Of a DNA stretch of 60,235 bases, positions 1 to 60,235 are shown piece after piece (the stretch's first letter is position 1; each line of letters begins with the position of its first letter). Source of the DNA: an uncultured Ignavibacteria bacterium (GTDB lineage Bacteria > Bacteroidota > Ignavibacteria > Kapaibacteriales > Kapaibacteriaceae); contig CALMZQ010000129.1 in the NCBI GenBank assembly GCA_937870915.1, forward strand, positions 1-60,235, written 5' to 3'. The notes beneath the pieces were generated by a model, which saw nothing but the letters and a program-made list of their open reading frames with translations, was not told the DNA's origin and did not search any database. The translations under genes and the position numbers were made by a program.

Positions 1-180
1 GTGACGTCGGGAGCCTTACTCTCCCGGAGTGACGTCGGGAGCCTTACTCTCCCGGAGTGACGTCGGGAGCCTTACTCTCCCGGAGTGACGTCGGGAGCCT
101 TACTCTCCCGGAGTGACGTCGGGAGCCTTACTCTCCCGGAGTGGCGTCGGGAGCCTTACTCTCCCGGAGTGACTCCCGAC
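1..180. repeat. Tandem array of a 28-bp unit containing a hairpin
   Basis: Six head-to-tail copies of a 28-bp unit start at 1, 29, 57, 85, 113 and 141; the sixth has GTGGCG for GTGACG. Each unit carries CGGGAG - CCTTACT - CTCCCG, a 6-bp stem with a 7-nt loop. The array closes at about 169-180 with ACTCCCGACGT, the reverse complement of the unit's ACGTCGGGAGT edge, so the whole block is bracketed by inverted ends. There are no spacers, so it is not CRISPR. The same unit recurs at about nine other intergenic sites in this window. Confidence 0.95.
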
Positions 181-236
181 GTAAATTATGGGTGTATATG
201 ATGTCGGGTAAGAATGTACTATCTACGGTCAAGCGT

Positions 237-1565
237 ATGAAACACTTCGTCGTTATTGCGATCTCACTCGTTGGAGCATACCTACAGGGAATGGCACAAG
301 CGCCGGTCTTTGATCTGGAGTGGACCACGCTTGGCAGGGTAGAAATGCTTCAAACAAACTATGGGATGTGTGGCTTTGAGCCCACCGAGGGTAGCCCAGG
401 ATTGTTCTACCCTCGAACGAGTGGCTGGCAGTACTTATTCGCGAGCGGACTATGGCTGGGTGGTTATGTACGCGGCTATGACGATTTACGGGCAAGAGTG
501 ATCCCCACCTATGTACTGACGACGGGGCTTGGTTCGGCGGTCCCTGGTGAGCTGCGGAATGGACGACTGGTCCGACCAGATCTCGCTGACCAGTATCAGA
601 TTCATCGACGTATTGAAAACGGTGTTGAGGTGCTCTCGAGCAGGTATCATCTTGGTGATACAACACGCTATCAAACAACTACACAAGGTTTCATTCGAGG
701 ACTTTCCGATCTGGATGTGCGTGAGTGGACCTATACATTTGATGACGAGAACATGACCGACGTTGTCGTTCGTAGGCATGAGTTCATCAACACTGGGGTG
801 GATACGATCTTCGGCTTCATTCCTTCGTGGGTTCTCGATCCAGACGTGGGTGATCGGATCAATCCTCAACAGGCCAGTTTACGTGATCGACATCGAGTAA
901 TCTTGCTCGATCAACAGACGGTCTTCTACACGGCATTCGATAATGACGAGTCACGCACCGGTGAATTCGGATTTGTGGTATTGGAATCGCCCCCTGACTC
1001 CTACACCCAAACCGTTGATGACAAGCTTTTCGATGATGATCCACAAGAGCATTTCTCGCGATACGAGAAGATGTCGAACGGAAAGTATCTCAGTGACCTT
1101 GGCCCGACGGACATCTCAGCCATCTATTCGATGAGTGCAGAGGGGGCTTTTGAGCCCGGTGATACACTTCGCTACACCAGTGCATTTGTTATGATGTCGG
1201 CAACTGACCGGCAACAACGCATGGCTAATGGTGGACTAAATTCCATCCGTGACTTCTATGCCGATGCTGCCACGCGCATTCGTTCGTGGATGGTGGATCT
1301 TCCATCATCCATAGGTGAGGTACAACCATCGCGGGATGAGATCATCATCACACCACATCCCGTTGCTGATCAATGGACGATACAAGCCACACCAGGCAGC
1401 TCGTGGGAAATCAGCATCTATAACATCAACGGCATGCTCATTCATCGCACCGCGTCGATGAATGACGGCATGGCTGTTGGTCCGGCCCTACCCACCGGTA
1501 TCTATCACGTGGTGCTTCGTTGTGGAGAGAAGGTACTCTCAACAACGATCACGAGCGTGCGTTGA
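237..1565 (+). CDS. Secreted T9SS type A sorting-domain protein
   Basis: A 442-aa exported protein of unknown role. The open frame runs up into the repeat array, but the ATG at 237 is chosen because it starts a clean signal peptide (MKHFVVIAISLVGAYLQGMA). The body has no enzyme motif I recognise. The last ~75 residues form a T9SS-type sorting domain: P-HPVADQW, a beta-rich stretch with SIYNINGMLIHR, then LPTGIYHVVL and a final basic TSVR. It is therefore predicted to cross the outer membrane by T9SS and be surface-anchored or released. It is convergent with the barrel gene at 1615-2415, with a 28-bp-family repeat filling the gap. Confidence 0.85.
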   Translation: MKHFVVIAISLVGAYLQGMAQAPVFDLEWTTLGRVEMLQTNYGMCGFEPTEGSPGLFYPRTSGWQYLFASGLWLGGYVRGYDDLRARVIPTYVLTTGLGSAVPGELRNGRLVRPDLADQYQIHRRIENGVEVLSSRYHLGDTTRYQTTTQGFIRGLSDLDVREWTYTFDDENMTDVVVRRHEFINTGVDTIFGFIPSWVLDPDVGDRINPQQASLRDRHRVILLDQQTVFYTAFDNDESRTGEFGFVVLESPPDSYTQTVDDKLFDDDPQEHFSRYEKMSNGKYLSDLGPTDISAIYSMSAEGAFEPGDTLRYTSAFVMMSATDRQQRMANGGLNSIRDFYADAATRIRSWMVDLPSSIGEVQPSRDEIIITPHPVADQWTIQATPGSSWEISIYNINGMLIHRTASMNDGMAVGPALPTGIYHVVLRCGEKVLSTTITSVR

Positions 1566-1616
1566 TCCCGGAGTGACGTCGGGAGCCTTACTCTCCCGGA
1601 GTGACGTCGGGAGTCT
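1566..1616. repeat. 28-bp family repeat between convergent genes
   Basis: About 1.8 copies of the 28-bp hairpin unit fill the whole gap between the stop of the plus-strand secreted protein and the stop of the minus-strand barrel. The right edge (GTCTAG) supplies the minus gene's TAG stop at 1615-1617. The inverted repeats and the convergent position suit a bidirectional transcript-end hairpin, although there is no T-run. Confidence 0.9.
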
Positions 1617-2415
1617 AGAGGTAAACCCGCATGGCTATGGACAATTCAAGCGCGTTCACGCGCATGGCATACGTAGAGCTTATGTCCGTAAGTCCAAGTC
1701 GATAACGTAGGGTGCTGAGGAACTCCACGTCTTCCAGCGCCAGCAAATACTCTACCCCGGCAAAGGCTGTTGCCGTCACAGATGCAACACCCTCTATCTC
1801 ACTATCGGGCTTTACCGAGGTTCGACCGTCGCTTGAGATTTCACATTCCGGACAGAATGACGGGTCGAATGAAGCGTTCAACGGGTACACCAAATGTGCC
1901 GATTCGGTCATCGTTGAAGTGAGGATCAGACCGAAGGAGCCCCCTATCGACACAGAGAACGGAGTGTTGCCGATTCTGATGATCAGGGAAGGGGCTAGGT
2001 CGAGCACAGAATAGCTTACACTGCCACTCTGGTCAATGGTGGAGTAAACGGTATCTCCGCTTTCGTCAAGCGATGGAAGGAGAACATTGGTCTTTGATAG
2101 ATCTACTCGGGAGGTAGAATATGTCAGACGCAGGTCCAACGAGCGAGACCACGACGGATCGGTACTCAACGGCAATCCAACATCAACACCGATCAACCAC
2201 CCCAGAGCCGACTGGTTTTCGTAAACGGCGCCAGTGCCATGGTTGGTGTCGGCAGAGATCTTCGTAGAGCTACTAAATGTGTTGCTCGTTGCACCAGCAA
2301 CAAGTCCGATGCTCATTCTTGATGTGCCTTTTGCAGGCTCCGGCACGTTGGACTGCGCGCTTGCCACGAGAGAGAACACAGTGCACAATACACAACATAC
2401 GATCAGTGGAATCAT
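1615..2415 (-). CDS. Outer-membrane beta-barrel protein (paralog 1)
   Basis: 266 aa. The ATG at 2415 is chosen over an upstream one because it begins a signal peptide (MIPLIVCCVLCTVFSLVASA). The mature part alternates polar and hydrophobic residues in short strands with repeated Gly and aromatic residues, as in small PorT/OmpA-like barrels, and ends in MRVYL, a plausible last strand. It has a FDPSFCPECE segment with a CxxC pair. The next gene upstream (2518-3318) is a clear paralog of identical length, 266 aa, with the same CxxC segment, so this is a tandem duplication with a 102-bp gap. The substrate or role is unknown. Confidence 0.75.
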   Translation of the reverse strand: MIPLIVCCVLCTVFSLVASAQSNVPEPAKGTSRMSIGLVAGATSNTFSSSTKISADTNHGTGAVYENQSALGWLIGVDVGLPLSTDPSWSRSLDLRLTYSTSRVDLSKTNVLLPSLDESGDTVYSTIDQSGSVSYSVLDLAPSLIIRIGNTPFSVSIGGSFGLILTSTMTESAHLVYPLNASFDPSFCPECEISSDGRTSVKPDSEIEGVASVTATAFAGVEYLLALEDVEFLSTLRYRLGLTDISSTYAMRVNALELSIAMRVYL

Positions 2416-2517
2416 CCTATCCTCATTTGATGAATTCAGCAATATGTCACGAAATGTGCAGCAATCGCGCCGCACACCAACCGTTCCCACGGTCTGTTGT
2501 TGGGTAAAGGGGCTGAC

Positions 2518-3318
2518 CTATAGAAAAACGCGCATTGCAATCGCGAGCTCAAATGCGTTCACCCGCAAACCATACGTTGTGCTAACGTCTGTAAGTCCGT
2601 AACGATAGCGCAACGAACTCACTACCTCTGCAACTTCATTGACTAGCCTGTATTCTAGGCCTGCATATGCAGTGGCGGTCCACTTGACAATTCCATCTAT
2701 TGCGCCCCTTGACAATACCAGAGATCGGCCCTCATCGTAGTACTCACACTCCGGGCAAAATGTTGGATCAAACACTGCGTTCGGAGGTTCAATCATATGG
2801 AGCGTTCGTAGGAGTTCTGACTCCATGATGTACCCAATTGATGCCCCAAGTGAAACGGATAACGGGGTTTTGCCAATGCCCAACAAGATTGCGGGTGCGA
2901 CTTCAACAGTAGAGAAGCTTACCGAACCCCGCCATTCGCTAAATGAATAAACAACCTCCCCATTTTCATCCAGATACGGCAGGCGATCACCTTCCCTGTA
3001 CAGTGCCGCTAGAGATTGTACATACTGGGTACGCACGTCTAGCGACCACGGCCACGTCTCGCTGCTCGATAGGGGAATGCCCAAATCAATCCCAAGAACA
3101 CGACCTTCATCTGACTGCATCTCATAGTCCGGACAATTACAATCTCCCGGCTCAACAGTGATTGGCGTGGAACTTTGAAACGTGTTGAATGTAGCTCCTC
3201 CTACAAACCCGACACTTACTCTTGCGGCCGCGACTGAAGTATCATGAACAACGCCATAGGCAAGGTTGGTTGCTGCAATGAGTGTAGCAAGAAGCAAGAG
3301 CGCAAAACATCTGGTCAT
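2518..3318 (-). CDS. Outer-membrane beta-barrel protein (paralog 2)
   Basis: 266 aa with a signal peptide (MTRCFALLLLATLIAATNLA). It shares with the downstream gene the SVGFVGGATFNTFQSSTPI-type first strand, the FDPTFCPECE CxxC segment, a SLRYRYGLTDVSTTY block near the end and the terminal MRVFL. An additional CNCPDYE lies near the N-terminus. It is first in the pair and divergent from the large Asp-box gene starting at 3500, so the 181-bp gap should hold both promoters; I could not identify them confidently. A small outer-membrane barrel of unknown function is the safest reading. Confidence 0.75.
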   Translation of the reverse strand: MTRCFALLLLATLIAATNLAYGVVHDTSVAAARVSVGFVGGATFNTFQSSTPITVEPGDCNCPDYEMQSDEGRVLGIDLGIPLSSSETWPWSLDVRTQYVQSLAALYREGDRLPYLDENGEVVYSFSEWRGSVSFSTVEVAPAILLGIGKTPLSVSLGASIGYIMESELLRTLHMIEPPNAVFDPTFCPECEYYDEGRSLVLSRGAIDGIVKWTATAYAGLEYRLVNEVAEVVSSLRYRYGLTDVSTTYGLRVNAFELAIAMRVFL

Positions 3319-3499
3319 CTAAAGGACCCAACGTCGGAGTGTTGATTGAGACGGTACGTTATACAAGTCACAAATAAAGTATGTGCTCCGGAATCAGAAC
3401 CGGATGAAGACAAAGGTATGCAGAAGCCCCTTTGAGCCAGAGCGTTGTATGTTCGCTGACAAGTTGTGTATGTTAATTGTTCAGTGAAAGGGGTTAGGC

Positions 3500-6133
3500 A
3501 TGAACAGATCAATTCTTGCGCTTTGTTGCTGCCTTGTGCTCGCAGCGCCACAAAGTATTGCGCAACAGCCAGAGTGGCTTTTTCAGATACCAAAGTACGG
3601 CCGTCTGAAAGGGGGCACTGGGTACATGAATGTTGATCGTACACGATCGACAGTCCTCTTCGACGGTGGTGCTTACGATACGTATGCTACGTCGGATGGT
3701 GGCCAAACATGGCGGACGATCTTCGACATAAAGATGTTCTTCATCGATGTAGCAACAGAGTGGACCATTGACTGGTCAGGCAAGTGGTATTTCGTTGGCA
3801 ACGTATACATGAAGTTTCCCATTAATCTGGTGTCGGAAGATGGCGGTAACACAATTCGGTACCTCGTCAAGGACACAAGTGATGTTGGTTTCAACGGTCG
3901 CTATGAACTTCGAGCAAAGTACATCCAACCTAGCACCGTCATCTTTGATATCATGAATAATAGCCACCCATTTGATGGCGCAAACATTTCCTGCGACGCT
4001 GGTGATACATGGAAGAACGTGAGGTGGCCATCGATTGTCTATAACTCGATGATGCTTGCGCCTACGCGTCCGGGATACTTCGGCATGGTGGACAGTGAGG
4101 GGATGACCATCGAAGTTGATGCTTGTACTGGGGAACAAACATCGACGCGGATCGACAGTAAATCTCAATGGGTGCAACTGCGGAACGGTACAGTGATTCA
4201 GATCGGCAATCGCGGTGGTGTATCGATCGGACCTCGCAGCACGCTTGCTTTTCGTACCGATACAGCATACAATGCGCCAGGTGATACGGTCTCTCGCAAG
4301 ATCGTCTGTCAATACGTTGGTCTTATCAACGACTCACTCGCGCTTGTTGTTGGTCGATACGGTGAAGTATGGACAGTGGGACATGATGCTGTACTTACGG
4401 CGCATTACCTGCCGAAACGCTACACAGCGTATCAGCAGGTTACGGCTGTTGGTTCGTTCGGTGATCGACTACTCGTGAAGACCTATATCCCCGAGGGTAA
4501 TGCTGCTGCGGGCACTGTCTATACAATGATCAACACTGCAACCGGAGAGACCACCATCCATGAGCGTCCCGCCAGTGTGGAATATTTCTCGTTTATCGCT
4601 TCTCTTGATCGATACCAGATTGTACCTGTGAGTGATAGCGTGTGGTACGGTGGATTCCAATCTGGCGAGCTGCTCATGACCACCAATGCTGGCAGCACAT
4701 GGAAGCTCGTGTCGAATATTAATCCCGATCCGCAATGGGGTGAGCGCTATATAGGTGTATCGCGCCTCTATCCGCGAGGCGATGGATCAATGGCATTATT
4801 GAGTGAACACGGACGTGTGATGCTGAATGAGCCCGGCATGAACTCGTGGGACATTGTTGTGTCGGGTCCGTTCCTGCACAAAATCAAGCTTTCACAGAAT
4901 ACCACGCAACAGATCACAAGAGGGTCACTCTTGTTCGGACCAGACGCCTATCGTCAGTACCGACATCGCTACGGTCCATCACAACTCTACTTTGCCCATC
5001 CGGATACAATGTGGGTCACCGGTGACGTGGTGACACGATACGCGTCGAATGGCTCATTTATCGATACGGTGCTCCCTCGCAAGTCGCGCTTCATCAAGCA
5101 GCTGTCGCCCAGGATCATTGTATCAGCCATGGATTCTGTGTACTTCTCGTTCAATCAGGGCAAGGAGTGGGTTTACGTAAGCAACACGATGCCGGTGCTC
5201 GTACGGGGGAACGATACTTCACGCGCAGCAATTGGTGACATGATTGTAGCTAACGACGGGGCCATCATCGCCGGGTTGCGTGGAATGCGCATCTATGATC
5301 TCGACAGTGGTAACCAACACGCTCCCCGAGATACCACACCGGGTGGACTCGTCATCAGTACGAACGATGGCAATACGTGGGAGCGCATTCCAAGCACCAT
5401 CGACACATCGCTGTACATCTCGTCACTGTACAAGACTCCTACGGGCACATTACTCTGTCTTGCTGCCGAAGTCAACATCGATCCGTGGTACATCGATGAA
5501 TTCAGTGGTGAGTACCGCCGTCATACAAGCCTTTCTCTCAACTGGAATAACCGAGATTATCAACTCGACCAATCATACATCTACCGATCGACCGATAATG
5601 GTCGCTCGTGGACTCGAGTCTTCATCTTTCCCGACCGTCAGGCCTTGGGTGACACAGAGATCCGCTTTATCGAAATGCCCGACGGACGTGTGATGGCACT
5701 CCATCCAGACTTCGGTGTTGCGATCAGCGCAGATGACGGGAAGCGATGGGCAGTGGGCGATCCACTCAACATTGGCAATCCCGAGATCAACGACATCGTG
5801 TTCACTCCCGACGGCTATGCGCACCTTGCGACGTCCGAAGGCTACGCCCGCATGCGCACCGACGACATCGTCAGCGTTCGCGACGGTCACGGCCGTCCGA
5901 CGGATTCCGATCTTACCGTGTCGCTCTCGCGTGATGGTCGGTTGAACGTCTCATCGACGCGCGACATTTCGGCGCTGAACGTGTACGGGATCGATGGCTG
6001 CTTGATCACACAAACGCGGGGTGTTGCGCCGCAACTCACTGCTGATCTCTCCTCGGCACCAACCGGAGCCTACGCCATTGAAGCACTGATCAATGGAGTG
6101 CCCGTACGCCGTATGGTGGCGTGGGTGAGGTGA
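3500..6133 (+). CDS. Large secreted Asp-box (BNR/sortilin-like) T9SS protein
   Basis: 877 aa. AAAGGGG lies about 9 nt before the ATG and the signal peptide is MNRSILALCCCLVLAAPQSIA. Repeated Asp-box motifs (S-x-D-x-G-x-T-W type) are visible: TSDGGQTWRT, TTNAGSTWKL, STNDGNTWER, RSTDNGRSWT and SADDGKRW. These predict a beta-propeller fold like sortilin/BNR proteins. The last ~70 residues form a T9SS sorting domain (LNVYGIDGCLITQTR, then SAPTGAYAIEALINGVP). Three more Asp-box proteins lie at 52-60 kb. In this phylum such proteins are surface or secreted; no sialidase catalytic residues are evident, so enzymatic activity should not be assumed. Confidence 0.85.
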   Translation: MNRSILALCCCLVLAAPQSIAQQPEWLFQIPKYGRLKGGTGYMNVDRTRSTVLFDGGAYDTYATSDGGQTWRTIFDIKMFFIDVATEWTIDWSGKWYFVGNVYMKFPINLVSEDGGNTIRYLVKDTSDVGFNGRYELRAKYIQPSTVIFDIMNNSHPFDGANISCDAGDTWKNVRWPSIVYNSMMLAPTRPGYFGMVDSEGMTIEVDACTGEQTSTRIDSKSQWVQLRNGTVIQIGNRGGVSIGPRSTLAFRTDTAYNAPGDTVSRKIVCQYVGLINDSLALVVGRYGEVWTVGHDAVLTAHYLPKRYTAYQQVTAVGSFGDRLLVKTYIPEGNAAAGTVYTMINTATGETTIHERPASVEYFSFIASLDRYQIVPVSDSVWYGGFQSGELLMTTNAGSTWKLVSNINPDPQWGERYIGVSRLYPRGDGSMALLSEHGRVMLNEPGMNSWDIVVSGPFLHKIKLSQNTTQQITRGSLLFGPDAYRQYRHRYGPSQLYFAHPDTMWVTGDVVTRYASNGSFIDTVLPRKSRFIKQLSPRIIVSAMDSVYFSFNQGKEWVYVSNTMPVLVRGNDTSRAAIGDMIVANDGAIIAGLRGMRIYDLDSGNQHAPRDTTPGGLVISTNDGNTWERIPSTIDTSLYISSLYKTPTGTLLCLAAEVNIDPWYIDEFSGEYRRHTSLSLNWNNRDYQLDQSYIYRSTDNGRSWTRVFIFPDRQALGDTEIRFIEMPDGRVMALHPDFGVAISADDGKRWAVGDPLNIGNPEINDIVFTPDGYAHLATSEGYARMRTDDIVSVRDGHGRPTDSDLTVSLSRDGRLNVSSTRDISALNVYGIDGCLITQTRGVAPQLTADLSSAPTGAYAIEALINGVPVRRMVAWVR

Positions 6134-6145
6134 TGAACCCGGCGC

Positions 6146-6172
6146 GCTCCCGGCACCCTTGGTGCCGGGAGC
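6146..6172. terminator. Strong GC stem-loop between convergent genes
   Basis: GCTCCCGGCACC - CTT - GGTGCCGGGAGC is a perfect 12-bp stem with a 3-nt loop, 12 bp after the stop of the Asp-box gene and 13 bp before the metK remnant on the other strand. There is no T-tract, so it may act as a bidirectional hairpin or processing stop rather than a classical intrinsic terminator. Confidence 0.7.
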
Positions 6173-6185
6173 CAATGAAGTGTAT

Positions 6186-6527
6186 CTATTCCGCTTCCCA
6201 TGAATAATGCCGATATCCACGCTCCTCGAAAGGTGCAATGCCAAAGTGTCCACGGCGTTCAGTGGCACCGTAGATCGGCGCACGCAGGTGTAACGTATCG
6301 ATGATGGCACCGGGCGTTAGAAGTGCTGCCGATACATCGGGAAAGCAGTATTCGATGCCGGTTGTGGGATCGTAGACACGGTAGGAGATGGGTTCGGCCT
6401 GACCTATGGCATAGGCGAGCTGCACCTGGATGCTCTGCGCTGACGGCTGTTGCGACAACGCTCGCAACGCTAACCACATAGCCATGTATGCTGCGCTGCG
6501 ATCTACCTTGCTTGGGTCCTTGCCGGA
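6186..6527 (-). pseudogene. 3' fragment of S-adenosylmethionine synthetase (metK remnant)
   Basis: The translated fragment starts with SGKDPSKVDRSAAYMA and continues through QVQLAYAIGQAEPISYRVYD, LTPGAIIDTLHLRAPIY and RRGHFG. These are hallmark segments of the C-terminal third of MetK, including the SGKDPSKVDRSAAY loop that closes the active site. The frame stays open up to 6737, but that part has no MetK resemblance, and the first two thirds of a ~380-aa MetK are missing. It cannot be an active synthetase. It is either a decayed duplicate or a fragment carried by recombination; a complete metK would be expected elsewhere in the genome. There is no good start codon at the boundary. Confidence 0.85.
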
Positions 6528-6838
6528 TAGATGGCACGGGGCATGCGCGTTGGTGTGTCGCGCGTATGCAGAAAGATTCATACGAGACCTCATCGTTTGC
6601 GGCAGTGCCACCGGATCGAACCGGTTGGTGGTCTTCGTAGGGCCGCATCCCTCAGACCGTCGTGATGAGAATGATTGAGTGCCAGTAAATGAGAAAGAAG
6701 AGACTACATTGTAATGCTCGTGCTTGGTGCCAGGCACCTAGGGTGTCGGGTGCGACAGGGTAACATTCGCGACACAATACGTCGCTTGGACCTTGATGTT
6801 TGTGATTCACACTCACATTCATGTAAAGGGGCAGACGT

Positions 6839-7300
6839 ATGACATCAATTCCAAACTGGGCCGTAGACCATGTGCAGCGTGTGCTGCGTGTTGGCGAAGT
6901 AACGCGATTTATAGGATCCGGGAGGCTTGATGCAGTGCCCCCTAGCGGCATCTTGGCCATGATCTATTGGGTCACGTACATCATTACAAACTACGTTGCC
7001 ATCTTCGTCACCGCCTTCTTCCGCAACCGTGCCGTAATCGTCATCACCGATCAGCGCGTGATCATCGTAAGCGAGCGGTCGTGGAAATTCCCATTCTGGG
7101 TGATCCCGTATTCCCAACGTCTCATCACCGAAACAATCGCCGTGGCCGACATCACAAGCCTGAGCACCGTCAGCGCAAAGTTCCTCTGGATCCTCAGCGC
7201 CAACGGCATCCAGCTCGAATGCGAATCCGGAACCTCACGCATCATCAACGGCCTCAAAGCCGCAACGTTGGATGAGGCAAAAGCATATGTAAGGGGCTAG
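6839..7300 (+). CDS. Membrane protein with bacterial PH-like domain
   Basis: 153 aa. AAAGGGGC precedes the ATG by about 8 nt. Residues ~38-60 form a hydrophobic segment (GILAMIYWVTYIITNYVAIF). The following VIVITDQRVIIVSE is the strand pattern typical of bacterial PH (bPH/YdbT-like) domains, where a T-x-x-R motif begins the domain, and EDITSLSTV-like strands follow. The role is unknown; bPH proteins are often membrane-associated. It is a single gene with no clear operon partner. The PH-like call rests on motif pattern only. Confidence 0.6.
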   Translation: MTSIPNWAVDHVQRVLRVGEVTRFIGSGRLDAVPPSGILAMIYWVTYIITNYVAIFVTAFFRNRAVIVITDQRVIIVSERSWKFPFWVIPYSQRLITETIAVADITSLSTVSAKFLWILSANGIQLECESGTSRIINGLKAATLDEAKAYVRG

Positions 7301-7526
7301 AGATGTCGGCCGATAACCAACAAACCCTGGTCTCGCCCCCTCACACAACAACATCAGTCAGATCCTCTGATACACAGAGGGGGTGGAGATCGAGGTAGGG
7401 GGCGTGGGCTGGCCTATCTACCTGATTGACTGTTTGTGCCCAATGTCATCCATCACTTGCTGCAGGTGTGAGAGGTCCTCGATGATGTAGTGTTGTTTGC
7501 CCTCGTCCTTCTATCTTACACGCACT
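7301..7526. other. Intergenic region, nothing recognised
   Basis: 226 bp between the PH-like gene and the DUF262 gene. It contains two copies of the ARGGGGC/GCCCCYT word (near 7337 and 7397) and no convincing gene, hairpin terminator or promoter. It marks the left edge of the defence island. Confidence 0.5.
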
Positions 7527-9701
7527 ATGCAAACCGTTGTCCGTACGCCCCAGTCTGTCTTCATGATGCCCCAACGCATGTTGGTGCCGTTGTTTCAACG
7601 TCCGTATGTGTGGAACGAAGAGCTCCAGTGGGAGCCCCTGTGGAGAGATCTGGAGAGGGTAACGCAGCGTACGTTGGACGATATGCATACGCCACCAGAG
7701 CCCCACTTCTTGGGAGCGGTGGTAGTGCAAGCCATGGCCGTGCAAGTGGGGGATCTGGCAGAGAACATAATCATTGACGGACAACAGCGCCTTACCACCC
7801 TTCAGCTCCTTCTCGATGCCCTGCATGCAGAGGCAATGTTGGTGGGTGCCGATGCGGCGGCAAAGCGATTGTTGCCGCTCATTCAAAATGATGAGGCGTT
7901 TTGCTCACATCCTGAAGATCGGTTTAAGGTGTGGCCAACGAATCGGGACCGGCCTGCCTTTAACGATGTGATGGCGGCGACACCACCCGTTGACTACGAC
8001 ATGCTCGATTACGCACATACGCGGCTTGTGCAAGCGCATGCCTATTTCGCTCACACAGCACGCGAGTTTATCCATCGTGCCGGAGAAGAGCAGTGCATTG
8101 CGCGAGCAACAGCACTTGAGCGTGCAGCACGAGATCAGATACAGATGGTGGTGATCCAGTTAAGTGCCGATGAGAATGCGCAAGAGATCTTCGAAACGTT
8201 GAATGCGCGAGGTGCGTTGCTCACGGCCGCTGACCTCATCAAGAACTTTGTCTTTCAGCGATTGTTGGAAACAGGCGCCGACGTGGAAGCTGCCTACAAT
8301 GCGTATTGGAGGGAGTTCGAGACAACGTTTTGGGAGCAGGACGTCACGTCGGGTCGACTCACCTTCAACCGAACCTCGCTCTTCCTGAATCACTGGCTGA
8401 TCGCTCGAACAGGGAGTGATGTGCTGGCACGCGAGGTCTTTGCGCGGTTCAAGCACTATGCCGACTTTGAATGCGGCATCCCTATGTTCGAGCTCTTGCA
8501 ACAGCTTGCGCGAGCATCGCGAGTGTATCGCGAGATCGTTGAGGCATCGGAATCAAAGGTCGAGTCAGCAACACGTCGCGACCTCTTCGCCTACCGCATG
8601 AAGGTACTCGAGAGTGACATCACGAAGATCATTCTCCTGTGGCTCTACGATCCCGAACAGCAACGTGCGCGACCTATTAGTGACGTGGTGCTCGATCGTT
8701 GCCTCGACCTACTTGAGACGTGGCTCGTGCGGCGCACTCTCGTGCGTGCAACACCGAAGGGCTTGAACAAGGTTTTCGTGGATCTCATCGGTGTGCTCAA
8801 TGCGGCCGACCGGCAGCGGGCCGACGAAGTGCTCCACCAGTTCATTTATGGTTTGAAAGGCGAGACGGTCTATATGCCGGACGATATGGAGGTCCGCACC
8901 GAACTCCATGCCACGCCCACGTACAAGCGATTTAGTCGAGGTCGGCTCCGCATGATTCTCGAGGCCATCGAAGACCACGTGCGCGGTTATCACGCTGGGA
9001 CGCGACCGCGCACCGAATCGCGCGTTGCAAAGTACTCGTTGAGTATCGAGCATCTTATGCCACAGCAATGGAAGGTAGCATGGAGCGCGCCAGACGATGG
9101 AGATGAAGAGCGTCGTGCCGTGCGAATCCATCAGTTAGGCAACCTCACGCTCATCACGCAGTCGCTCAACTCTAGTGTTTCGAACGGCGCATGGTCGGGT
9201 GTAAACGGCAAGGTTCACGCCATTCAGAAGTATAGCATGATGGTGATGACGAACGATGTAGTAACGAAGCATGCAGATGCGTGGGCGGATGCAGACATTG
9301 ATGGTCGCACAGAAAGAATGATCGACATCATCCTTGCAATATGGTCGGTACCAGCCGGCTATGCATCAACACGATTTGAAGCGCGCGTGGCATCGACCAC
9401 GTACATAGAAGTAATGGACCTTATCAATGCCGGGCTACTACTGGCAGGACAGCGGTTGTATCCTGTTGTCAAAGCCTACCATGACGTTGAGGCCTATCTC
9501 ACACACGATGGTCGCATTCAGATCGGCGATCAACTTTTCAACACTCCGTCGGGTGCGGGACAGCACCTGCGCAAACGTGCCACCAACGGTTGGGGATTCT
9601 GGGCGGTGGATGAAGACCGTCGCAAAACGCTTCGTGCGCTGCGCGAAGTGTTCCGCAAACGCATCTTGCTTGGAGATCTTGCATCACTTGAAGATGACTG
9701 A
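7527..9701 (+). CDS. DUF262/DUF1524 (GmrSD-like) nuclease with C-terminal RAMA domain
   Basis: 724 aa from the ATG at 7527; a TTG 30 bp upstream is possible. DUF262 motifs are clear: VPLFQRPYVW (residues ~20-29) and IIIDGQQRLTTL (~81-92), then NARGALLTAADLIKNF. The DUF1524 HNH-like motif is SIEHLMPQQW (His ~509) with HQLGNLTLI downstream. Near the C-terminus, GRIQIGDQLFNTPSGAG followed by NGWGFWAV matches the RAMA domain (restriction-enzyme adenine methylase associated). GmrSD-type proteins cleave modified foreign DNA, and RAMA suggests recognition of a modified base, so an anti-phage modification-dependent nuclease is the likely role. The TGA stop is in frame with the next gene. Confidence 0.88.
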   Translation: MQTVVRTPQSVFMMPQRMLVPLFQRPYVWNEELQWEPLWRDLERVTQRTLDDMHTPPEPHFLGAVVVQAMAVQVGDLAENIIIDGQQRLTTLQLLLDALHAEAMLVGADAAAKRLLPLIQNDEAFCSHPEDRFKVWPTNRDRPAFNDVMAATPPVDYDMLDYAHTRLVQAHAYFAHTAREFIHRAGEEQCIARATALERAARDQIQMVVIQLSADENAQEIFETLNARGALLTAADLIKNFVFQRLLETGADVEAAYNAYWREFETTFWEQDVTSGRLTFNRTSLFLNHWLIARTGSDVLAREVFARFKHYADFECGIPMFELLQQLARASRVYREIVEASESKVESATRRDLFAYRMKVLESDITKIILLWLYDPEQQRARPISDVVLDRCLDLLETWLVRRTLVRATPKGLNKVFVDLIGVLNAADRQRADEVLHQFIYGLKGETVYMPDDMEVRTELHATPTYKRFSRGRLRMILEAIEDHVRGYHAGTRPRTESRVAKYSLSIEHLMPQQWKVAWSAPDDGDEERRAVRIHQLGNLTLITQSLNSSVSNGAWSGVNGKVHAIQKYSMMVMTNDVVTKHADAWADADIDGRTERMIDIILAIWSVPAGYASTRFEARVASTTYIEVMDLINAGLLLAGQRLYPVVKAYHDVEAYLTHDGRIQIGDQLFNTPSGAGQHLRKRATNGWGFWAVDEDRRKTLRALREVFRKRILLGDLASLEDD

Positions 9702-9725
9702 CTGGATCTGATCGAAGATCGTCCC

Positions 9726-10184
9726 GTGGCTATTGGCAGTGTACCTGAGCTCCAACGCGAGTTCTGGAGTGGCTTCCGCACAGTGGTGGAAGACAGTGAC
9801 TCGCCGTTTGTTGCAACAGCGGCATTGCCCCAGGGATGGATGAACATTGCAATTGGTCGATCCGGTATTCAACTCTTAGCATCAATGAGAACAACGGGCT
9901 GGAGCACAGAAGACGGTGGAGCTGAAATCCGAGCTGAGGTACACATCCAAGACAACTTTGCGTGGTTTGATCAACTCGCTGCACACAAGGCAGAGATCGA
10001 AGCTGCATATGGTGGAGAACTACAATGGGTCAAGGTAGAGGGGACAAAGTCCACACGAATCTTCATCAACCGCGCCATCGATGTCACAAATCGAAACACG
10101 TGGCCCGAGTGTTATGAATGGCTCGTAGAGCACATCTCGCGCCTCAAGGCTGCCGTGGGTCCGTGGGTGGGGAAGTTGGAGTAA
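9726..10184 (+). CDS. DUF4268 domain protein
   Basis: 152 aa from a GTG at 9726. The profile fits DUF4268: LQREFWSGFRTVVED at the start, GWMNIAIGRSGIQLLA, EVHIQDNFAWFDQLAAHK, LQWVKVEGTKSTRIFI and a terminal helical segment. DUF4268 is commonly attached to, or encoded beside, restriction-type proteins; its activity is unknown. It lies in the same reading frame as the DUF262 gene, separated only by one TGA and eight sense codons, so it may be the detached C-terminal domain of that protein. Its last 41 bp overlap the convergent ion-channel gene. Confidence 0.75.
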   Translation: MAIGSVPELQREFWSGFRTVVEDSDSPFVATAALPQGWMNIAIGRSGIQLLASMRTTGWSTEDGGAEIRAEVHIQDNFAWFDQLAAHKAEIEAAYGGELQWVKVEGTKSTRIFINRAIDVTNRNTWPECYEWLVEHISRLKAAVGPWVGKLE

Positions 10185-11064
10185 GGGTGGGTAGGCCACT
10201 GGCACGAGCCTGACTGATTGCAAGGTTGCCTTTGTTGCGATGATCCCAAACATCATTGGTGATCATTGCAGTTACAATTCCAAGAAGAAGTACAACACCT
10301 ACAAATACATATGACCCAAAGTACACTAGGCCAATCGTACCATACGATTCACTTGCCTGCTCAAGTGCTCGGAGTATGTCAGAAAACCCGTTCCCAGTAT
10401 TCACGCTCATTAACGTTGAGCAAGAATCAGAGAGTGTCCCAAACGCGTCGGTTGCGACGCGGCGAAACAGAAATGTGCCGATCACAGCATAGATGTAAAA
10501 ATGAACGAGAACGACAATTCCTGCATATGTCACAGATCGTATGCTATGGAACACAGTAGTAACAAAGTCGCGCAGAGGACCAATATCAAGCACTCGAACT
10601 ATCATAAGCGTACGCAGAATTCGCACGAGAGAGAGCTCGTGCAGATCAAATTGGAGAGCGCCAAGTAATGTGAAAAGGAATGTCAATATGATACAAAGGT
10701 CAAGATAGTAGAGAAAGGAATGGATAAAATCCATCTCAGACACAGAATCTTCACCTATTTCGTTCTTCTTTTTGCCGCTTGTATCCCCAGACTTATAAAT
10801 CGGCGCAAGTCCGCGGAGTCTTCGAAACAACAACACACCCGGCAATGTCGGCACTCCAGCTGAACGCGTCCTCCACATGAACTCGATCATCAGCAGTATT
10901 ACAAGAACCCAGTCTAGAATCACAAACGCCGTTGGGTGATACGCCGCGGGATGTGCGGCTTCGAAACCAAGGTAGATGGCGGTAATGATCACGATTAGCA
11001 CCGTGAACCTATCGAGATTCGATAGCGGAATGCTATCTGTGCTTTGAGTAGAAGTATCACTCAT
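10144..11064 (-). CDS. Voltage-gated-like ion channel, single repeat
   Basis: 306 aa with six membrane segments plus a pore loop: S1 ~20-36, S2 ~47-64, S3 ~117-137, a sparse S4 ~144-161 (R148, R151, R157), S5 ~178-200, P-loop ~216-228 (TLMSVNTGNGF) and S6 ~244-269. This is the ion-transport (PF00520) layout of NaChBac-like tetrameric channels, but the filter NTGNGF is not a standard Na, K or Ca signature and S4 has few charges. It is downstream of the GIY-YIG gene on the same strand (18-bp gap), so the two are probably co-transcribed. Within a defence island a membrane-depolarising effector is plausible, but this is inference. Confidence 0.8.
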   Translation of the reverse strand: MSDTSTQSTDSIPLSNLDRFTVLIVIITAIYLGFEAAHPAAYHPTAFVILDWVLVILLMIEFMWRTRSAGVPTLPGVLLFRRLRGLAPIYKSGDTSGKKKNEIGEDSVSEMDFIHSFLYYLDLCIILTFLFTLLGALQFDLHELSLVRILRTLMIVRVLDIGPLRDFVTTVFHSIRSVTYAGIVVLVHFYIYAVIGTFLFRRVATDAFGTLSDSCSTLMSVNTGNGFSDILRALEQASESYGTIGLVYFGSYVFVGVVLLLGIVTAMITNDVWDHRNKGNLAISQARASGLPTLTPTSPPTDPRQP

Positions 11065-11082
11065 GCCAATAGCCTCACGATC

Positions 11083-11550
11083 TTACTTTGTTTCTACACT
11101 AACGGTTTTGGGTAGGAAGTTCTTGAGAATCTTCCGATCAGACTGCACAGTCGCAAGCTTTATCGATGTCCCTTGCTTGTTAAGTAGCGCATCGTTATGC
11201 GCCACGAAATGTCTGATAAATGCGCTCTCAATCTTTTTGAGTGACGGTTTCAACTGTTGGCCTTGTTTTGGCACAAAACGACCCACAACTAACAATCGAG
11301 TTCCGGTGCGTGAATTGCGTATTTCTTTCATCAATTTCAGATTGTTTAACTGAAGTCTGATCCTGTTTCGAAGCGTAAGTGATTGACCAACGTACAAAGC
11401 ATCACACTTACTACTGTGTTGACGAAGGAAAATGTATACCCCAGGACCCTCCGGTACCTGGTTCAAATCAAGTGCGACGCCGCCATCTGCGAGCATAGAA
11501 AGCGTAATTGCGTTGCCCCATACAATGTCATAACTAGGACCCTTACTCAT
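11083..11550 (-). CDS. GIY-YIG nuclease-domain protein
   Basis: 155 aa from the ATG at 11550, preceded by GAGG 8-9 nt upstream; a longer in-frame start at 11607 is less likely. GIY-YIG hallmarks: GPGVYIF (~36-41), ALYVGQS (~51-57), an Arg-rich helix RNRIRLQLNN, the catalytic-type Glu in KIESAFI (E108) and the Asn in LLNKQGT (N124). This is the single-domain fold used by homing and restriction nucleases. It is the first gene of a two-gene minus-strand unit with the ion channel, so it may act as sensor or regulator for it, or as an independent nuclease. Confidence 0.85.
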   Translation of the reverse strand: MSKGPSYDIVWGNAITLSMLADGGVALDLNQVPEGPGVYIFLRQHSSKCDALYVGQSLTLRNRIRLQLNNLKLMKEIRNSRTGTRLLVVGRFVPKQGQQLKPSLKKIESAFIRHFVAHNDALLNKQGTSIKLATVQSDRKILKNFLPKTVSVETK

Positions 11551-12063
11551 GTAAAATATCCTCAGCAAAAAATGAATGAACCCCATCAATTCGTATCCAA
11601 CATACAAATATCAAGACATTCGAAAGAGGAATGCAAAGCTCGACACATATGAAAGACAAAGGACTTTCGCTTGCTTTTTACGCCACTGCATACCACCTTC
11701 TAGTATTCAAGCAAGCTCGCGTAATCTGAAACACCAAATGCCAATATTCGCGCAGAGGGGATGTCGAGAGTTGATCTTCGTAGATCATGTGTAGAAAATG
11801 CAACTGGTGCTAATGAGCTGAATATGCTGAGTCGTTGGGCTTCATTGACGGAACCGTTTACCTCCTTGCATAGGCTCGAAGTATTCCATACATTCCAACC
11901 AACAGAATCGGCCAAGGCTAGGTCTGGATTCTTTGGATGCATTCTCCTCAAAGCAACTGGTCGTCTTTTATACTAGATAGTGGACGTAAGCGAAGGGCGG
12001 GGCGTCTTCATTCGTATCAATGCATGATGTTGTTCGCAGCACAGCGCTCACGTGATTTATCTT
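11551..12063. other. Long intergenic stretch in the defence island
   Basis: 513 bp between the divergent GIY-YIG and hsdM genes. It should hold both promoters. A minus-strand open frame at 11700-11942 (about 80 aa) has no recognisable domain and no good ribosome site. No repeats of the window's families are present and base composition is more AT-rich than in flanking genes. I see no convincing gene or RNA structure. Confidence 0.5.
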
Positions 12064-13668
12064 ATGCCAAAACCTAAAAATTCAAAAAAATCCACCTCCT
12101 CTTCCTCCACCGCTAACGTTGGCTTTGAAGCCACACTCTGGCAGGCGGCAGATAAGCTGCGCAGTAACATGGATGCGAGTGAGTACAAGCATGTGGTGCT
12201 TGGACTGATCTTCCTGAAGTATATCTCGGACTCGTTTGAGGAGCTCTTCGGACTCCTCACGCAAGGGGCAGGGGAGTATGCAGGTGCTGATCCTGAGGAC
12301 CCGGATGAGTATCGCGCTAAGGGTGTGTTCTGGGTGCCTAAGGAGGCACGCTGGGGGTTCTTGCAGGGTAATGCCCGACAAGCCACGATCGGAAAGCTTG
12401 TTGATGATGCGATGGTGGCCATTGAGCGTGATAATCCTCGACTCAAAGGCGTGCTTCCAAAGGACTATGCACGTCCGGCCCTTGATAAACATCGACTTGG
12501 TGAACTGATCGACCTCGTAAGCACGATCGGTCTGGGCGATAAGGAGAACAGGTCGAAAGACGTGCTGGGTCGGGTCTACGAGTACTTCCTAACGCAATTC
12601 GCAAGCGCCGAAGGCAAGAACGGCGGACAGTTCTATACACCATCATGCATTGTGCGGTTGTTGGTAGAGATGCTCGCCCCCTACAAGGGGAGGATCTATG
12701 ATCCCTGCTGCGGCTCCGGTGGGATGTTCGTGCAGAGCGAGAAGTTCGTAGAGGCACATGGCGGAAAGATCGGCGACATCGCCATCTACGGTCAAGAGAG
12801 TAATGCAACTACACGTCGACTTGCCATCATGAACCTCGCCATCCGCGGCATCGAGGCCGATATCGGTCCAGAACATGCCGACACGTTCAGAAGAGATGTG
12901 CATCCCGATCTCAAGGCCGACTTTGTGATTGCCAACCCGCCATTCAACGACAGTGATTGGTTCCGCAAGGACGATGACATCCGTTGGAAGTATGGCGTCC
13001 CGCCAAAGGGCAACGCAAACTTCGCATGGGTGCAGCACTTCATCCATCATCTGCGCGAAGGGGGCATGGCAGGCTTCGTTCTTGCTAATGGCAGCATGAG
13101 TTCCAATCAGAGCGGTGAGGGAGACATCCGCAAAGCCCTCATCGAGAACGACCTTGTTGATTGTATGGTCGCGCTCCCCGGACAGCTCTTCTACTCAACA
13201 CAGATCCCCGTGTGCCTCTGGTTTATCGCAAAGAACAAGAACATCGACGACAAGCGAGGCTTCCGTGATCGTCGCAAGCATACCCTCTTCGTGGACGCAC
13301 GAAAAATGGGAACGCTTGTTGACCGCGTCCACCGCGAGCTCACAGATGACGACCTCTATACAATCACCAACACCTATCATACATGGCGTAGCGAGGAACC
13401 CGTTCTTGGCAAGGTGGAGGGAGACTCAAACACCTACTCAGACATTGCGGGCTTCTGCAAATCCGCAACGACCGAAGAGATTGCATCACACGGATACGTC
13501 CTCACGCCAGGTAGGTACGTAGGCGCTGAAGCAATCGAAGACGACGGCGAACCCTTTGACGAAAAGATGAAACGTCTCGTTACCCAACTCAACGAACAGT
13601 TCGCCGAGAGCGCCAAGCTCGAACAAGCCATCAAAGCAAATTTGAAGGGGCTTGGGTATGAAGGGTGA
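12064..13668 (+). CDS. hsdM: Type I restriction-modification DNA methyltransferase subunit
   Basis: 534 aa; the ATG at 12064 is chosen over a GTG 12 bp upstream. The N-terminal helical HsdM_N domain ([34 protein letters not shown]) is followed by the N6-adenine methyltransferase core: [21 protein letters not shown] motif [12 protein letters not shown] and catalytic motif IV NPPF. It methylates adenine in the HsdS-defined site using S-adenosylmethionine. The length is normal. It overlaps hsdS by 11 bp and begins the operon hsdM-hsdS-TIR-orf-EVE-RT-hsdR. It contains several ARGGGGC words, as do host genes, unlike the cargo genes downstream. Confidence 0.97.
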
Positions 13669-15013
13669 ATGGGAAACATCGAGATTGGTCGATTGTGTCA
13701 CCTATCAGAAAGGATTCGCCTTCAAGTCGGCGGACTATCGACCAAGTGGACACCCAATCGTTCGCGTGTCGAACTTCACCGACCGGTCAATCGACATGGC
13801 CGATTGCAGCTGTCTGGACTACGACGCAGTGCAAGAATACAATGCCTACAAGCTCAGGCACCGTGATGCCGTAATTGCGACTGTTGGCTCTTGGCCGACA
13901 AACCCGGCGTCGGTCGTCGGAAAAACAATCTACGTCCCCGAGGAGGCGGATGCAGCTCTGCTGAACCAAAATGCGGTTCGCCTGCGCAGTAAGCCCAACC
14001 TCGACCAACGCTTCCTCTTTTACTTGCTGAAGCAGCCAGACTTTCAGAGCTACATCGTTGGGACAGCTCAGGGTAGCGCGAGTCAGGCGAGTATCACGCT
14101 CAATGATATCTTCGGGTTTGAGTTCCAACGCCCACCCCTCGCCGAGCAGAAAGCCATCGCCAAGATCCTCGGCGACCTTGATGACAAGATCGAACTCAAC
14201 CGCATGATGAACACCACCCTCGAAGCCATGGCCCGCGCCCTCTTCCAAAGCTGGTTCGTGGATTACGATCCCGTGCGAGCAAAGATGGATGGTAGGGAGC
14301 CGGAGGGGATGGATAAGGAGACGGCAGCGCTGTGGCCGAGTGAGTTTGAAGAGAGCGAGTTGGGGTTGGTGCCGAAGGAGTGGGAGGTGAAGACACTTTC
14401 AAACCTCACCAGCCTTATCACAAAGGGGACCACACCAACTAAAGACGACATGTCTGGCGAACCTGACTCTAACGCACAGATCAACTACGTCCGGGTGAAC
14501 TCAATTGACGAAGACGGCTCTGTTCTCGTTGACAAACTGACCACGATTCCAGAATCTGTTCACGTTGGAGTCTTGAAGCGTTCCATATTGCTGGCGAATG
14601 ACGTTCTATACACGATAGCCGGAACGATTGGACGTATCGCTTTGACTGAGGAATGGCTGCTACCGGCCAACACAAACCAAGCGGTAGCTATCATCCGTCC
14701 AGAGTTGAAGATTCCTTCGGGCTTTCTAATGCTCACTATGCGACACGAAGTATTCCGGGAGGAACTCCACAACAACATCGTCCACGCCGTTCAAGCGAAC
14801 CTGAGTTTGGGGATGCTATCAAAAGCGCGTGTGGTTGTTCCGTCGCAGTCAATATTGCAGCAACTCTTTAAGCCGATTGACGCGCTCCTCTCACAAATCA
14901 GCTCCAACCGAGCCCAATCCCGCACCCTCGCCAACCTTCGCGACACGTTGTTGCCGAAGTTGATGAGCGGGGAGGTGGAGGTGGGTGCTTTGGAAACATT
15001 GGGAGTGGTTTGA
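13658..15013 (+). CDS. hsdS: Type I restriction-modification specificity subunit
   Basis: 451 aa; the ATG at 13658 follows AAGGGG in the end of hsdM and overlaps it by 11 bp. It has two target-recognition halves, each ending in a helical spacer: first [20 protein letters not shown] and then [16 protein letters not shown]. The second half opens with [22 protein letters not shown], the usual start of a recognition domain. It sets the bipartite DNA target for HsdM and HsdR. The stop (15011-15013) is one base before the TIR gene's ATG, so translation is coupled. Confidence 0.95.
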
Positions 15014-15014
15014 T

Positions 15015-16085
15015 ATGAATACCGAAAAGAGAGTCTTTGAACTTCCTAGAACATTGGAAGGGCACTTAGCAACGCTTTCAAAGATCTTCGCAAATAACGG
15101 AGAACGACAGCTGCAGGAGATACTCGTGAACGCCAAAACACGAATAGTGGAAGAGTGGAGTTACGACAACTGGAACGGCGGAATCTATGGTCACGCTCTA
15201 TACTTCTCTATTCCTGAACCTCTATATCTGAATGCAGTCGGGCGCAAGTCTGAGATAGAGACACAGATCAGAAATGAACTGGATCGAATCCACAATGTTC
15301 AGAATGAGCATGTAGCTGCCGTATTCATTGAGATGGATGCCATGGGAGATCATGATTGGCGAAAAGATTCTGGCCTGCTTTTGTCTGGAAACATTATGGT
15401 GCCAACAGATGCAACGAAAAGGATTTGGGAGGATGAGGGGTTCCGTCTTTTCTTAAGTCATAAGTCGGAAGTGAAAGTCGAAACGTCTGAGTTAAAAGAA
15501 CGTCTTAGACCGTTTGGCATTTCCTGCTTCGTCGCACATGAAGACATCGAGCCAACGAAGGCATGGCAAGATGAGATAGAAAATGCATTAGCCACAATGG
15601 ATGGCTTCGTTGCACTCCTCACTGCAGGCTATCATCACAGTGACTGGACCGATCAGGAAGTAGGTTTTGCCGTTGCGCGGCGCGTACCAATCGTCGCTGT
15701 CCGCCTTGGCATCGACCCGTATGGATTCATTGGAAAGTACCAGGGGCTTAGAAGCGACTGGAAAACTGCATCAGAGGATGTACTTAAGATCCTCTTCAAA
15801 AATGACAGGATGTTCAGCAGCTACATCAATGCGCTTCGCAATTGCCAGAGCTATAGTCACGGAAACACACTTGCGGTAGCTTTGCCAGTTATCGAAAGAT
15901 TGACCACAACCCAGGTGGACGAAATCGTAGCGGCATACAATGAAACGAGCGAACTTCGTGGAAGCTTCGGCTTCAACGGTGGGTATCCTAAGCTCTATGG
16001 CGCGGGACTGGTTCCTTGCCTCAATCGGTTAGACATGCGCCAGTATCGATATTCGAAAAGCGGATTGATTGAGCAACTAGAATGA
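15015..16085 (+). CDS. TIR-domain protein embedded in the type I R-M operon
   Basis: 356 aa. The ATG at 15015 lies one base after the hsdS stop; an earlier in-frame start inside hsdS is unlikely. Residues ~1-140 are an unrecognised helical/mixed domain. Residues ~142-240 are TIR: GFRLFLSHKSE, then FGISCFVAHEDIEP, AWQDEIENALATMDGFVALL, and SDWTDQEVGFAVARRVPIV. The Glu in WQDE (E187) is at the position of the TIR NADase catalytic glutamate. About 115 residues follow. Bacterial TIR proteins commonly deplete NAD+ or make signalling nucleotides in abortive defence. Its place between hsdS and hsdR, with an EVE-like gene and a reverse transcriptase, suggests an effector that responds when restriction is blocked or when the RT partner senses phage. 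Confidence 0.9.
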   Translation: MNTEKRVFELPRTLEGHLATLSKIFANNGERQLQEILVNAKTRIVEEWSYDNWNGGIYGHALYFSIPEPLYLNAVGRKSEIETQIRNELDRIHNVQNEHVAAVFIEMDAMGDHDWRKDSGLLLSGNIMVPTDATKRIWEDEGFRLFLSHKSEVKVETSELKERLRPFGISCFVAHEDIEPTKAWQDEIENALATMDGFVALLTAGYHHSDWTDQEVGFAVARRVPIVAVRLGIDPYGFIGKYQGLRSDWKTASEDVLKILFKNDRMFSSYINALRNCQSYSHGNTLAVALPVIERLTTTQVDEIVAAYNETSELRGSFGFNGGYPKLYGAGLVPCLNRLDMRQYRYSKSGLIEQLE

Positions 16086-16231
16086 ATTCGAACGAATCCA
16101 TTCTTGCAGACGCCACCCGATTGTTTAGGAGTGCTCAAAGATCGAGTCCTTTCTTGCCAAGCCATGGCTTGATTCATTTTGCGGCAAACTCCAAAATGCA
16201 ACAGGAGTTTAGTGTGGCCGTATGTACTTAG
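16082..16231 (+). CDS. Small ORF overlapping the TIR stop (ATGA)
   Basis: A 49-codon frame whose ATG shares ATGA with the TIR stop, the classic arrangement for translational coupling. The product, starting MNSNESILADATRLF, has no recognisable domain. A plausible-looking helical segment (RERLNRAIHALIGVKDF) continues in another frame at ~16265-16315, so this may be a longer gene broken by a frameshift. The whole stretch 16086-16338 otherwise lacks a gene. Real expression is uncertain. Confidence 0.4.
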   Translation: MNSNESILADATRLFRSAQRSSPFLPSHGLIHFAANSKMQQEFSVAVCT

Positions 16232-16338
16232 ACAAAGCGGGAAGTGTAGGGATTACTGCATGTTTAGAGAAAGACTGAATCGAGCAATACATGCTCTCAT
16301 AGGAGTAAAGGACTTTCAAACAAGATCAAGGAGCTGGT

Positions 16339-16749
16339 ATGAGTGCATGGCTGTATCAACTGAACCCTAAAAAATGGACGCCTGAGACATTCCGATATGA
16401 GATTTGGGAGGGGAAACAATGGGGATGGATTGTCGGCAGTAAACGTGGAGACAATGTTCCATCTGCCGGAGATACTATCTTCTTCTTCTATGCCAAAAGC
16501 GGGGGTAATGACCCTGGTATTTATGGCTGGGCTGTACTTGAACGATATGATGAAAGGAACCAGATGCTTTACTTCATACCTTGTGCACCAACGAATTGGT
16601 TGAAAATGGACCCATGGTGGGATGACAATGCAGTAGACATAGTAGATAGAGTTAGGGGCAAGATGAAGCAAGCGACCTTGTTTAAGATTGACTCAATAGA
16701 TGTCAATAGGATCAGGCAGGGACTTCGGTTTCACTTTTCGAACACGTGA
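16339..16749 (+). CDS. EVE-like (PUA/YTH-fold) domain protein
   Basis: 136 aa. AAGGAG sits ~8 nt before the ATG. The protein begins MSAWLYQLNPKKWTPETF and continues with WIVGSKRGDNVPSAGDTIFF, YGWAVLERYD and NWLKMDPWWD. This is the opening pattern of EVE-type domains, which bind modified bases in nucleic acids and are often found beside modification-dependent restriction genes. As a stand-alone EVE-like protein between TIR and RT genes it could recognise a modified DNA or RNA ligand. EVE is the best match by pattern; a profile search would settle it. Confidence 0.7.
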   Translation: MSAWLYQLNPKKWTPETFRYEIWEGKQWGWIVGSKRGDNVPSAGDTIFFFYAKSGGNDPGIYGWAVLERYDERNQMLYFIPCAPTNWLKMDPWWDDNAVDIVDRVRGKMKQATLFKIDSIDVNRIRQGLRFHFSNT

Positions 16750-16789
16750 ACATTGCGGATGTGGAACAAACCGAAGGGAGTGCCGCAGA

Positions 16790-18310
16790 ATGACTGCTAA
16801 AGAAGGGATGAGGCAACTTACGCAAAGGTCCATTCTACGGATGAATGCATCCGAAGCGCGTGCGTTCTTGTTAAAGCCAGAGAGCTATTGTAGCCTTGAA
16901 TTGCCAGGGTATTTTGATTTTGGACCGATTCTCTCCAATGTCGCCAAGGTGCTCGACAGAAAGAGTCTATCATCAATGTCGTTGAATCCGCGTGATCACG
17001 AGGGGGTGAATTATGCAGTGCTTTCCAACAAGGATGGTCGTCATGCCTGGCGACCACTCCAATTGATTCATCCGGCTCTTTATGTTTCACTCGTTCAGAA
17101 AGTCACCGAGCCTGAGCACTGGAACTTGATTCTCAATCGATTCAAAAAATTGCAGAAACCAAAGAATATTGAGTGCCTTAGTATTCCAATTGAGGCATCC
17201 CCAGAGCGCAAGGACCAGGCGGCACAGATCAGCAACTGGTGGCATGGAATCGAGCAAAGATCGATCGAGTTCTCGCTCGACTACAATTACGCGTTTCACA
17301 CCGACATTACGGACTGTTACTCGGCGATCTACACCCACTCGATTGCGTGGGCTGTCCACGGCAAAGCTATAGCCAAATCTACGTCGGCCCGAAGGGACAA
17401 TACCCTAATCGGAAACATCATCGACTCCCACATTCAAGACATGCGACGCGGCCAAACAAACGGTATCCCGCAGGGATCTACGCTCATGGACTTCATATCC
17501 GAACTCGTGCTCGGGTATGCTGATCTTGAATTGAGTGAACGACTCAAGGTTGAAGGAATTGATCGGTATCACATCCTACGTTATCGTGACGACTATCGAA
17601 TATTCGTCCAGAGCCCGCAGATAGGAGAGGCTATCTTGAAATGCTTGACGGAAGTTCTGATCGATCTTGGTCTCAAGCTCAACGCTGCAAAAACAACGGG
17701 TGCAGAACATGTAATCACCAATGCAATCAAAAAAGATAAGCGGGCATGGATGCGTAGCAAGCAAGGTGACCATAACCTGCAAAAGCACTTGCTTGTAATT
17801 CATGCTCATGGAGTCGATTTCCCGAATGCTGGCAGCCTAACCGTTGCACTCAAGCATTTTCATGAGCGACTTCATAAGGTGCAGAATATTAGCAACCCTA
17901 TCGTGTTGATCAGTATCGCGACCGACATCGCTTATCATAGCCCTAAGGTGTTTCCTTTGTGTTCAGCGATTATAAGTAAACTTCTGAGCGTTCTGGCAAC
18001 CGCGGATGAACGAGAGAAAGTGATCGTGAAAATACACGAGAGACTTTCGCAGCTTTCTAATACAGGTCATATGGAAATATGGCTCCAGCGAATCAGCCAT
18101 CCGTTCATCCCAAATCTCGACTATAAAGAAAGGCTGTGCTGGTTAGTGAAGGGCGAGCCCGTAGTTCTATGGAACAGCGACTGGATTACTTCTGCAAGGA
18201 TCAGAACGGTAGTAAATTCATCCAAAATCATTAATAGGGTGCAGTTAGATTTAATCAACCCAATCGTTAGCCCAACAGAAATCGAACTTTTCGCATCTGA
18301 GCGATCATGA
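16790..18310 (+). CDS. Defence-type reverse transcriptase (UG/DRT-like)
   Basis: 506 aa; the ATG at 16790 follows GGGAG at good spacing. RT motifs: [14 protein letters not shown] (D172, D175); [14 protein letters not shown] (~223-235); [15 protein letters not shown] (YRDD 265-268); and a D-like [10 protein letters not shown]. There is no maturase X domain, no HNH endonuclease and no msr/msd-like non-coding RNA that I can see next to it, arguing against a group II intron or a retron. A long helical C-terminus (~310-506) follows. Motif style and architecture fit the 'unknown group'/DRT antiphage RTs; the exact class cannot be fixed by eye. The stop is one base before the hsdR start. Confidence 0.9.
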
Positions 18311-18311
18311 C

Positions 18312-21068
18312 ATGATTCTCAACGAATCCCACGTAGAACTCGCAACACTGGACTGGTTTAAGGAACTGGGCTATGGTGTGCTGTTTGGACCGGACATCGC
18401 GCCCGATATGCCGGGGGCTGAGCGTGGTTCGTATGAGGATGTGATCTTAGTGGAGAGATTGAATCGTGCGTTGGTACGCTGTAATCCTTCTGTCAGTGGT
18501 GATGTGCTTGATGAGGCACTGCGGAAGGTGCTGCGGGTGGATGCTGCAGGGCTTACGGAGCAGAACCGACGGTTCCATGAGATGTTGCGCGATGGAGTGA
18601 CGGTGGAGAGTAGGCGCAGCGATGGGACGATCTCGGGTGAGACGGTGCGGTTGATGGATACGCAGGATCTACGCGCGAATGAGTTTGTGGCGGTGAATCA
18701 GTATACGGTTGTGGAGTCGGGAAAGAACCGCCGTCCCGATGTGGTGGTCTTTGTGAATGGTCTGCCCCTTGCCGTGCTGGAATTGAAAAACGCAACCAAC
18801 GACAAAGCAACGATCTGGCGCGCGTTTGAACAACTGCAAACGTATAAGATGGAGATCCCGTCGATCATGCGCACGAATGCGCTGCTGGTGATCTCGGATG
18901 GACAGTATGCGCGGATCGGTTCATTGACGGCGAACAAGGAGTGGTTTAAGGTGTGGCGTACGATAGACGGACGTACAGAGCCCCCTGCCACGGCGCTCGA
19001 ATTGGAGACGTTGGTGAAGGGTGTGTTTGAACCGTCACGGTTCCTTGACCTGATCACGAACTTCATTGCGTTTGAAGAAGACACGGATAACGATCGTGTG
19101 CACAAGATCATCGCGGGCTATCATCAGTTCCATGCGGTGAACGCAGCGGTTGAAGAGACAGTGCGTGCAAGTGGTATGAATTGGAAGGGGGCTGATCCGC
19201 GCGGTACGTACATGGTGCAAAAGCCGGAACATGCCGAACCGGGTGACAAACGGATCGGTGTTGTGTGGCACACACAAGGGTCGGGCAAGAGCTTTACGAT
19301 GTTGTTCTATGCTGCACAGATCGCACAGAATGCAGCGATGGAGAACCCGACGATTGTTGTGCTCACGGATCGTAACGATCTCGATGATCAGTTGTATGGT
19401 CAGTTCCAGCGGTGTCATGAACTGCTGCGTCAAACACCGCAACAGGCAAGCTCGGTGTCGGATCTACGTGCTCGACTCAACGTTGCTAGCGGTGGAGTGA
19501 TCTTCACAACCATCCACAAATTCGCTGCCGATGGAAGGGGCGAGCGGATGCCGTTGTTGTCGGACCGACGGAACATCATCGTCATCGCCGATGAAGCACA
19601 CCGCAGTCAATATGATCTGATCGATGGCTTTGCACGAAATCTGCGCGACGCATTACCGAATGCATCGTTCATTGGGTTTACGGGTACGCCGATCGAAACC
19701 AACGATGCCAACACACGTGCGATCTTCGGGAACTACATCAGCATCTACGATATTCAGCGTGCTGTGTACGACGAAGCGACGGTGCCGATCTATTATGAAA
19801 GCAGGATCGCAAAGCTGCGGTTGAATGATCAGGTGATGCCGAAGATCGATGATGAGTTTGAAGAGATCACGGAAGGAGAAGAGGTCGATCACAAGGAACG
19901 GTTGAAGTCGAAGTGGGCCGCACTTGAAGCCCTAGTAGGCGACCCTGACCGACTCAAACTCATCGCATCCGATATCATCCGGCATTATGACCAGCGTTGT
20001 GAGGCCGTGGATGGCAAGGCAATGGTTGTGTGTATGAGCAGGCGGATCTGCGTTGCCTTGTACGACGAGATCGTGGCACAACGTCCGGCATGGAAGGACG
20101 TTGTCAAGGTTGTCATGACCGGCAGTGCCGATGACGGTCCGGCCTGGCAACAGCACATTCGCAACAAACAACTCCGCAGAGAACTCGCCGCCGATTTCAA
20201 GAACCCCAAAGACCCCTTCAAGATCGTGATCGTGCGAGATATGTGGCTTACAGGGTTTGATGCGCCGTGTTTGAGTACGATGTACATCGACAAACCAATG
20301 CAGGGTCACGGACTGATGCAGGCCATTGCCCGCGTCAACCGTGTCTTTAAGGACAAGCCCGGCGGACTTGTGGTGGACTACCTTGGTCTTGCCGATAGTT
20401 TGAAGAAGGCCTTAGCCACGTATACAGAAAGTGGTGGAAGGGGCACACCAAGCATCGATGTAGAGCAGGCAGTTGCTGCTATGCAGGAGAAGTACGATCA
20501 AGCATGTGGCATCATGCACGGATTTGAATGGTCGGATTGGCATAGTGAGTCGTATGCAAAACGTCTCGCACTCCTCCCCGCTGCACGCGAGCATGTGCTA
20601 GAGCAAGAGAACGGTAAGGGGCGATTCATGCCCATCGTCACCGATCTTTCTCGTGCCTTTGCGTTGTGTGCAGCTACCGATGAGGCACAGGAGATCGTTG
20701 ATGATATCGCCTTCTTCCAGGCAGTGCGGGCGGCAATTGCGAAGTCGGATCCAAACGGTCGCGACCCAAGCGACATCGACGCCGCGATACGTCAACTCGT
20801 CAACAAAGCCATCATGGCCGACGATCAGATCATCGACATCTTTACTGCTGCCGGTCTCAAGAAGCCCGACATCAGCATTCTCAGTGATCAGTTCTTAGCA
20901 GAGATCAGAGGACTCAAGCATAAGAACGTAGCTGCCGAGTTGTTAGCCAAACTTCTCAAGGATGAAGTAAAGGTGAGGTCGGCCCGCAACATCGTCGAGG
21001 CCCGCAAATTCTCTGACATGCTCCAAGAGACCCTTAATCGATATCACAACAGAGCTATCGCAACCTAA
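18312..21068 (+). CDS. hsdR: Type I restriction endonuclease subunit, main part (cut by an in-frame stop)
   Basis: 918 aa. It has the PD-(D/E)XK nuclease (D143, then E157-L-K159 in AVLELKNA), Walker A HTQGSGKS (~320-327), DEAH box ADEAHRSQ (~426-433) and [11 protein letters not shown] (motif III). A second helicase half has [15 protein letters not shown] and [12 protein letters not shown]. HsdR translocates DNA with ATP and cuts at a distance. The frame ends TAA at 21066-21068, yet the following codons in the same frame encode the missing ~116-residue C-terminal domain, so the protein is truncated or split. It starts one base after the RT stop. Confidence 0.95.
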
Positions 21069-21071
21069 GAG

Positions 21072-21422
21072 GTGATCGAAGAGCTCATCAGCGTTGCCAA
21101 GGAGATCAGAGAATCCATCAAGCGCGGAGACGATCTAGGGCTTAACGGAGACGAGCTCGCATTCTACGATGCATTAGCAGAGAACGAGAGCGCCCGCCTT
21201 GCCATGGCAGACGACAAACTCAAGGTGATCGCCGCAGAACTCGTCAAGAAAGTCAAATCAAGCGTCACGATCGACTGGAACCTACGCGAGCAAGCCCGCG
21301 CCAGCATCCGCGTCATCATCAAACGCATTCTCAAACAACACGGCTACCCACCGGATCTCGCTGAAGAAGCCACGCAGCTCGTGCTACGTCAGGCCGAGGT
21401 GTTATGTGAGGGGTGGGTGTAG
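21072..21422 (+). CDS. Detached HsdR C-terminal domain (DUF3387-like)
   Basis: 116 codons, in frame with hsdR and separated from it only by TAA plus one GAG codon; the first possible start is a GTG at 21072. The sequence (VIEELISVAKEIRE, GLNGDELAFYDALAENESA, VTIDWNLREQARASIRVIIKRIL, GYPPDLAEEATQLVL) is typical of the HsdR C-terminal region that docks on the HsdM/HsdS core and normally follows NRAIxT directly. It may be reinitiated as a separate subunit, or be dead. Without it HsdR may fail to join the complex, leaving modification only. Confidence 0.85.
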   Translation: MIEELISVAKEIRESIKRGDDLGLNGDELAFYDALAENESARLAMADDKLKVIAAELVKKVKSSVTIDWNLREQARASIRVIIKRILKQHGYPPDLAEEATQLVLRQAEVLCEGWV

Positions 21423-21592
21423 GAGGGGGGGGCTCGAAGTACCGCCCCCATGGGTAAACGTTAGGATTGGGATAACGATAGTCAGCGTTACGAACAACCT
21501 AGTATACACTAGTACTAGGATAGTCAATCTGTGTGCATAGACTTGGTGTGATGGATGATTGTGTTAGTGAAAACGGCATAGAAGGAGCTATT

Positions 21593-23395
21593 GTGAATAG
21601 ATTCTCGCGGTTCTGGAGGCTTTCAATTGTACTTATCCTGCAACTGTCTCTACCATCGCAATCTTGTGATGCGATGGCAGAACAGGACACGACAAGCACG
21701 CGTTCGTTAGTATCAATTTCGGGGAACGCCTCGATCACCGCGGTTTATTACGATCATTCGTCCGAACCATCCGGCACGCAAGCTGGACGTCGCCCGGCGC
21801 AGCTCTACCGCATGGTCTTTAGCCCTACGATTACTCTGGGCAGACTGATCTCCCTGCCGTTCAACATCATGCTTACGCTACCGGAAACAAACACCACTAC
21901 TCCCACCATTCAGAGTCCGTCGTTCGGACAATACATCACCAACCCGGCCAATGCCTTTGGTTTCTCTAGCTTCGCACCGCGCATTGGCTGGGCGCAGTTC
22001 TTCCTGGGCTCACACACGCCTCAGTTCTCAACACTGTCCAACTCAGACCTTCCGCTCTTTGGCGCAGGTATAGACTTCCAACCGCTCGGTATGCGATTAG
22101 CTGCGTCAGGGGGCGTTGTGCAACGTGCCGTTGAGCCCGACTCCTCGCGTGGCACTCCTGCTACATACCGGCGTGACATGTACATGGGTCGCATAGGCAC
22201 TGCATCAAATGACTCGCTCACCTTCGGTCTCAACGTTGTCTATGCCCGCGATGATGCGTCGTCCATTCAAAACAACATCGTTGCGATCATTCCGCAGCGT
22301 ACCGTTGAAGGCGACAGCACAATGACCCTCCCTGCCGATACCATTCGCCTGAGACCGGAAGAAGGAATAATGACTTCGGTTGACATGGTGTTTGGCCTTG
22401 CCAAGGGAATGAATATCACAGCAGAAGCCGCGGTTTCAAGCTTTACCAGAGACCAAACATCGGACATAAAAAACATCGATGGCAATCCTCTCGATCTTGT
22501 CACCACATCTCGCGTTTCAACACGCGTAGACTTGGCCGGCACGGCAAGTTTCAATATCAAGTCCAATGTATGGGGCCTTTCCATTACCACACTCTACATG
22601 GGCGCGGGTTATGTGCCAATCGCACAGCCGTATCAACAGTCGGATAGGTTCGAGTGGCGATTAGCCCCTTCCCTCAGGCTGTATGAGGGAGATCTCTCAT
22701 TGAACGCCACAGTTGGACATCGCATCAACAACCTCTCCGGTACCAAGGGCGAGACACTCTCACAAGCCATCTATGGCGGCACAGTGAACGCGCAGTTCAC
22801 AGATGACTTTTCGACGATGTTTCGGTACTCCAACTTTGGAATCCGCAACAAACGAGATCAAGACACATTACGTGTGGAGAATGTGAGTCAGTCGTTTGGT
22901 GTGGATCCGTCCTTGATGATCGACGGTGATGATGTCCTACACACTCTCAATGCAAGCATAGGACTCGACACGTATGACGACTTCAACGTAGTCTCCGGCG
23001 TAGAGAGTTCCAATGACATACGCAGCGCATCAATCAACTACCTCAGCTCCGTCAAGCCTCTTCCGCTTAGCATCGGTGTGAATGCATCATATCTCGAGAA
23101 CATCCTCTTCAGGGGGCTCTTCATCGTTCGTTCCGTTGGCGGCATGATCGCCTATCGCTTCATGAATGGAGATGTTGTCCCGTCGATCTCCATTACCAAC
23201 AGTAGCACAACATTCGGACCTAGCCCCTCGGATCAACAGCTCTTTGTCAAAGCATCCGTGCGGTGGCGCATTTCTAAGACCACGACCTTCCAAGCGAGTT
23301 ACGGCAACAACAACTATACGTATGGCAACCCCACGCACCGGACAGCTGCCTTTACGGAACGTTTGATCCAGCTCGCACTGAGCACGACCTTTTGA
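21593..23395 (+). CDS. Large outer-membrane beta-barrel protein
   Basis: 600 aa from GTG 21593, chosen because AAGGAG lies at 21582-21587 and a signal peptide (FWRLSIVLILQLSLP) follows; upstream ATGs lack these. The mature part is a long run of alternating strands rich in Thr, Ser, Asn and aromatic residues with regular turns. It ends ERLIQLALSTTF with a terminal Phe, typical of an outer-membrane barrel. There is no plug domain or TonB box. It is 22 bp upstream of the TANFOR-like secreted protein, so the two likely form an operon and an envelope pair. The transport role is unknown. Confidence 0.75.
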   Translation: MNRFSRFWRLSIVLILQLSLPSQSCDAMAEQDTTSTRSLVSISGNASITAVYYDHSSEPSGTQAGRRPAQLYRMVFSPTITLGRLISLPFNIMLTLPETNTTTPTIQSPSFGQYITNPANAFGFSSFAPRIGWAQFFLGSHTPQFSTLSNSDLPLFGAGIDFQPLGMRLAASGGVVQRAVEPDSSRGTPATYRRDMYMGRIGTASNDSLTFGLNVVYARDDASSIQNNIVAIIPQRTVEGDSTMTLPADTIRLRPEEGIMTSVDMVFGLAKGMNITAEAAVSSFTRDQTSDIKNIDGNPLDLVTTSRVSTRVDLAGTASFNIKSNVWGLSITTLYMGAGYVPIAQPYQQSDRFEWRLAPSLRLYEGDLSLNATVGHRINNLSGTKGETLSQAIYGGTVNAQFTDDFSTMFRYSNFGIRNKRDQDTLRVENVSQSFGVDPSLMIDGDDVLHTLNASIGLDTYDDFNVVSGVESSNDIRSASINYLSSVKPLPLSIGVNASYLENILFRGLFIVRSVGGMIAYRFMNGDVVPSISITNSSTTFGPSPSDQQLFVKASVRWRISKTTTFQASYGNNNYTYGNPTHRTAAFTERLIQLALSTTF

Positions 23396-23417
23396 TAACC
23401 TTTTTGCGAGTGCAATT

Positions 23418-25709
23418 ATGAAACAGCTAGCCCCCTTCACGATGATACTCTGTGCAGTGCTGCTGCTCGGTGTTGTTGACAGTATTGGACAGCTCCGTGT
23501 ATCACTCAACCTTTCGTCACGTCCGGATCCGTATCTCTCCAACTGGGCGCAACGAAAGGAGATCGTACTCGTGAACGTTACCAACACATCATCCAATGTA
23601 ATCGATGTGAAGTTCGACTGCACGGTGAACAAGAACGGAGCTCTGATCGCGAATACGAAGCGCGAGAGCATGCAGGTACTTACTGTTCAGCCGGGTGCAA
23701 CGATGTATTATGGCGAAGACCTGGTGCCACTTGCAGCAGTAAAGATCAACAGTAATGCCGAACAGACCGCTGTAAAGACAGGCATGTTGCCGGCTGGGAC
23801 GTACGAGTTCTGCGTAAGCCTCATCGATCCGGCAACTGGTGCGGCACTCACGCAGCCCGTGTGCAAGACGTTCACGATTCAGAGTTATCAAGCCCCCGTG
23901 CTTCTGCTCCCAGCTGATGGCGATGTGATTCAAAAAGGTCAGCGCCCACTTTTCCGCTGGACGCCACTCTCACCAAAACCATCCTTCCCTGTGCGCTACC
24001 GCCTGCAGGTCTTTGAAGTGATGGCCGGACAAACGCCGATCACGGCCTTTCGTGTAAATCAACCGATACTTGATATTCAGGACATTCAATCAACGCAGTT
24101 ACTTTGGCCCGCAGATGTTGAGTTGCCGAGTACAAGACTTAAGCACATTTGGACAGTTCGCGCGATTGATGACCAAGGTATAGGCATTGGCGAGCCGAAC
24201 GGCTATGCTACGCCGTTTGTTATGAGAGGATGTTGTGATAACGACAACGATGTTCCGAACTGTTGTCCACCAACGGATATACTAATGCCTACAGAAAGCG
24301 AGAGTGCACCTGCGGTTGGTAGTCAAACTGAAGAGCAGAACCTACTTGTACCAATGATGCGCCCATTGCGTGGCGACGAGAAAGTGGTCCTTCTAGATGG
24401 TACAGTTTCGAGTAGCTTTACAACTGACCCATCGGTAGGTGGCGTTGGGCTGGCCTACAGAATAATGAGCGATCAGAGAGCCGTATTGTATGCAGTGCCA
24501 ATTCCACTGCTTGGCGGAGTGATTTCTTCAGAGGTGTTTAAGCAAGATCCATGGTTGATGTTCAACTTCTTGGTACCAGACAAACCACCCATACCAATTG
24601 GCCCGCGTGATAGTGATGGATCCTTCTTTGTGCAGAACAAAACAACAGAGGGTGCGGTACTTTCCAGGGCAGGGCAGAACATTCGACTAACATCCATAAC
24701 ACCCTCACCCGCGGGACATATTCTACTCAGCTCAACAGGTTCTAGCTCCCAACCACAAGCTATCCTAACAGGTGGTTGGTGTGGTTGTTACGTGAAGGGA
24801 TATGGTGCGATCGCCTTTCGTCATGACTTCAGTGCATCATGCGAGGAAGCATGCAAAGTCATCAACAGTTGGTATGAAAAACTGCATTCCCAATCTAGCC
24901 TTAGGAGTCCGGGGATGGACAGTGGACTTATCAAGCCTCCATTCATCCCAATCCAGCCGAAGCCTGAGCCAATACCCGAACTCGTCTCTCCTCGGTATCC
25001 ATCAACTGTAAACACGCAATCCGCTGAGTGTAGGTGTTGCGGTAGTACGAGAACCTCCCACGACACCGTTCACTGTTGCGACTCAAAAGAAGGAGGTTCG
25101 GGTTCCGTCAATTCAACATCAGCGACACCCGTAAGAGGCAAGATCATCAAAACTGGAAGGCCTTCATCGATGAGCGCAACCTATCTTGAGTGCAGGTGTT
25201 GCCAGTTAGAGTTTTTAGACGTGGACAAGTACGAAAAACATGAGAAAGAGTGTTGCAAGAAGCTCGAGGAACGGCCAAGAGCCCACTACCAAAACCCAAA
25301 TGGTACTGTTCGCTACTATGAGTATACCTCGGAATATGTGATCACAGACAAGAACGTGTGCGAAGCATTTGGTGTGAAGGAACTTGTTGTGGCTCCTGGT
25401 GTTTATCGCGTAGAGTATCCGGACCCCAACAGAGGCGGCGTAGTCCGGCTTCGTCTGCAGACTCCAGTTCCGGGCAAGAACATTCGAAGTACTACACCGG
25501 TAACAGTTGAGGGAATGAACCTAAAGGGAGAGGATTGCGCAAGCTCAGGTAACAGTTGCTTCTTCTATAGAGACACATCAGGAGTCGATAAGAGAGTTCC
25601 AAGCGACAGTTGCGTTTTTACAATTGCTCCGCTGATGCCAGACTCTACATGTCTGGTGATTGAAGTCAGCTTTAGAGGGACTGGCTCTCCGAAGTCGGCC
25701 GGATTCTAA
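23418..25709 (+). CDS. Secreted TANFOR-like protein with cysteine clusters
   Basis: 763 aa with a signal peptide (MKQLAPFTMILCAVLLLGVV). The N-terminal ~130 residues (LRVSLNLSSRPDPYLSNWAQ, AGTYEFCVSLIDPATG, QPVCKTF) match the pattern of TANFOR-type domains of Bacteroidota. A fibronectin-like segment follows (PVLLLPADGDVIQKGQ, PLFRWTPL, VRYRLQVFEV). The C-terminal half has cysteine groups (RCCGSTRTSHDTVHCC; ECRCCQLEFLDVDKYEKHEKE), the second resembling a Cys2-x-His zinc-knuckle layout. No T9SS sorting domain is obvious. It is encoded with the upstream barrel and may be its surface partner. Confidence 0.65.
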   Translation: MKQLAPFTMILCAVLLLGVVDSIGQLRVSLNLSSRPDPYLSNWAQRKEIVLVNVTNTSSNVIDVKFDCTVNKNGALIANTKRESMQVLTVQPGATMYYGEDLVPLAAVKINSNAEQTAVKTGMLPAGTYEFCVSLIDPATGAALTQPVCKTFTIQSYQAPVLLLPADGDVIQKGQRPLFRWTPLSPKPSFPVRYRLQVFEVMAGQTPITAFRVNQPILDIQDIQSTQLLWPADVELPSTRLKHIWTVRAIDDQGIGIGEPNGYATPFVMRGCCDNDNDVPNCCPPTDILMPTESESAPAVGSQTEEQNLLVPMMRPLRGDEKVVLLDGTVSSSFTTDPSVGGVGLAYRIMSDQRAVLYAVPIPLLGGVISSEVFKQDPWLMFNFLVPDKPPIPIGPRDSDGSFFVQNKTTEGAVLSRAGQNIRLTSITPSPAGHILLSSTGSSSQPQAILTGGWCGCYVKGYGAIAFRHDFSASCEEACKVINSWYEKLHSQSSLRSPGMDSGLIKPPFIPIQPKPEPIPELVSPRYPSTVNTQSAECRCCGSTRTSHDTVHCCDSKEGGSGSVNSTSATPVRGKIIKTGRPSSMSATYLECRCCQLEFLDVDKYEKHEKECCKKLEERPRAHYQNPNGTVRYYEYTSEYVITDKNVCEAFGVKELVVAPGVYRVEYPDPNRGGVVRLRLQTPVPGKNIRSTTPVTVEGMNLKGEDCASSGNSCFFYRDTSGVDKRVPSDSCVFTIAPLMPDSTCLVIEVSFRGTGSPKSAGF

Positions 25710-26016
25710 TCGTAGCTGCTCGTGAAAGGCACAGCTTCTTTCAGGCAATCATGCATACGCTTGCCTAGCAAGGGATCTTTCGCGTTTCATAGTAGCAAGT
25801 CTACGTGTTCAAATGCCCCCTCACGTACTGTGGCATCCCGCTTTGTATCTCATTCCCGTCATAACGAACTGTCTCCGGTATGCTTTGTGAAATCACGTAT
25901 ACCCAAGTACCATCGCTTCACAAAACACATGCTAGGTTACTCTATCTGCTAGCCTAGCTATCTTGGAGCGATGTCAAGTGTCGCGATGATAGTACACGTT
26001 AGTAGAGGGTGATGTC
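25710..26016. other. Intergenic region without a clear gene
   Basis: 307 bp. A short hairpin CTTGC-CTA-GCAAG at 25760-25772 might end the upstream transcript. A 76-codon frame at 25722 lacks any domain. The promoter of the TPR-LuxR gene should lie here, but I cannot mark it securely. Confidence 0.4.
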
Positions 26017-27864
26017 ATGATCCAAGAGTACGACCTTCAGGGTGAAACTGAGCGGGTTGCAATGTTTCTCAGAACCGATCAATTCACGGCGGCTGAACAG
26101 GGCATTGCAGGCATGTTGCAGACCACCAACGGTAAGCGCCGCATGGTAGGTATGAGGCTGAAGGGGGAACTTGATCTTAAGAAGCGACTGGTGCAGTCAG
26201 CGTCGATGCTACTAGAGGAGGCACTGATTCTCGCTACAATCCATGGTGAAGCACTTGATGAGGCCCACTGTAGGTTGCTATTGGCAGAATCTGCCTATAG
26301 CACATCGAATCTCCAGTCTGCGAGTGAGTACTTAGAACAGGCTGAGAAAGTGTATCTCTCGAAGGAACATGAAGTTGGGCGTATCAAATGCATGATCTGC
26401 AGGGGATACATGCTGGAGCTAAGAGGTGATTCTCTTGGCGCAATTGAAGTTTACAAGACCGCTATTGAAGCAGCCAAGGCAACAAATGAAGTGTACCTTC
26501 AAGCCAGGATACACCAACAAATGAGCTCAGCCTACATGGATACGGCTGACTTTGATCGGTCTCTCGAATCACTGAACGAGGCTGAGCTCAAATATGCCGA
26601 ATCAGGATCCCGCATTGGGTTGGGGAGAGTTCACATGACTCGATCTTCTGTCTTCCGCAGGCAGGGCGATTTTGCAGGTGCAATTGCCGAAGCATCATCA
26701 GCACTCGATCTGTTCAAGAGTATTGGTGCCGACCACGAAGCAGCGCGGATATCGCACAATCTGGGATCTATCTATCTCATTCTCGAAAATCCAGTTGATG
26801 CAAAACAGTGCTATCAGTTTGCACTCGAATATTTCACAGCTCGCAATATGCTGGCCGAAATGGCTTTGGCCACTGAGAACCTAGGTGCCGTTGCGCATAC
26901 ATGCAATGAGTTTAGCGTGGCGATTGAGTTGTACATAAAGGCCAATTCGATCTATGAAAGTATTGGCAATAGGCCGTATCAGGCAGATGTCTGTCAAAAA
27001 CTCGGTACAACATTCTTACAGTTGAATGAATACGACCATGCACGCACCTACTTGGAATTGGCAATTGAATTGGAACTCGGAACAGGTCGATCTGATGCGA
27101 GTAGCGCTGCCCAATGCTCACTTGGAAAGTTGTTTGCCCAGAGTGACTGGCTACACTACGATCCTGAAAAGGCCGAAGGCCTCTTACAAGAGTCAATGCG
27201 GTACAACATGGAGAAGGGGCAGAAGAGAAACGTATACTTGATTCATGAGAACTTCATCAAACTCTATAAGTCCACTGGCGACTATGAGAAGTGCATTGTT
27301 CATTTCGAGACGCACCAAGAACTCTATCGCGAGATAGTGAATGCTGATGTTAAGAAGCAGGCCGATCGATTTGAGTGGGAACGTAAGCTACTCGAGATCG
27401 AATCACAAAGGGAAGTGCAACGTGTAAAGAACGAAGAACAGACTGCATCACTTGATAGAACTGTGACCCAACTTGTCAAGACTAACGAACTTCTCTCTCA
27501 GTTGTCGCGAAATACGGAGCGCTTATTAGACCATGTTCGCGGAGAGGGAATCAAAATATGCGAACAGCTTCTAGATAAGCTCAGTCGTAGTATCAAACCT
27601 ATCAGTGATATACACGAAGTCGATGAGCAGCTGCGAACCGTTCATGCCCCATTCATACAAGCGCTGAAGTCCGTGGCTCCAACGCTGAGCACCATGGAGC
27701 ATCGTGTAGCAGCCCTCTTGCATATGAAGCTCACATCAGCTCAAATAGCTGCTGTACTCTCTGTGTCGAAACGCACCGTTGAATTTCATCGGTTGAACAT
27801 TCGCAAGAAGATGAGTCTCCTTCCGGAGCAAGATCTATACTCCGTCTTTACCTCAATCTCCTAA
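26017..27864 (+). CDS. TPR - coiled coil - LuxR-type HTH regulator
   Basis: 615 aa with no signal peptide, so cytoplasmic. Residues ~60-440 are tandem TPR-like helix pairs (for example IGLGRVHMTRSSVFRRQGDF, ALATENLGAVAHTCNEF). A charged coiled coil of ~60 residues follows (FEWERKLLEIESQREVQRVK). The C-terminus is a LuxR/GerE-type HTH: LSTMEHRVAALLHMKLTSAQ then VSKRTVEFHRLNIRKKM. The layout is that of Bacteroidota TPR-LuxR regulators, with the TPR part as the likely protein- or ligand-sensing module. The target is unknown; divergent or neighbouring envelope genes are candidates. Confidence 0.85.
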   Translation: MIQEYDLQGETERVAMFLRTDQFTAAEQGIAGMLQTTNGKRRMVGMRLKGELDLKKRLVQSASMLLEEALILATIHGEALDEAHCRLLLAESAYSTSNLQSASEYLEQAEKVYLSKEHEVGRIKCMICRGYMLELRGDSLGAIEVYKTAIEAAKATNEVYLQARIHQQMSSAYMDTADFDRSLESLNEAELKYAESGSRIGLGRVHMTRSSVFRRQGDFAGAIAEASSALDLFKSIGADHEAARISHNLGSIYLILENPVDAKQCYQFALEYFTARNMLAEMALATENLGAVAHTCNEFSVAIELYIKANSIYESIGNRPYQADVCQKLGTTFLQLNEYDHARTYLELAIELELGTGRSDASSAAQCSLGKLFAQSDWLHYDPEKAEGLLQESMRYNMEKGQKRNVYLIHENFIKLYKSTGDYEKCIVHFETHQELYREIVNADVKKQADRFEWERKLLEIESQREVQRVKNEEQTASLDRTVTQLVKTNELLSQLSRNTERLLDHVRGEGIKICEQLLDKLSRSIKPISDIHEVDEQLRTVHAPFIQALKSVAPTLSTMEHRVAALLHMKLTSAQIAAVLSVSKRTVEFHRLNIRKKMSLLPEQDLYSVFTSIS

Positions 27865-27880
27865 ATGAACATGGGTTGTT

Positions 27881-29245
27881 CTATAAATTGCTAATGACAT
27901 TTACACCAATGCCAGGTTGCTTCCCATCTCCATTTCCGTGCACAAGGAGTGTGAGCACGTTTCCTGGTGCTAACGCAACACCACTAATCGTATGCAGTAC
28001 GTTAGCAGTTCCGCTGCGAACGATCTGGACGGTATAGGTGCCGGCTGGCCTGAGCACAAATGGAGAAACTGCGCGGGAATCAACGTTATGGATAGAGAGG
28101 AGATCGGATTGTACTGCCCCCTCTGCGATGAGTACATCAATCTCTCCTGCACCCAGTGTCATGTTCGCCACGCGAATCTGTGGCGTTGCAATTCCAGCTT
28201 CAAACTCATCTGCTACGGTGATATACTCCTCGGCAGTTGTTGTCCATTCCCCTGTTGGGAACATGCTATAGTGCGTGTTCGGAAGGAATGCCGGTTGCAA
28301 AGCGGGTGGCGGTACAATAGGGAGCATGCCTGCGGTAGTTGTTTTGAACGAGATCGTTGGAGCGCCATTCGCAACACTCACAGAGTGGTAGCCAAATGAG
28401 CGTGGGAACAACAATGGTTCGACATTTACTTGTGTATTGTTCACGAAGACGTTGAGCTCCGGTGCAGTAGGAGATGATTGCACAACCATAAAGTGCGAGA
28501 TGCCACCGGGATATATAGGCACAAGTTCAGTGATGGTGCCGGCAGGGTCTCTCTCGGAATACACCCGAACGACGAGTGGTGTTTCATCTGTTGGGTCTGC
28601 TGTTCCCATTGCCACAACAGTGTACGATGTGGCAGACATAAACGCAAACGGTGCGAATTGCAATGTTGGAGAGCAACCAGCGCCGTCGAGCTGTAACGAG
28701 TAGGTAGATGGAGCGAACTCGTCAAATGCAGTTACATCTCTACTGAGCAGGTTGGCATGGAGGGTAGTAAGGGGGAAGGATGAGTGTAACGTAAGTTCAG
28801 GTGCATCGATCACCATGTTTGCAAATCGAATCTTTGCGACATTCGCTTCCGGTAAAGCTTGTCCGACGGTGATCGTTGGTGTGATACTTGCTCCTGTAAC
28901 TGGGCCAACGGCGAAAATCGTAACAAGATCGTACTCGCCAAGTATTCCATTGAACATGGCCACTGGTTCGTTGTGAATCGAAGGAGCGAACACTTGTACA
29001 CTTGTTGGTCCCGTGTTCGTCGCGGTAGAGAGTACGCCCTTGAATCCAACATCCGCCGTTGGTGACGCGATGTTCACTCTGAGATACATGGTAGTTGGCG
29101 CCGAAGCTGAGAGCATTTCATGAAGGCCATGAACCAGGTTGATTCGAGCAGAACCTGATTCCGGGCAGTTTGCACACCCACAACCCTGAATCGCGTATGC
29201 AACGCAAATGAGAAGAGAGAGGGTGGTTAGCGTTCGAGTGTTCAT
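27881..29245 (-). CDS. DUF4397-domain lipoprotein
   Basis: 454 aa. The ATG at 29245 is chosen over one 42 bp upstream because it starts a lipoprotein signal with lipobox AIQG-C (LLICVAYAIQGCGC). The mature protein contains repeated blocks of the DUF4397 type: ARINLVHGL, KIRFANMVIDAPELTLH, PELNVFVNNTQVN and PQIRVANMTLGAGEIDVLI, each with an 'RxxN/xxP.L.V' strand pattern. It is predicted to be anchored in the membrane and exposed to the periplasm or cell surface. Function of the family is unknown. It is convergent with the TPR-LuxR gene, with a 16-bp gap. Confidence 0.8.
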   Translation of the reverse strand: MNTRTLTTLSLLICVAYAIQGCGCANCPESGSARINLVHGLHEMLSASAPTTMYLRVNIASPTADVGFKGVLSTATNTGPTSVQVFAPSIHNEPVAMFNGILGEYDLVTIFAVGPVTGASITPTITVGQALPEANVAKIRFANMVIDAPELTLHSSFPLTTLHANLLSRDVTAFDEFAPSTYSLQLDGAGCSPTLQFAPFAFMSATSYTVVAMGTADPTDETPLVVRVYSERDPAGTITELVPIYPGGISHFMVVQSSPTAPELNVFVNNTQVNVEPLLFPRSFGYHSVSVANGAPTISFKTTTAGMLPIVPPPALQPAFLPNTHYSMFPTGEWTTTAEEYITVADEFEAGIATPQIRVANMTLGAGEIDVLIAEGAVQSDLLSIHNVDSRAVSPFVLRPAGTYTVQIVRSGTANVLHTISGVALAPGNVLTLLVHGNGDGKQPGIGVNVISNL

Positions 29246-29479
29246 GATGAATTCCAAATTGTACGTATGCAATATCAGGTTCTGCAAACGAGAGGGGACT
29301 ACGAGGCACTACTAGTTTGTGGAATAGCACTCGTGATGTCGAGAGACTCCGAATAAGAGCAAAAGACGTCTTTGAGGTATGAAGACCTATCCTTACAAAC
29401 AATGGCTCGCACTATTCTAGTAGCCACAACTCGGAATGGCACAGATTTGGCAACATTTCCACAACTCGACTCATTTGCT

Positions 29480-29587
29480 ATGCACAGGGCATACTCCGAC
29501 CATCTGTCCAACGCGAATCGTGGGGTGTTGGCGGGGTACATCGTGGGGTTGAAGGTGGGTACAGCGAAGAAGGCGTGTGTTTGTTGA
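29480..29587 (+). pseudogene. Truncated copy of the PD-(D/E)XK gene at 30900
   Basis: The short frame contains YSDHLSNANRGVLAGYIVGL, nearly identical to residues ~17-36 of the intact protein at 30900-31433 (YSDHLSNANRGVLAEYIVGL). The similarity at DNA level starts near 29488 and stops just before the 28-bp-family repeat at 29590. The nuclease core (IEVKSS) is missing, so this is a broken duplicate, useful for tracing how the cassette between the two copies arrived. Confidence 0.8.
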
Positions 29588-29589
29588 TC

Positions 29590-29630
29590 GACGTCGGGAG
29601 TCTTATTCTCCCGGAGTGACGTCGGGAGTC
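29590..29630. repeat. 28-bp family repeat, left flank of cassette
   Basis: About 1.5 units of the 28-bp hairpin repeat in its GTCTT variant, with one T change in the loop. It immediately follows the truncated PD-(D/E)XK fragment and precedes the three-gene cassette 29709-30759. Confidence 0.9.
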
Positions 29631-29708
29631 AAGCGTCCGCCCTCGCCCCCTTCACGAATCTTCCCTTTACGTATCTATATTGCCGTGGCACATGATATAG
29701 GGGTGTGT

Positions 29709-29879
29709 ATGGACCAGGGGTTGTCCGAACGAATCGAAGCGGTGGAACGGCTGACGAAGCTGTTCAAGACGGAGAGGACCGTCTACTTGACAGCAACGAT
29801 CATCTCGTTGGTGATGCTGGTTGCGAGTGCGTTGTCGCTGATGCTACGAATAAGGCCGGTACAGCGGAGCTTACGATGA
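29709..29879 (+). CDS. Small membrane protein (possibly frameshifted with next ORF)
   Basis: 56 codons from ATG 29709: a charged N-terminus (MDQGLSERIEAVERLTKLFK) and one membrane segment (VYLTATIISLVMLVASALSL). The tail RIRPVQRSLR is basic and looks like out-of-frame reading. In the -1 frame the same DNA continues into a second hydrophobic, protein-like segment that becomes the next ORF, so the two may be one ~95-aa two-helix protein joined by a frameshift. Its stop overlaps the next ATG (ATGA). Confidence 0.55.
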   Translation: MDQGLSERIEAVERLTKLFKTERTVYLTATIISLVMLVASALSLMLRIRPVQRSLR

Positions 29880-29992
29880 TGTTCGGTTCCGGTGGACTGA
29901 TCACGTATACAGCTGGACGCTTGCTTGTGATGTGGAGTGAGGCGATGAAGCGACTCCTTCCTGCTGCATCGGATGCAAAGGAGAAGTCGTGA
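29876..29992 (+). CDS. Very small hydrophobic ORF coupled by ATGA
   Basis: 38 codons starting MMFGSGGLITYTAGRLLVMW and ending AASDAKEKS. It could be a separate small membrane peptide or the second half of the preceding protein. Its stop overlaps the start of the NlpC/P60-like gene by one base (TGATG), so the three are tightly coupled. A holin-like two-helix protein is conceivable by analogy only. Confidence 0.45.
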   Translation: MMFGSGGLITYTAGRLLVMWSEAMKRLLPAASDAKEKS

Positions 29993-30759
29993 TGGCATCT
30001 TCCGAGGAAACTCTTGCAAGAGCATCGAAACGTGCTGCGCTCGTAAGCGCGGTAGGGGTTGTCCTTGTTGTGGCATCGCTCATCTACTCCACACTCCGCA
30101 TCGTTGCCATTGAGGATGAGGTGAATGAGAAGCAAGCTCTTCTCAAGAACGTTTCTGATTCGTTGGCTGAGAGCAAGGCGCAGTGGCGTGCCTTAAAGGA
30201 CGAAGTAGTTGAGCTTCGGAACACACAAGACAATGTATTGAAGTTTCTGACCGAGATCGTTGACGGAAAGAAGGTGAATCTTCTCGATGCCGATGTCGCG
30301 TGGTCGGACGTCCAACGCGGTGTTGATGCAATTGCGCCCGGTGCACGTAAACAAGCGATCCTTACTGCGATCCTTCTGGCGTGGAAGGACATCCCATTCG
30401 CAATGGGCCAAAGCACGCCCAATCAGGGATTCGACTCTCCACGATTCCTAGCGTATGTGCTACAGAAGAATGGTGTCCAGATTCAACAACGTCCTAATGA
30501 ACGACTATCTGATGCTCTCATGCGCATTTGTATACGCGTTGACAAACCACTGCCGGGCGATCTCGTATTCTACAAGGGTCAGGTTGGATCCTTTGGCTTC
30601 CTCTATCTCGCTGATGACCAACCATTTGTTGCCGGAATCGGTGTAGGAACCCTGCAGGCAGTTGAACCACTCCAGATCATGCGACTAGCAAATGTGAACA
30701 CGCCACACTTCCCGTTGATCGGGTACTATAGAGTGCCATATCCGGGAGAAGGACGATAG
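29992..30759 (+). CDS. Membrane-anchored NlpC/P60-like protein lacking catalytic residues
   Basis: 255 aa: an N-terminal membrane segment (~15-37), a coiled coil (~40-90), then an NlpC/P60-like fold. The family's G-x-D-C-S-G-F catalytic motif appears here as GFDSPRF (146-152), with Cys replaced by Ser149. The PLPGDLVFYKG strand (186-196) is well kept, but the following G-H-V-G motif is GSFGF, so the catalytic His is missing as well. It should not cleave peptidoglycan and may instead bind it. It sits third in a tightly coupled cassette between two 28-bp repeat blocks. Confidence 0.7.
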   Translation: MASSEETLARASKRAALVSAVGVVLVVASLIYSTLRIVAIEDEVNEKQALLKNVSDSLAESKAQWRALKDEVVELRNTQDNVLKFLTEIVDGKKVNLLDADVAWSDVQRGVDAIAPGARKQAILTAILLAWKDIPFAMGQSTPNQGFDSPRFLAYVLQKNGVQIQQRPNERLSDALMRICIRVDKPLPGDLVFYKGQVGSFGFLYLADDQPFVAGIGVGTLQAVEPLQIMRLANVNTPHFPLIGYYRVPYPGEGR

Positions 30760-30778
30760 CATACTTGAGTCATTCGAT

Positions 30779-30862
30779 ACGTCGGGAGTCTTACTCTCCC
30801 GGAGTGACGTCGGGAGTCTTACTCTCCCGGAGTGACGTCGGGAGTCTTACTCTCCCGGAGTG
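30779..30862. repeat. 28-bp family array, three units
   Basis: Three contiguous copies of the GTCTT variant, each with CGGGAG...CTCCCG. They lie 20 bp after the NlpC/P60-like stop and just before the intact PD-(D/E)XK gene, so the cassette is flanked by the same repeat on both sides. Confidence 0.95.
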
Positions 30863-30899
30863 AAAGCGTAACCCCGCATCTACGTATCTCGGAAACCCC

Positions 30900-31433
30900 A
30901 TGCCCCCTCCCTCCCACATCTCGGCCCCTTCGTTCTGGCAATGGGCGTATTCCGACCATCTGTCCAATGCGAACCGTGGGGTGTTGGCGGAGTATATCGT
31001 TGGGTTGGCGGTGGGTGCAACGGAGAAGCCACGGGTTGAGTGGGACAAGTATGATCTGGTGACGCCGGGTGGTGTTTCGATTGAGGTGAAGTCATCGGCG
31101 TATCTGCAATCGTGGAACAACCCGAAGCCGAGTACGATTGTGTTTGATATTGCGCCAAAGACGTGGTGGGATGCAGCAACAAACACGTATGCAACGGCAC
31201 GTGAACGGTCGGCCAAGGTCTATGTGTTCTGCGTGTTCAAAGAACAGGATCGACAAAAGGCTAACCCTCTGGATCTCTCGCAATGGTTCTTCCTTGTGTG
31301 TCCAACTTCACAGATCAATGTGTGGTTCGGAAAACAGAAGTCTGTGCGGTTAGGGATTTTGGAAGGGAAGGGGCAGGAGAGAATCCGGTACGAGGAGATC
31401 GCAGCGGCGGTGGAAGAGGTAGTAACCCTGTAA
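30900..31433 (+). CDS. PD-(D/E)XK nuclease-fold protein
   Basis: 177 aa. FWQWAYSDHLSNANRGVLAE is followed by RVEWDKYDLVTPGGVSIEVK, which has D52 and E62-x-K64 in the spacing of a PD-(D/E)XK active site, plus an upstream E31. The second half (AKVYVFCVF, NPLDLSQWFFLV) fits the family of small hypothetical nucleases common in many phyla. Substrate unknown; DNA cleavage is predicted by fold. A truncated copy lies at 29480-29587. Confidence 0.75.
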   Translation: MPPPSHISAPSFWQWAYSDHLSNANRGVLAEYIVGLAVGATEKPRVEWDKYDLVTPGGVSIEVKSSAYLQSWNNPKPSTIVFDIAPKTWWDAATNTYATARERSAKVYVFCVFKEQDRQKANPLDLSQWFFLVCPTSQINVWFGKQKSVRLGILEGKGQERIRYEEIAAAVEEVVTL

Positions 31434-31524
31434 CCCATGGTTTGAAATTATCTTGTAATGTCAACTTTGAATATATTTATACGAGTAATAGTAAACCATA
31501 GGTGTGTTTACAAATAGTACTAAA

Positions 31525-31545
31525 TTGCATACCATGAGTATGCAA
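31525..31545. promoter_or_regulatory. Perfect inverted repeat over the abiEi start
   Basis: TTGCATAC-CATGA-GTATGCAA has two perfect 8-bp arms and a 5-bp spacer, and spans the start codon of the AbiEi-like antitoxin (ATG 31534). AbiEi proteins are known to repress their own operon through inverted repeats near the promoter, so this is a likely operator. The same symmetry in RNA could hide the start codon. The 100 bp upstream are AT-rich, suiting a promoter. Confidence 0.6.
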
Positions 31546-32313
31546 AAACAGCAAAAATTAAACCAGCTCCAACATGTGCTTGGAGAAGGGTTGCTTGCAC
31601 CAGCTTGGTGGCTGGAAGAGCAGGGCTACTCGCGTGCGTTGCTTTCACGATATGTGAAGAGTGGCTGGCTGGAGTCGCCCGCTCGTGGAGTGTATCGTCG
31701 ACCCGGCCCCGCACTGAAATGGCAGAACGTGGTTGCCAGCCTGCAACTCCTTATGAAGACGAACTTGCACGTTGGTGGAAGGACAGCACTCGTCCAACGT
31801 GGGATGGGGCATTATGTGCGAATGAGCGGCGAGGAGACGATCGTGCTGTACGGTCCAGATCGGTTACCGCCGTGGGTGAATGCTATCGGGCTGCCACAGA
31901 AGTTTGAAGCTCGTAAGGACACAATGTTCGGTGACACAGTTCTTGGGTTGCAAGAGGAGACGTGGGGGGCTTGGGACTGGCATCTGACGTACTCCACGGA
32001 AGAACGAGCCATTTTCGAGCTACTGGCGGGTGTGCCCCAAAAGGAATCCGTGTACGAGGCATCCGTCATGGTGCAGGGTTTGGTGAATCTTCGTCCTACT
32101 CTTGTATCGGCACTTCTAACGTCCTGCACAAGCATCAAGGTGAAGCGATTGTTCCTTGCACTTGCCGATCTACATCGCCACCAGTGGTTTGCACATCTCG
32201 ATTTATCACACGTCAACCTTGGCTTCGGCAAGCGAATGCTTGTTCCCGGCGGAACGTTGCATTCAACGTATCTGATCACGTTACCAAGCGACCTTGATGA
32301 TCACGCCCAATAA
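31534..32313 (+). CDS. AbiEi-family antitoxin (type IV TA)
   Basis: 259 aa; start at 31534 or the ATG 6 bp later. The N-terminal winged-helix part (LLAPAWWLEEQGYSRALLSR, YVKSGWLESPARGVYRRPG) is the AbiEi-type DNA-binding domain, followed by the C-terminal antitoxin domain (LHVGGRTALVQRGMGHYVR, YSTEERAIFELLAGVPQ). The antitoxin counters the AbiEii nucleotidyltransferase and represses the operon. It overlaps the toxin gene by 17 bp. The module is probably a phage-defence or stability cassette. Confidence 0.88.
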   Translation: MSMQKQQKLNQLQHVLGEGLLAPAWWLEEQGYSRALLSRYVKSGWLESPARGVYRRPGPALKWQNVVASLQLLMKTNLHVGGRTALVQRGMGHYVRMSGEETIVLYGPDRLPPWVNAIGLPQKFEARKDTMFGDTVLGLQEETWGAWDWHLTYSTEERAIFELLAGVPQKESVYEASVMVQGLVNLRPTLVSALLTSCTSIKVKRLFLALADLHRHQWFAHLDLSHVNLGFGKRMLVPGGTLHSTYLITLPSDLDDHAQ

Positions 32314-33217
32314 TCCATACTACACGCAGGTTCGGTTACTCGTGACGGTGTTGCCGATCGTTGCTAAGGAAGCGTGTTTTGCACTAAAGGGAGGAACGGC
32401 GATCAATCTGTTCGTCCGCGATATGCCGCGGTTGTCCGTAGACATTGATCTGGCCTACCTGCCAATCAGCAACCGAGCATCTGCATTGGAGGAGATTGAT
32501 GCATCTCTTGGCCGAATCAGTGCAACTCTATCAGGTCGACCACATGAATTCCGTGTGCGGGTGGGTAAGCGCCAGGACGAGAAGGTGTATGGTCTGTTGA
32601 TTTCGAGCGATACCGCCACTATCAAGATCGAGGTATCTCCAGTGCTGCGCGGCGCGGTGTATACGGGATCTACGCGGAGGATCGTTGAGCGCGCAGAGGC
32701 GGAGTTCGGCTTTGCAGCAGTTCCAGTAGTGTCTATGGCCGACCTCTATGCAGGCAAGATTGTTGCCGCGCTGGATCGTCAACACCCGAGAGATCTTTAT
32801 GATGTGATGCTGCTCTTAGCTACAGAGGGAATCAATGATGAGATGTTTCGTGCCTTCATCGTGTATCTGATAAGTCACGACGGATCGATCGCACGCGTGT
32901 TGAATCCAAACCACAAACCCTTGCAAGAATTGTTCACCTCTCAGTTTGAAGGGATGACGGAACACATTGTTACTATTGATGACCTGGATAGAACACGCAC
33001 CTCTCTGATCTCGTCACTTCACCAGCGTTTAGGTGAACGAGTGAAGGCTTTCCTCATTTCTTTCAAGAGAGGTACACCAGATTGGGACCTGCTCGGAGTT
33101 CTCCACGCAGCTGATTTGCCTGCAGTACGATGGAAGCTTGAGAACCTTGCCCGTATGGCGCCGGAGAAACATCGCAAGGCACTCGATGAACTTGAGAGCC
33201 TTTTGGCAAACTTGTGA
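32297..33217 (+). CDS. AbiEii-family nucleotidyltransferase toxin
   Basis: 306 aa; the ATG at 32297 lies inside the antitoxin's 3' end. The nucleotidyltransferase motif is FALKGGTAINLFVRDMPRLS followed by VDIDLAYLP (GG-T/S...D-I-D), then a K/R-rich strand and the SMADLYAGKIVAALDRQHPR helix with RDLYDV, all diagnostic of the AbiEii/AbiGii family. The toxin is thought to transfer nucleotides to tRNA or another target and halt growth on phage infection. Length and gene order are normal for the system. Confidence 0.93.
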   Translation: MITPNNPYYTQVRLLVTVLPIVAKEACFALKGGTAINLFVRDMPRLSVDIDLAYLPISNRASALEEIDASLGRISATLSGRPHEFRVRVGKRQDEKVYGLLISSDTATIKIEVSPVLRGAVYTGSTRRIVERAEAEFGFAAVPVVSMADLYAGKIVAALDRQHPRDLYDVMLLLATEGINDEMFRAFIVYLISHDGSIARVLNPNHKPLQELFTSQFEGMTEHIVTIDDLDRTRTSLISSLHQRLGERVKAFLISFKRGTPDWDLLGVLHAADLPAVRWKLENLARMAPEKHRKALDELESLLANL

Positions 33218-33232
33218 TCACGGTTCACCTAG

Positions 33233-33400
33233 CGAACAGTGAACGGTGAACAGCGAACAGCGTAACTCTGTAACTCCGTAACTCCGTAACTCCGTATCTC
33301 TCTTCAAGCCCCAACGGGGCGAAATCCCCCTAGCCCATGACGGAGTCATGGGAAGTAAGGCGACGGAGTCATGGGAAGTAAGGCGACGCAGTCGTTGGGA
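33233..33400. repeat. Composite intergenic repeat module
   Basis: In order: AGCGAAC-type 7-bp units (33233-33262), GTAACTCCGT 10-bp units (33261-33300), then a REP-like double hairpin: GCCCC-AAC-GGGGC (33308-33320) and CCCATGAC-GGA-GTCATGGG (33334-33352), the latter followed by duplicated GGGAAGTAAGGCGACG blocks. The same order is seen at 34310-34440, 39198-39480 and 40205-40320. Confidence 0.9.
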
Positions 33401-33477
33401 AGTGCTCGTACGTCGAAGTTGTAGTAGTGTTCAGTTTGCTGATATTGCTAGATGTGTACTTTACGGAGGGAAACCGC

Positions 33478-34299
33478 ATGGCTACATCGTTGGTGCGTTG
33501 GACAACGCGAATCTGGTTTGTCATCGGTGTTTGTGTGCTTGCTGCTGGTGCATACAAAGCGATCGCCGTGCTCAGCATGGTAGTTGGATCTTGGTGGAAG
33601 TCCGGATCAACCTCGACGATCCCTTCGCCGCGCATGAGTGTAAAGGTTGGCGAGAAGGTGGTGACAAAGGACGGTGCCACTCTAGCATGGCAACACATCA
33701 ATCTTGACCGGCCCATGTTGATAGATGGAAGCCCCTGGCTGTATTTCCCATTAAGTCCTTCCAGAACGAAAGTGCCTCTCACTGTTAGCCATAAAGCAAG
33801 TGAAGGTAAGCCGGCAACTGAACTCGCAGGTATTGGCTACGGTGGTCAAGAGTGCGCGAATATGCTGATCGCCACGAAAAATGGAGAACCGATCAGACTC
33901 CTAATTGATAGACCCGGACTAGTGTTCGTTCAGTCCTACCACTATGGACGCGGTGAACGTAATGCCGGCTGGCCTGTTCTTGATGTTACGTTGCTTCTTA
34001 TGGACACGGACTCATCAGGAGAGATCGATCCAAATGACGGATCTTCGAGATGGTTCTTTGATCTGGATGGCACGAACCCAGTACGAATCGCGGATTCAAC
34101 AGAGCACGTACATAATGTGGAACTTATCGCCCCCTACATATTCGTAAGCAAGTCGACGCCAAGACAAGGATCGAACATTGCTGTTGAGGATGTTCCTAGT
34201 CGATTGTGGAGGTACGATACACGTACGCGTGAATTCACTCTCATGTCGGGTGTGAATGAAATGGTTAGCAGAGCGCACCGAATCTTGTTGGGGGAGTAA
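33478..34299 (+). CDS. Hypothetical protein with one N-terminal membrane segment
   Basis: 273 aa. GGAGGG at 33465-33470 supports the ATG at 33478 rather than earlier starts. Residues ~12-35 are hydrophobic (WFVIGVCVLAAGAYKAIAVL). The rest resembles a soluble sensor-like or beta-rich domain without known motifs; a repeated acidic stretch (LLMDTDSSGEIDPNDGSSRW) could bind calcium, as its DxDxSGxIDxND pattern is close to a single EF-hand or dockerin-type loop. Flanked on both sides by composite repeat modules. Function unknown. Confidence 0.65.
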   Translation: MATSLVRWTTRIWFVIGVCVLAAGAYKAIAVLSMVVGSWWKSGSTSTIPSPRMSVKVGEKVVTKDGATLAWQHINLDRPMLIDGSPWLYFPLSPSRTKVPLTVSHKASEGKPATELAGIGYGGQECANMLIATKNGEPIRLLIDRPGLVFVQSYHYGRGERNAGWPVLDVTLLLMDTDSSGEIDPNDGSSRWFFDLDGTNPVRIADSTEHVHNVELIAPYIFVSKSTPRQGSNIAVEDVPSRLWRYDTRTREFTLMSGVNEMVSRAHRILLGE

Positions 34300-34309
34300 T
34301 CAACAGAGA

Positions 34310-34490
34310 ACAGCTAACAGCGAACAGAGAACAGAGAACCCCGTAACTCTGTAACTACGTATCTCTCCTCAAGCCCCAACGGGGCGAAATCCACCTAGCC
34401 CATGACGGAGTCATGGGAAGTAAGGCGACGCAGACGTGGGAGTGATGCCTGGAATGTATTGACGTCGGGAGACTTACTCTCCCGGAGTGA
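34310..34490. repeat. Composite repeat module plus one 28-bp unit
   Basis: The 7-bp family in degenerate form (34310-34345), GTAACTCTGT units, the GCCCCAACGGGGC hairpin and CCCATGACGGAGTCATGGG hairpin (about 34376-34421) and a GGAAGTAAGGCGACGC tail. A single 28-bp-family unit follows at 34461-34490. Together with the operator region below, this fills the 352-bp gap before hipB. Confidence 0.85.
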
Positions 34491-34564
34491 AAGCGTTTAG
34501 CCAGAGCGGTAAATGAGCATATCTCGTCATAAAAGTCGATTAGTAGACGATAGGCAATTGTAAA

Positions 34565-34649
34565 TCGCCAATGCTGACGAATAAATGTCATCTCGCCATA
34601 TCTGACGAAATGCTTTGTGATAATGGTCGTTATTCGCCATATTTGGCGA
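34565..34649. promoter_or_regulatory. Three HipB-like operators upstream of hipBA
   Basis: Three 16-bp sites share TCGCCA-N4-TGRCGA symmetry: TCGCCAATGCTGACGA (34565-34580), TCGCCATATCTGACGA (34593-34608) and TCGCCATATTTGGCGA (34634-34649). A weaker half-conserved site lies at 34524-34539. The last site ends 2 bp before the hipB ATG. HipB proteins repress their own operon by binding such inverted repeats in tandem, so these are probably the autoregulatory operators. Confidence 0.75.
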
Positions 34650-34651
34650 CT

Positions 34652-35005
34652 ATGAAGATCGAATCGACCATGACAGATGAGGCGGTGCTTCGGGAGTTGG
34701 GTGAACGCCTGGGGCGCGAGCGCCTTGCTCGGAACCTGACGCAGGCGGCTCTGGCAGAACGTGCCGGGGTGTCGAAGCGTACGGTTGAGCGATTTGAATC
34801 GGGAGAGGTCGGCACGCAGCTCACGGGATTTCTTCGTATCTGCCGTGCGATGCAGGTGCTGGACGCGCTTGATCTGATCCTGCCCGATGAGAAGCCGAGT
34901 CCGATGGAATTGTTGAGGCAAAAGGGGAAACGTCGACAGCGTGCGACAACGTCGCGTGAATCCGATCAGCCGCAGAAACCGTGGACGTGGGGAGATGAGT
35001 CGTGA
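34652..35005 (+). CDS. hipB: HipB-like XRE-family antitoxin/repressor
   Basis: 117 aa from ATG 34652; an ATG at 34670 is an alternative. XRE helix-turn-helix: LGERLGRERLARNLTQAALA, then ERAGVSKRTVERFESG and LLRICRAMQVLDALDL. It pairs with the hipA gene through a 4-bp overlap (GTGA) and has three operator-like repeats directly upstream. It should bind HipA and repress the operon. The C-terminal tail is basic then acidic (GKRRQRATTSRES, WTWGDES) and may contact the toxin. Confidence 0.9.
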   Translation: MKIESTMTDEAVLRELGERLGRERLARNLTQAALAERAGVSKRTVERFESGEVGTQLTGFLRICRAMQVLDALDLILPDEKPSPMELLRQKGKRRQRATTSRESDQPQKPWTWGDES

Positions 35006-36294
35006 TCGCCGAGGTGCGACTGTGGGGACGGACGATCGGCGCTGTCACGATGGACGATGATGATCCCGTTGCGCGGTTCCAGTACGAATCGGACTTCGTC
35101 CGCAGCGGCATCGAAGTGTCGCCGATCACAATGCCCTTACACGAGCGGGTCTATGCCTTTCCGGCACTTGCACAGCGCACGTTTCATGGACTTCCGGGAC
35201 TCCTTGCTGACTCGCTCCCTGACACCTTCGGCAATGCCCTTATCAATGCCTGGCTTGCAACACAAGGTCGCACACCGGCAGAGTTCAGTACTCTTGAACG
35301 ACTGTGTTATACGGGCAATCGTGGGATGGGAGCGCTGGAGTTCGCACCCGCACAAGGTCCACGACAACGCACCTCGACGCCGCTCGCGATCGATGCCCTG
35401 GTGCAACTAGCAAGCGACGTGCTTCTGCATCGCTCTGCCCTTCATGGATCGATGCACGTTGATGAGGCATCTGCAACCATGCGCGACATCCTGCTTGTGG
35501 GAACATCGGCCGGAGGAGCGCGCGCGAAGGCATTGATCGCATGGAACAGGTTGACGAATGATGTGCGCTCCGGTCAGGTCAACGCGGGTGACGGTTATGA
35601 GTACTGGCTGCTGAAGTTCGATGGCGTGTCCGGCAATCGCGACAAAGAGCTCGATGATCCAAGGGGCTTTGGGGCTGTCGAGTATGCGTATTCAATGATG
35701 GCGAAGGCGGCAGGGATCGAGATGTCGGAATGTCGACTCCTTGAAGAGCAGGGTCGACGTCACTTCATGACGCGTCGATTCGATCGCGGTCCCCATGGTG
35801 AGAAGATCCACATGCAGTCTCTTTGCGCTCTCGCACACTACGACTTCAATGTTCCCGGCGTCTATTCCTATGAGCAGGCCATGATGGTGATGCGACAGAT
35901 CGGTTTGTCGGCCGCAGAGCTCGAGCAGTTCTACCGTCGCATGGTCTTCAACATCGTTGCCCGGAATCAAGATGATCACGTCAAGAACATCGCGTTTCTC
36001 ATGAACAAGCGCGGGGAGTGGTCGCTGGCTCCGGCATTCGATGTGACGTACAGCTATAACCCCTCGGGCGCGTGGACGTCCACGCATCAAATGTCGATGA
36101 ACGGGAAGCGTGACGGCCTTGTGCTCCAAGATCTTCAAGACTGCGCACGACCTGCACTCCTAAAACGCGGACGTTGGAAAGAGATCGTCGACGATGTGGT
36201 CACCTCCGTCCAACGCTGGCCAGAGTTCGCTGCCGAGGCACGTGTTGACGAGAGCATGGCAGGGAAGATCGGGCGAGCACATCGAGAACTGTGA
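35002..36294 (+). CDS. hipA: HipA-like serine/threonine kinase toxin
   Basis: 430 aa, close to the usual ~440. GTG start overlaps hipB's stop. Kinase features: GTSAGGARAK loop (167-176), LLKFDG (203-208), catalytic NQDDHVKN (322-329, D324 as catalytic Asp) and the metal-binding Asp in PAFDVTYS (D347). HipA phosphorylates a tRNA synthetase (GltX in the best-studied case) to stop translation and promote persistence. All key residues are present, so the toxin looks active. Confidence 0.93.
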   Translation: MIAEVRLWGRTIGAVTMDDDDPVARFQYESDFVRSGIEVSPITMPLHERVYAFPALAQRTFHGLPGLLADSLPDTFGNALINAWLATQGRTPAEFSTLERLCYTGNRGMGALEFAPAQGPRQRTSTPLAIDALVQLASDVLLHRSALHGSMHVDEASATMRDILLVGTSAGGARAKALIAWNRLTNDVRSGQVNAGDGYEYWLLKFDGVSGNRDKELDDPRGFGAVEYAYSMMAKAAGIEMSECRLLEEQGRRHFMTRRFDRGPHGEKIHMQSLCALAHYDFNVPGVYSYEQAMMVMRQIGLSAAELEQFYRRMVFNIVARNQDDHVKNIAFLMNKRGEWSLAPAFDVTYSYNPSGAWTSTHQMSMNGKRDGLVLQDLQDCARPALLKRGRWKEIVDDVVTSVQRWPEFAAEARVDESMAGKIGRAHREL

Positions 36295-36358
36295 ACAGCG
36301 AACAGCGAATAGCGAATAGCGAATAGCGAATAGCGAATCTCCGTAACTATGTAACTTA
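36293..36358. repeat. 7-bp AGCGAAY array with GTAACT tail
   Basis: About six AGCGAAC/AGCGAAT units start right at the hipA stop, then CTCCGTAACTATGTAACT. It is the same order as in the composite modules but without the double hairpin. It lies between the convergent hipA and T9SS genes. Confidence 0.9.
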
Positions 36359-36382
36359 ATTGTTAGCCTCGCCCCCTCATTA

Positions 36383-37831
36383 TCACTGCCGGAATAGTGT
36401 ACTGCCCACATCGCCCCCTTGCCGAACAGTTACTACCAGAGGTGTGCGAGGTAGTCCAGGTGGGATTGAGATCCTGTTAGATGACGATGCTAGAGTGGTA
36501 TAGGATGTGATGAGTTGTCCAACCACAGTGTAGAGTGCAACCTCAACATTGCCATCTACACCGGCAACGAAGACTTCCTCTCCGATCTGTTCTACATGCA
36601 GACGGGCGTCTGATGAACCGTCATTATGAATCGAAGTAACGTCTGGACCGAGGATATATCGCCCGATCGAGCTGAAGGGCGCACCAGAATACACGATGCC
36701 ATAGAGCCACTTGTTCTCGATCACGTGCCCTACCGACAAGAGTTCCGTCATCGAAAACTCGCCGAACGTTCCCGGAACGATGGACCCATTTGGACGCAGG
36801 TGATAGAGGTGCGAATAGGTTGTGGTGCCGTGCGTCAGAAAGACAATGTCGCGATTTGGCAACTCAACAAGCCCCCTTGTATACATCTGATTTCCATTAA
36901 GAGTAACAAGACCTCGATCTCCCCACGACGGGTCCAATCCACCCGACGGTGTGAGCTTGATCAGATGAACTGTTTCGGAAAAAATGCTCATCTCTGGGCT
37001 GAGTGTGCATGCAAGGAGATAGCCTCCGTCTCGAGTTTGAATCGCACTTGTGGAGTTCGCACTACGTCCCTCCTCGAGGTTCATCACAAACATTCCCAAC
37101 GCATTACCGAACGACTCATCGAGGGTGCCATCGCTAAGGTACCGCGCCACAATGATCCGGCCGTCGCTATTGGTGAAGAGAGAGAGGATCCTACTTGAGG
37201 CATCGGTAAAGACATGCCCCTGTGTGAAGTCGAATGGTTCTATGGAAAGGGGCTTCTCGCGGAGTACGGAGTTGTTCGAACCGACGCCTTCGAGAATCCG
37301 AATGAGTCGTTGTGGTGTTGATCCGCCCTCGCGTGAGATCCACATCGGTATGGTTCCGTTGGCCAGGACGCCGATCGGTTTAACGGACAACCTCGTCTCG
37401 AGATCTTGCCAGATAGGTTGTGTAGACACGATGCCATCGACTCCAACGCGGTGGAACTCGTAGCGTAGAGCACGATGCTGTCCGAGCAAAACTTCTCCGT
37501 TATTGAAGAGCACGGTACTCGCAGATGAAACAGCAGGATGAATTGACGTGATTCCATCGTTATCAAACAGCGGATCGGGCTGTCCGCTACGAATTAGTCG
37601 TTCTACGAGCAATGCGGTATCAGCCGCGCGACCCTTACGAATGATGTATGCCGATCCATCAGCCTCTACCCGCCAACGATCTACTACTGATGTCATATAA
37701 GCGGAAGGCAACGCTTCCTTTGCAATGCCATTCACCCCATAGGCTTTGTCCAATGTCATGAAACTCTGTCCAAAGAGGAACTGGGGTGCCAGAGCCAATG
37801 TCAAGAGTGCGAAGGTGGTGCTGCGCTTCAT
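36383..37831 (-). CDS. Secreted T9SS protein with delta-60-like repeats
   Basis: 482 aa, signal peptide MKRSTTFALLTLALAPQFLF. Contains units ending G-x-LD-x-S-F/W-G (RYLSDGTLDESFGN; LTPSGGLDPSWGDRG), as in delta-60 repeat proteins, which form beta-propeller-like folds. The last ~70 residues look like a T9SS sorting domain (GNVEVALYTVVGQLITSYT, PPGLPRTPLVVTV). Surface or secreted; function unknown. Confidence 0.8.
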   Translation of the reverse strand: MKRSTTFALLTLALAPQFLFGQSFMTLDKAYGVNGIAKEALPSAYMTSVVDRWRVEADGSAYIIRKGRAADTALLVERLIRSGQPDPLFDNDGITSIHPAVSSASTVLFNNGEVLLGQHRALRYEFHRVGVDGIVSTQPIWQDLETRLSVKPIGVLANGTIPMWISREGGSTPQRLIRILEGVGSNNSVLREKPLSIEPFDFTQGHVFTDASSRILSLFTNSDGRIIVARYLSDGTLDESFGNALGMFVMNLEEGRSANSTSAIQTRDGGYLLACTLSPEMSIFSETVHLIKLTPSGGLDPSWGDRGLVTLNGNQMYTRGLVELPNRDIVFLTHGTTTYSHLYHLRPNGSIVPGTFGEFSMTELLSVGHVIENKWLYGIVYSGAPFSSIGRYILGPDVTSIHNDGSSDARLHVEQIGEEVFVAGVDGNVEVALYTVVGQLITSYTTLASSSNRISIPPGLPRTPLVVTVRQGGDVGSTLFRQ

Positions 37832-37884
37832 CGAATACCTCTCGAAATATGAGGGGGAAAATACATTGATTTAATGAAGTGCTT

Positions 37885-37910
37885 TCACTCCCGGAGTCTT
37901 ACTCTCCCGG
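37885..37910. repeat. Rearranged single 28-bp-family unit
   Basis: CACTCCCGGAGTCTTACTC followed by TCCCGG: the right arm and loop match the family, but the left arm is inverted or recombined relative to the standard CGGGAG. It lies in the divergent region between the delta-60 protein and padR. Confidence 0.75.
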
Positions 37911-37920
37911 CATCAATTTC

Positions 37921-37960
37921 GTCATAATACCTTGACAGACATAGTATTGTGACGTATATT
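37921..37960 (+). promoter_or_regulatory. padR promoter with overlapping inverted repeat
   Basis: TTGACA (37932-37937), a 17-bp spacer and TATATT (37955-37960) form a near-consensus promoter 7 bp before the PadR start, so the mRNA would be leaderless or nearly so. The arms GTCATAATAC (37921-37930) and GTATTGTGAC (37944-37953) form a 9/10 inverted repeat across the -35 box, a likely PadR autoregulatory operator. Confidence 0.65.
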
Positions 37961-37966
37961 GCATCC

Positions 37967-38296
37967 ATGACAAACACTACTGTTTCTTCCGACCTGCTTC
38001 GTGGACACACGGATACGATCATTTTGAAGCTTCTTTTAGGGGGCGACCATTATGGCTATGAGATATCCAAGAAGGTCTACGAAACGTCCGGACATATGTA
38101 TGAACTGAACGAGGCTACGATGTACTCCAGCCTCAAACGCCTGGAAAATGACGGACGCATAACGGCATACTGGGGTTCGGAAACACAAGGAGTGCGGCGA
38201 AAATATTATCGGCTTACGGATGCGGGAAGAGAACTCTACGCTGCAAACAAGAATGCCTGGGATGTGGCAAGAACTGTGCTGGAAAAACTCCTCTGA
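37967..38296 (+). CDS. PadR-family transcriptional regulator
   Basis: 109 aa from the ATG at 37967. The winged-helix profile is typical: TDTIILKLLLGGDHYGYEIS, then ELNEATMYSSLKRLENDGRI and the wing RRKYYRLTDAGRELY. PadR proteins are repressors that often control a neighbouring membrane or stress gene. It is followed after 37 bp by the pentapeptide protein with a HAAS-like N-terminal domain, a pairing widely seen for PadR, so the two form a regulatory operon. Confidence 0.93.
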   Translation: MTNTTVSSDLLRGHTDTIILKLLLGGDHYGYEISKKVYETSGHMYELNEATMYSSLKRLENDGRITAYWGSETQGVRRKYYRLTDAGRELYAANKNAWDVARTVLEKLL

Positions 38297-38333
38297 ACTC
38301 ACTCCTCAACGAATCATTGATCTAGGATCTACA

Positions 38334-39200
38334 ATGAGCAACACAGACATAAAACTCAACCAAGAACAGCATCTTCATCGGCTAGAAAGATTTCTGCACG
38401 ACGCATTCGCCCCCTACGGAAACTTTCCATCTCGTTCAGAGGTGACGCGTGAATTGCTGGCAAATCTCATTGATCGATACAACGACTGCAAAGCTTCGGG
38501 GATGTCAGACGAAGATGCGTTTTCATCAACGACACAATCACTGGGAGATGTTGATATGATAATGGAAGTACAAGCAGCGGATATCCAACAAACGACGAAC
38601 AACCTAAGCCTTCGCGAATCACTCAAGGAAGCGTGGAAACAAACGAAGCAAGGAACATCAAAGTTTGCTGCGGTGGAATTGAAACAGAATGACCTAAATG
38701 ATACTGTCTTGACTGCCGCCGACTTTAGTTTCTCAGATGTGGCAGGGACAACCTTTATTGGATCAGATCTAACGGCGGCAAGGTTTTTTGGAACAAGTTT
38801 GAAGGGGGCAAACTTTTCCAACTCGATTCTAACCTCAGCACGATTTGTCGGTAGTGAACTCGTTGAAGTCCAGTTTGCAAATGCTACCCTGAACCGCGCT
38901 TGTTTTCACGGATGTTCGATGAACACCACCACGTTTCGTCAAGCATCGTTGAACGGAACTGAATTCAAGGCCTCGGACCTATCGGATGCAAATTTCGACG
39001 GACTCACCCTAGAAGGCACGATCTTCAATGCATCATCGTTACGACGCACATCATTCCGTGGCGCAACTCTACGCAACGTGAGCTTCCATCACAGCGATGT
39101 ACGTCATGCAATCTTTGAGGGAACGGTTATGGACAAAGTAACCTTTGCCCTTTTGAAAGGGGCTAAGGCAAATCTTACAAACGTTGTTGTAGCAGGTTGA
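38334..39200 (+). CDS. HAAS-like domain plus pentapeptide repeat protein
   Basis: 288 aa from ATG 38334. Residues ~10-75 form a helical domain (HLHRLERFLHDAFAPYG, EVTRELLANLIDRYNDCKAS, SLGDVDMIMEV) resembling the PadR-associated HAAS/DUF1700 domain. Residues ~120-285 are pentapeptide repeats of A(D/N)LxF type (TVLTAADFSFSDV, GANFSNSILTSARF, SDANFDGLTLEGTIF), giving a right-handed quadrilateral helix. No membrane segment is seen, so it is a cytosolic adaptor or a scaffold. It is co-transcribed with padR. Confidence 0.85.
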   Translation: MSNTDIKLNQEQHLHRLERFLHDAFAPYGNFPSRSEVTRELLANLIDRYNDCKASGMSDEDAFSSTTQSLGDVDMIMEVQAADIQQTTNNLSLRESLKEAWKQTKQGTSKFAAVELKQNDLNDTVLTAADFSFSDVAGTTFIGSDLTAARFFGTSLKGANFSNSILTSARFVGSELVEVQFANATLNRACFHGCSMNTTTFRQASLNGTEFKASDLSDANFDGLTLEGTIFNASSLRRTSFRGATLRNVSFHHSDVRHAIFEGTVMDKVTFALLKGAKANLTNVVVAG

Positions 39201-39376
39201 ACAGCGAACAGCGAATCTCCGTAACTCCGTAACTCCGTAACTCTGTAACTCTGTAACTCCGTATCTCCGTAACTCCGTACCTCTCCTCAAGCCCCAACGG
39301 GGCGAAATCCCGCTAGCCCATGACGCAGTCATGGGAAGTAAAGCGACGCAGGGGAAGTAAAGCGACGCAGGCGTGA
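39198..39376. repeat. Composite repeat module
   Basis: Starts within the pentapeptide gene's stop: AGCGAAC units, then about eight GTAACTCCGT/GTAACTCTGT units to ~39280, GCCCCAACGGGGC hairpin (~39292-39304), CCCATGACGCAGTCATGGG hairpin (~39318-39336), then two GGAAGTAAAGCGACGCAG tails. Confidence 0.9.
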
Positions 39377-39468
39377 GACGTTAAGCGACGATGTCGTGGG
39401 ACGTTAAGCGACGATGTCGTGGGACGTTAAGCGACGATGTCGTGGGACGTTAAGCGACGATGTCGTGG
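39377..39468. repeat. Four tandem copies of a 23-bp unit
   Basis: Copies of the 23-bp unit GACGTTAAGCGACGATGTCG + TGG start at 39377, 39400, 39423 and 39446. The unit is an expanded version of the AGTAAAGCGACGCAG tail of the REP module. It fills the space before the small secreted-protein gene. Confidence 0.9.
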
Positions 39469-39546
39469 GAAGTAAAGCGGCTCAGTCGTGGGAAGTGTTA
39501 TGTTTCGATCCGATATCAGCAACACCTTTTGTCAGGAGCACGTACT

Positions 39547-40203
39547 ATGCGATTACTCACGATCGTCCTGACCATGTTCGCAGCGTTCGTGTTGCTTGGT
39601 AATTCGTATGCGATCTACAACGCCCCCTTCATTTCTGGAGACGAAGAGAGGGATACATCCGCGCTTCGGCCGATCATTATAACGCAAAATGTGAAGGTGG
39701 ATCCCATCATGAATAACGCGAATCCGGTATTCTTCGTGAGGGACATTCTCGTGAGAATACCGGGACTGATGCGAAAGGATAGTGCTCAGGTCTGTACGAT
39801 CGAGGTTGGGATAAACTCAAGTAACGTGCGTGACCTAAAGACGGACTCGACGTATACGGTGATCGTTATTGATGTAGAGCCTCTTCGTCAGATGTCGATG
39901 GAGAGTATTCAGAAAAGTCGTGACTACTGGTCGCATCATCAACCGCAGATGACCCAACGCCAGCTACCCAATAACTTGTTACCTGAACCTCCGCAGCCAC
40001 TGAAGCATGTAGAGATCAATGCCGACACACTGCGATATTGTGCAATGTTTAAGACCACCCTCAAGCTTGTTGGTGGTAAACTCCCGCTAACAAAGGGACA
40101 GGTCAAGGGGCATGTGGTACTGACCTTTACAGCCACCTATGTGGATACGATGGGGGTTACACATCGGCATTCGAAGACGCAGCCCATCCAGATAGCGAAC
40201 TGA
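39547..40203 (+). CDS. Hypothetical exported protein
   Basis: 218 aa. AGGAG ~10 nt before the ATG at 39547; signal peptide MRLLTIVLTMFAAFVLLGNS. The body is beta-rich with a Gln/Pro/Asn-rich middle (HHQPQMTQRQLPNN) and a C-terminal strand region (TKGQVKGHVVLTFTATYVDT). No known domain and no T9SS signal. Sits alone between two repeat modules; function unknown. Confidence 0.65.
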   Translation: MRLLTIVLTMFAAFVLLGNSYAIYNAPFISGDEERDTSALRPIIITQNVKVDPIMNNANPVFFVRDILVRIPGLMRKDSAQVCTIEVGINSSNVRDLKTDSTYTVIVIDVEPLRQMSMESIQKSRDYWSHHQPQMTQRQLPNNLLPEPPQPLKHVEINADTLRYCAMFKTTLKLVGGKLPLTKGQVKGHVVLTFTATYVDTMGVTHRHSKTQPIQIAN

Positions 40204-40204
40204 A

Positions 40205-40453
40205 CACGCGTCCGTAGCTCTGTAACTCCGTACCTCTCTTCAAGCCCCAACGGGGCGAAATCCCGCTAGCCCATGACGTAGTCATGGGAAGTAAAGCGAC
40301 GTAGGCGTGGGAAGAAAGCGCATCAGGCGTGGCAATGATGTCCGGTGTCAATTATCCATTTCAGGAAGTTATAGCGCTCAATGCAGGGAGATCACTCCGG
40401 GAGCGTTACTCTCCCGGAGTGACGTCGGGAGCCTTACTCTCCCGGAGTGACGG
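40205..40453. repeat. Composite repeat module plus 28-bp array
   Basis: GTAACTCCGT units (40207-40236), GCCCCAACGGGGC and CCCATGACGTAGTCATGGG hairpins (about 40244-40290), AAGTAAAGCGACG tails, then after ~70 bp two 28-bp-family units at 40391-40453. Next to them GGGCTAAAGCCC (40471-40482) adds another small palindrome. This accounts for nearly all of the 305-bp gap before the next gene. Confidence 0.85.
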
Positions 40454-40508
40454 CGTATCTCCATACGTCGGGCTAAAGCCCGACGCTAGTATCTCCCTAT
40501 CTTCCTCC

Positions 40509-42140
40509 ATGATTCGTGCCATCCTTTTCCTCTTCCTCCTCGCCCCCTCTCTTTATGCTCAGAGGGGATGGATCCTCTACGACTCAACGTGGGGACAGCC
40601 GTTTCAGCGGTGGGAGGCAACGTCATTCATCACCTCGCCGTGTGATCCGCAGTATGATCGGATCCGCGATCTCATGCTCGATAGTCTTGTGCGGTTCACA
40701 GGCGTGAATCGGTTGCGCGTGGAGGTTCGTGCGGGGTCGGAGAATCCGGTTGATCACTATGCGGAATGGCGCGCGGCAGGATGTCCGGGTGGATCAGATC
40801 CGGCATATCTGCGGTGGCGACAAAACCGCTACGTAACGGTCAACGACAATGATGATTCAACGATCAATGAAGGGGGCTTCCACTTCACGGAATTGGATGC
40901 TACGATCGAGAATGTTGTGATCCCTCTTCGTACACGTTTAGAATCCAAGGGCGAAGACCTGCATGTGAATGTGTGTTATGTAGCATTCACGGGACAGAAC
41001 GGGGGCGGAACGTATATCCACGACCGACCACATGAATACGCAGAGTTCGTCCTTGCCGTGCACCAACACCTCAAGAAGAAGTGGAACATCGTACCGGATT
41101 CATGGGAGGCAGTTCTCGAGCCCGACCTCGTTCCGCAGTGGACGGCTCAAAAACTCGGCGCAGCGCTGAATGCAACTGCGATCACACTCCGCAATAACGG
41201 TTTTGAACCGCGGTTCGTTGCCCCCTCTACAACGAACATGTCCAATGCCATCCCGTGGACAAAACAGATCGTTGCGTACCCTGATGTAAAGGCAGCGTTG
41301 AAGGAAATGAGCTACCATCGCTATTCCGGTACCGCTGATTCTGTTGCCTTTGCGATACGGAGATACGCAGATACCCTCGGCATCGGCACGTCGATGTTAG
41401 AGTGGTGGTTCGATAATGCTACACCCGTAGTACTGTGGACTGATCTGATGTATGCCGGGAACACGTCTTGGCAAGAGGCAACGATAAGCGGTCACTTCAA
41501 TCTTGTACGCGAAGGAGATTCAGTGCGCATCACGCGTAAGAAGAACGCCATTCTCAATGGCATCCTTTCGCGATATGTGAAGCCCGGAGCTGTGCGAGTT
41601 GAGGATAGCAATCAGGACGTCGTGTTTCGGAACACAGACGGTTCAATCGTAGCGTATCAAGCGAGGAATTTTCAAACGTCATTAGATCGCGGGTGGCCGA
41701 CTGGACAGTGTACATTGGTGCGTGTTGATTCCCTGCTTCTTGAGAACGAAAGACAATGGAGTCGTACCAAGGAAGATTCAAACTCACGATCGAGTCTCCC
41801 GATCCATCGTGGAGATCTGGCATTTGTCTTCATCATTCAACCAAACACCGTTGGAGTAGACGAACACCAGCCCCCTACGCTCAAGAACATCATTGTTTCG
41901 CCGATGCCCGTGAAGGACAACATCTCTATCACCGTACCGCACGAGTGGGACGGACTGCCACTGCACATACGTATAGTAGACATGCAGGGCAGAGTTGTGA
42001 TGTCGGTCTCGGATGGTGACGTGTCCGTTGGGTCGTCCGGTCCTCTCTCCATTCCCATCGACCTCTCCAACGGACAATATGCCGTGGAGTGTGTGGTAGG
42101 GGGCGAAGCAGCACGCACAGTTATCGTCGTTGATAAATGA
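40509..42140 (+). CDS. Secreted glycoside-hydrolase-like T9SS protein
   Basis: 543 aa from ATG 40509, which starts the signal peptide MIRAILFLFLLAPSLYA; the open frame further upstream is repeat. The central ~350 residues look like a (beta/alpha)8 barrel of the GH30/GH-A type: VEVRAGSENPVDHY, a VLEPDLVPQW strand with possible acid/base E204, and GTSMLEWWFDNAT with possible nucleophile E298. The final ~80 residues form a T9SS sorting domain (KNIIVSPMPVKDNISI, RIVDMQGRVVMSV, SNGQYAVECVVG). Predicted surface carbohydrate hydrolase; the enzyme class is inferred and the substrate is unknown. Its TGA is part of the next repeat. Confidence 0.7.
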   Translation: MIRAILFLFLLAPSLYAQRGWILYDSTWGQPFQRWEATSFITSPCDPQYDRIRDLMLDSLVRFTGVNRLRVEVRAGSENPVDHYAEWRAAGCPGGSDPAYLRWRQNRYVTVNDNDDSTINEGGFHFTELDATIENVVIPLRTRLESKGEDLHVNVCYVAFTGQNGGGTYIHDRPHEYAEFVLAVHQHLKKKWNIVPDSWEAVLEPDLVPQWTAQKLGAALNATAITLRNNGFEPRFVAPSTTNMSNAIPWTKQIVAYPDVKAALKEMSYHRYSGTADSVAFAIRRYADTLGIGTSMLEWWFDNATPVVLWTDLMYAGNTSWQEATISGHFNLVREGDSVRITRKKNAILNGILSRYVKPGAVRVEDSNQDVVFRNTDGSIVAYQARNFQTSLDRGWPTGQCTLVRVDSLLLENERQWSRTKEDSNSRSSLPIHRGDLAFVFIIQPNTVGVDEHQPPTLKNIIVSPMPVKDNISITVPHEWDGLPLHIRIVDMQGRVVMSVSDGDVSVGSSGPLSIPIDLSNGQYAVECVVGGEAARTVIVVDK

Positions 42141-42193
42141 CGTCGGGAGCCTTACTCTCCCGGAGTGACGTCGGGAGACTTACGTGCCGGGAG
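42138..42193. repeat. 28-bp family, one full and one degenerate unit
   Basis: One intact unit starts with the TGA that serves as stop of the upstream gene (TGACGTCGGGAG), followed by a degenerate unit ending GTGCCGGGAGAG directly against the cyclase start at 42196. The repeat therefore forms the entire intergenic spacer. Confidence 0.9.
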
Positions 42194-42195
42194 AG

Positions 42196-44193
42196 ATGCG
42201 CATCTTTGCATCTATGAATGTCCGCACGCTTGGAGAACTTGAAGACGCCGTTCGTGTTGCGAAAGGCATCAGCGACACAAAAGCGCTACTGCAATGTGCA
42301 ATAGAGCTCGACGCGCTGGGAACAACACAAGCACGTGCCTCGTCTGCGAATGCCCGTGGTATAGCAGAGTTGCTATCGAACAATTATGCAGGAGCACTAG
42401 AGTTCTTTCACGCAGCCCTCGGCTTGCTTGATGAGCTTGGCGATCGCAGTGGCGTGGCTCGCGCAACCGGGAATATTGGATCCGTGTATCTGGGCACCGG
42501 CAACTACAAAGCAGCGCACGAGAATTACCACCGTTCACTGGAAGTGCACACAGCCCTTGGTAATCTCAATGGCGTGGCCGTCATGTCCATGGGAATCGGT
42601 AATGTCTACAAGGAAACCGGTGATTTCACGTCCGCCCTGGAGTTCTATCATCGTGCGCTTCAACTCTACAAGGAATGTGACGATCGGATTGGTGAAGCAG
42701 CTGTTTCAAGGGGCATCGCAAACGTACATAGTGCCACCGGCAACTATCCGGTTGCACTGGAGTTCTATCACCGTGCGCTCAACCTTCACGAGGAACTGGG
42801 CGACCGTCTTGGAGTAGCGCGCGTCACCTCTAGTATCGGCCTTGTCGATAATCTTACCGGACACTACGCCGCAGCCCTTGACCACTACCACAGGGCTCTC
42901 GCCATTTTTGAAGAGCTTGGCGCAAGGCAGGATATGGCACATCTGTGCAGTAACATCGGTAGTGTACACGGCAATACCGGCAACAACAGCGCAGCGTTAG
43001 AGTATTTCCGTCGTGCATTGCCCCTTTTCATAGAAATGGAAGATCAGAGCGGTGTTGCGGGAGTCACCAGTAACATCACGTCGGCATTAGCCCATTCTGG
43101 GTCCTTCGCCGAAGCAGAAGAACACCTTCAAAAACTAGATGCCATGGACATCCTCGTTCCCGGCATCTTACTCACAAGGGAACAAACCAGGGCCATCCTC
43201 CAAGAGCAAACAGGCAATATCGATGATGCAGCACACACACTTCAAGCAGCTTTGGAGCTAGCACGTACACATGGACTGGCTTTGGAGCAGGCCGGGTTCC
43301 ACAAGGAATTGCGAGATATCTGCCAAAAGAAGAACGACTTTGCCGGCTACATCGAACACAACAACGAATTCACGCGCATCATCGAAGAGATCAACGGCAA
43401 AGACACAGCAACAAAGCTTGCCATGCAAGCAAAGCAACGCGAGATCGAAGCCGTTCAGCGTGAGCATCAAAAACACATGGCCGTGTTGCACTCCACGTTA
43501 CCAAAGCACATTGCTGATAGAGTAGCAAGGGGCGAGGTGGTCAATGACCATCACGAAAATTCCTCCGTGCTATTCCTGGACATTGTCGGCTTTACCGATC
43601 TCTCTTCGCAACTCGATTCTCGAACCGTGATCGAGATCCTTGATGACGTCTTTTCAAAGTGTGATGCTATCTGCGCAAAACACCAGGTAACGAAGATCAA
43701 GACCATTGGTGATTCCTACATGGCAGTCGCCTTTGGAACAGCGAATCAAATAGCGAATAGCGAGCAGCGAATAGCGAACCAAATAGCGAATAGTGAGCAG
43801 CGAATAGCGAATCAAATAGCGAATAGCGAGCAGCGATCAGCGAATCCCGCAGTGCGGGCTGCGAGTGCTGCAAGAGAGATGATGAAAATCACTCTCAACG
43901 AAGAGCTTAACAAGGCGCTTGAAAAGGCGCTTAACAAGGCGCTTATAAGATTCAGAATAGGCATTCATTGCGGCCCAGTCACTGCCGGGGTGATTGGCAA
44001 GGAGCGCATGCAGTATGATGTATGGGGCGACACGGTGAACGTTGCGAGCCGGATGGAATCCTCGAGTGAGCCAGGAAAGATCCATATCTCACAGGCGTTC
44101 AACGAAGCGCTTAATGAGACTCACACCGCGCCAAGGGGAGAAATGGAAATAAAGGGCAAGGGGCTCATGCTAACGTATTGGTTGGAGAACTGA
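42196..44193 (+). CDS. TPR - class III adenylate cyclase with an in-frame repeat insertion
   Basis: 665 aa; the ATG at 42196 follows GGGAGAG, and an ATG at 42214 is possible. Residues ~20-400 are TPRs (for example TGNIGSVYLGTGNYKAAHE), with a short coiled coil near 420. The class III cyclase domain has metal Asp D462 (FLDIVGFTD) and D506 (TIGDSYMA), purine-specifying K502 and D608 (YDVWGD), and transition-state N615 and R619 (VNVASRM). So it should make cAMP in the cytoplasm. Residues ~516-550 are three copies of an 11-residue NQIANSEQRIA-type unit encoded by the intergenic AGCGAAY repeat, followed by a 12-bp LNKA/LEKA repeat. Both fall in the strand-helix region after D506, where cyclases vary in length, so activity may survive. 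Confidence 0.92.
   Translation: MRIFASMNVRTLGELEDAVRVAKGISDTKALLQCAIELDALGTTQARASSANARGIAELLSNNYAGALEFFHAALGLLDELGDRSGVARATGNIGSVYLGTGNYKAAHENYHRSLEVHTALGNLNGVAVMSMGIGNVYKETGDFTSALEFYHRALQLYKECDDRIGEAAVSRGIANVHSATGNYPVALEFYHRALNLHEELGDRLGVARVTSSIGLVDNLTGHYAAALDHYHRALAIFEELGARQDMAHLCSNIGSVHGNTGNNSAALEYFRRALPLFIEMEDQSGVAGVTSNITSALAHSGSFAEAEEHLQKLDAMDILVPGILLTREQTRAILQEQTGNIDDAAHTLQAALELARTHGLALEQAGFHKELRDICQKKNDFAGYIEHNNEFTRIIEEINGKDTATKLAMQAKQREIEAVQREHQKHMAVLHSTLPKHIADRVARGEVVNDHHENSSVLFLDIVGFTDLSSQLDSRTVIEILDDVFSKCDAICAKHQVTKIKTIGDSYMAVAFGTANQIANSEQRIANQIANSEQRIANQIANSEQRSANPAVRAASAAREMMKITLNEELNKALEKALNKALIRFRIGIHCGPVTAGVIGKERMQYDVWGDTVNVASRMESSSEPGKIHISQAFNEALNETHTAPRGEMEIKGKGLMLTYWLEN
43740..43845. 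repeat. Frame-preserving 33-bp repeat inside the cyclase domain
   Basis: Three copies of a 33-bp composite: CAAAT plus four 7-bp AGCGANY units (5 + 28 = 33 bp), so each adds exactly 11 codons. The 7-bp unit is the same as in intergenic arrays at 33.2, 36.3, 39.2 and 57.8 kb. A second small in-frame repeat, CTTAACAAGGCG-type (12 bp, three copies), lies at 43905-43943. Confidence 0.93.
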
Positions 44194-44221
44194 CGTCGGG
44201 AGCCTTACTCTCCCGACGTCA
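44191..44221. terminator. Perfect 12-bp-stem palindrome between convergent genes
   Basis: TGACGTCGGGAG - CCTTACT - CTCCCGACGTCA is the 28-bp-family unit closed into a perfect inverted repeat with a 7-nt loop. It holds the cyclase stop codon (44191-44193) in its first three bases and lies 10 bp before the end of the convergent peroxiredoxin. Likely a bidirectional transcription or RNA-end hairpin. Confidence 0.8.
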
Positions 44222-44231
44222 TAATAGCGTG

Positions 44232-44891
44232 TTACTTCGGTTGCTTCACAACCCGCAGATATGGCTTTACGGTGGTGAACCCCTCGGGATACTTTGCACG
44301 CGCATCTTCGTCGGAAACTGAGGTGACGATGATGACGTCGTCGCCATTCTTCCAATTGGCTGGTGTGGCTACCTTGTGCGTAGCAGTGAGCTGGATGGAA
44401 TCGAGGACGCGTAGGATCTCGTCAAAATTTCTGCCCGACGTCATGGGATAAGCTAATGTGAGCTTGACCTTCTTATCTGGGCCTACGATGAAGACTGTAC
44501 GCACAGTCTCATTGTTCAACGCCGTCCGACCTTCGCACGAGTCGCCTTCTTCTTCAGGCAGCATATCGTAGAGTTTTGATACGGCAAGGTCTGTGTCGGC
44601 AATCATGGGGAACGACACAGGAGCCCCTTGTGTCTCCTCGATATCCTTCTCCCATTCAATGTGCTTTGCAACGGGGTCTACGCTAAGACCTATGACCTTG
44701 GTATTGCGCTTTGCAAAATCGGGGATCATCTTGGCAACCGTGCCCAATTCCGTTGTGCATACCGGAGTGAAGTCCTTGGGGTGAGAAAAGAGCACTGCGT
44801 ACCCATCGCCGATCCAATCATGGAACGTTATTGGACCTTCAGTGGTGTCGGCTGTGAAGTTAGGGGCGATTTGGTTGATGCGAATTGCCAT
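44232..44891 (-). CDS. 1-Cys peroxiredoxin (Prx6-type)
   Basis: 219 aa. The peroxidatic Cys is C45 in HPKDFTPVCTTELG; upstream DWIGDGYAVLFS and downstream VIGLSVDPVAKHIEWEKDI, FPMIADTDLAVSKLYDML are typical. The long C-terminal part (MTSGRNFDEILRVLDSIQLT, VATPANWKNGDDVIIV) is the Prx6-type dimerisation arm. It reduces H2O2 and organic peroxides in the cytoplasm using an external thiol. Full length and complete motifs. Upstream is a 28-bp-family array, at its 5' side. Confidence 0.95.
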   Translation of the reverse strand: MAIRINQIAPNFTADTTEGPITFHDWIGDGYAVLFSHPKDFTPVCTTELGTVAKMIPDFAKRNTKVIGLSVDPVAKHIEWEKDIEETQGAPVSFPMIADTDLAVSKLYDMLPEEEGDSCEGRTALNNETVRTVFIVGPDKKVKLTLAYPMTSGRNFDEILRVLDSIQLTATHKVATPANWKNGDDVIIVTSVSDEDARAKYPEGFTTVKPYLRVVKQPK

Positions 44892-44945
44892 TGCTAGGTA
44901 CTCTGCTTGTGGTAAGGGGCGGATAGGACCGGAAAGATAGGGATT

Positions 44946-45000
44946 GTGACGTCGGGAGCCTTACTCTCCCGGAGTGACGTCGGGAGCCTTACTCTCCCGG
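44946..45000. repeat. 28-bp family, two units
   Basis: Two direct copies between the divergent peroxiredoxin and lipoprotein genes. Because this gap holds 5' ends of both genes, here the repeat is not at a gene 3' end, an exception to the usual pattern. Confidence 0.93.
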
Positions 45001-45072
45001 TGAGTATGCGGTGAGTGCCAGATAACAAGTTGCATCATCAATTCTTACTCACACTCTCTGATGGAGTCAATA

Positions 45073-45684
45073 ATGCGTGTTTTTGCAATGTTCATGGTGG
45101 CTGCGGCATGTGCTGCAGTCGTGATCGGGTGCTCGGATGTGGCCGCTCCGACGATGATGGAAGGTTCGGGTTCCAAGACCAACGGACAGATCGCTACGGT
45201 GCCAGTCTACATGGAGCTCGGTGGTGTTGATGGTGAAGTGGAGAAGCTTGAAGAGGCCATGGGCTTGTATGTCGGTACAGGCAACGAAACGGCAGCGCTA
45301 ATCCTGCCGGCCATTCAAAAGGTCCGGGAGGCTATGGCAGAGTTGGAAGTAGAAGCGGATAGAGAAGGCAATGTCAATGCACAGGATGCAGAGAAAACTT
45401 TCCGCAACCTGATCCTTACGTATAGACCCGGTGGTGATGCGTATTCAATGAAGGTGATCGCAAATACCTCGGCAGCTGGAAAGGATGATGGGAAGCACAA
45501 GAACGAGATCGAGATCCTGTCATTTGGTAAGAACGATCGGGCAAATGTTGAATACCAGCTGTTCCACATCTTCAATGGTGTCCGCCTGATTATGGACGAT
45601 GCCCGCGTTAACGACGATGCGATTGATCGTTCCATGGACGGCATCATGGCTGTGATCGCTGGTCTTTCCGAAGAACGACCATAA
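45073..45684 (+). CDS. Hypothetical lipoprotein
   Basis: 203 aa. GGAG at 45063-45066 points to the ATG at 45073. Signal with lipobox VVIG-C (MRVFAMFMVAAACAAVVIGC). The mature part is mostly helical and charged (GGVDGEVEKLEEAMGLYVGT, ALILPAIQKVREAMAELEVE), with no known domain. It lies 42 bp upstream of the TPR-SARP regulator on the same strand and may be co-transcribed. Confidence 0.75.
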   Translation: MRVFAMFMVAAACAAVVIGCSDVAAPTMMEGSGSKTNGQIATVPVYMELGGVDGEVEKLEEAMGLYVGTGNETAALILPAIQKVREAMAELEVEADREGNVNAQDAEKTFRNLILTYRPGGDAYSMKVIANTSAAGKDDGKHKNEIEILSFGKNDRANVEYQLFHIFNGVRLIMDDARVNDDAIDRSMDGIMAVIAGLSEERP

Positions 45685-45726
45685 GCGCGTGTTTTGAGAA
45701 CATGGTGGTAGTTTACTGCTGCCACC

Positions 45727-47523
45727 ATGACTCAAGACGTACGCAGACATATCGATGAGGTGTTGGATCGCGCCAAGCAACTGCATGGCAAAGGCGAAAC
45801 CACTCCTGAACTTGGCGCAGAGCTCGCAGCAACTCTGCACATGTGTATTGATGCCGAAGACGTGTATTTAACGGCATCTGTACACCACGCCCTCGCAACA
45901 CATGAGATGATAGGTATACGGCTCGATGCAGCCATTCAACAGTGCGAAGCCGGACTTGCGCTGGTAGGGGGCACGCAGACACAGATCGAAGTGGATCTTT
46001 TGGTACTGCTTTCCCGACAGTTCATTGCGAACAATGTCATCAAGGCGCAGGAAATCACAACAAACGCCATGACGCTATCAAAGAAGGTCAACGGTCAGGT
46101 ATCACCATCGGTGATGTTGCGACATGCTGAAGCTATCGGCGCCAATGGTGACGTTGAGGGTTCGATCGCCATGCTGCGACAGGCAGAAGCGTTGTTCGAA
46201 CTCGACGGCGATATGCCGGGCAGGATATTGGTCTTGCTTCGACTTTGTGTGCAACTCGTCAACAACCGACAGTTCCCGCTCGTGATTGAGTATGCCACCG
46301 AAGTGATCGGACTTGCCGACGCGTTAGACCGTCGCATGGCAAAGGTGAATGCCTTCAAGTTCCTTGCCATGGCACTAAACGGCATCGGAAAACCGGCCGA
46401 AGCCTATGAGGTTGGCAAACGTGCTCTCGACCTTGCTGAAGCACATTATCCCGGACATCTCGTAGGCGATTGTAGTGGAGTGCTTGGCGATGTTTATCTG
46501 ACGTTGAACGATCTTCCAACGGCACTCAATTGTTTTGCACGTGCACTCTCTGTCTATCGAGAGTCCGGGCACAGAAACGGTCAAGCCCTATGTCTCATCC
46601 GTATGGCCGAAGTGTACGGCACGGCAGGGCAGTTAGATCTCGCCGAACGCCTTCTGGCTGAGTCGGATGAACTATGTAAAGCCATCGGCAATACTGTTCT
46701 GCAACGCTCCGTAACGTTTGTGCGCGCTGGTCTCTACATGCGACAACACAACGCAACGGATCGTTCTTCCATCGACGCTGTTGATCGTGCCGTTGATGTC
46801 TTCCGCAGGATCGCAGGATCTACATTAACCCAGCCATTGCCTATCCTAGACGAGATAGACGTTAGTATCGCCCCCTTACCGCCCAAAGAACGTGCGTCGA
46901 TACCTTCAACCACAGCAAAACAGAACATCTCGATCAGGGTCACAACACTCGGATCGTTTAGAGTGGAAAGGGGCGGTGCAGAGATCACGATGGAGGAGTG
47001 GAAGCGCAAGAAGGCGCGAGATGTGTTTAAGTTTCTTGTAACACGCCACCGACGATCGGTTAGCGTTGATGAGATGGTTATGCATGTCTGGGGCGAGGAT
47101 GTAGATGTAGAGCGATGTTTGCCTACACTGCAAAATGCTGTTAGCGCCATCCGTACGGCACTAGAACCCGGACTCAAGCCGCGACAGAACTCGCGCTACA
47201 TTCTCTTCCGCGACGGGTCATACACACTTGATCTTGGACCTGATGCCGTTGTTGACCTGCACCACTTCACGGCAACGGCCACCTCTGCTTTGTCGATCGT
47301 TGATCCACAACACCGTCTTGAAGCTCTGAGCGCTGTTGCCGACGTTTATACTGGTGATTTCCTACCCGACGACGCATACGACGATTGGACGGACTTCACG
47401 CGCATCACCACGCGTGAACTGGCAATCGAGGTGTTGAATCAACTCGCCGCCGTTCAGTTCTCGATGGACATGGGGAGCGCAGCCCGCATCACAATGCAAC
47501 GTCTGGCAGCCATTGATCCCTGA
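45727..47523 (+). CDS. TPR - SARP-type (OmpR-like HTH + BTAD) regulator
   Basis: 598 aa, cytoplasmic. Residues ~20-360 are TPR-like helices (AEVYGTAGQLDLAERLLAES). Then a winged-helix domain of the SARP type: RVTTLGSFRVERGGAEI, MEEWKRKKARDVFKFLV, VSVDEMVMHVWGEDVDVERC, LPTLQNAVSAIRTALEPG. A bacterial transcriptional activation domain (BTAD) begins (VVDLHHFTATATSALSI, VYTGDFLPDDAYDDWTDF) but ends at AAIDP, about 40-50 residues shorter than usual, with no continuation in other frames. The TPR-first order is the reverse of the usual SARP layout. Target genes unknown. Confidence 0.85.
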   Translation: MTQDVRRHIDEVLDRAKQLHGKGETTPELGAELAATLHMCIDAEDVYLTASVHHALATHEMIGIRLDAAIQQCEAGLALVGGTQTQIEVDLLVLLSRQFIANNVIKAQEITTNAMTLSKKVNGQVSPSVMLRHAEAIGANGDVEGSIAMLRQAEALFELDGDMPGRILVLLRLCVQLVNNRQFPLVIEYATEVIGLADALDRRMAKVNAFKFLAMALNGIGKPAEAYEVGKRALDLAEAHYPGHLVGDCSGVLGDVYLTLNDLPTALNCFARALSVYRESGHRNGQALCLIRMAEVYGTAGQLDLAERLLAESDELCKAIGNTVLQRSVTFVRAGLYMRQHNATDRSSIDAVDRAVDVFRRIAGSTLTQPLPILDEIDVSIAPLPPKERASIPSTTAKQNISIRVTTLGSFRVERGGAEITMEEWKRKKARDVFKFLVTRHRRSVSVDEMVMHVWGEDVDVERCLPTLQNAVSAIRTALEPGLKPRQNSRYILFRDGSYTLDLGPDAVVDLHHFTATATSALSIVDPQHRLEALSAVADVYTGDFLPDDAYDDWTDFTRITTRELAIEVLNQLAAVQFSMDMGSAARITMQRLAAIDP

Positions 47524-47581
47524 TCTGGTGTTGACCTTCCGATGCAATGCCAACACTTGGCGCACATGAATACGTTCGGCC

Positions 47582-48835
47582 TCAACGCTTCATCACAATG
47601 GACGTATACGCGCTCTTTGTTCCAACGGGTTGTACATGCACGTAATACAAACCGGGCAACACATCCAACTGCAGCGGTCCATTCCCGACATGGCCCTTGT
47701 AGACTACCTGTCCCAAGCTATTGTATACCGTGACCTCCGCCTCGCCGTCAAGCCCTGTGATGGTACAGGTGTGATCAAAGGGATTGGGATCGACGCGGAA
47801 TGCAGATTCCTGTGGTTGCTCGCCGATGCTATTCGGGGTGGAGCATAACGACGGGAGCGAATCTGTTGTTAGCAAGCTCGAGCAACTGTTGCAGAAGATC
47901 CCGCGGAAGAAGCAACTCGCCCGTTGCGCTCTGAACGCGCTGGAGGCGTCTCGATAGATGCCGTGTCCGCCCGAAACATCTACGCTCAACTCACTACACA
48001 CAGCGTTGGCGATGAGGTCTTCGTGGATCGCTCTCGACCCGATCAGGGTATAGTGTTCGAACGATGTGTCAGCGTCGATTGGGACCAATGGATCAAGACC
48101 ACCATGGAACGCAACGGTCGGGATCATTTCGTCGAGATCAACCTCGCTCTCAACAACTCCGCCCCAGTTATTGAACACGCCCTTAATGGAGTAGGTGGTC
48201 GTCAGGTCATTCCCGGACCGATGGAGATCTCCCAGTTCAGCACCCACGGCGGTGGTAGTATACAACAGAGAAAGGCTGTCGAGCTCCACCTGATCGGCAT
48301 ACACCATGCCCAGCGCAAGCAAGGAGCCGGCACTTTGGCCTCCAACAAACAGCCAGCTGGTATCGATCCTAACGGTGGCCGCGTTGCGAACAACAAATCG
48401 CAGGGCAGCATGGCCATCTTGGATCGCGCGATATCGTGCCTTGTATTGCCCGTACTCCGAGAAATCGTGCCCAAGCCTGTAATTCACAGATGCACATACA
48501 AAGCCACGCATGGCCAAGTGAAAACAGAGATCCTTGATGTCACCCAATTGCTTGTCCCCCGACGAAAAACCACCGCCGTGAAAAAGCATAATCATTGGGC
48601 GTGCAGTAGCCGGGTCAGAACCAAGATTCGGATAATAGAGATCCATCAACAACGGCGTCGGATTTCCAAGATGGTTGTTGGCGATGCCGTATTGAATGTT
48701 CGCCCCGACCGTGATCTCTGTTGAGTCAAAGAACACGGCCTCGGTGTATCGAAGATCATTCGTGCAATGCTGTCCTGGAGCTTCACCGTTCAGAACGAAT
48801 AAGCCTACGATAACGAGTAAGGGGATGATCCGCAT
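47582..48835 (-). CDS. Secreted alpha/beta hydrolase (carboxylesterase-like), T9SS
   Basis: 417 aa with signal peptide MRIIPLLVIVGLFVLNGEA. Esterase features: oxyanion HGGGFSSGD (86-94), nucleophile elbow GGQSAGS (S168), Asp in GGLDPLVP (D248) and His in SGGHGIY (H291), a complete catalytic triad of the BD-FAE/carboxylesterase type. The last ~80 residues form a T9SS sorting domain (FRVDPNPFDHTCTITGL, VTVYNSLGQVVYKGHV, LPGLYYVHVQ). Predicted surface or secreted esterase; substrate unknown. Convergent with the TPR-SARP gene. Confidence 0.9.
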   Translation of the reverse strand: MRIIPLLVIVGLFVLNGEAPGQHCTNDLRYTEAVFFDSTEITVGANIQYGIANNHLGNPTPLLMDLYYPNLGSDPATARPMIMLFHGGGFSSGDKQLGDIKDLCFHLAMRGFVCASVNYRLGHDFSEYGQYKARYRAIQDGHAALRFVVRNAATVRIDTSWLFVGGQSAGSLLALGMVYADQVELDSLSLLYTTTAVGAELGDLHRSGNDLTTTYSIKGVFNNWGGVVESEVDLDEMIPTVAFHGGLDPLVPIDADTSFEHYTLIGSRAIHEDLIANAVCSELSVDVSGGHGIYRDASSAFRAQRASCFFRGIFCNSCSSLLTTDSLPSLCSTPNSIGEQPQESAFRVDPNPFDHTCTITGLDGEAEVTVYNSLGQVVYKGHVGNGPLQLDVLPGLYYVHVQPVGTKSAYTSIVMKR

Positions 48836-48869
48836 GTGTGTACCTCGATGTTGTTGTTGCTTTGGCGCA

Positions 48870-48985
48870 AGTCACTCGAGCCAATACGTCTTCATCAGCC
48901 CCTTGCCCTTGATCTCGATTTCGCCTCTGGGCACAATGAGCGCCTCGGAGATGTGGATGCGATCAGGTTCACTAGGTTCTTTGTT
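48870..48985 (-). pseudogene. Remnant of an adenylate-cyclase C-terminus
   Basis: On the minus strand the frame ending at ~48873 reads KEPSEPDRIHISEAL, IVPRGEIEIKGKG and LMKTYWLE-stop. This matches the end of the intact cyclase at 42-44 kb (SSEPGKIHISQAF..., RGEMEIKGKGLMLTYWLEN). No start codon or catalytic core remains. It is the tail of a second, lost class III cyclase. Confidence 0.85.
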
Positions 48986-49072
48986 CGTTGATTGACCTGG
49001 ATTGAGATTGGGCAATCTAACTTCGTTTTCTGAATGGTGTTCATTACAGAAGAACTCGCATTTTTGCCTTCA

Positions 49073-49270
49073 TGAACACGCCGTCGGATAGACTTGATGA
49101 TTTGATCGACGAGACCGGTGCAGTTACTCTCGAAGGAAGAGCGAGAAGCCCTCACTACCGATGTGATGCGCGTGCATAAAGACATGCATGATTTCTTGGA
49201 GAACGAAGACTCGGAATGGCTACCGCCATTCGTCCATACAGAACCAACAGATGCAGCACCGCCGAGATGA
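49073..49270 (+). pseudogene. Possible frameshifted small gene
   Basis: One frame starts MNTPSDRLDDLIDETGAV and the +1 frame continues with a protein-like LLSKEEREALTTDVMRVHKD, MHDFLENEDSEWLPPF and a stop at 49268-49270. Joined, they would make a ~65-residue acidic helical protein; as it stands, they are in different frames. This, the cyclase remnant and the REP hairpins account for the 550-bp gap 48836-49385. Confidence 0.3.
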
Positions 49271-49330
49271 AGCTTATGGAGTGTATTGTTGAAGTGTATG
49301 AGTGATGAATAGCAAACAGAGAACACTCGA

Positions 49331-49380
49331 TAAGCCCCGAAGGGGCGTAAGTAGGCTAGCCCACGACGAAGTCGTGGGGG
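49331..49380. repeat. REP-like double hairpin
   Basis: GCCCC-GAA-GGGGC (49334-49346) and CCCACGAC-GAA-GTCGTGGG (49360-49378) with GCTAGCC between them, a variant of the double hairpin in the composite modules. It ends 6 bp before the stop of the glycine-rich protein on the minus strand. Its layout resembles REP/RAYT-type elements. Confidence 0.85.
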
Positions 49381-49385
49381 TGAGC

Positions 49386-51671
49386 TCAGCGGGCCAACAG
49401 AAGCTGTGTTAATAGTGGGCCGTCTTGACTCGAAATCTGTACGATGTACAACCCGGATGGTACATCAACATGCGTGTGCCCCACCGACAGCGGGGAGCAT
49501 TTGATCTGAGCACCCACCATTGACCATATGGAGATTGTAAGTGCATTGCCCAAAAAAAACGAATCTGGAATTGTTGCTACGTTAACGCCGACATAACCTG
49601 TTCCAGACGTAATCGCGACGCTGGGAAGATTGAACTGAATGCTCCGCAGGTATCGAGTAGCACACACGTCGGAGATCTCTATCGTGGCATGCCCAAGCTG
49701 CGTTTTGCAGATCGTACTACCAAGAGCGATCGATAGAGACAGAAAATCTGCTACGGTCGAATTCGATAGAGAAAGTAATCCCATAGCTTCTACGATGAAA
49801 AGTGTGTCGCCCCCTGTCCATTCGGATTCGATGTATAGGAGTGTATGGTCGCCGTCGTACTCTATCGAAGTCACTGGGTAGGTTGTGGACGGCGCTACAT
49901 AGAGATCGTTGCTCGGATATCTGATGACGGCCGTGAAGTATACTGGGGAAGTCAATTGGAAGGTGTCACTGATGATCGCTACAATACGTGTGGTGCCTCC
50001 AGTGCTAACGGTGTCTGCCACAAGAGCAACCTTGATAAAGCATGAGTCCGTTACCATCCACGTGAACGGAAAGAGCGGACGATCTTCACATCCACCGGCT
50101 ACGGCACCGAAAACAAGCAGTGTGTCTTTGTACTGATAGTTGGATGTACGACTGATCCGGGCCTTGATAACGAGCGTATCGTTTTTGGCAAGGGTTGTCG
50201 GCAATGAGGGGGATGACGAGAGTACGATCATCGAATCGAGCCGAAATCGGAGGCTATCTATGATGAAGCTAGATGGCCCGTGATTCACATATCGAATCTC
50301 TGTTGTATCAAACGTGCCGATCGACTTGATACCCAGATCGCTTGGGCTGATCTGACGAAGTGTCGAGTATGCTGCTAGGTTTGGATCATTGTACGCACAG
50401 TTCAAATGAACCTTGCCCGCATTGCCTGGTTTCGCATACCAGTCATGCTCAATCCCACTTGCAAACTGCGTATTGACGCCATTCTTGCCACCGGATGAGA
50501 TCTTTGACACAAATGCCGGTACTGTAGACAATGAAAACAGGATCTGCCCGCCACTGCCACCACCGCCTGGGCCGTGCGGTCCTTGATATACAAGACCCAT
50601 ATCGCCACCGGCCCCGCCAGATACGTCAATGGTAAACGCACCCTCAATTGCGGAACATCCGATGAAAACTGTTCCTCCAGCGCCACCACCGCTAGCTCCA
50701 TCATGCTGCGCGATCCGTGCATCATTCCCTCTGCTCGAGAGAGTGTTTGAACCGTTGGTACTGATGATGATAGGAGCAGTAATGATGATGATCCCACCAC
50801 CATTGCCACCGAGACCGCTGGCACGTTCATTCTGGTGTCCACCACCACCGCCACCACCGAAGAACACACCGGGTACTGTCGGGTCTACAATGCATGCTGA
50901 GCCCCCTAGGCCACCGTTCAATTCAGTACCGCATATTCGGTAGACTGCGCCACCATCACCACCGAAACCGCCATTCCCTCCGCCTGCACCCCCGGCATTG
51001 TGGTTTGCACCGCCTCCTCCACCATTTGCGGTCCGGCCACGCCCTGATTGACGCCGAGCATCAATCATTGCAGCTCCTTCTCCCTTTTGCCCGTAGAAGA
51101 TCGATGGATAGGGGGCATTCAGATCAGTGCTTGTGCGGCAACTACTATACGACCCTGATGGAAATCCACCAACGAACCCAATGCCATTGACGGAGATCGA
51201 ACAGTTGATGATGACAGTATCGGTAGACTCGATCGCGATGATTCCACCGGCTGCGCCATCCCAGGGTGTGGCAGTAATGGGCCCGTTCAGTGTTACTCGA
51301 CTCGAGCTGATCACAGGAACTAACTGCACTGCTGCATTGATATCATACGAGCGGATCAATCGAGTAGACAAGTAGACCAATTTGCCAACTACATCCGCCA
51401 CAGTGGCAAACTCGAAGTTGCCGCACATGCCCTGCGATATTTGCGTGCCAGAATCAGCTGATGAGTCTGCAAGTGCCATACCCTTTGCTTGGTAAAGCAA
51501 TACTCGATCACCCTTCTTAAACGGACGTGCATCAGCAACCTGCACTTCTGTGAGGCAGCCAGAGAACGTGATCCGTCGAACTTCTGACCCGTAGATGTTA
51601 ACAGCGTCAACAACGATCTGGCCGATCAGTGTTTGACCACATAGCAGATGGAACAACGCTATGATTAGCAT
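49386..51671 (-). CDS. Glycine-rich secreted T9SS protein (adhesin-like)
   Basis: 761 aa with a signal peptide (MLIIALFHLLCGQTLIGQ). Residues ~210-400 are strongly glycine-rich with GGGGGANHNAGGAGGGNGG and GGGGGGGHQNERASG, interrupted by short hydrophobic strands (GIIIITAPIIISTNG), a pattern of secreted right-handed helix or adhesin-type proteins. Beta-sandwich-like segments follow, and a T9SS sorting domain ends the protein (LTISIWSMVGAQIKC, VDVPSGLYIVQIS). Predicted surface structural or adhesive protein. The complementary strand shows proline-rich shadow frames that are not genes. Confidence 0.85.
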   Translation of the reverse strand: MLIIALFHLLCGQTLIGQIVVDAVNIYGSEVRRITFSGCLTEVQVADARPFKKGDRVLLYQAKGMALADSSADSGTQISQGMCGNFEFATVADVVGKLVYLSTRLIRSYDINAAVQLVPVISSSRVTLNGPITATPWDGAAGGIIAIESTDTVIINCSISVNGIGFVGGFPSGSYSSCRTSTDLNAPYPSIFYGQKGEGAAMIDARRQSGRGRTANGGGGGANHNAGGAGGGNGGFGGDGGAVYRICGTELNGGLGGSACIVDPTVPGVFFGGGGGGGHQNERASGLGGNGGGIIIITAPIIISTNGSNTLSSRGNDARIAQHDGASGGGAGGTVFIGCSAIEGAFTIDVSGGAGGDMGLVYQGPHGPGGGGSGGQILFSLSTVPAFVSKISSGGKNGVNTQFASGIEHDWYAKPGNAGKVHLNCAYNDPNLAAYSTLRQISPSDLGIKSIGTFDTTEIRYVNHGPSSFIIDSLRFRLDSMIVLSSSPSLPTTLAKNDTLVIKARISRTSNYQYKDTLLVFGAVAGGCEDRPLFPFTWMVTDSCFIKVALVADTVSTGGTTRIVAIISDTFQLTSPVYFTAVIRYPSNDLYVAPSTTYPVTSIEYDGDHTLLYIESEWTGGDTLFIVEAMGLLSLSNSTVADFLSLSIALGSTICKTQLGHATIEISDVCATRYLRSIQFNLPSVAITSGTGYVGVNVATIPDSFFLGNALTISIWSMVGAQIKCSPLSVGHTHVDVPSGLYIVQISSQDGPLLTQLLLAR

Positions 51672-51779
51672 TAAGCGAATGATGCACCCTCAGGATTCAC
51701 AAGCAACAAGAAAGTTGGTGTTTTTCATGACTGCAACATAGGTGGCAAACAGGTTCCGTGCACCTTGACAAAAACTTAA

Positions 51780-51837
51780 CCCCGTAGCCCCGTAACTGAG
51801 TAACTACGTAACTGAGTAACTGACTTACTCCGTAACT
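51780..51837. repeat. GTAACTGAGTAACT-type 10-bp array
   Basis: Five to six degenerate units of the GTAACTCCGT family directly upstream of the pRiA4b-like gene, which starts 7 bp later. Here the array occupies the promoter/5' region. Confidence 0.85.
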
Positions 51838-51843
51838 TTCCCC

Positions 51844-52353
51844 ATGCCACTAACCGCTTCCCACGTTGTCATCCTTCGCATTTCTCTCATCGGCACAAAA
51901 CCGGAGATCTGGCGAGTATTCACTGTACCGGCAAAGATCGATCTTGCCGAGCTCCACCTCGTTGTTCAACGAGTAATGGGATGGAAGGACGTACATCCCC
52001 ACGAATGGAGTATCGATGAACCGGGTGGCACACTGCGAAAGATTGCAGCCAGCCTTGGCGATGTGTTTACCTACCGCTACGACAATAAGGCCGGGTGGGA
52101 TCACACGATCGAAGTGATCGCCACCGGGCCCCCTTCCACCTATTTAGAACCATATCGGATCCTCGACGGAGATGGGGCTTGCCCTCCGGAAGATGTTGGT
52201 GGCGCAAAGGGCTTTGAGAAGTTCTGCGCAGCAATGGCCGACACCTCACATCCCAAACACCAGGAACAACGCGCCTGGTATGGTGGACCGTTCTATCGCG
52301 ATGCGTACAACCGCTCGTCAGCTCAAAAGAAACTGGATGAGTTGCAGCAGTGA
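51844..52353 (+). CDS. Plasmid pRiA4b ORF-3 family protein
   Basis: 169 aa. VVILRISLIGTKPEIWRVFT at the N-terminus, DLAELHLVVQRVMGWKDVHPH then GDVFTYRYDNKAGWDHTIEV and GDGACPPEDVGG are the hallmarks of the pRiA4b ORF-3 (PF07929) family, common on plasmids and near mobile elements. Function is unknown. It has a bare start after a repeat array and no obvious operon partner. Confidence 0.9.
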   Translation: MPLTASHVVILRISLIGTKPEIWRVFTVPAKIDLAELHLVVQRVMGWKDVHPHEWSIDEPGGTLRKIAASLGDVFTYRYDNKAGWDHTIEVIATGPPSTYLEPYRILDGDGACPPEDVGGAKGFEKFCAAMADTSHPKHQEQRAWYGGPFYRDAYNRSSAQKKLDELQQ

Positions 52354-52356
52354 CTT

Positions 52357-52390
52357 CATTAGCACATTAGCACACTAGCACACTAGCATG
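52357..52390. repeat. AGCACACT 8-bp array
   Basis: Four units (AGCACATT, AGCACACT, AGCACACT, AGCATGCC) fill the gap, and the last unit contains the ATG of the next gene. The same family recurs at 54284-54362 and 56552-56651. Confidence 0.9.
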
Positions 52391-54145
52391 CCTCTCCTCC
52401 TTCTCCTCCTTTCCGTCTTGCTGGTTTCATGCTCGTCGGATACAGCTACCACACCAGACACGCCGCAGAACTCCACGTTAACAATGGAGCGGTTCACAGA
52501 CCTGCCGTATAACGGTGGGAATGTATCGAGTGTCTTTGTGATGAACGATTCAAAAGTGCTTGCCGTGATCGATGGTCGAGTGGCTACCTTCTCTACGTCG
52601 GGAGGAGCCCCTTCATATATCACGTCACCAGCCGGTGTGATAACGGCCGTTGCAGGGGCAGGGGGCGAGATCTATGCGCTCACCAATGATGAGCTGTGGG
52701 TGATAGAGGCAGGTGGGACAACGATGACGAAGAGAGAGGATGTGTTCTCGCGTAATGGACAGACCGAAGGCGTGTTTCTCACTGTAGCGCCGAATGGACA
52801 ACCGTACTTGCGCGTCATGCAGTATCCGTCGTCGATGATCACGTCAACAACAACAGACAGAGGTGTTACATGGGAACCTGTGAACCTCCCTGCCGGACGT
52901 GGCGGACTTGCATTCGGACCCAATAATGTTGTGTGTGTTAGTAGCCCCACTAATTTTCAGATCTCAACCGATGCCGGTTCTACATGGCAGAAGTACCCGG
53001 CAGTTGTGGCTAACTATGGCGGTGAGTTGATGGTGCGGAGGAACGGGGACATCGTGTACTATATCCCAACGGGTGGCGGGTTGTGGACCAGCAGCAACAA
53101 CGGCGCATCCTTTACCAATGTGAATCCCTTCAACGCCTATCCCTATCATGTGAAGGTGATGGAGGGGGCGGATGGTCACCTCTATTCTCTTGTACAAGAA
53201 CGTGGCGGAGTTCTGGGTGATGCACCGTCTCGACTCATGCGTTCCACAGACGGAGGAGCAACCTGGAAACACGTGCTCTTTGCTTCCGGACAGAGCATGG
53301 ACGTTCGTGAAAATGTTGTAGCTGTTGGCTTTGGCGAATCATCATCAGGTGGTGTTGCAGTTTCGCGCGATATGGCCACAATATTCAGTTCGGGTGGAAC
53401 ACGTCAGACATCTACATTCCAGTCAATGGGATTCACCCTATCAAATAGCCTCATCCTCATGGCTGATAAGGGGCTTTATGTTCGCACCACATCGGGATGG
53501 CGAACCCTTGGCGCCATGTCTACCTTCGTCGACTTTGCATCAACGCCAACAGGTTCAATGTATGTGTCTGGACTGAGGACATCATACGCCTCCTCAGACC
53601 AAGGTACTACGTGGACCTCCGTGTCTATGCCAGAGATCCCTGTTGTGGGAACCGGATACCTACTCACTCCCGTCCTTTGTGGACTTGCAAATGGCGAAGC
53701 ACTTATCTCACTCACGCACTTTCGGTCTGACCTCTACAAGCACACCAATGGAGTACTCTCCCGCATCCGCCCTAATGGAGAAATTGCTCCGCTCTCCAAC
53801 GGCTCCAACTATGTGTGGATGGTGCAAGACGCAACAGGTCGCATCTATGCACGAACCGACAACTTCACGTCAAGCAGAGAATCGGTTGATAATGGCAACA
53901 CCTTCGTTGAAACCAGCAAACCCGCGCCAGGCATAGCCTTCACGTCAACGAATAAGGTCTTCAGCGTCACGGGAGTAGGGGGCTATAGTTTCGGCGATGT
54001 GTCCTCCACCACCAGAGCCGACCTTAAGCTCAATGGTTTCACACCTTACGCTACATCAATCATCAAAGCCACGTTCGATACACAGAACAAGCTCTACCTC
54101 CTTACCGGAGATCAAGGCCTCTTTGTGTCAACAACAGGACTTTGA
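52388..54145 (+). CDS. Asp-box lipoprotein
   Basis: 585 aa. Lipoprotein signal MPLLLLLLSVLLVSC with lipobox LVS-C. Several Asp-box motifs (STTTDRGVTWEP, STDAGSTWQK, RSTDGGATWKH, SSDQGTTWTS, DNGNTFVET) predict a beta-propeller like that of the large T9SS proteins nearby. No T9SS domain; the protein is probably anchored at the outer membrane. No ribosome site: the start is in an 8-bp repeat. Confidence 0.8.
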   Translation: MPLLLLLLSVLLVSCSSDTATTPDTPQNSTLTMERFTDLPYNGGNVSSVFVMNDSKVLAVIDGRVATFSTSGGAPSYITSPAGVITAVAGAGGEIYALTNDELWVIEAGGTTMTKREDVFSRNGQTEGVFLTVAPNGQPYLRVMQYPSSMITSTTTDRGVTWEPVNLPAGRGGLAFGPNNVVCVSSPTNFQISTDAGSTWQKYPAVVANYGGELMVRRNGDIVYYIPTGGGLWTSSNNGASFTNVNPFNAYPYHVKVMEGADGHLYSLVQERGGVLGDAPSRLMRSTDGGATWKHVLFASGQSMDVRENVVAVGFGESSSGGVAVSRDMATIFSSGGTRQTSTFQSMGFTLSNSLILMADKGLYVRTTSGWRTLGAMSTFVDFASTPTGSMYVSGLRTSYASSDQGTTWTSVSMPEIPVVGTGYLLTPVLCGLANGEALISLTHFRSDLYKHTNGVLSRIRPNGEIAPLSNGSNYVWMVQDATGRIYARTDNFTSSRESVDNGNTFVETSKPAPGIAFTSTNKVFSVTGVGGYSFGDVSSTTRADLKLNGFTPYATSIIKATFDTQNKLYLLTGDQGLFVSTTGL

Positions 54146-54165
54146 AGAAATGACAACCAAGGCAT

Positions 54166-54274
54166 TATGACGTTATGACAATCATGACAATCATGACGTT
54201 ATGACAATCATGACAATCATGACGTTATGACAATCATGACAATCATGACAATCATGACGTTATGACAATCATGA
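54166..54274. repeat. TGACAATCA / TGACGTTA array
   Basis: A 9-bp TGACAATCA unit alternates irregularly with an 8-bp TGACGTTA unit over about 110 bp, giving a higher-order pattern (one TGACGTTA after two or three TGACAATCA). Confidence 0.9.
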
Positions 54275-54283
54275 CTTTTCTCT

Positions 54284-54362
54284 AGCACTCTAGCACACTA
54301 GCATACTAGCACACTAGCATACTAGCACACTAACTCACTAGCACATTAGCACTCTAGCACTA
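54284..54362. repeat. AGCACACT 8-bp array with AGCACTCT and AGCATACT variants
   Basis: About ten 8-bp units follow the TGACAATCA array. The CTA at 54360-54362, read on the minus strand, is the TAG stop of the next gene, so repeat and coding sequence touch. Confidence 0.9.
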
Positions 54363-56507
54363 CTCCGTGATAAGTACGAGACGGCTCGCAAACGACTTGC
54401 CATCCTTGATACACATGACATATGTGCCCGGAGTCAGATGGGATGTTGACAATGTGATACCACTTGAAAGATCTGATGGCTCCACATGAAGTTCGAGGAC
54501 GTTGTTGCCGGTGACGGAATACAACGTGACGGTTGCACTAACGGTGGTTGTATAGCGAATGCCGATCGTTTCCGATGCCGGTTGTGGCTCGATCGCAATA
54601 GAATTGCTGAAATCTCCGTGCTCATGTAGATGTGTGGTGTTTGAAACAAACTCCATGAGCCCATCACTCGTTGTAGAAAGTATCCGATTGCCAGTCAATA
54701 TGAGTTCATACTGTGAGGGGTAGTATTCTTGTTCCCGGTTGTTTTCGAACAATGTGTCGACCGAGTACCTGTCAGTAGAGATACGGTAGAGTGATCCCAA
54801 TGAGCTAATAGCAAACAGTTCATTTGCCTTTTGAAGGGAGTTTGCCAAGGCCCTAGCCGTTGATAGGCTGGCCTGTTTCAGGTTCCATGAAGAACCCGCA
54901 TCAGTTGTTACGTGAAGTCCGCGGTAGTTAACCATGAAGTAGGACATCGGAACATCCGTAGCGCTCACAAGGCAATACAGGCCTTCTGAAGAGGATCCTT
55001 GGTCGACCCAATTCGTACCTCCATCGTCAGAGTAGAGAAATGTGTTCTTGCTCTTGCAGAGTATCTGATTCCCATTGCCTGTGTTGCGCGTATGAAACCC
55101 GATCCGAGATCCGGCTATACTATTACCAACCTCCCAGAGCTCACCACAATCCTTTGTACGGAAGAGTTCTCCCGATCGAAGGGCAAGAACGTCGCAATGA
55201 TCCATCTGATTGATACTGATCGAGGTGAAGTTGTTTGAAGGCGGAACCGCCATTCTCTGCCACGTGACGCCGGCATCAGTTGTCCGAGATATCCCGTTTT
55301 TTGTACTTCTGATCACGATTCGCGGGTCAGTTCTCGACACATCAAACGTAAGATTCCAAACAGGTAATTCTTCCTCAAGTTCAACGTCGCAAATGCTCTG
55401 CCACGATTCCCCGGCGTCTGTTGTTTGTAGTATCTCAGTATCAGATTCCGCTAACCAATGAACGGGGCTAACGGCAACCAGCGATGACACGGAACGAAAT
55501 CTGAAGTTGTTCGGAATTGGCTTCCAATGCGAACCATCCATGGTGCCGATGTATAATCCACGGTTCCAAAGGTGCAGAACCGGTAGATCATTTGAGATGC
55601 GTAGATATTCAACCCTTCCCCTGGGGATTTCAACCGCCGACCAGGTCAAGCCTCGATCATCACTTCTGTACAGACTGGAACCCATAGCCCAGAGCGTACC
55701 TTGCTCATTTCGTGCTTGGACGATCTTTGTTATCGTGGTTGGTTGCTGAAAACGTGCAGAGCTCCATGTTAGGCCGCCGTTACTCGACGTCGAGATCGCA
55801 TCGAACGTTCCCGCGTAGAGTCTCTTCGGGTCTGCATGATCCACTGCGAGTAATTTATCGATAGAACGATCTGAAGCAACCTTGCTGAACCATCGCCCAC
55901 CGGAATAGCTCACCCAAAGTTCACCTGACATTAGCAGGTAAAGCCTCAATGGATCCGAAGAAGCAATGAGAAAATCTGATGTGTAAGTAATGTAGGATGA
56001 ATCCGTTGTGGTTCGGCTGAGAGACCATGTTCTCCCCCTATCCGTTGAGTAGGTAAGCGGGGCATTGTCCTCACCATTCACATACCAAAGATCATGGTAG
56101 CGTGGGTGGATCGAGAGTGATTTGAACCCTGCCGGCGGGTTTGTCTTGTGCGGCGTCCAAGTATGACCGAAGTCCGTTGTGCGAAACATCTGGTCACGCC
56201 TCAAAACAAGGAGAGTATGAGGGGTGCCAGGCTCAAATAGAAACTCGATTGGAGAATAACCTGGGGACTTGGCTTCCGATGGTCTGCGTGGTATTGAATC
56301 CATGCGGGTCCACGTTTCACCACCGTTTAGAGTATAATATGGTGGCCTCCCAAATGATCCCCCTACAACAAGTACATCCGTGTTGAAGTCATGGGTAATG
56401 ATCCTCCCCCTCGGAAAACCCAGAGGCCCCCTTCCACTCTCCCATCCCTGTGCTGAACAGAGAATAGAGCACAATACCATTAAGAGCAAGGTGAAGGTTA
56501 GGCGCAT
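54360..56507 (-). CDS. Large secreted Asp-box T9SS protein
   Basis: 715 aa; the ATG at 56507 is preferred over a GTG 6 bp upstream. Signal peptide MRLTFTLLLMVLCSILCSA. Many Asp-boxes (TLNGGETWTR, STDRGRTWSL, TSSNGGLTWSS, RSDDRGLTWSA, TTDAGESWQS, TTDAGVTWQR, TTDAGSSWNL) predict a sortilin-like propeller. The C-terminal ~75 residues are a T9SS sorting domain (IAIEPQPASETIGIRY, VTLYSVTGNNVLELHV, LTPGTYVMCIKDGKS). It is related in layout to the genes at 3500 and 57961. Function unknown. Confidence 0.88.
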   Translation of the reverse strand: MRLTFTLLLMVLCSILCSAQGWESGRGPLGFPRGRIITHDFNTDVLVVGGSFGRPPYYTLNGGETWTRMDSIPRRPSEAKSPGYSPIEFLFEPGTPHTLLVLRRDQMFRTTDFGHTWTPHKTNPPAGFKSLSIHPRYHDLWYVNGEDNAPLTYSTDRGRTWSLSRTTTDSSYITYTSDFLIASSDPLRLYLLMSGELWVSYSGGRWFSKVASDRSIDKLLAVDHADPKRLYAGTFDAISTSSNGGLTWSSARFQQPTTITKIVQARNEQGTLWAMGSSLYRSDDRGLTWSAVEIPRGRVEYLRISNDLPVLHLWNRGLYIGTMDGSHWKPIPNNFRFRSVSSLVAVSPVHWLAESDTEILQTTDAGESWQSICDVELEEELPVWNLTFDVSRTDPRIVIRSTKNGISRTTDAGVTWQRMAVPPSNNFTSISINQMDHCDVLALRSGELFRTKDCGELWEVGNSIAGSRIGFHTRNTGNGNQILCKSKNTFLYSDDGGTNWVDQGSSSEGLYCLVSATDVPMSYFMVNYRGLHVTTDAGSSWNLKQASLSTARALANSLQKANELFAISSLGSLYRISTDRYSVDTLFENNREQEYYPSQYELILTGNRILSTTSDGLMEFVSNTTHLHEHGDFSNSIAIEPQPASETIGIRYTTTVSATVTLYSVTGNNVLELHVEPSDLSSGITLSTSHLTPGTYVMCIKDGKSFASRLVLITE

Positions 56508-56551
56508 ATTCACCTAACATCAGATTGCCGAGATCGTTACAGAGTCACACA

Positions 56552-56651
56552 CTTGCATACTAGCACACTAGCACACTAGCACTCTAACACTCTAACACTC
56601 TAACACTCTAGCATTCTAACACTCTAGCATTCTAGCACTCTAGCACACTAA
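56552..56651. repeat. AGCACACT / AACACTCT 8-bp array
   Basis: About 12 units in several variants (AGCACACT, AACACTCT, AGCATTCT). The final CTA (56648-56650) is the TAG stop of the next gene on the minus strand. Confidence 0.9.
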
Positions 56652-57679
56652 CGCAGCTTCTCCAGCCAGGTCTCCGAGTTCTTCCGAACTTCAGGGGTTG
56701 GATTCATGGAGAGTGACTTGTCAAAGCATTCAATGGCCTTCTTTTTGTCCTTATTCATCGCATAGGCTTCGCCAAGGCTGTCCCATACGTTTGGGTCGGA
56801 TGGGAATCGTTTGGCATTTGTTTCAAACACTACAACGGCTTCTTGAATCTTGCCACGTTGCAGCAATTCGTAGCCGTAGGTATTGAGCTCAGTGTTTGTT
56901 CCAATCTCTAGCGCTTGTTGCCTGTTCTTTGCAGCTGTAGGCTTCGTGCCCTTTTTCTCGTCGATCTGAGCAGTCAGCATCAATGCCGAGAATGTTGGGC
57001 CGGATCGGAGTGCAACCTTAAGCATTCTTTCTGCATCTGGAAGGTGAGTATCATGATTCACCATCCATTGGGCTGCAGTTGTGAAACTTTGTGGCGAGAA
57101 TCCGGCAATTCCGGTAAGCTGAGACTTTAGATCATTTACCACGGTTTCGCCGAGGTCAACTGATACAACAATGGGCACAGCAAGTGATTCCCAGCGAAGC
57201 TGGAAGGTTGCCGAATACTCCGTCATCGACGGCACTTCATAGGTCAGAAGCTCAGTATGTGATGCAGATATTGGTTTGACGGCTACCCGCAGCGCATCAT
57301 TCGCCTCGTTGTAGAAGTAACTGCCCCACGCATGGGAATCCTTACTGAAGATGATGGTGAACTCCGACTTTCCGGGAATCATGTGCAGACCATAACGTCC
57401 GGCAGCCAGGTCTACACCTTGGATCCTAACGGGCGTTGACGCGGTGAACACGGTGTTCTCGTTTGCGCCGGCACGCCAGATAGCATTGTAAGGAACCAGT
57501 TCGCCCCATATCTCGCGTTTGTTCACAGCTGGCCTGCCATAGTCAATGCTGATGTCCGTTACGCCGATCCGTTGTGAAACAACTCCGCGCTGTGAGACAG
57601 CCACGGGCAGGTTGATCTGAGCCGTCACGGACGTGGACATTACGGCCACGAGTCCGAGCAAGAGAAGGTGTTTGAACAT
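56648..57679 (-). CDS. Exported DUF2911 protein with C-terminal TPR
   Basis: 343 aa from ATG 57679, chosen because it starts a signal peptide (MFKHLLLLGLVAVMSTSVTA); the frame upstream is repeat-like. Residues ~30-170 match DUF2911: VSQRIGVTDISIDYGRPAVN, IWRAGANENTVFTAS, GRYGLHMIPGKSEFTIIFSK and WGSYFYNEANDALRV. The last ~120 residues are TPR-like (TELNTYGYELLQRGKIQEAV, DPNVWDSLGEAYAMNKDKKK). Predicted periplasmic. DUF2911's role is unknown; the fusion with TPR is common in Bacteroidota. Confidence 0.88.
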   Translation of the reverse strand: MFKHLLLLGLVAVMSTSVTAQINLPVAVSQRGVVSQRIGVTDISIDYGRPAVNKREIWGELVPYNAIWRAGANENTVFTASTPVRIQGVDLAAGRYGLHMIPGKSEFTIIFSKDSHAWGSYFYNEANDALRVAVKPISASHTELLTYEVPSMTEYSATFQLRWESLAVPIVVSVDLGETVVNDLKSQLTGIAGFSPQSFTTAAQWMVNHDTHLPDAERMLKVALRSGPTFSALMLTAQIDEKKGTKPTAAKNRQQALEIGTNTELNTYGYELLQRGKIQEAVVVFETNAKRFPSDPNVWDSLGEAYAMNKDKKKAIECFDKSLSMNPTPEVRKNSETWLEKLR

Positions 57680-57790
57680 AGATGTGGGGCGGATCGCACG
57701 AAGTGTGCACCCGTTGATTGGTGGACGAACAATATGTGCTCTTGAGATCGTAGCGTTGGATTGGATCATGTGGAGGAAAGTTACACTTGG

Positions 57791-57897
57791 GAATAGCGAA
57801 TAGCGAATAGCGAATAGCCGCTGTAATGCCAAGCGGAGTCGAGGCGCTGTCCTAAAATGATGAAATGACGTAGTGACGTAATGACGTAGGGTGATGA
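57791..57897. repeat. AGCGAAT array and short TGACGTAG repeat
   Basis: Four AGCGAAT units at ~57794-57822, then ATGACGTAGTGACGTAATG-type 8-9 bp repeats at 57862-57895. They lie in the divergent region between the DUF2911 and Asp-box genes. Confidence 0.8.
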
Positions 57898-57960
57898 ATG
57901 TCATAGGATGGGGGATAAGGGGGCTATAGGTTGTTTGCAGAAACAACCGGGAGAACCTTC

Positions 57961-60105
57961 ATGAAAACGCTAATGATGATGCTGGTGACAAGTGTTGTCT
58001 TGTTCTGTGGCGGGTTTGGTGCGGCAGCGCAGAAGTGGGTACGATACCCCTCCCTATCTGGTGCAACATTCCAAGAAATAGCCGTAAGTGTGTTGGACAA
58101 CCAGATCATTGTTGCCCGCATTCAGGGGTCGGCCTATCCGTTCTATACCACGAATGGCGGAACAACATGGCAACAGTTCCCAACCTTGCCGGATGTGTAT
58201 GGTTCGGCCGTGAGTTGGATGACCATAGTCCCGGGCACACAACAGACCGTACGAGTGATCTTTGACAAGTACATTGCTGAGACATCAGATTTTGGAGTGA
58301 GTTGGAACACGGTCTCTACGTTGCCTAGTTCGAATTTCCGGAAGTTGCTTGTACACCCAACCAGAACAAACATGTGGTTTGTGTGGGGTGCCTCGCCCCC
58401 TGTCCTGCGTTCAACAAATGCCGGACAGCACTGGGACACCGTGTTCGCATCCAAACAGCTGGGAATCTCGGGAGTGCTCATTTCTGCGGCAGCTCCATCA
58501 CGAATGTATTTGGAAGTGCGCGATACACTTTTCGAGAGTGCTGATACAGGGAAAACGTGGCAGAGATTTGCCCACACCGGAGTATTGGGATACAGCATTG
58601 ATCTTCTTGCGGCAGATGGTGTAACGGCGGACCGACTCTATGCATACTTCCAAGGTCGGATAGCAGTCTCCACGGATAGGGGGCGTACGTGGTCTGACAG
58701 AACCATGAAGAACGTTATGACGGTAACCGGTGTGCTCCAAGCGCAATCCAATTCGAATGTTTTGTTTGCATGGGGTACCAATCTTCATCGCAGTACGGAT
58801 CAAGGAATGTCGTGGACAACCATCGATACGATGCACACCGCCCGGCTCTCAGCAACGTTGGTTGGTGGTCAGCTCTATGTTGGGTGTTATCAATCGGGCA
58901 TCTTCCGCAACTCGGCGGTAGGAGGAGCATGGACTCGCATCGATAACGGAATCAATAGACTTGAAGTGCGCAAACTCATTCGCCTTACAGACGAACAATG
59001 GTATCTGCAGGGAGTGAATGATGTAGCCGTCACAACAAACGCCGGAGATTCCTGGACCTACCTCACTCCTGTGAAATACGACCAACCGTCGGGCGGCCGC
59101 GTCTACTCATTTGATGTTGCACGCTCCGACCCATCTCATATGCTCGGAGGTACAAACTCAGACATCTATCGCTCATCGGATGCCGGACTCACCTGGCAAG
59201 GGGCTTCTCCGCAACAGAATGAACCTATTGGGTCGATCACCATCCACCCAACGAACCCGCTGGAGATCGTTTGTGGTGGACTGTACAATCTCAAACGTTC
59301 TACCGATGGTGGTGTAACATGGAAGAACGAACTCGAGAACAACGTGCGCTCTATCCTAGCTATTAGTCGAAACCCCAAAGCCCCTTCTCATCTCATCGCA
59401 GCTGAGGAGAGTGCTCTCTATGGATCTGTTGATGGTGGGTTGAGTTGGACAAAACATGTAGGGACTCTTGCATTTGTTGAACAGATCGTGGGTGACGTGA
59501 ATGAAGGCTCAACCTTCTACGCATCTAGCTCAACGGGATTGAAGATGACCACAGACAATGGTGTCACGTGGCAAAGTCCGTGGTCATATGCATATGGCAT
59601 TAGAGCATTTGTCCAAGATCCTCGAAACAGCGATGTATTTGTTGCAGCACCAACCAACGGAAGAGGTCAGCTCATCCGCCTCGTTCGTTCAACGGGAAGG
59701 ATAGATACCATCTTTGATCCGGGATGGGAGGATGAGAACTATTCCATCACACAACTGATGATTGCAGGCAACACAATCGTAGCAGGCACTCAGACAGGGT
59801 TGTTGTGGTTCGACCCAACGCCGGTTTCTGTGATGGAGAACGATAATGAGGGTATGGGGCTTGTCTTGGTCCCCAACCCTGCAACAGATCATGTGGTGGT
59901 AACCTCACAGGCATTTGGGACTGCTCCGGTTCAGATCGACGTTCTCGATCTGCAGGGCAGAGTGCTCTCCACGTCTGTAGTAGCACCTACAGGTCTAGCT
60001 TATGGACACCGGATTGACCTTGCAAATGTCCCAACGGGCCTCTTGATCCTGCGTTATGCCTCAGAAAAAGGCATTCAAACATCCTGCTTGGTTCATATTC
60101 AGTAA
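57961..60105 (+). CDS. Large secreted Asp-box T9SS protein
   Basis: 714 aa; GGGAG ~8 nt before the ATG at 57961. Signal peptide MKTLMMMLVTSVVLFCGGFG. Asp-boxes include TTNGGTTWQQ, STNAGQHWDT, STDRGRTWSD, RSTDQGMSWTT, TTNAGDSWTY, RSSDAGLTWQ, RSTDGGVTWKN and TTDNGVTWQS. The T9SS sorting domain is at the end (LVLVPNPATDHVVVTS, IDVLDLQGRVLSTSVV, NVPTGLLILRYASE). The arrangement parallels the gene at 54360-56507, suggesting a paralogous family of propeller proteins. Confidence 0.9.
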   Translation: MKTLMMMLVTSVVLFCGGFGAAAQKWVRYPSLSGATFQEIAVSVLDNQIIVARIQGSAYPFYTTNGGTTWQQFPTLPDVYGSAVSWMTIVPGTQQTVRVIFDKYIAETSDFGVSWNTVSTLPSSNFRKLLVHPTRTNMWFVWGASPPVLRSTNAGQHWDTVFASKQLGISGVLISAAAPSRMYLEVRDTLFESADTGKTWQRFAHTGVLGYSIDLLAADGVTADRLYAYFQGRIAVSTDRGRTWSDRTMKNVMTVTGVLQAQSNSNVLFAWGTNLHRSTDQGMSWTTIDTMHTARLSATLVGGQLYVGCYQSGIFRNSAVGGAWTRIDNGINRLEVRKLIRLTDEQWYLQGVNDVAVTTNAGDSWTYLTPVKYDQPSGGRVYSFDVARSDPSHMLGGTNSDIYRSSDAGLTWQGASPQQNEPIGSITIHPTNPLEIVCGGLYNLKRSTDGGVTWKNELENNVRSILAISRNPKAPSHLIAAEESALYGSVDGGLSWTKHVGTLAFVEQIVGDVNEGSTFYASSSTGLKMTTDNGVTWQSPWSYAYGIRAFVQDPRNSDVFVAAPTNGRGQLIRLVRSTGRIDTIFDPGWEDENYSITQLMIAGNTIVAGTQTGLLWFDPTPVSVMENDNEGMGLVLVPNPATDHVVVTSQAFGTAPVQIDVLDLQGRVLSTSVVAPTGLAYGHRIDLANVPTGLLILRYASEKGIQTSCLVHIQ

Positions 60106-60176
60106 CGGGAACGTTTCTGGCCTACCTCATGTCATAGACCCGGATTGGAATTCTTCACTACATCAAGGGCTCTTTC

Positions 60177-60235
60177 ATGGGTAATCTTCTTTACTACGTT
60201 GCTGTTATCCTCATCATCGTTTGGGCCATCGGATA
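60177..60235 (+). CDS. lmo0937-type small membrane protein, 5' part
   Basis: AAGGG precedes the ATG at 60177, and the first 19 codons, MGNLLYYVAVILIIVWAIG, match the start of the lmo0937/DUF5670 small hydrophobic family (usually ~50 aa). The gene runs off the window end. Confidence 0.75.
   Translation, partial: MGNLLYYVAVILIIVWAIG

Follow-up and report, generated by a model that had tools for sequence, protein, structure and literature searches.

Seven-base repeats of a kind that lies mostly between genes are read as protein inside the catalytic domain of a cyclase gene in the DNA analysed here, and this raises the question of how such an insert could enter an enzyme whose reading frame stays open. 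The window, by which we mean the whole stretch of 60,235 nucleotides, comes from an uncultured Ignavibacteria bacterium whose genome (the source genome, G000) is a 3.3-Mb draft in 233 contigs.

Two repeat arrays in a class III cyclase gene

The gene and its parts are arranged as follows, the positions of individual residues having been computed:

42184–44193, + strand: TPR protein with a class III adenylate/guanylate cyclase domain; GTG start, 669 aa, ATG at 42196, intact open frame
43579–43713, + strand: first catalytic half, 5′ of the insert, with D466 (43579), K506 (43699) and D510 (43711)
43736–43846, + strand: Loop A array, 3.4 copies of 33 bp (CAAAT plus four AGCGANY-type heptamers), residues about 519–555, from TRF and codons
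43747–43779, 43780–43812 and 43813–43845, + strand: the three 33-bp units of Loop A, with pairwise differences of 2, 3 and 3 bases
43905–43945, + strand: Loop B array, 3.4 copies of 12 bp, AAGGCGCTTNNN family, LNKALEKALNKAL, shortly 5′ of FRIGIHCG, from TRF
43954–44052, + strand: second catalytic half, 3′ of the insert, with RIGIHCG (43954), D612 (44017), N619 (44038) and R623 (44050)

The gene belongs to the class III cyclases by its domain, which matched PF00211 above the curated threshold (171.9 bits against a cut-off of 21.9, residues 454–668), and TPR families were also matched. Named relatives are labelled Bacteroidetes, Ignavibacteria, Candidatus Kapaibacterium or just bacterium, and no close insert-free orthologue was found, full-length matches being about 50–54% identical. 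Residues D466, K506, D510, D612, N619 and R623 (counted from the GTG at 42184) are present and invariant in a six-protein alignment; we take D466 and D510 to be the metal aspartates, K506 and D612 the adenine-specifying residues and N619 and R623 the transition-state residues. The original prediction had placed the insert between D506 and D608 with the catalytic residues retained, and the alignment agrees on both points; those numbers are right when counted from the ATG at 42196 and become D510 and D612 when counted from the GTG. Loops A and B both lie between KIKTIGDSYM and RIGIHCG.

A structure predicted from six proteins, with the insert in place, reached a mean pLDDT of 79; the cyclase part scored lower, and its catalytic portion is of modest confidence. 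Four further sequences stayed outside this set: L014 and L015, which gave stop codons, L016, which is spread over two frames, and L011. In this model the Loop A insert is placed between the strand at 511–517 and the helix at 555–566, with very low pLDDT (<50) at residues 520–552. A Foldseek search with the model returned TPR proteins on top and its first cyclase at rank 22. The protein matches bacterial class III adenylyl cyclases of solved structure (5o5k, Rv1625c) in sequence and fold, with catalytic residues kept, but unlike in those proteins an insert splits the sequence match. Judged from its sequence, the enzyme probably still works with the insert.

The in-frame units of CAAAT plus four heptamers reported for Loop A were recovered by TRF as a 33-bp unit (3.4 copies, 91% matches, 43736–43846, about 111 bp), and the ORF is open throughout. 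Eleven of the 12 heptamers in the three units fit AGCGANY, the remaining one being AGTGAGC, and the encoded peptide is NQIANSEQRIA three times with an altered end. The copies vary at four positions, of which two are silent and two alter one codon (ATA to TCA), too few sites for a selection test.

Loop B carries a different array that encodes the peptide ELNKALEKALNKAL. Its 12-bp family also occurs on contigs C216, C46 and C20 of the source genome, so that the window gene bears two unrelated repeat families of that genome in neighbouring loops. Identical copies of the unit AAGGCGCTTAAC stand behind a gene on C216, where the array directly abuts the TAA stop of a 648-aa ORF; on C46 the copy lies in a 306-codon frame but in antisense orientation, and on C20 it falls in no frame of at least 150 codons. 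The earlier reading of the sequence had overlooked this second family at 43905–43945, as well as the recurrence of repeats in the same loops of other cyclases described below.

The heptamer family and its in-frame stop codon

We found that the Loop A heptamers belong to a seven-base tandem unit dispersed over many sites on both strands of the source genome, where three successive AGCGANY units gave 81 forward and 81 reverse matches and a reversed control pattern gave 0. The narrower AGCGAAY pattern was confined to two of the 23 family genomes, with 75+72 matches in the source genome and 6+5 in one congener; the remaining 21 had 0. Across some 386 kb of the source genome, 30 of 41 array rows were outside ORFs, and the family lies mostly outside genes and near gene ends in these regions, which were biased to cyclases and partly chosen for arrays; because many of the stretches were chosen for containing arrays, heptamer densities are not genome averages. 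Eight of the 30 non-ORF arrays start in a stop codon, a T plus the first GA forming the TGA of the preceding ORF, versus 2.1% expected if arrays fell at random in intergenic gaps; a simple rule served to call the ORFs. Arrays of this kind were seen in the window and at loci L110, L111, L117, L118, L126 and L189. The insert is thus, as had been proposed, a member of an abundant and mostly intergenic repeat family, in frame and inside a catalytic domain. Two further heptamer arrays lie in the window:

36293–36338, + strand: intergenic heptamer array whose first unit completes the TGA stop (36292–36294) of the upstream ORF
57791–57818, + strand: heptamer array of 4 copies (TRF) within an opposite-strand ORF

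The remaining 11 rows are inside ORFs, five of them in sense orientation in three genes, namely the window cyclase, a paralogue on contig C112 and a gene on contig C104, so that in-frame copies occur inside otherwise open genes. The unit AGCGAGC is rare outside genes, at 1 of 138 units, against 3 of 24 inside them, and a non-gene array on contig C67 has this rare unit followed by a CAAAT-like spacer. A hairpin-type element like the Rickettsia palindromic elements was considered and rejected, the fold (z +2.0) being weaker than that of shuffled sequences, 197 of 200 of which fold as well. When stretches of the window cyclase gene were ranked by how often their 12-mers recur outside cyclases, 0 of 1345 other stretches of that gene were as high as its loop (378 kb searched, partly chosen for arrays); this result and the reversed control show that the likeness is not due to chance. 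The ranking is clear for two cyclases of the source genome and one of G020; it is unclear for G012, a genome of the sister genus, because unmasked paralogues gave high values elsewhere in genes.

In the original prediction, frame could be kept by the 5+28 composite but not by the pure 7-bp unit. The statement on the pure unit was mistaken, as the C104 gene reads 14 pure heptamers in frame, and the composite is rejected as the sole frame-keeping solution. Heptamers can keep frame (7 × 3 = 21), but a pure AGCGAAT array runs into one TAG in every 21 bases whichever forward frame is read, and the real filter on heptamer capture is TAG. In the three sense genes the would-be in-frame TAG reads CAG at 9 of 9 sites; in the other phases the base that would make TAG is T 17 times and C 3 times (Fisher p 2.2e-5). 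This p-value is optimistic, since neither the sites of an array nor the paralogues of a genome are independent. Of the 31 further arrays with at least four units, 9 have an open sense frame and 22 have none; among those with at least nine units, 0 of 9 is open in any sense frame. Capture therefore needs either an earlier change or one of the rare arrays that are already open.

The C104 gene offers a comparison with empty sites:

G000:C104 (L119 8376–9608, also L199), − strand: gene with 14 in-frame heptamers, adjoining a sigma-70-like gene

It reads GIANSEQRIANSEQRIANSEQRTENSEQRIANSE across the heptamers, just behind a hydrophobic stretch (judged by eye), and its protein had no Pfam family match. 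Matches to the gene were found in all 22 other family genomes searched, those in G006 being short and confined to the repeat. Where C104 has its array, the closest orthologues, two genes of the same genus at 68% and 69% identity, show a short linker of unrelated sequence, and the G012 and G020 orthologues have other repetitive linkers there (RDTEVGRSEAS and a Q-rich one, respectively). A G012 gene in L162 was also considered as the orthologue of the gene in L119, which BLASTP did not support; the G012 orthologue was located elsewhere. The C104 array is itself a candidate for frame switching through 7-bp slippage.

Repeat arrays in loops of related cyclases

A PF00211 search of 11 family genomes yielded 110 matches, counting fragments. 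With a profile built from 26 domains of G045 and G033 we collected 92 family ORFs that were long enough, of which 90 were usable, and counted TRF arrays (score at least 50) between position 100 and the end of each open frame. Loops A/B and C make up 12% of these proteins (6,322 of 51,383 residues) and hold 795 of the 879 array residues; of the rest, 59 are in the TPR or linker part, 25 in the tail and 0 in the 11,526 core residues. Altogether 27 genes bear an array in loops A/B or C. Loop A/B is occupied in 2 of 8 genes of the source genome, 7 of 30 in G012, 2 of 20 in G020 and 1 of 2 in G011, and loop C in 13, 8 and 1 genes of the latter three genomes. The loops are not always filled, since seven of the 11 family genomes had no loop arrays among 30 cyclases; two genomes of other families in the same order likewise had 0 among 39.

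Each of three genomes uses its own repeats in these loops. Outside cyclases, loop 12-mers were matched in their own genome at 5.6 (G000), 12.6 (G012) and 19.9 (G020) matches per k-mer per Mb, versus 0–1.6 in the 11 other genomes of each row. In the own-genome test all found cyclase ORFs were masked, G000 was represented by the window only and G012 regions picked for repeats were excluded; the G000 figure rests on 9 of 116 loop 12-mers matched elsewhere in the window. G011 goes against this pattern, with 0.81 at home (40 kb) and 1.49 in G012. Periods divisible by three were found in 24 of 39 loop arrays versus 26 of 112 intergenic arrays of the four genomes (p 2e-5, again optimistic), the other 15 loop arrays having other periods; G020 shows the opposite, with 2 of 12 loop arrays divisible by three and 10 of 12 not.

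The C112 paralogue is 50% identical to the window cyclase and carries an AGCGAGC unit in the same phase, so the two may share the capture by descent or exchange. It also has an array of its own:

L110 (G000:C112) 7001–7081: four copies of a 21-bp unit encoding AREQTGI, with inner palindrome CCCGT..ACGGG

No other copy of this unit was found in four genomes, and none in G000 at up to 3 mismatches, so that some loop arrays arise by local duplication alone. In G003, a cyclase loop A (L087, G003:C61, 1771–1791) contains RSFADAQDD, a peptide known from repeat-derived ORFs in other bacteria; the G003 stretches examined held no second copy.

A frame comparison is available in G012, where the unit GTGTCSCAC has 126+68 matches. 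Inside cyclases the distance from one copy to the next is divisible by three in 82 of 82 steps, against 53 of 72 elsewhere (p 1.2e-7, optimistic since copies are not independent). Of the 19 exceptions elsewhere, 17 are 13-bp steps, several with CTAG; 16 of the 72 non-cyclase steps, all of 12 bp, lie in one other ORF (L162), and excluding them leaves 37 of 56. A block in L160 between two convergent ORFs, overlapping the end of one, aligns to loop C in all 11 cyclases given (77–84% identity over 60–201 columns). The ORF in L162 (998–2329, G012:C7) lies beside a sigma-70-like gene and reads GTGTCSCAC as SVPQ; in cyclases the unit is read as VSHx. The earlier suggestion that selection for frame is visible stands through TAG avoidance and these multiple-of-three steps, and falls in the form of the 5+28 argument on which it had relied.

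Origin of the inserts and relation to known repeats

We consider it quite likely that tolerant loops take up gene-end repeats and that those which do not stay open are purged. On this reading, whose direction from intergenic region to gene and whose mutational steps are suggested by sequence comparison, gene-end heptamers would spread or expand in the genome, by means not seen here, and a stretch of intergenic array would have come into the loop that joins a core strand to the helix after it. The in-frame TAG would have been lost by a change of GAA TAG to GAG CAG, and the length may have become divisible by three as five heptamers minus two bases; the 5+28 unit is readable in this way, CAAAT being AGCGAAT without AG and with G changed to A. 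Slippage or unequal exchange would then have raised the number of 33-bp blocks to three by duplication. Since the C67 array already has AGCGAGC and a CAAAT-like spacer, a nearly open piece may have been captured. More generally, fragments in loops and linkers may survive if the frame and TAG problems are solved, and in-frame units may then duplicate. The loop probably tolerates an insert because it lies apart from the catalytic residues in the sequence and has very low model confidence, like disordered segments; as the same loops of related cyclases took other repeats, loop tolerance together with the repeat load of the genome would explain the pattern.

Several other explanations could account for parts of these data. 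It is quite improbable that the loops simply expanded their own codons by local slippage, with their likeness to intergenic repeats due to coincidence or shared base composition: the AREQTGI unit has no other copies in the source genome, 107 of 116 loop 12-mers there are unmatched elsewhere in the window, and the native helix residues ERIAN/ERIAA resemble the repeat peptide EQRIAN, so that a native seed is conceivable; however, the own-genome enrichment of loop 12-mers in three of four genomes, the identical Loop B units after the C216 gene and the C104 orthologues, which have no seed at the array site, argue against it. The opposite direction, in which repeats were born in coding loops and then spread to intergenic regions, would suit the C67 non-gene array with its gene-like unit, and the data do not order the two; we regard it as very improbable, since most arrays lie outside genes, those with TAG in all sense frames predominate, the excess of starts in stop codons suits a gene-end family and the C104 comparison fits arrival in a gene.

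The arrays could also act as a switch, in which 7-base slippage toggles the cyclase or the C104 gene (phase variation) or 33- and 12-bp changes tune loop length. One heptamer gained or lost would shift the frame of C104, and the segment between the two motifs varies from 48 to 94 residues in the cyclases listed, but the window cyclase has periods of 33 and 12 and the preference of loop arrays for periods divisible by three is the opposite of on–off switching, which leaves this account improbable. Misassembly or a chimaera in a draft of 233 contigs would fit the arrays found at contig ends (C118:5, C46:165 and window 1–173); given that the gene remains collinear, with its frame open, on either side, that the array spans only about 111 bp and that other genomes show the same loop pattern, it is scarcely credible. 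In a wider form, capture from gene ends would make the loops of this cyclase family recurrent landing sites that turn the current intergenic repeats of each lineage into protein, so that paralogues would come to differ in loop length and charge more rapidly than point mutation allows, which would give each lineage its own means of tuning cAMP signalling, and sigma-factor-linked membrane-type proteins would do likewise in the linker after a hydrophobic stretch; we regard this extension as rather unlikely.

In-frame repeat capture is already known, and what is new here is its occurrence in the loops of a single enzyme family, where genera differ in the repeats they use; the matches listed in a search of open-licence literature held no description of repeat capture in cyclase loops. 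In the available text of MacGregor 2015 (PMC4679880), TAACTGA heptamers of Beggiatoaceae, Cyanobacteria and Bacteroidetes form many intergenic arrays, most of them just upstream of start codons, with stops in all forward frames. Forward in-gene copies are described there only at ORF ends, and 11 ORFs with internal copies have the reverse orientation, internal copies being mostly in short proteins of unknown function or near protein ends. Common to TAACTGA and AGCGANY are arrays that overlap the stop of the upstream gene and a minority of in-gene copies (PMC4679880); unlike what is described for TAACTGA, forward copies lie here inside a catalytic domain with TAG removed, and one protein family carries different repeats in each genome (PMC4679880). 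The GGGAATC and GGGGAYT heptamers of Xanthomonas and Nostoc are, in the portion of Rehm 2015 available (PMC4692102), genome-dispersed and mostly outside genes, and they likewise favour the sense strand <50 bp from stop codons, some overlapping the stop; they are G-rich and quadruplex-forming, whereas AGCGAAY does not look so, and that portion contains no protein-level analysis of copies inside genes. Rickettsia palindromic elements, according to the available account (PMC10969869), are likewise a dispersed family also found in frame inside genes, but they are about 150 bp long with a conserved peptide; here we see tandem heptamers without a strong hairpin, and genomes share loops rather than the repeat sequence.

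The cyclases provide a countable, repeated natural experiment in the conversion of non-coding repeats to protein, in which several genomes have different repeats in the same loops, orthologues of a second gene have empty sites and the arrays bear marks of selection to stay in an open frame. For annotation and alignment of these Kapabacteria-like genomes it matters that real proteins can be lengthened or broken up by gene-end repeats.

Other repeats of the window also touch gene ends:

42138–42193, + strand: array of a 28-bp palindromic repeat 5′ of the cyclase, its first bases being the TGA stop of ORF 40329–42140

This repeat (TGACGTCGGGAG..CTCCCGG) occurs at 1–173, 30779–30863, 40398–40452, 42138–42193, from 44191 onwards and at 44946–45000, and supplies the TGA stop of both ORF 40329–42140 and the window cyclase. 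By appearance it resembles the CGTC-tagged REP as described in the available text of PMC3733652. Arrays with periods of 8 to 35 lie at 33261–33300, 39217–39283, 51791–51837, 54150–54360 and 56548–56650; their units contain TAA, TAG or TGA, and some are within a few bases of ORF stops.
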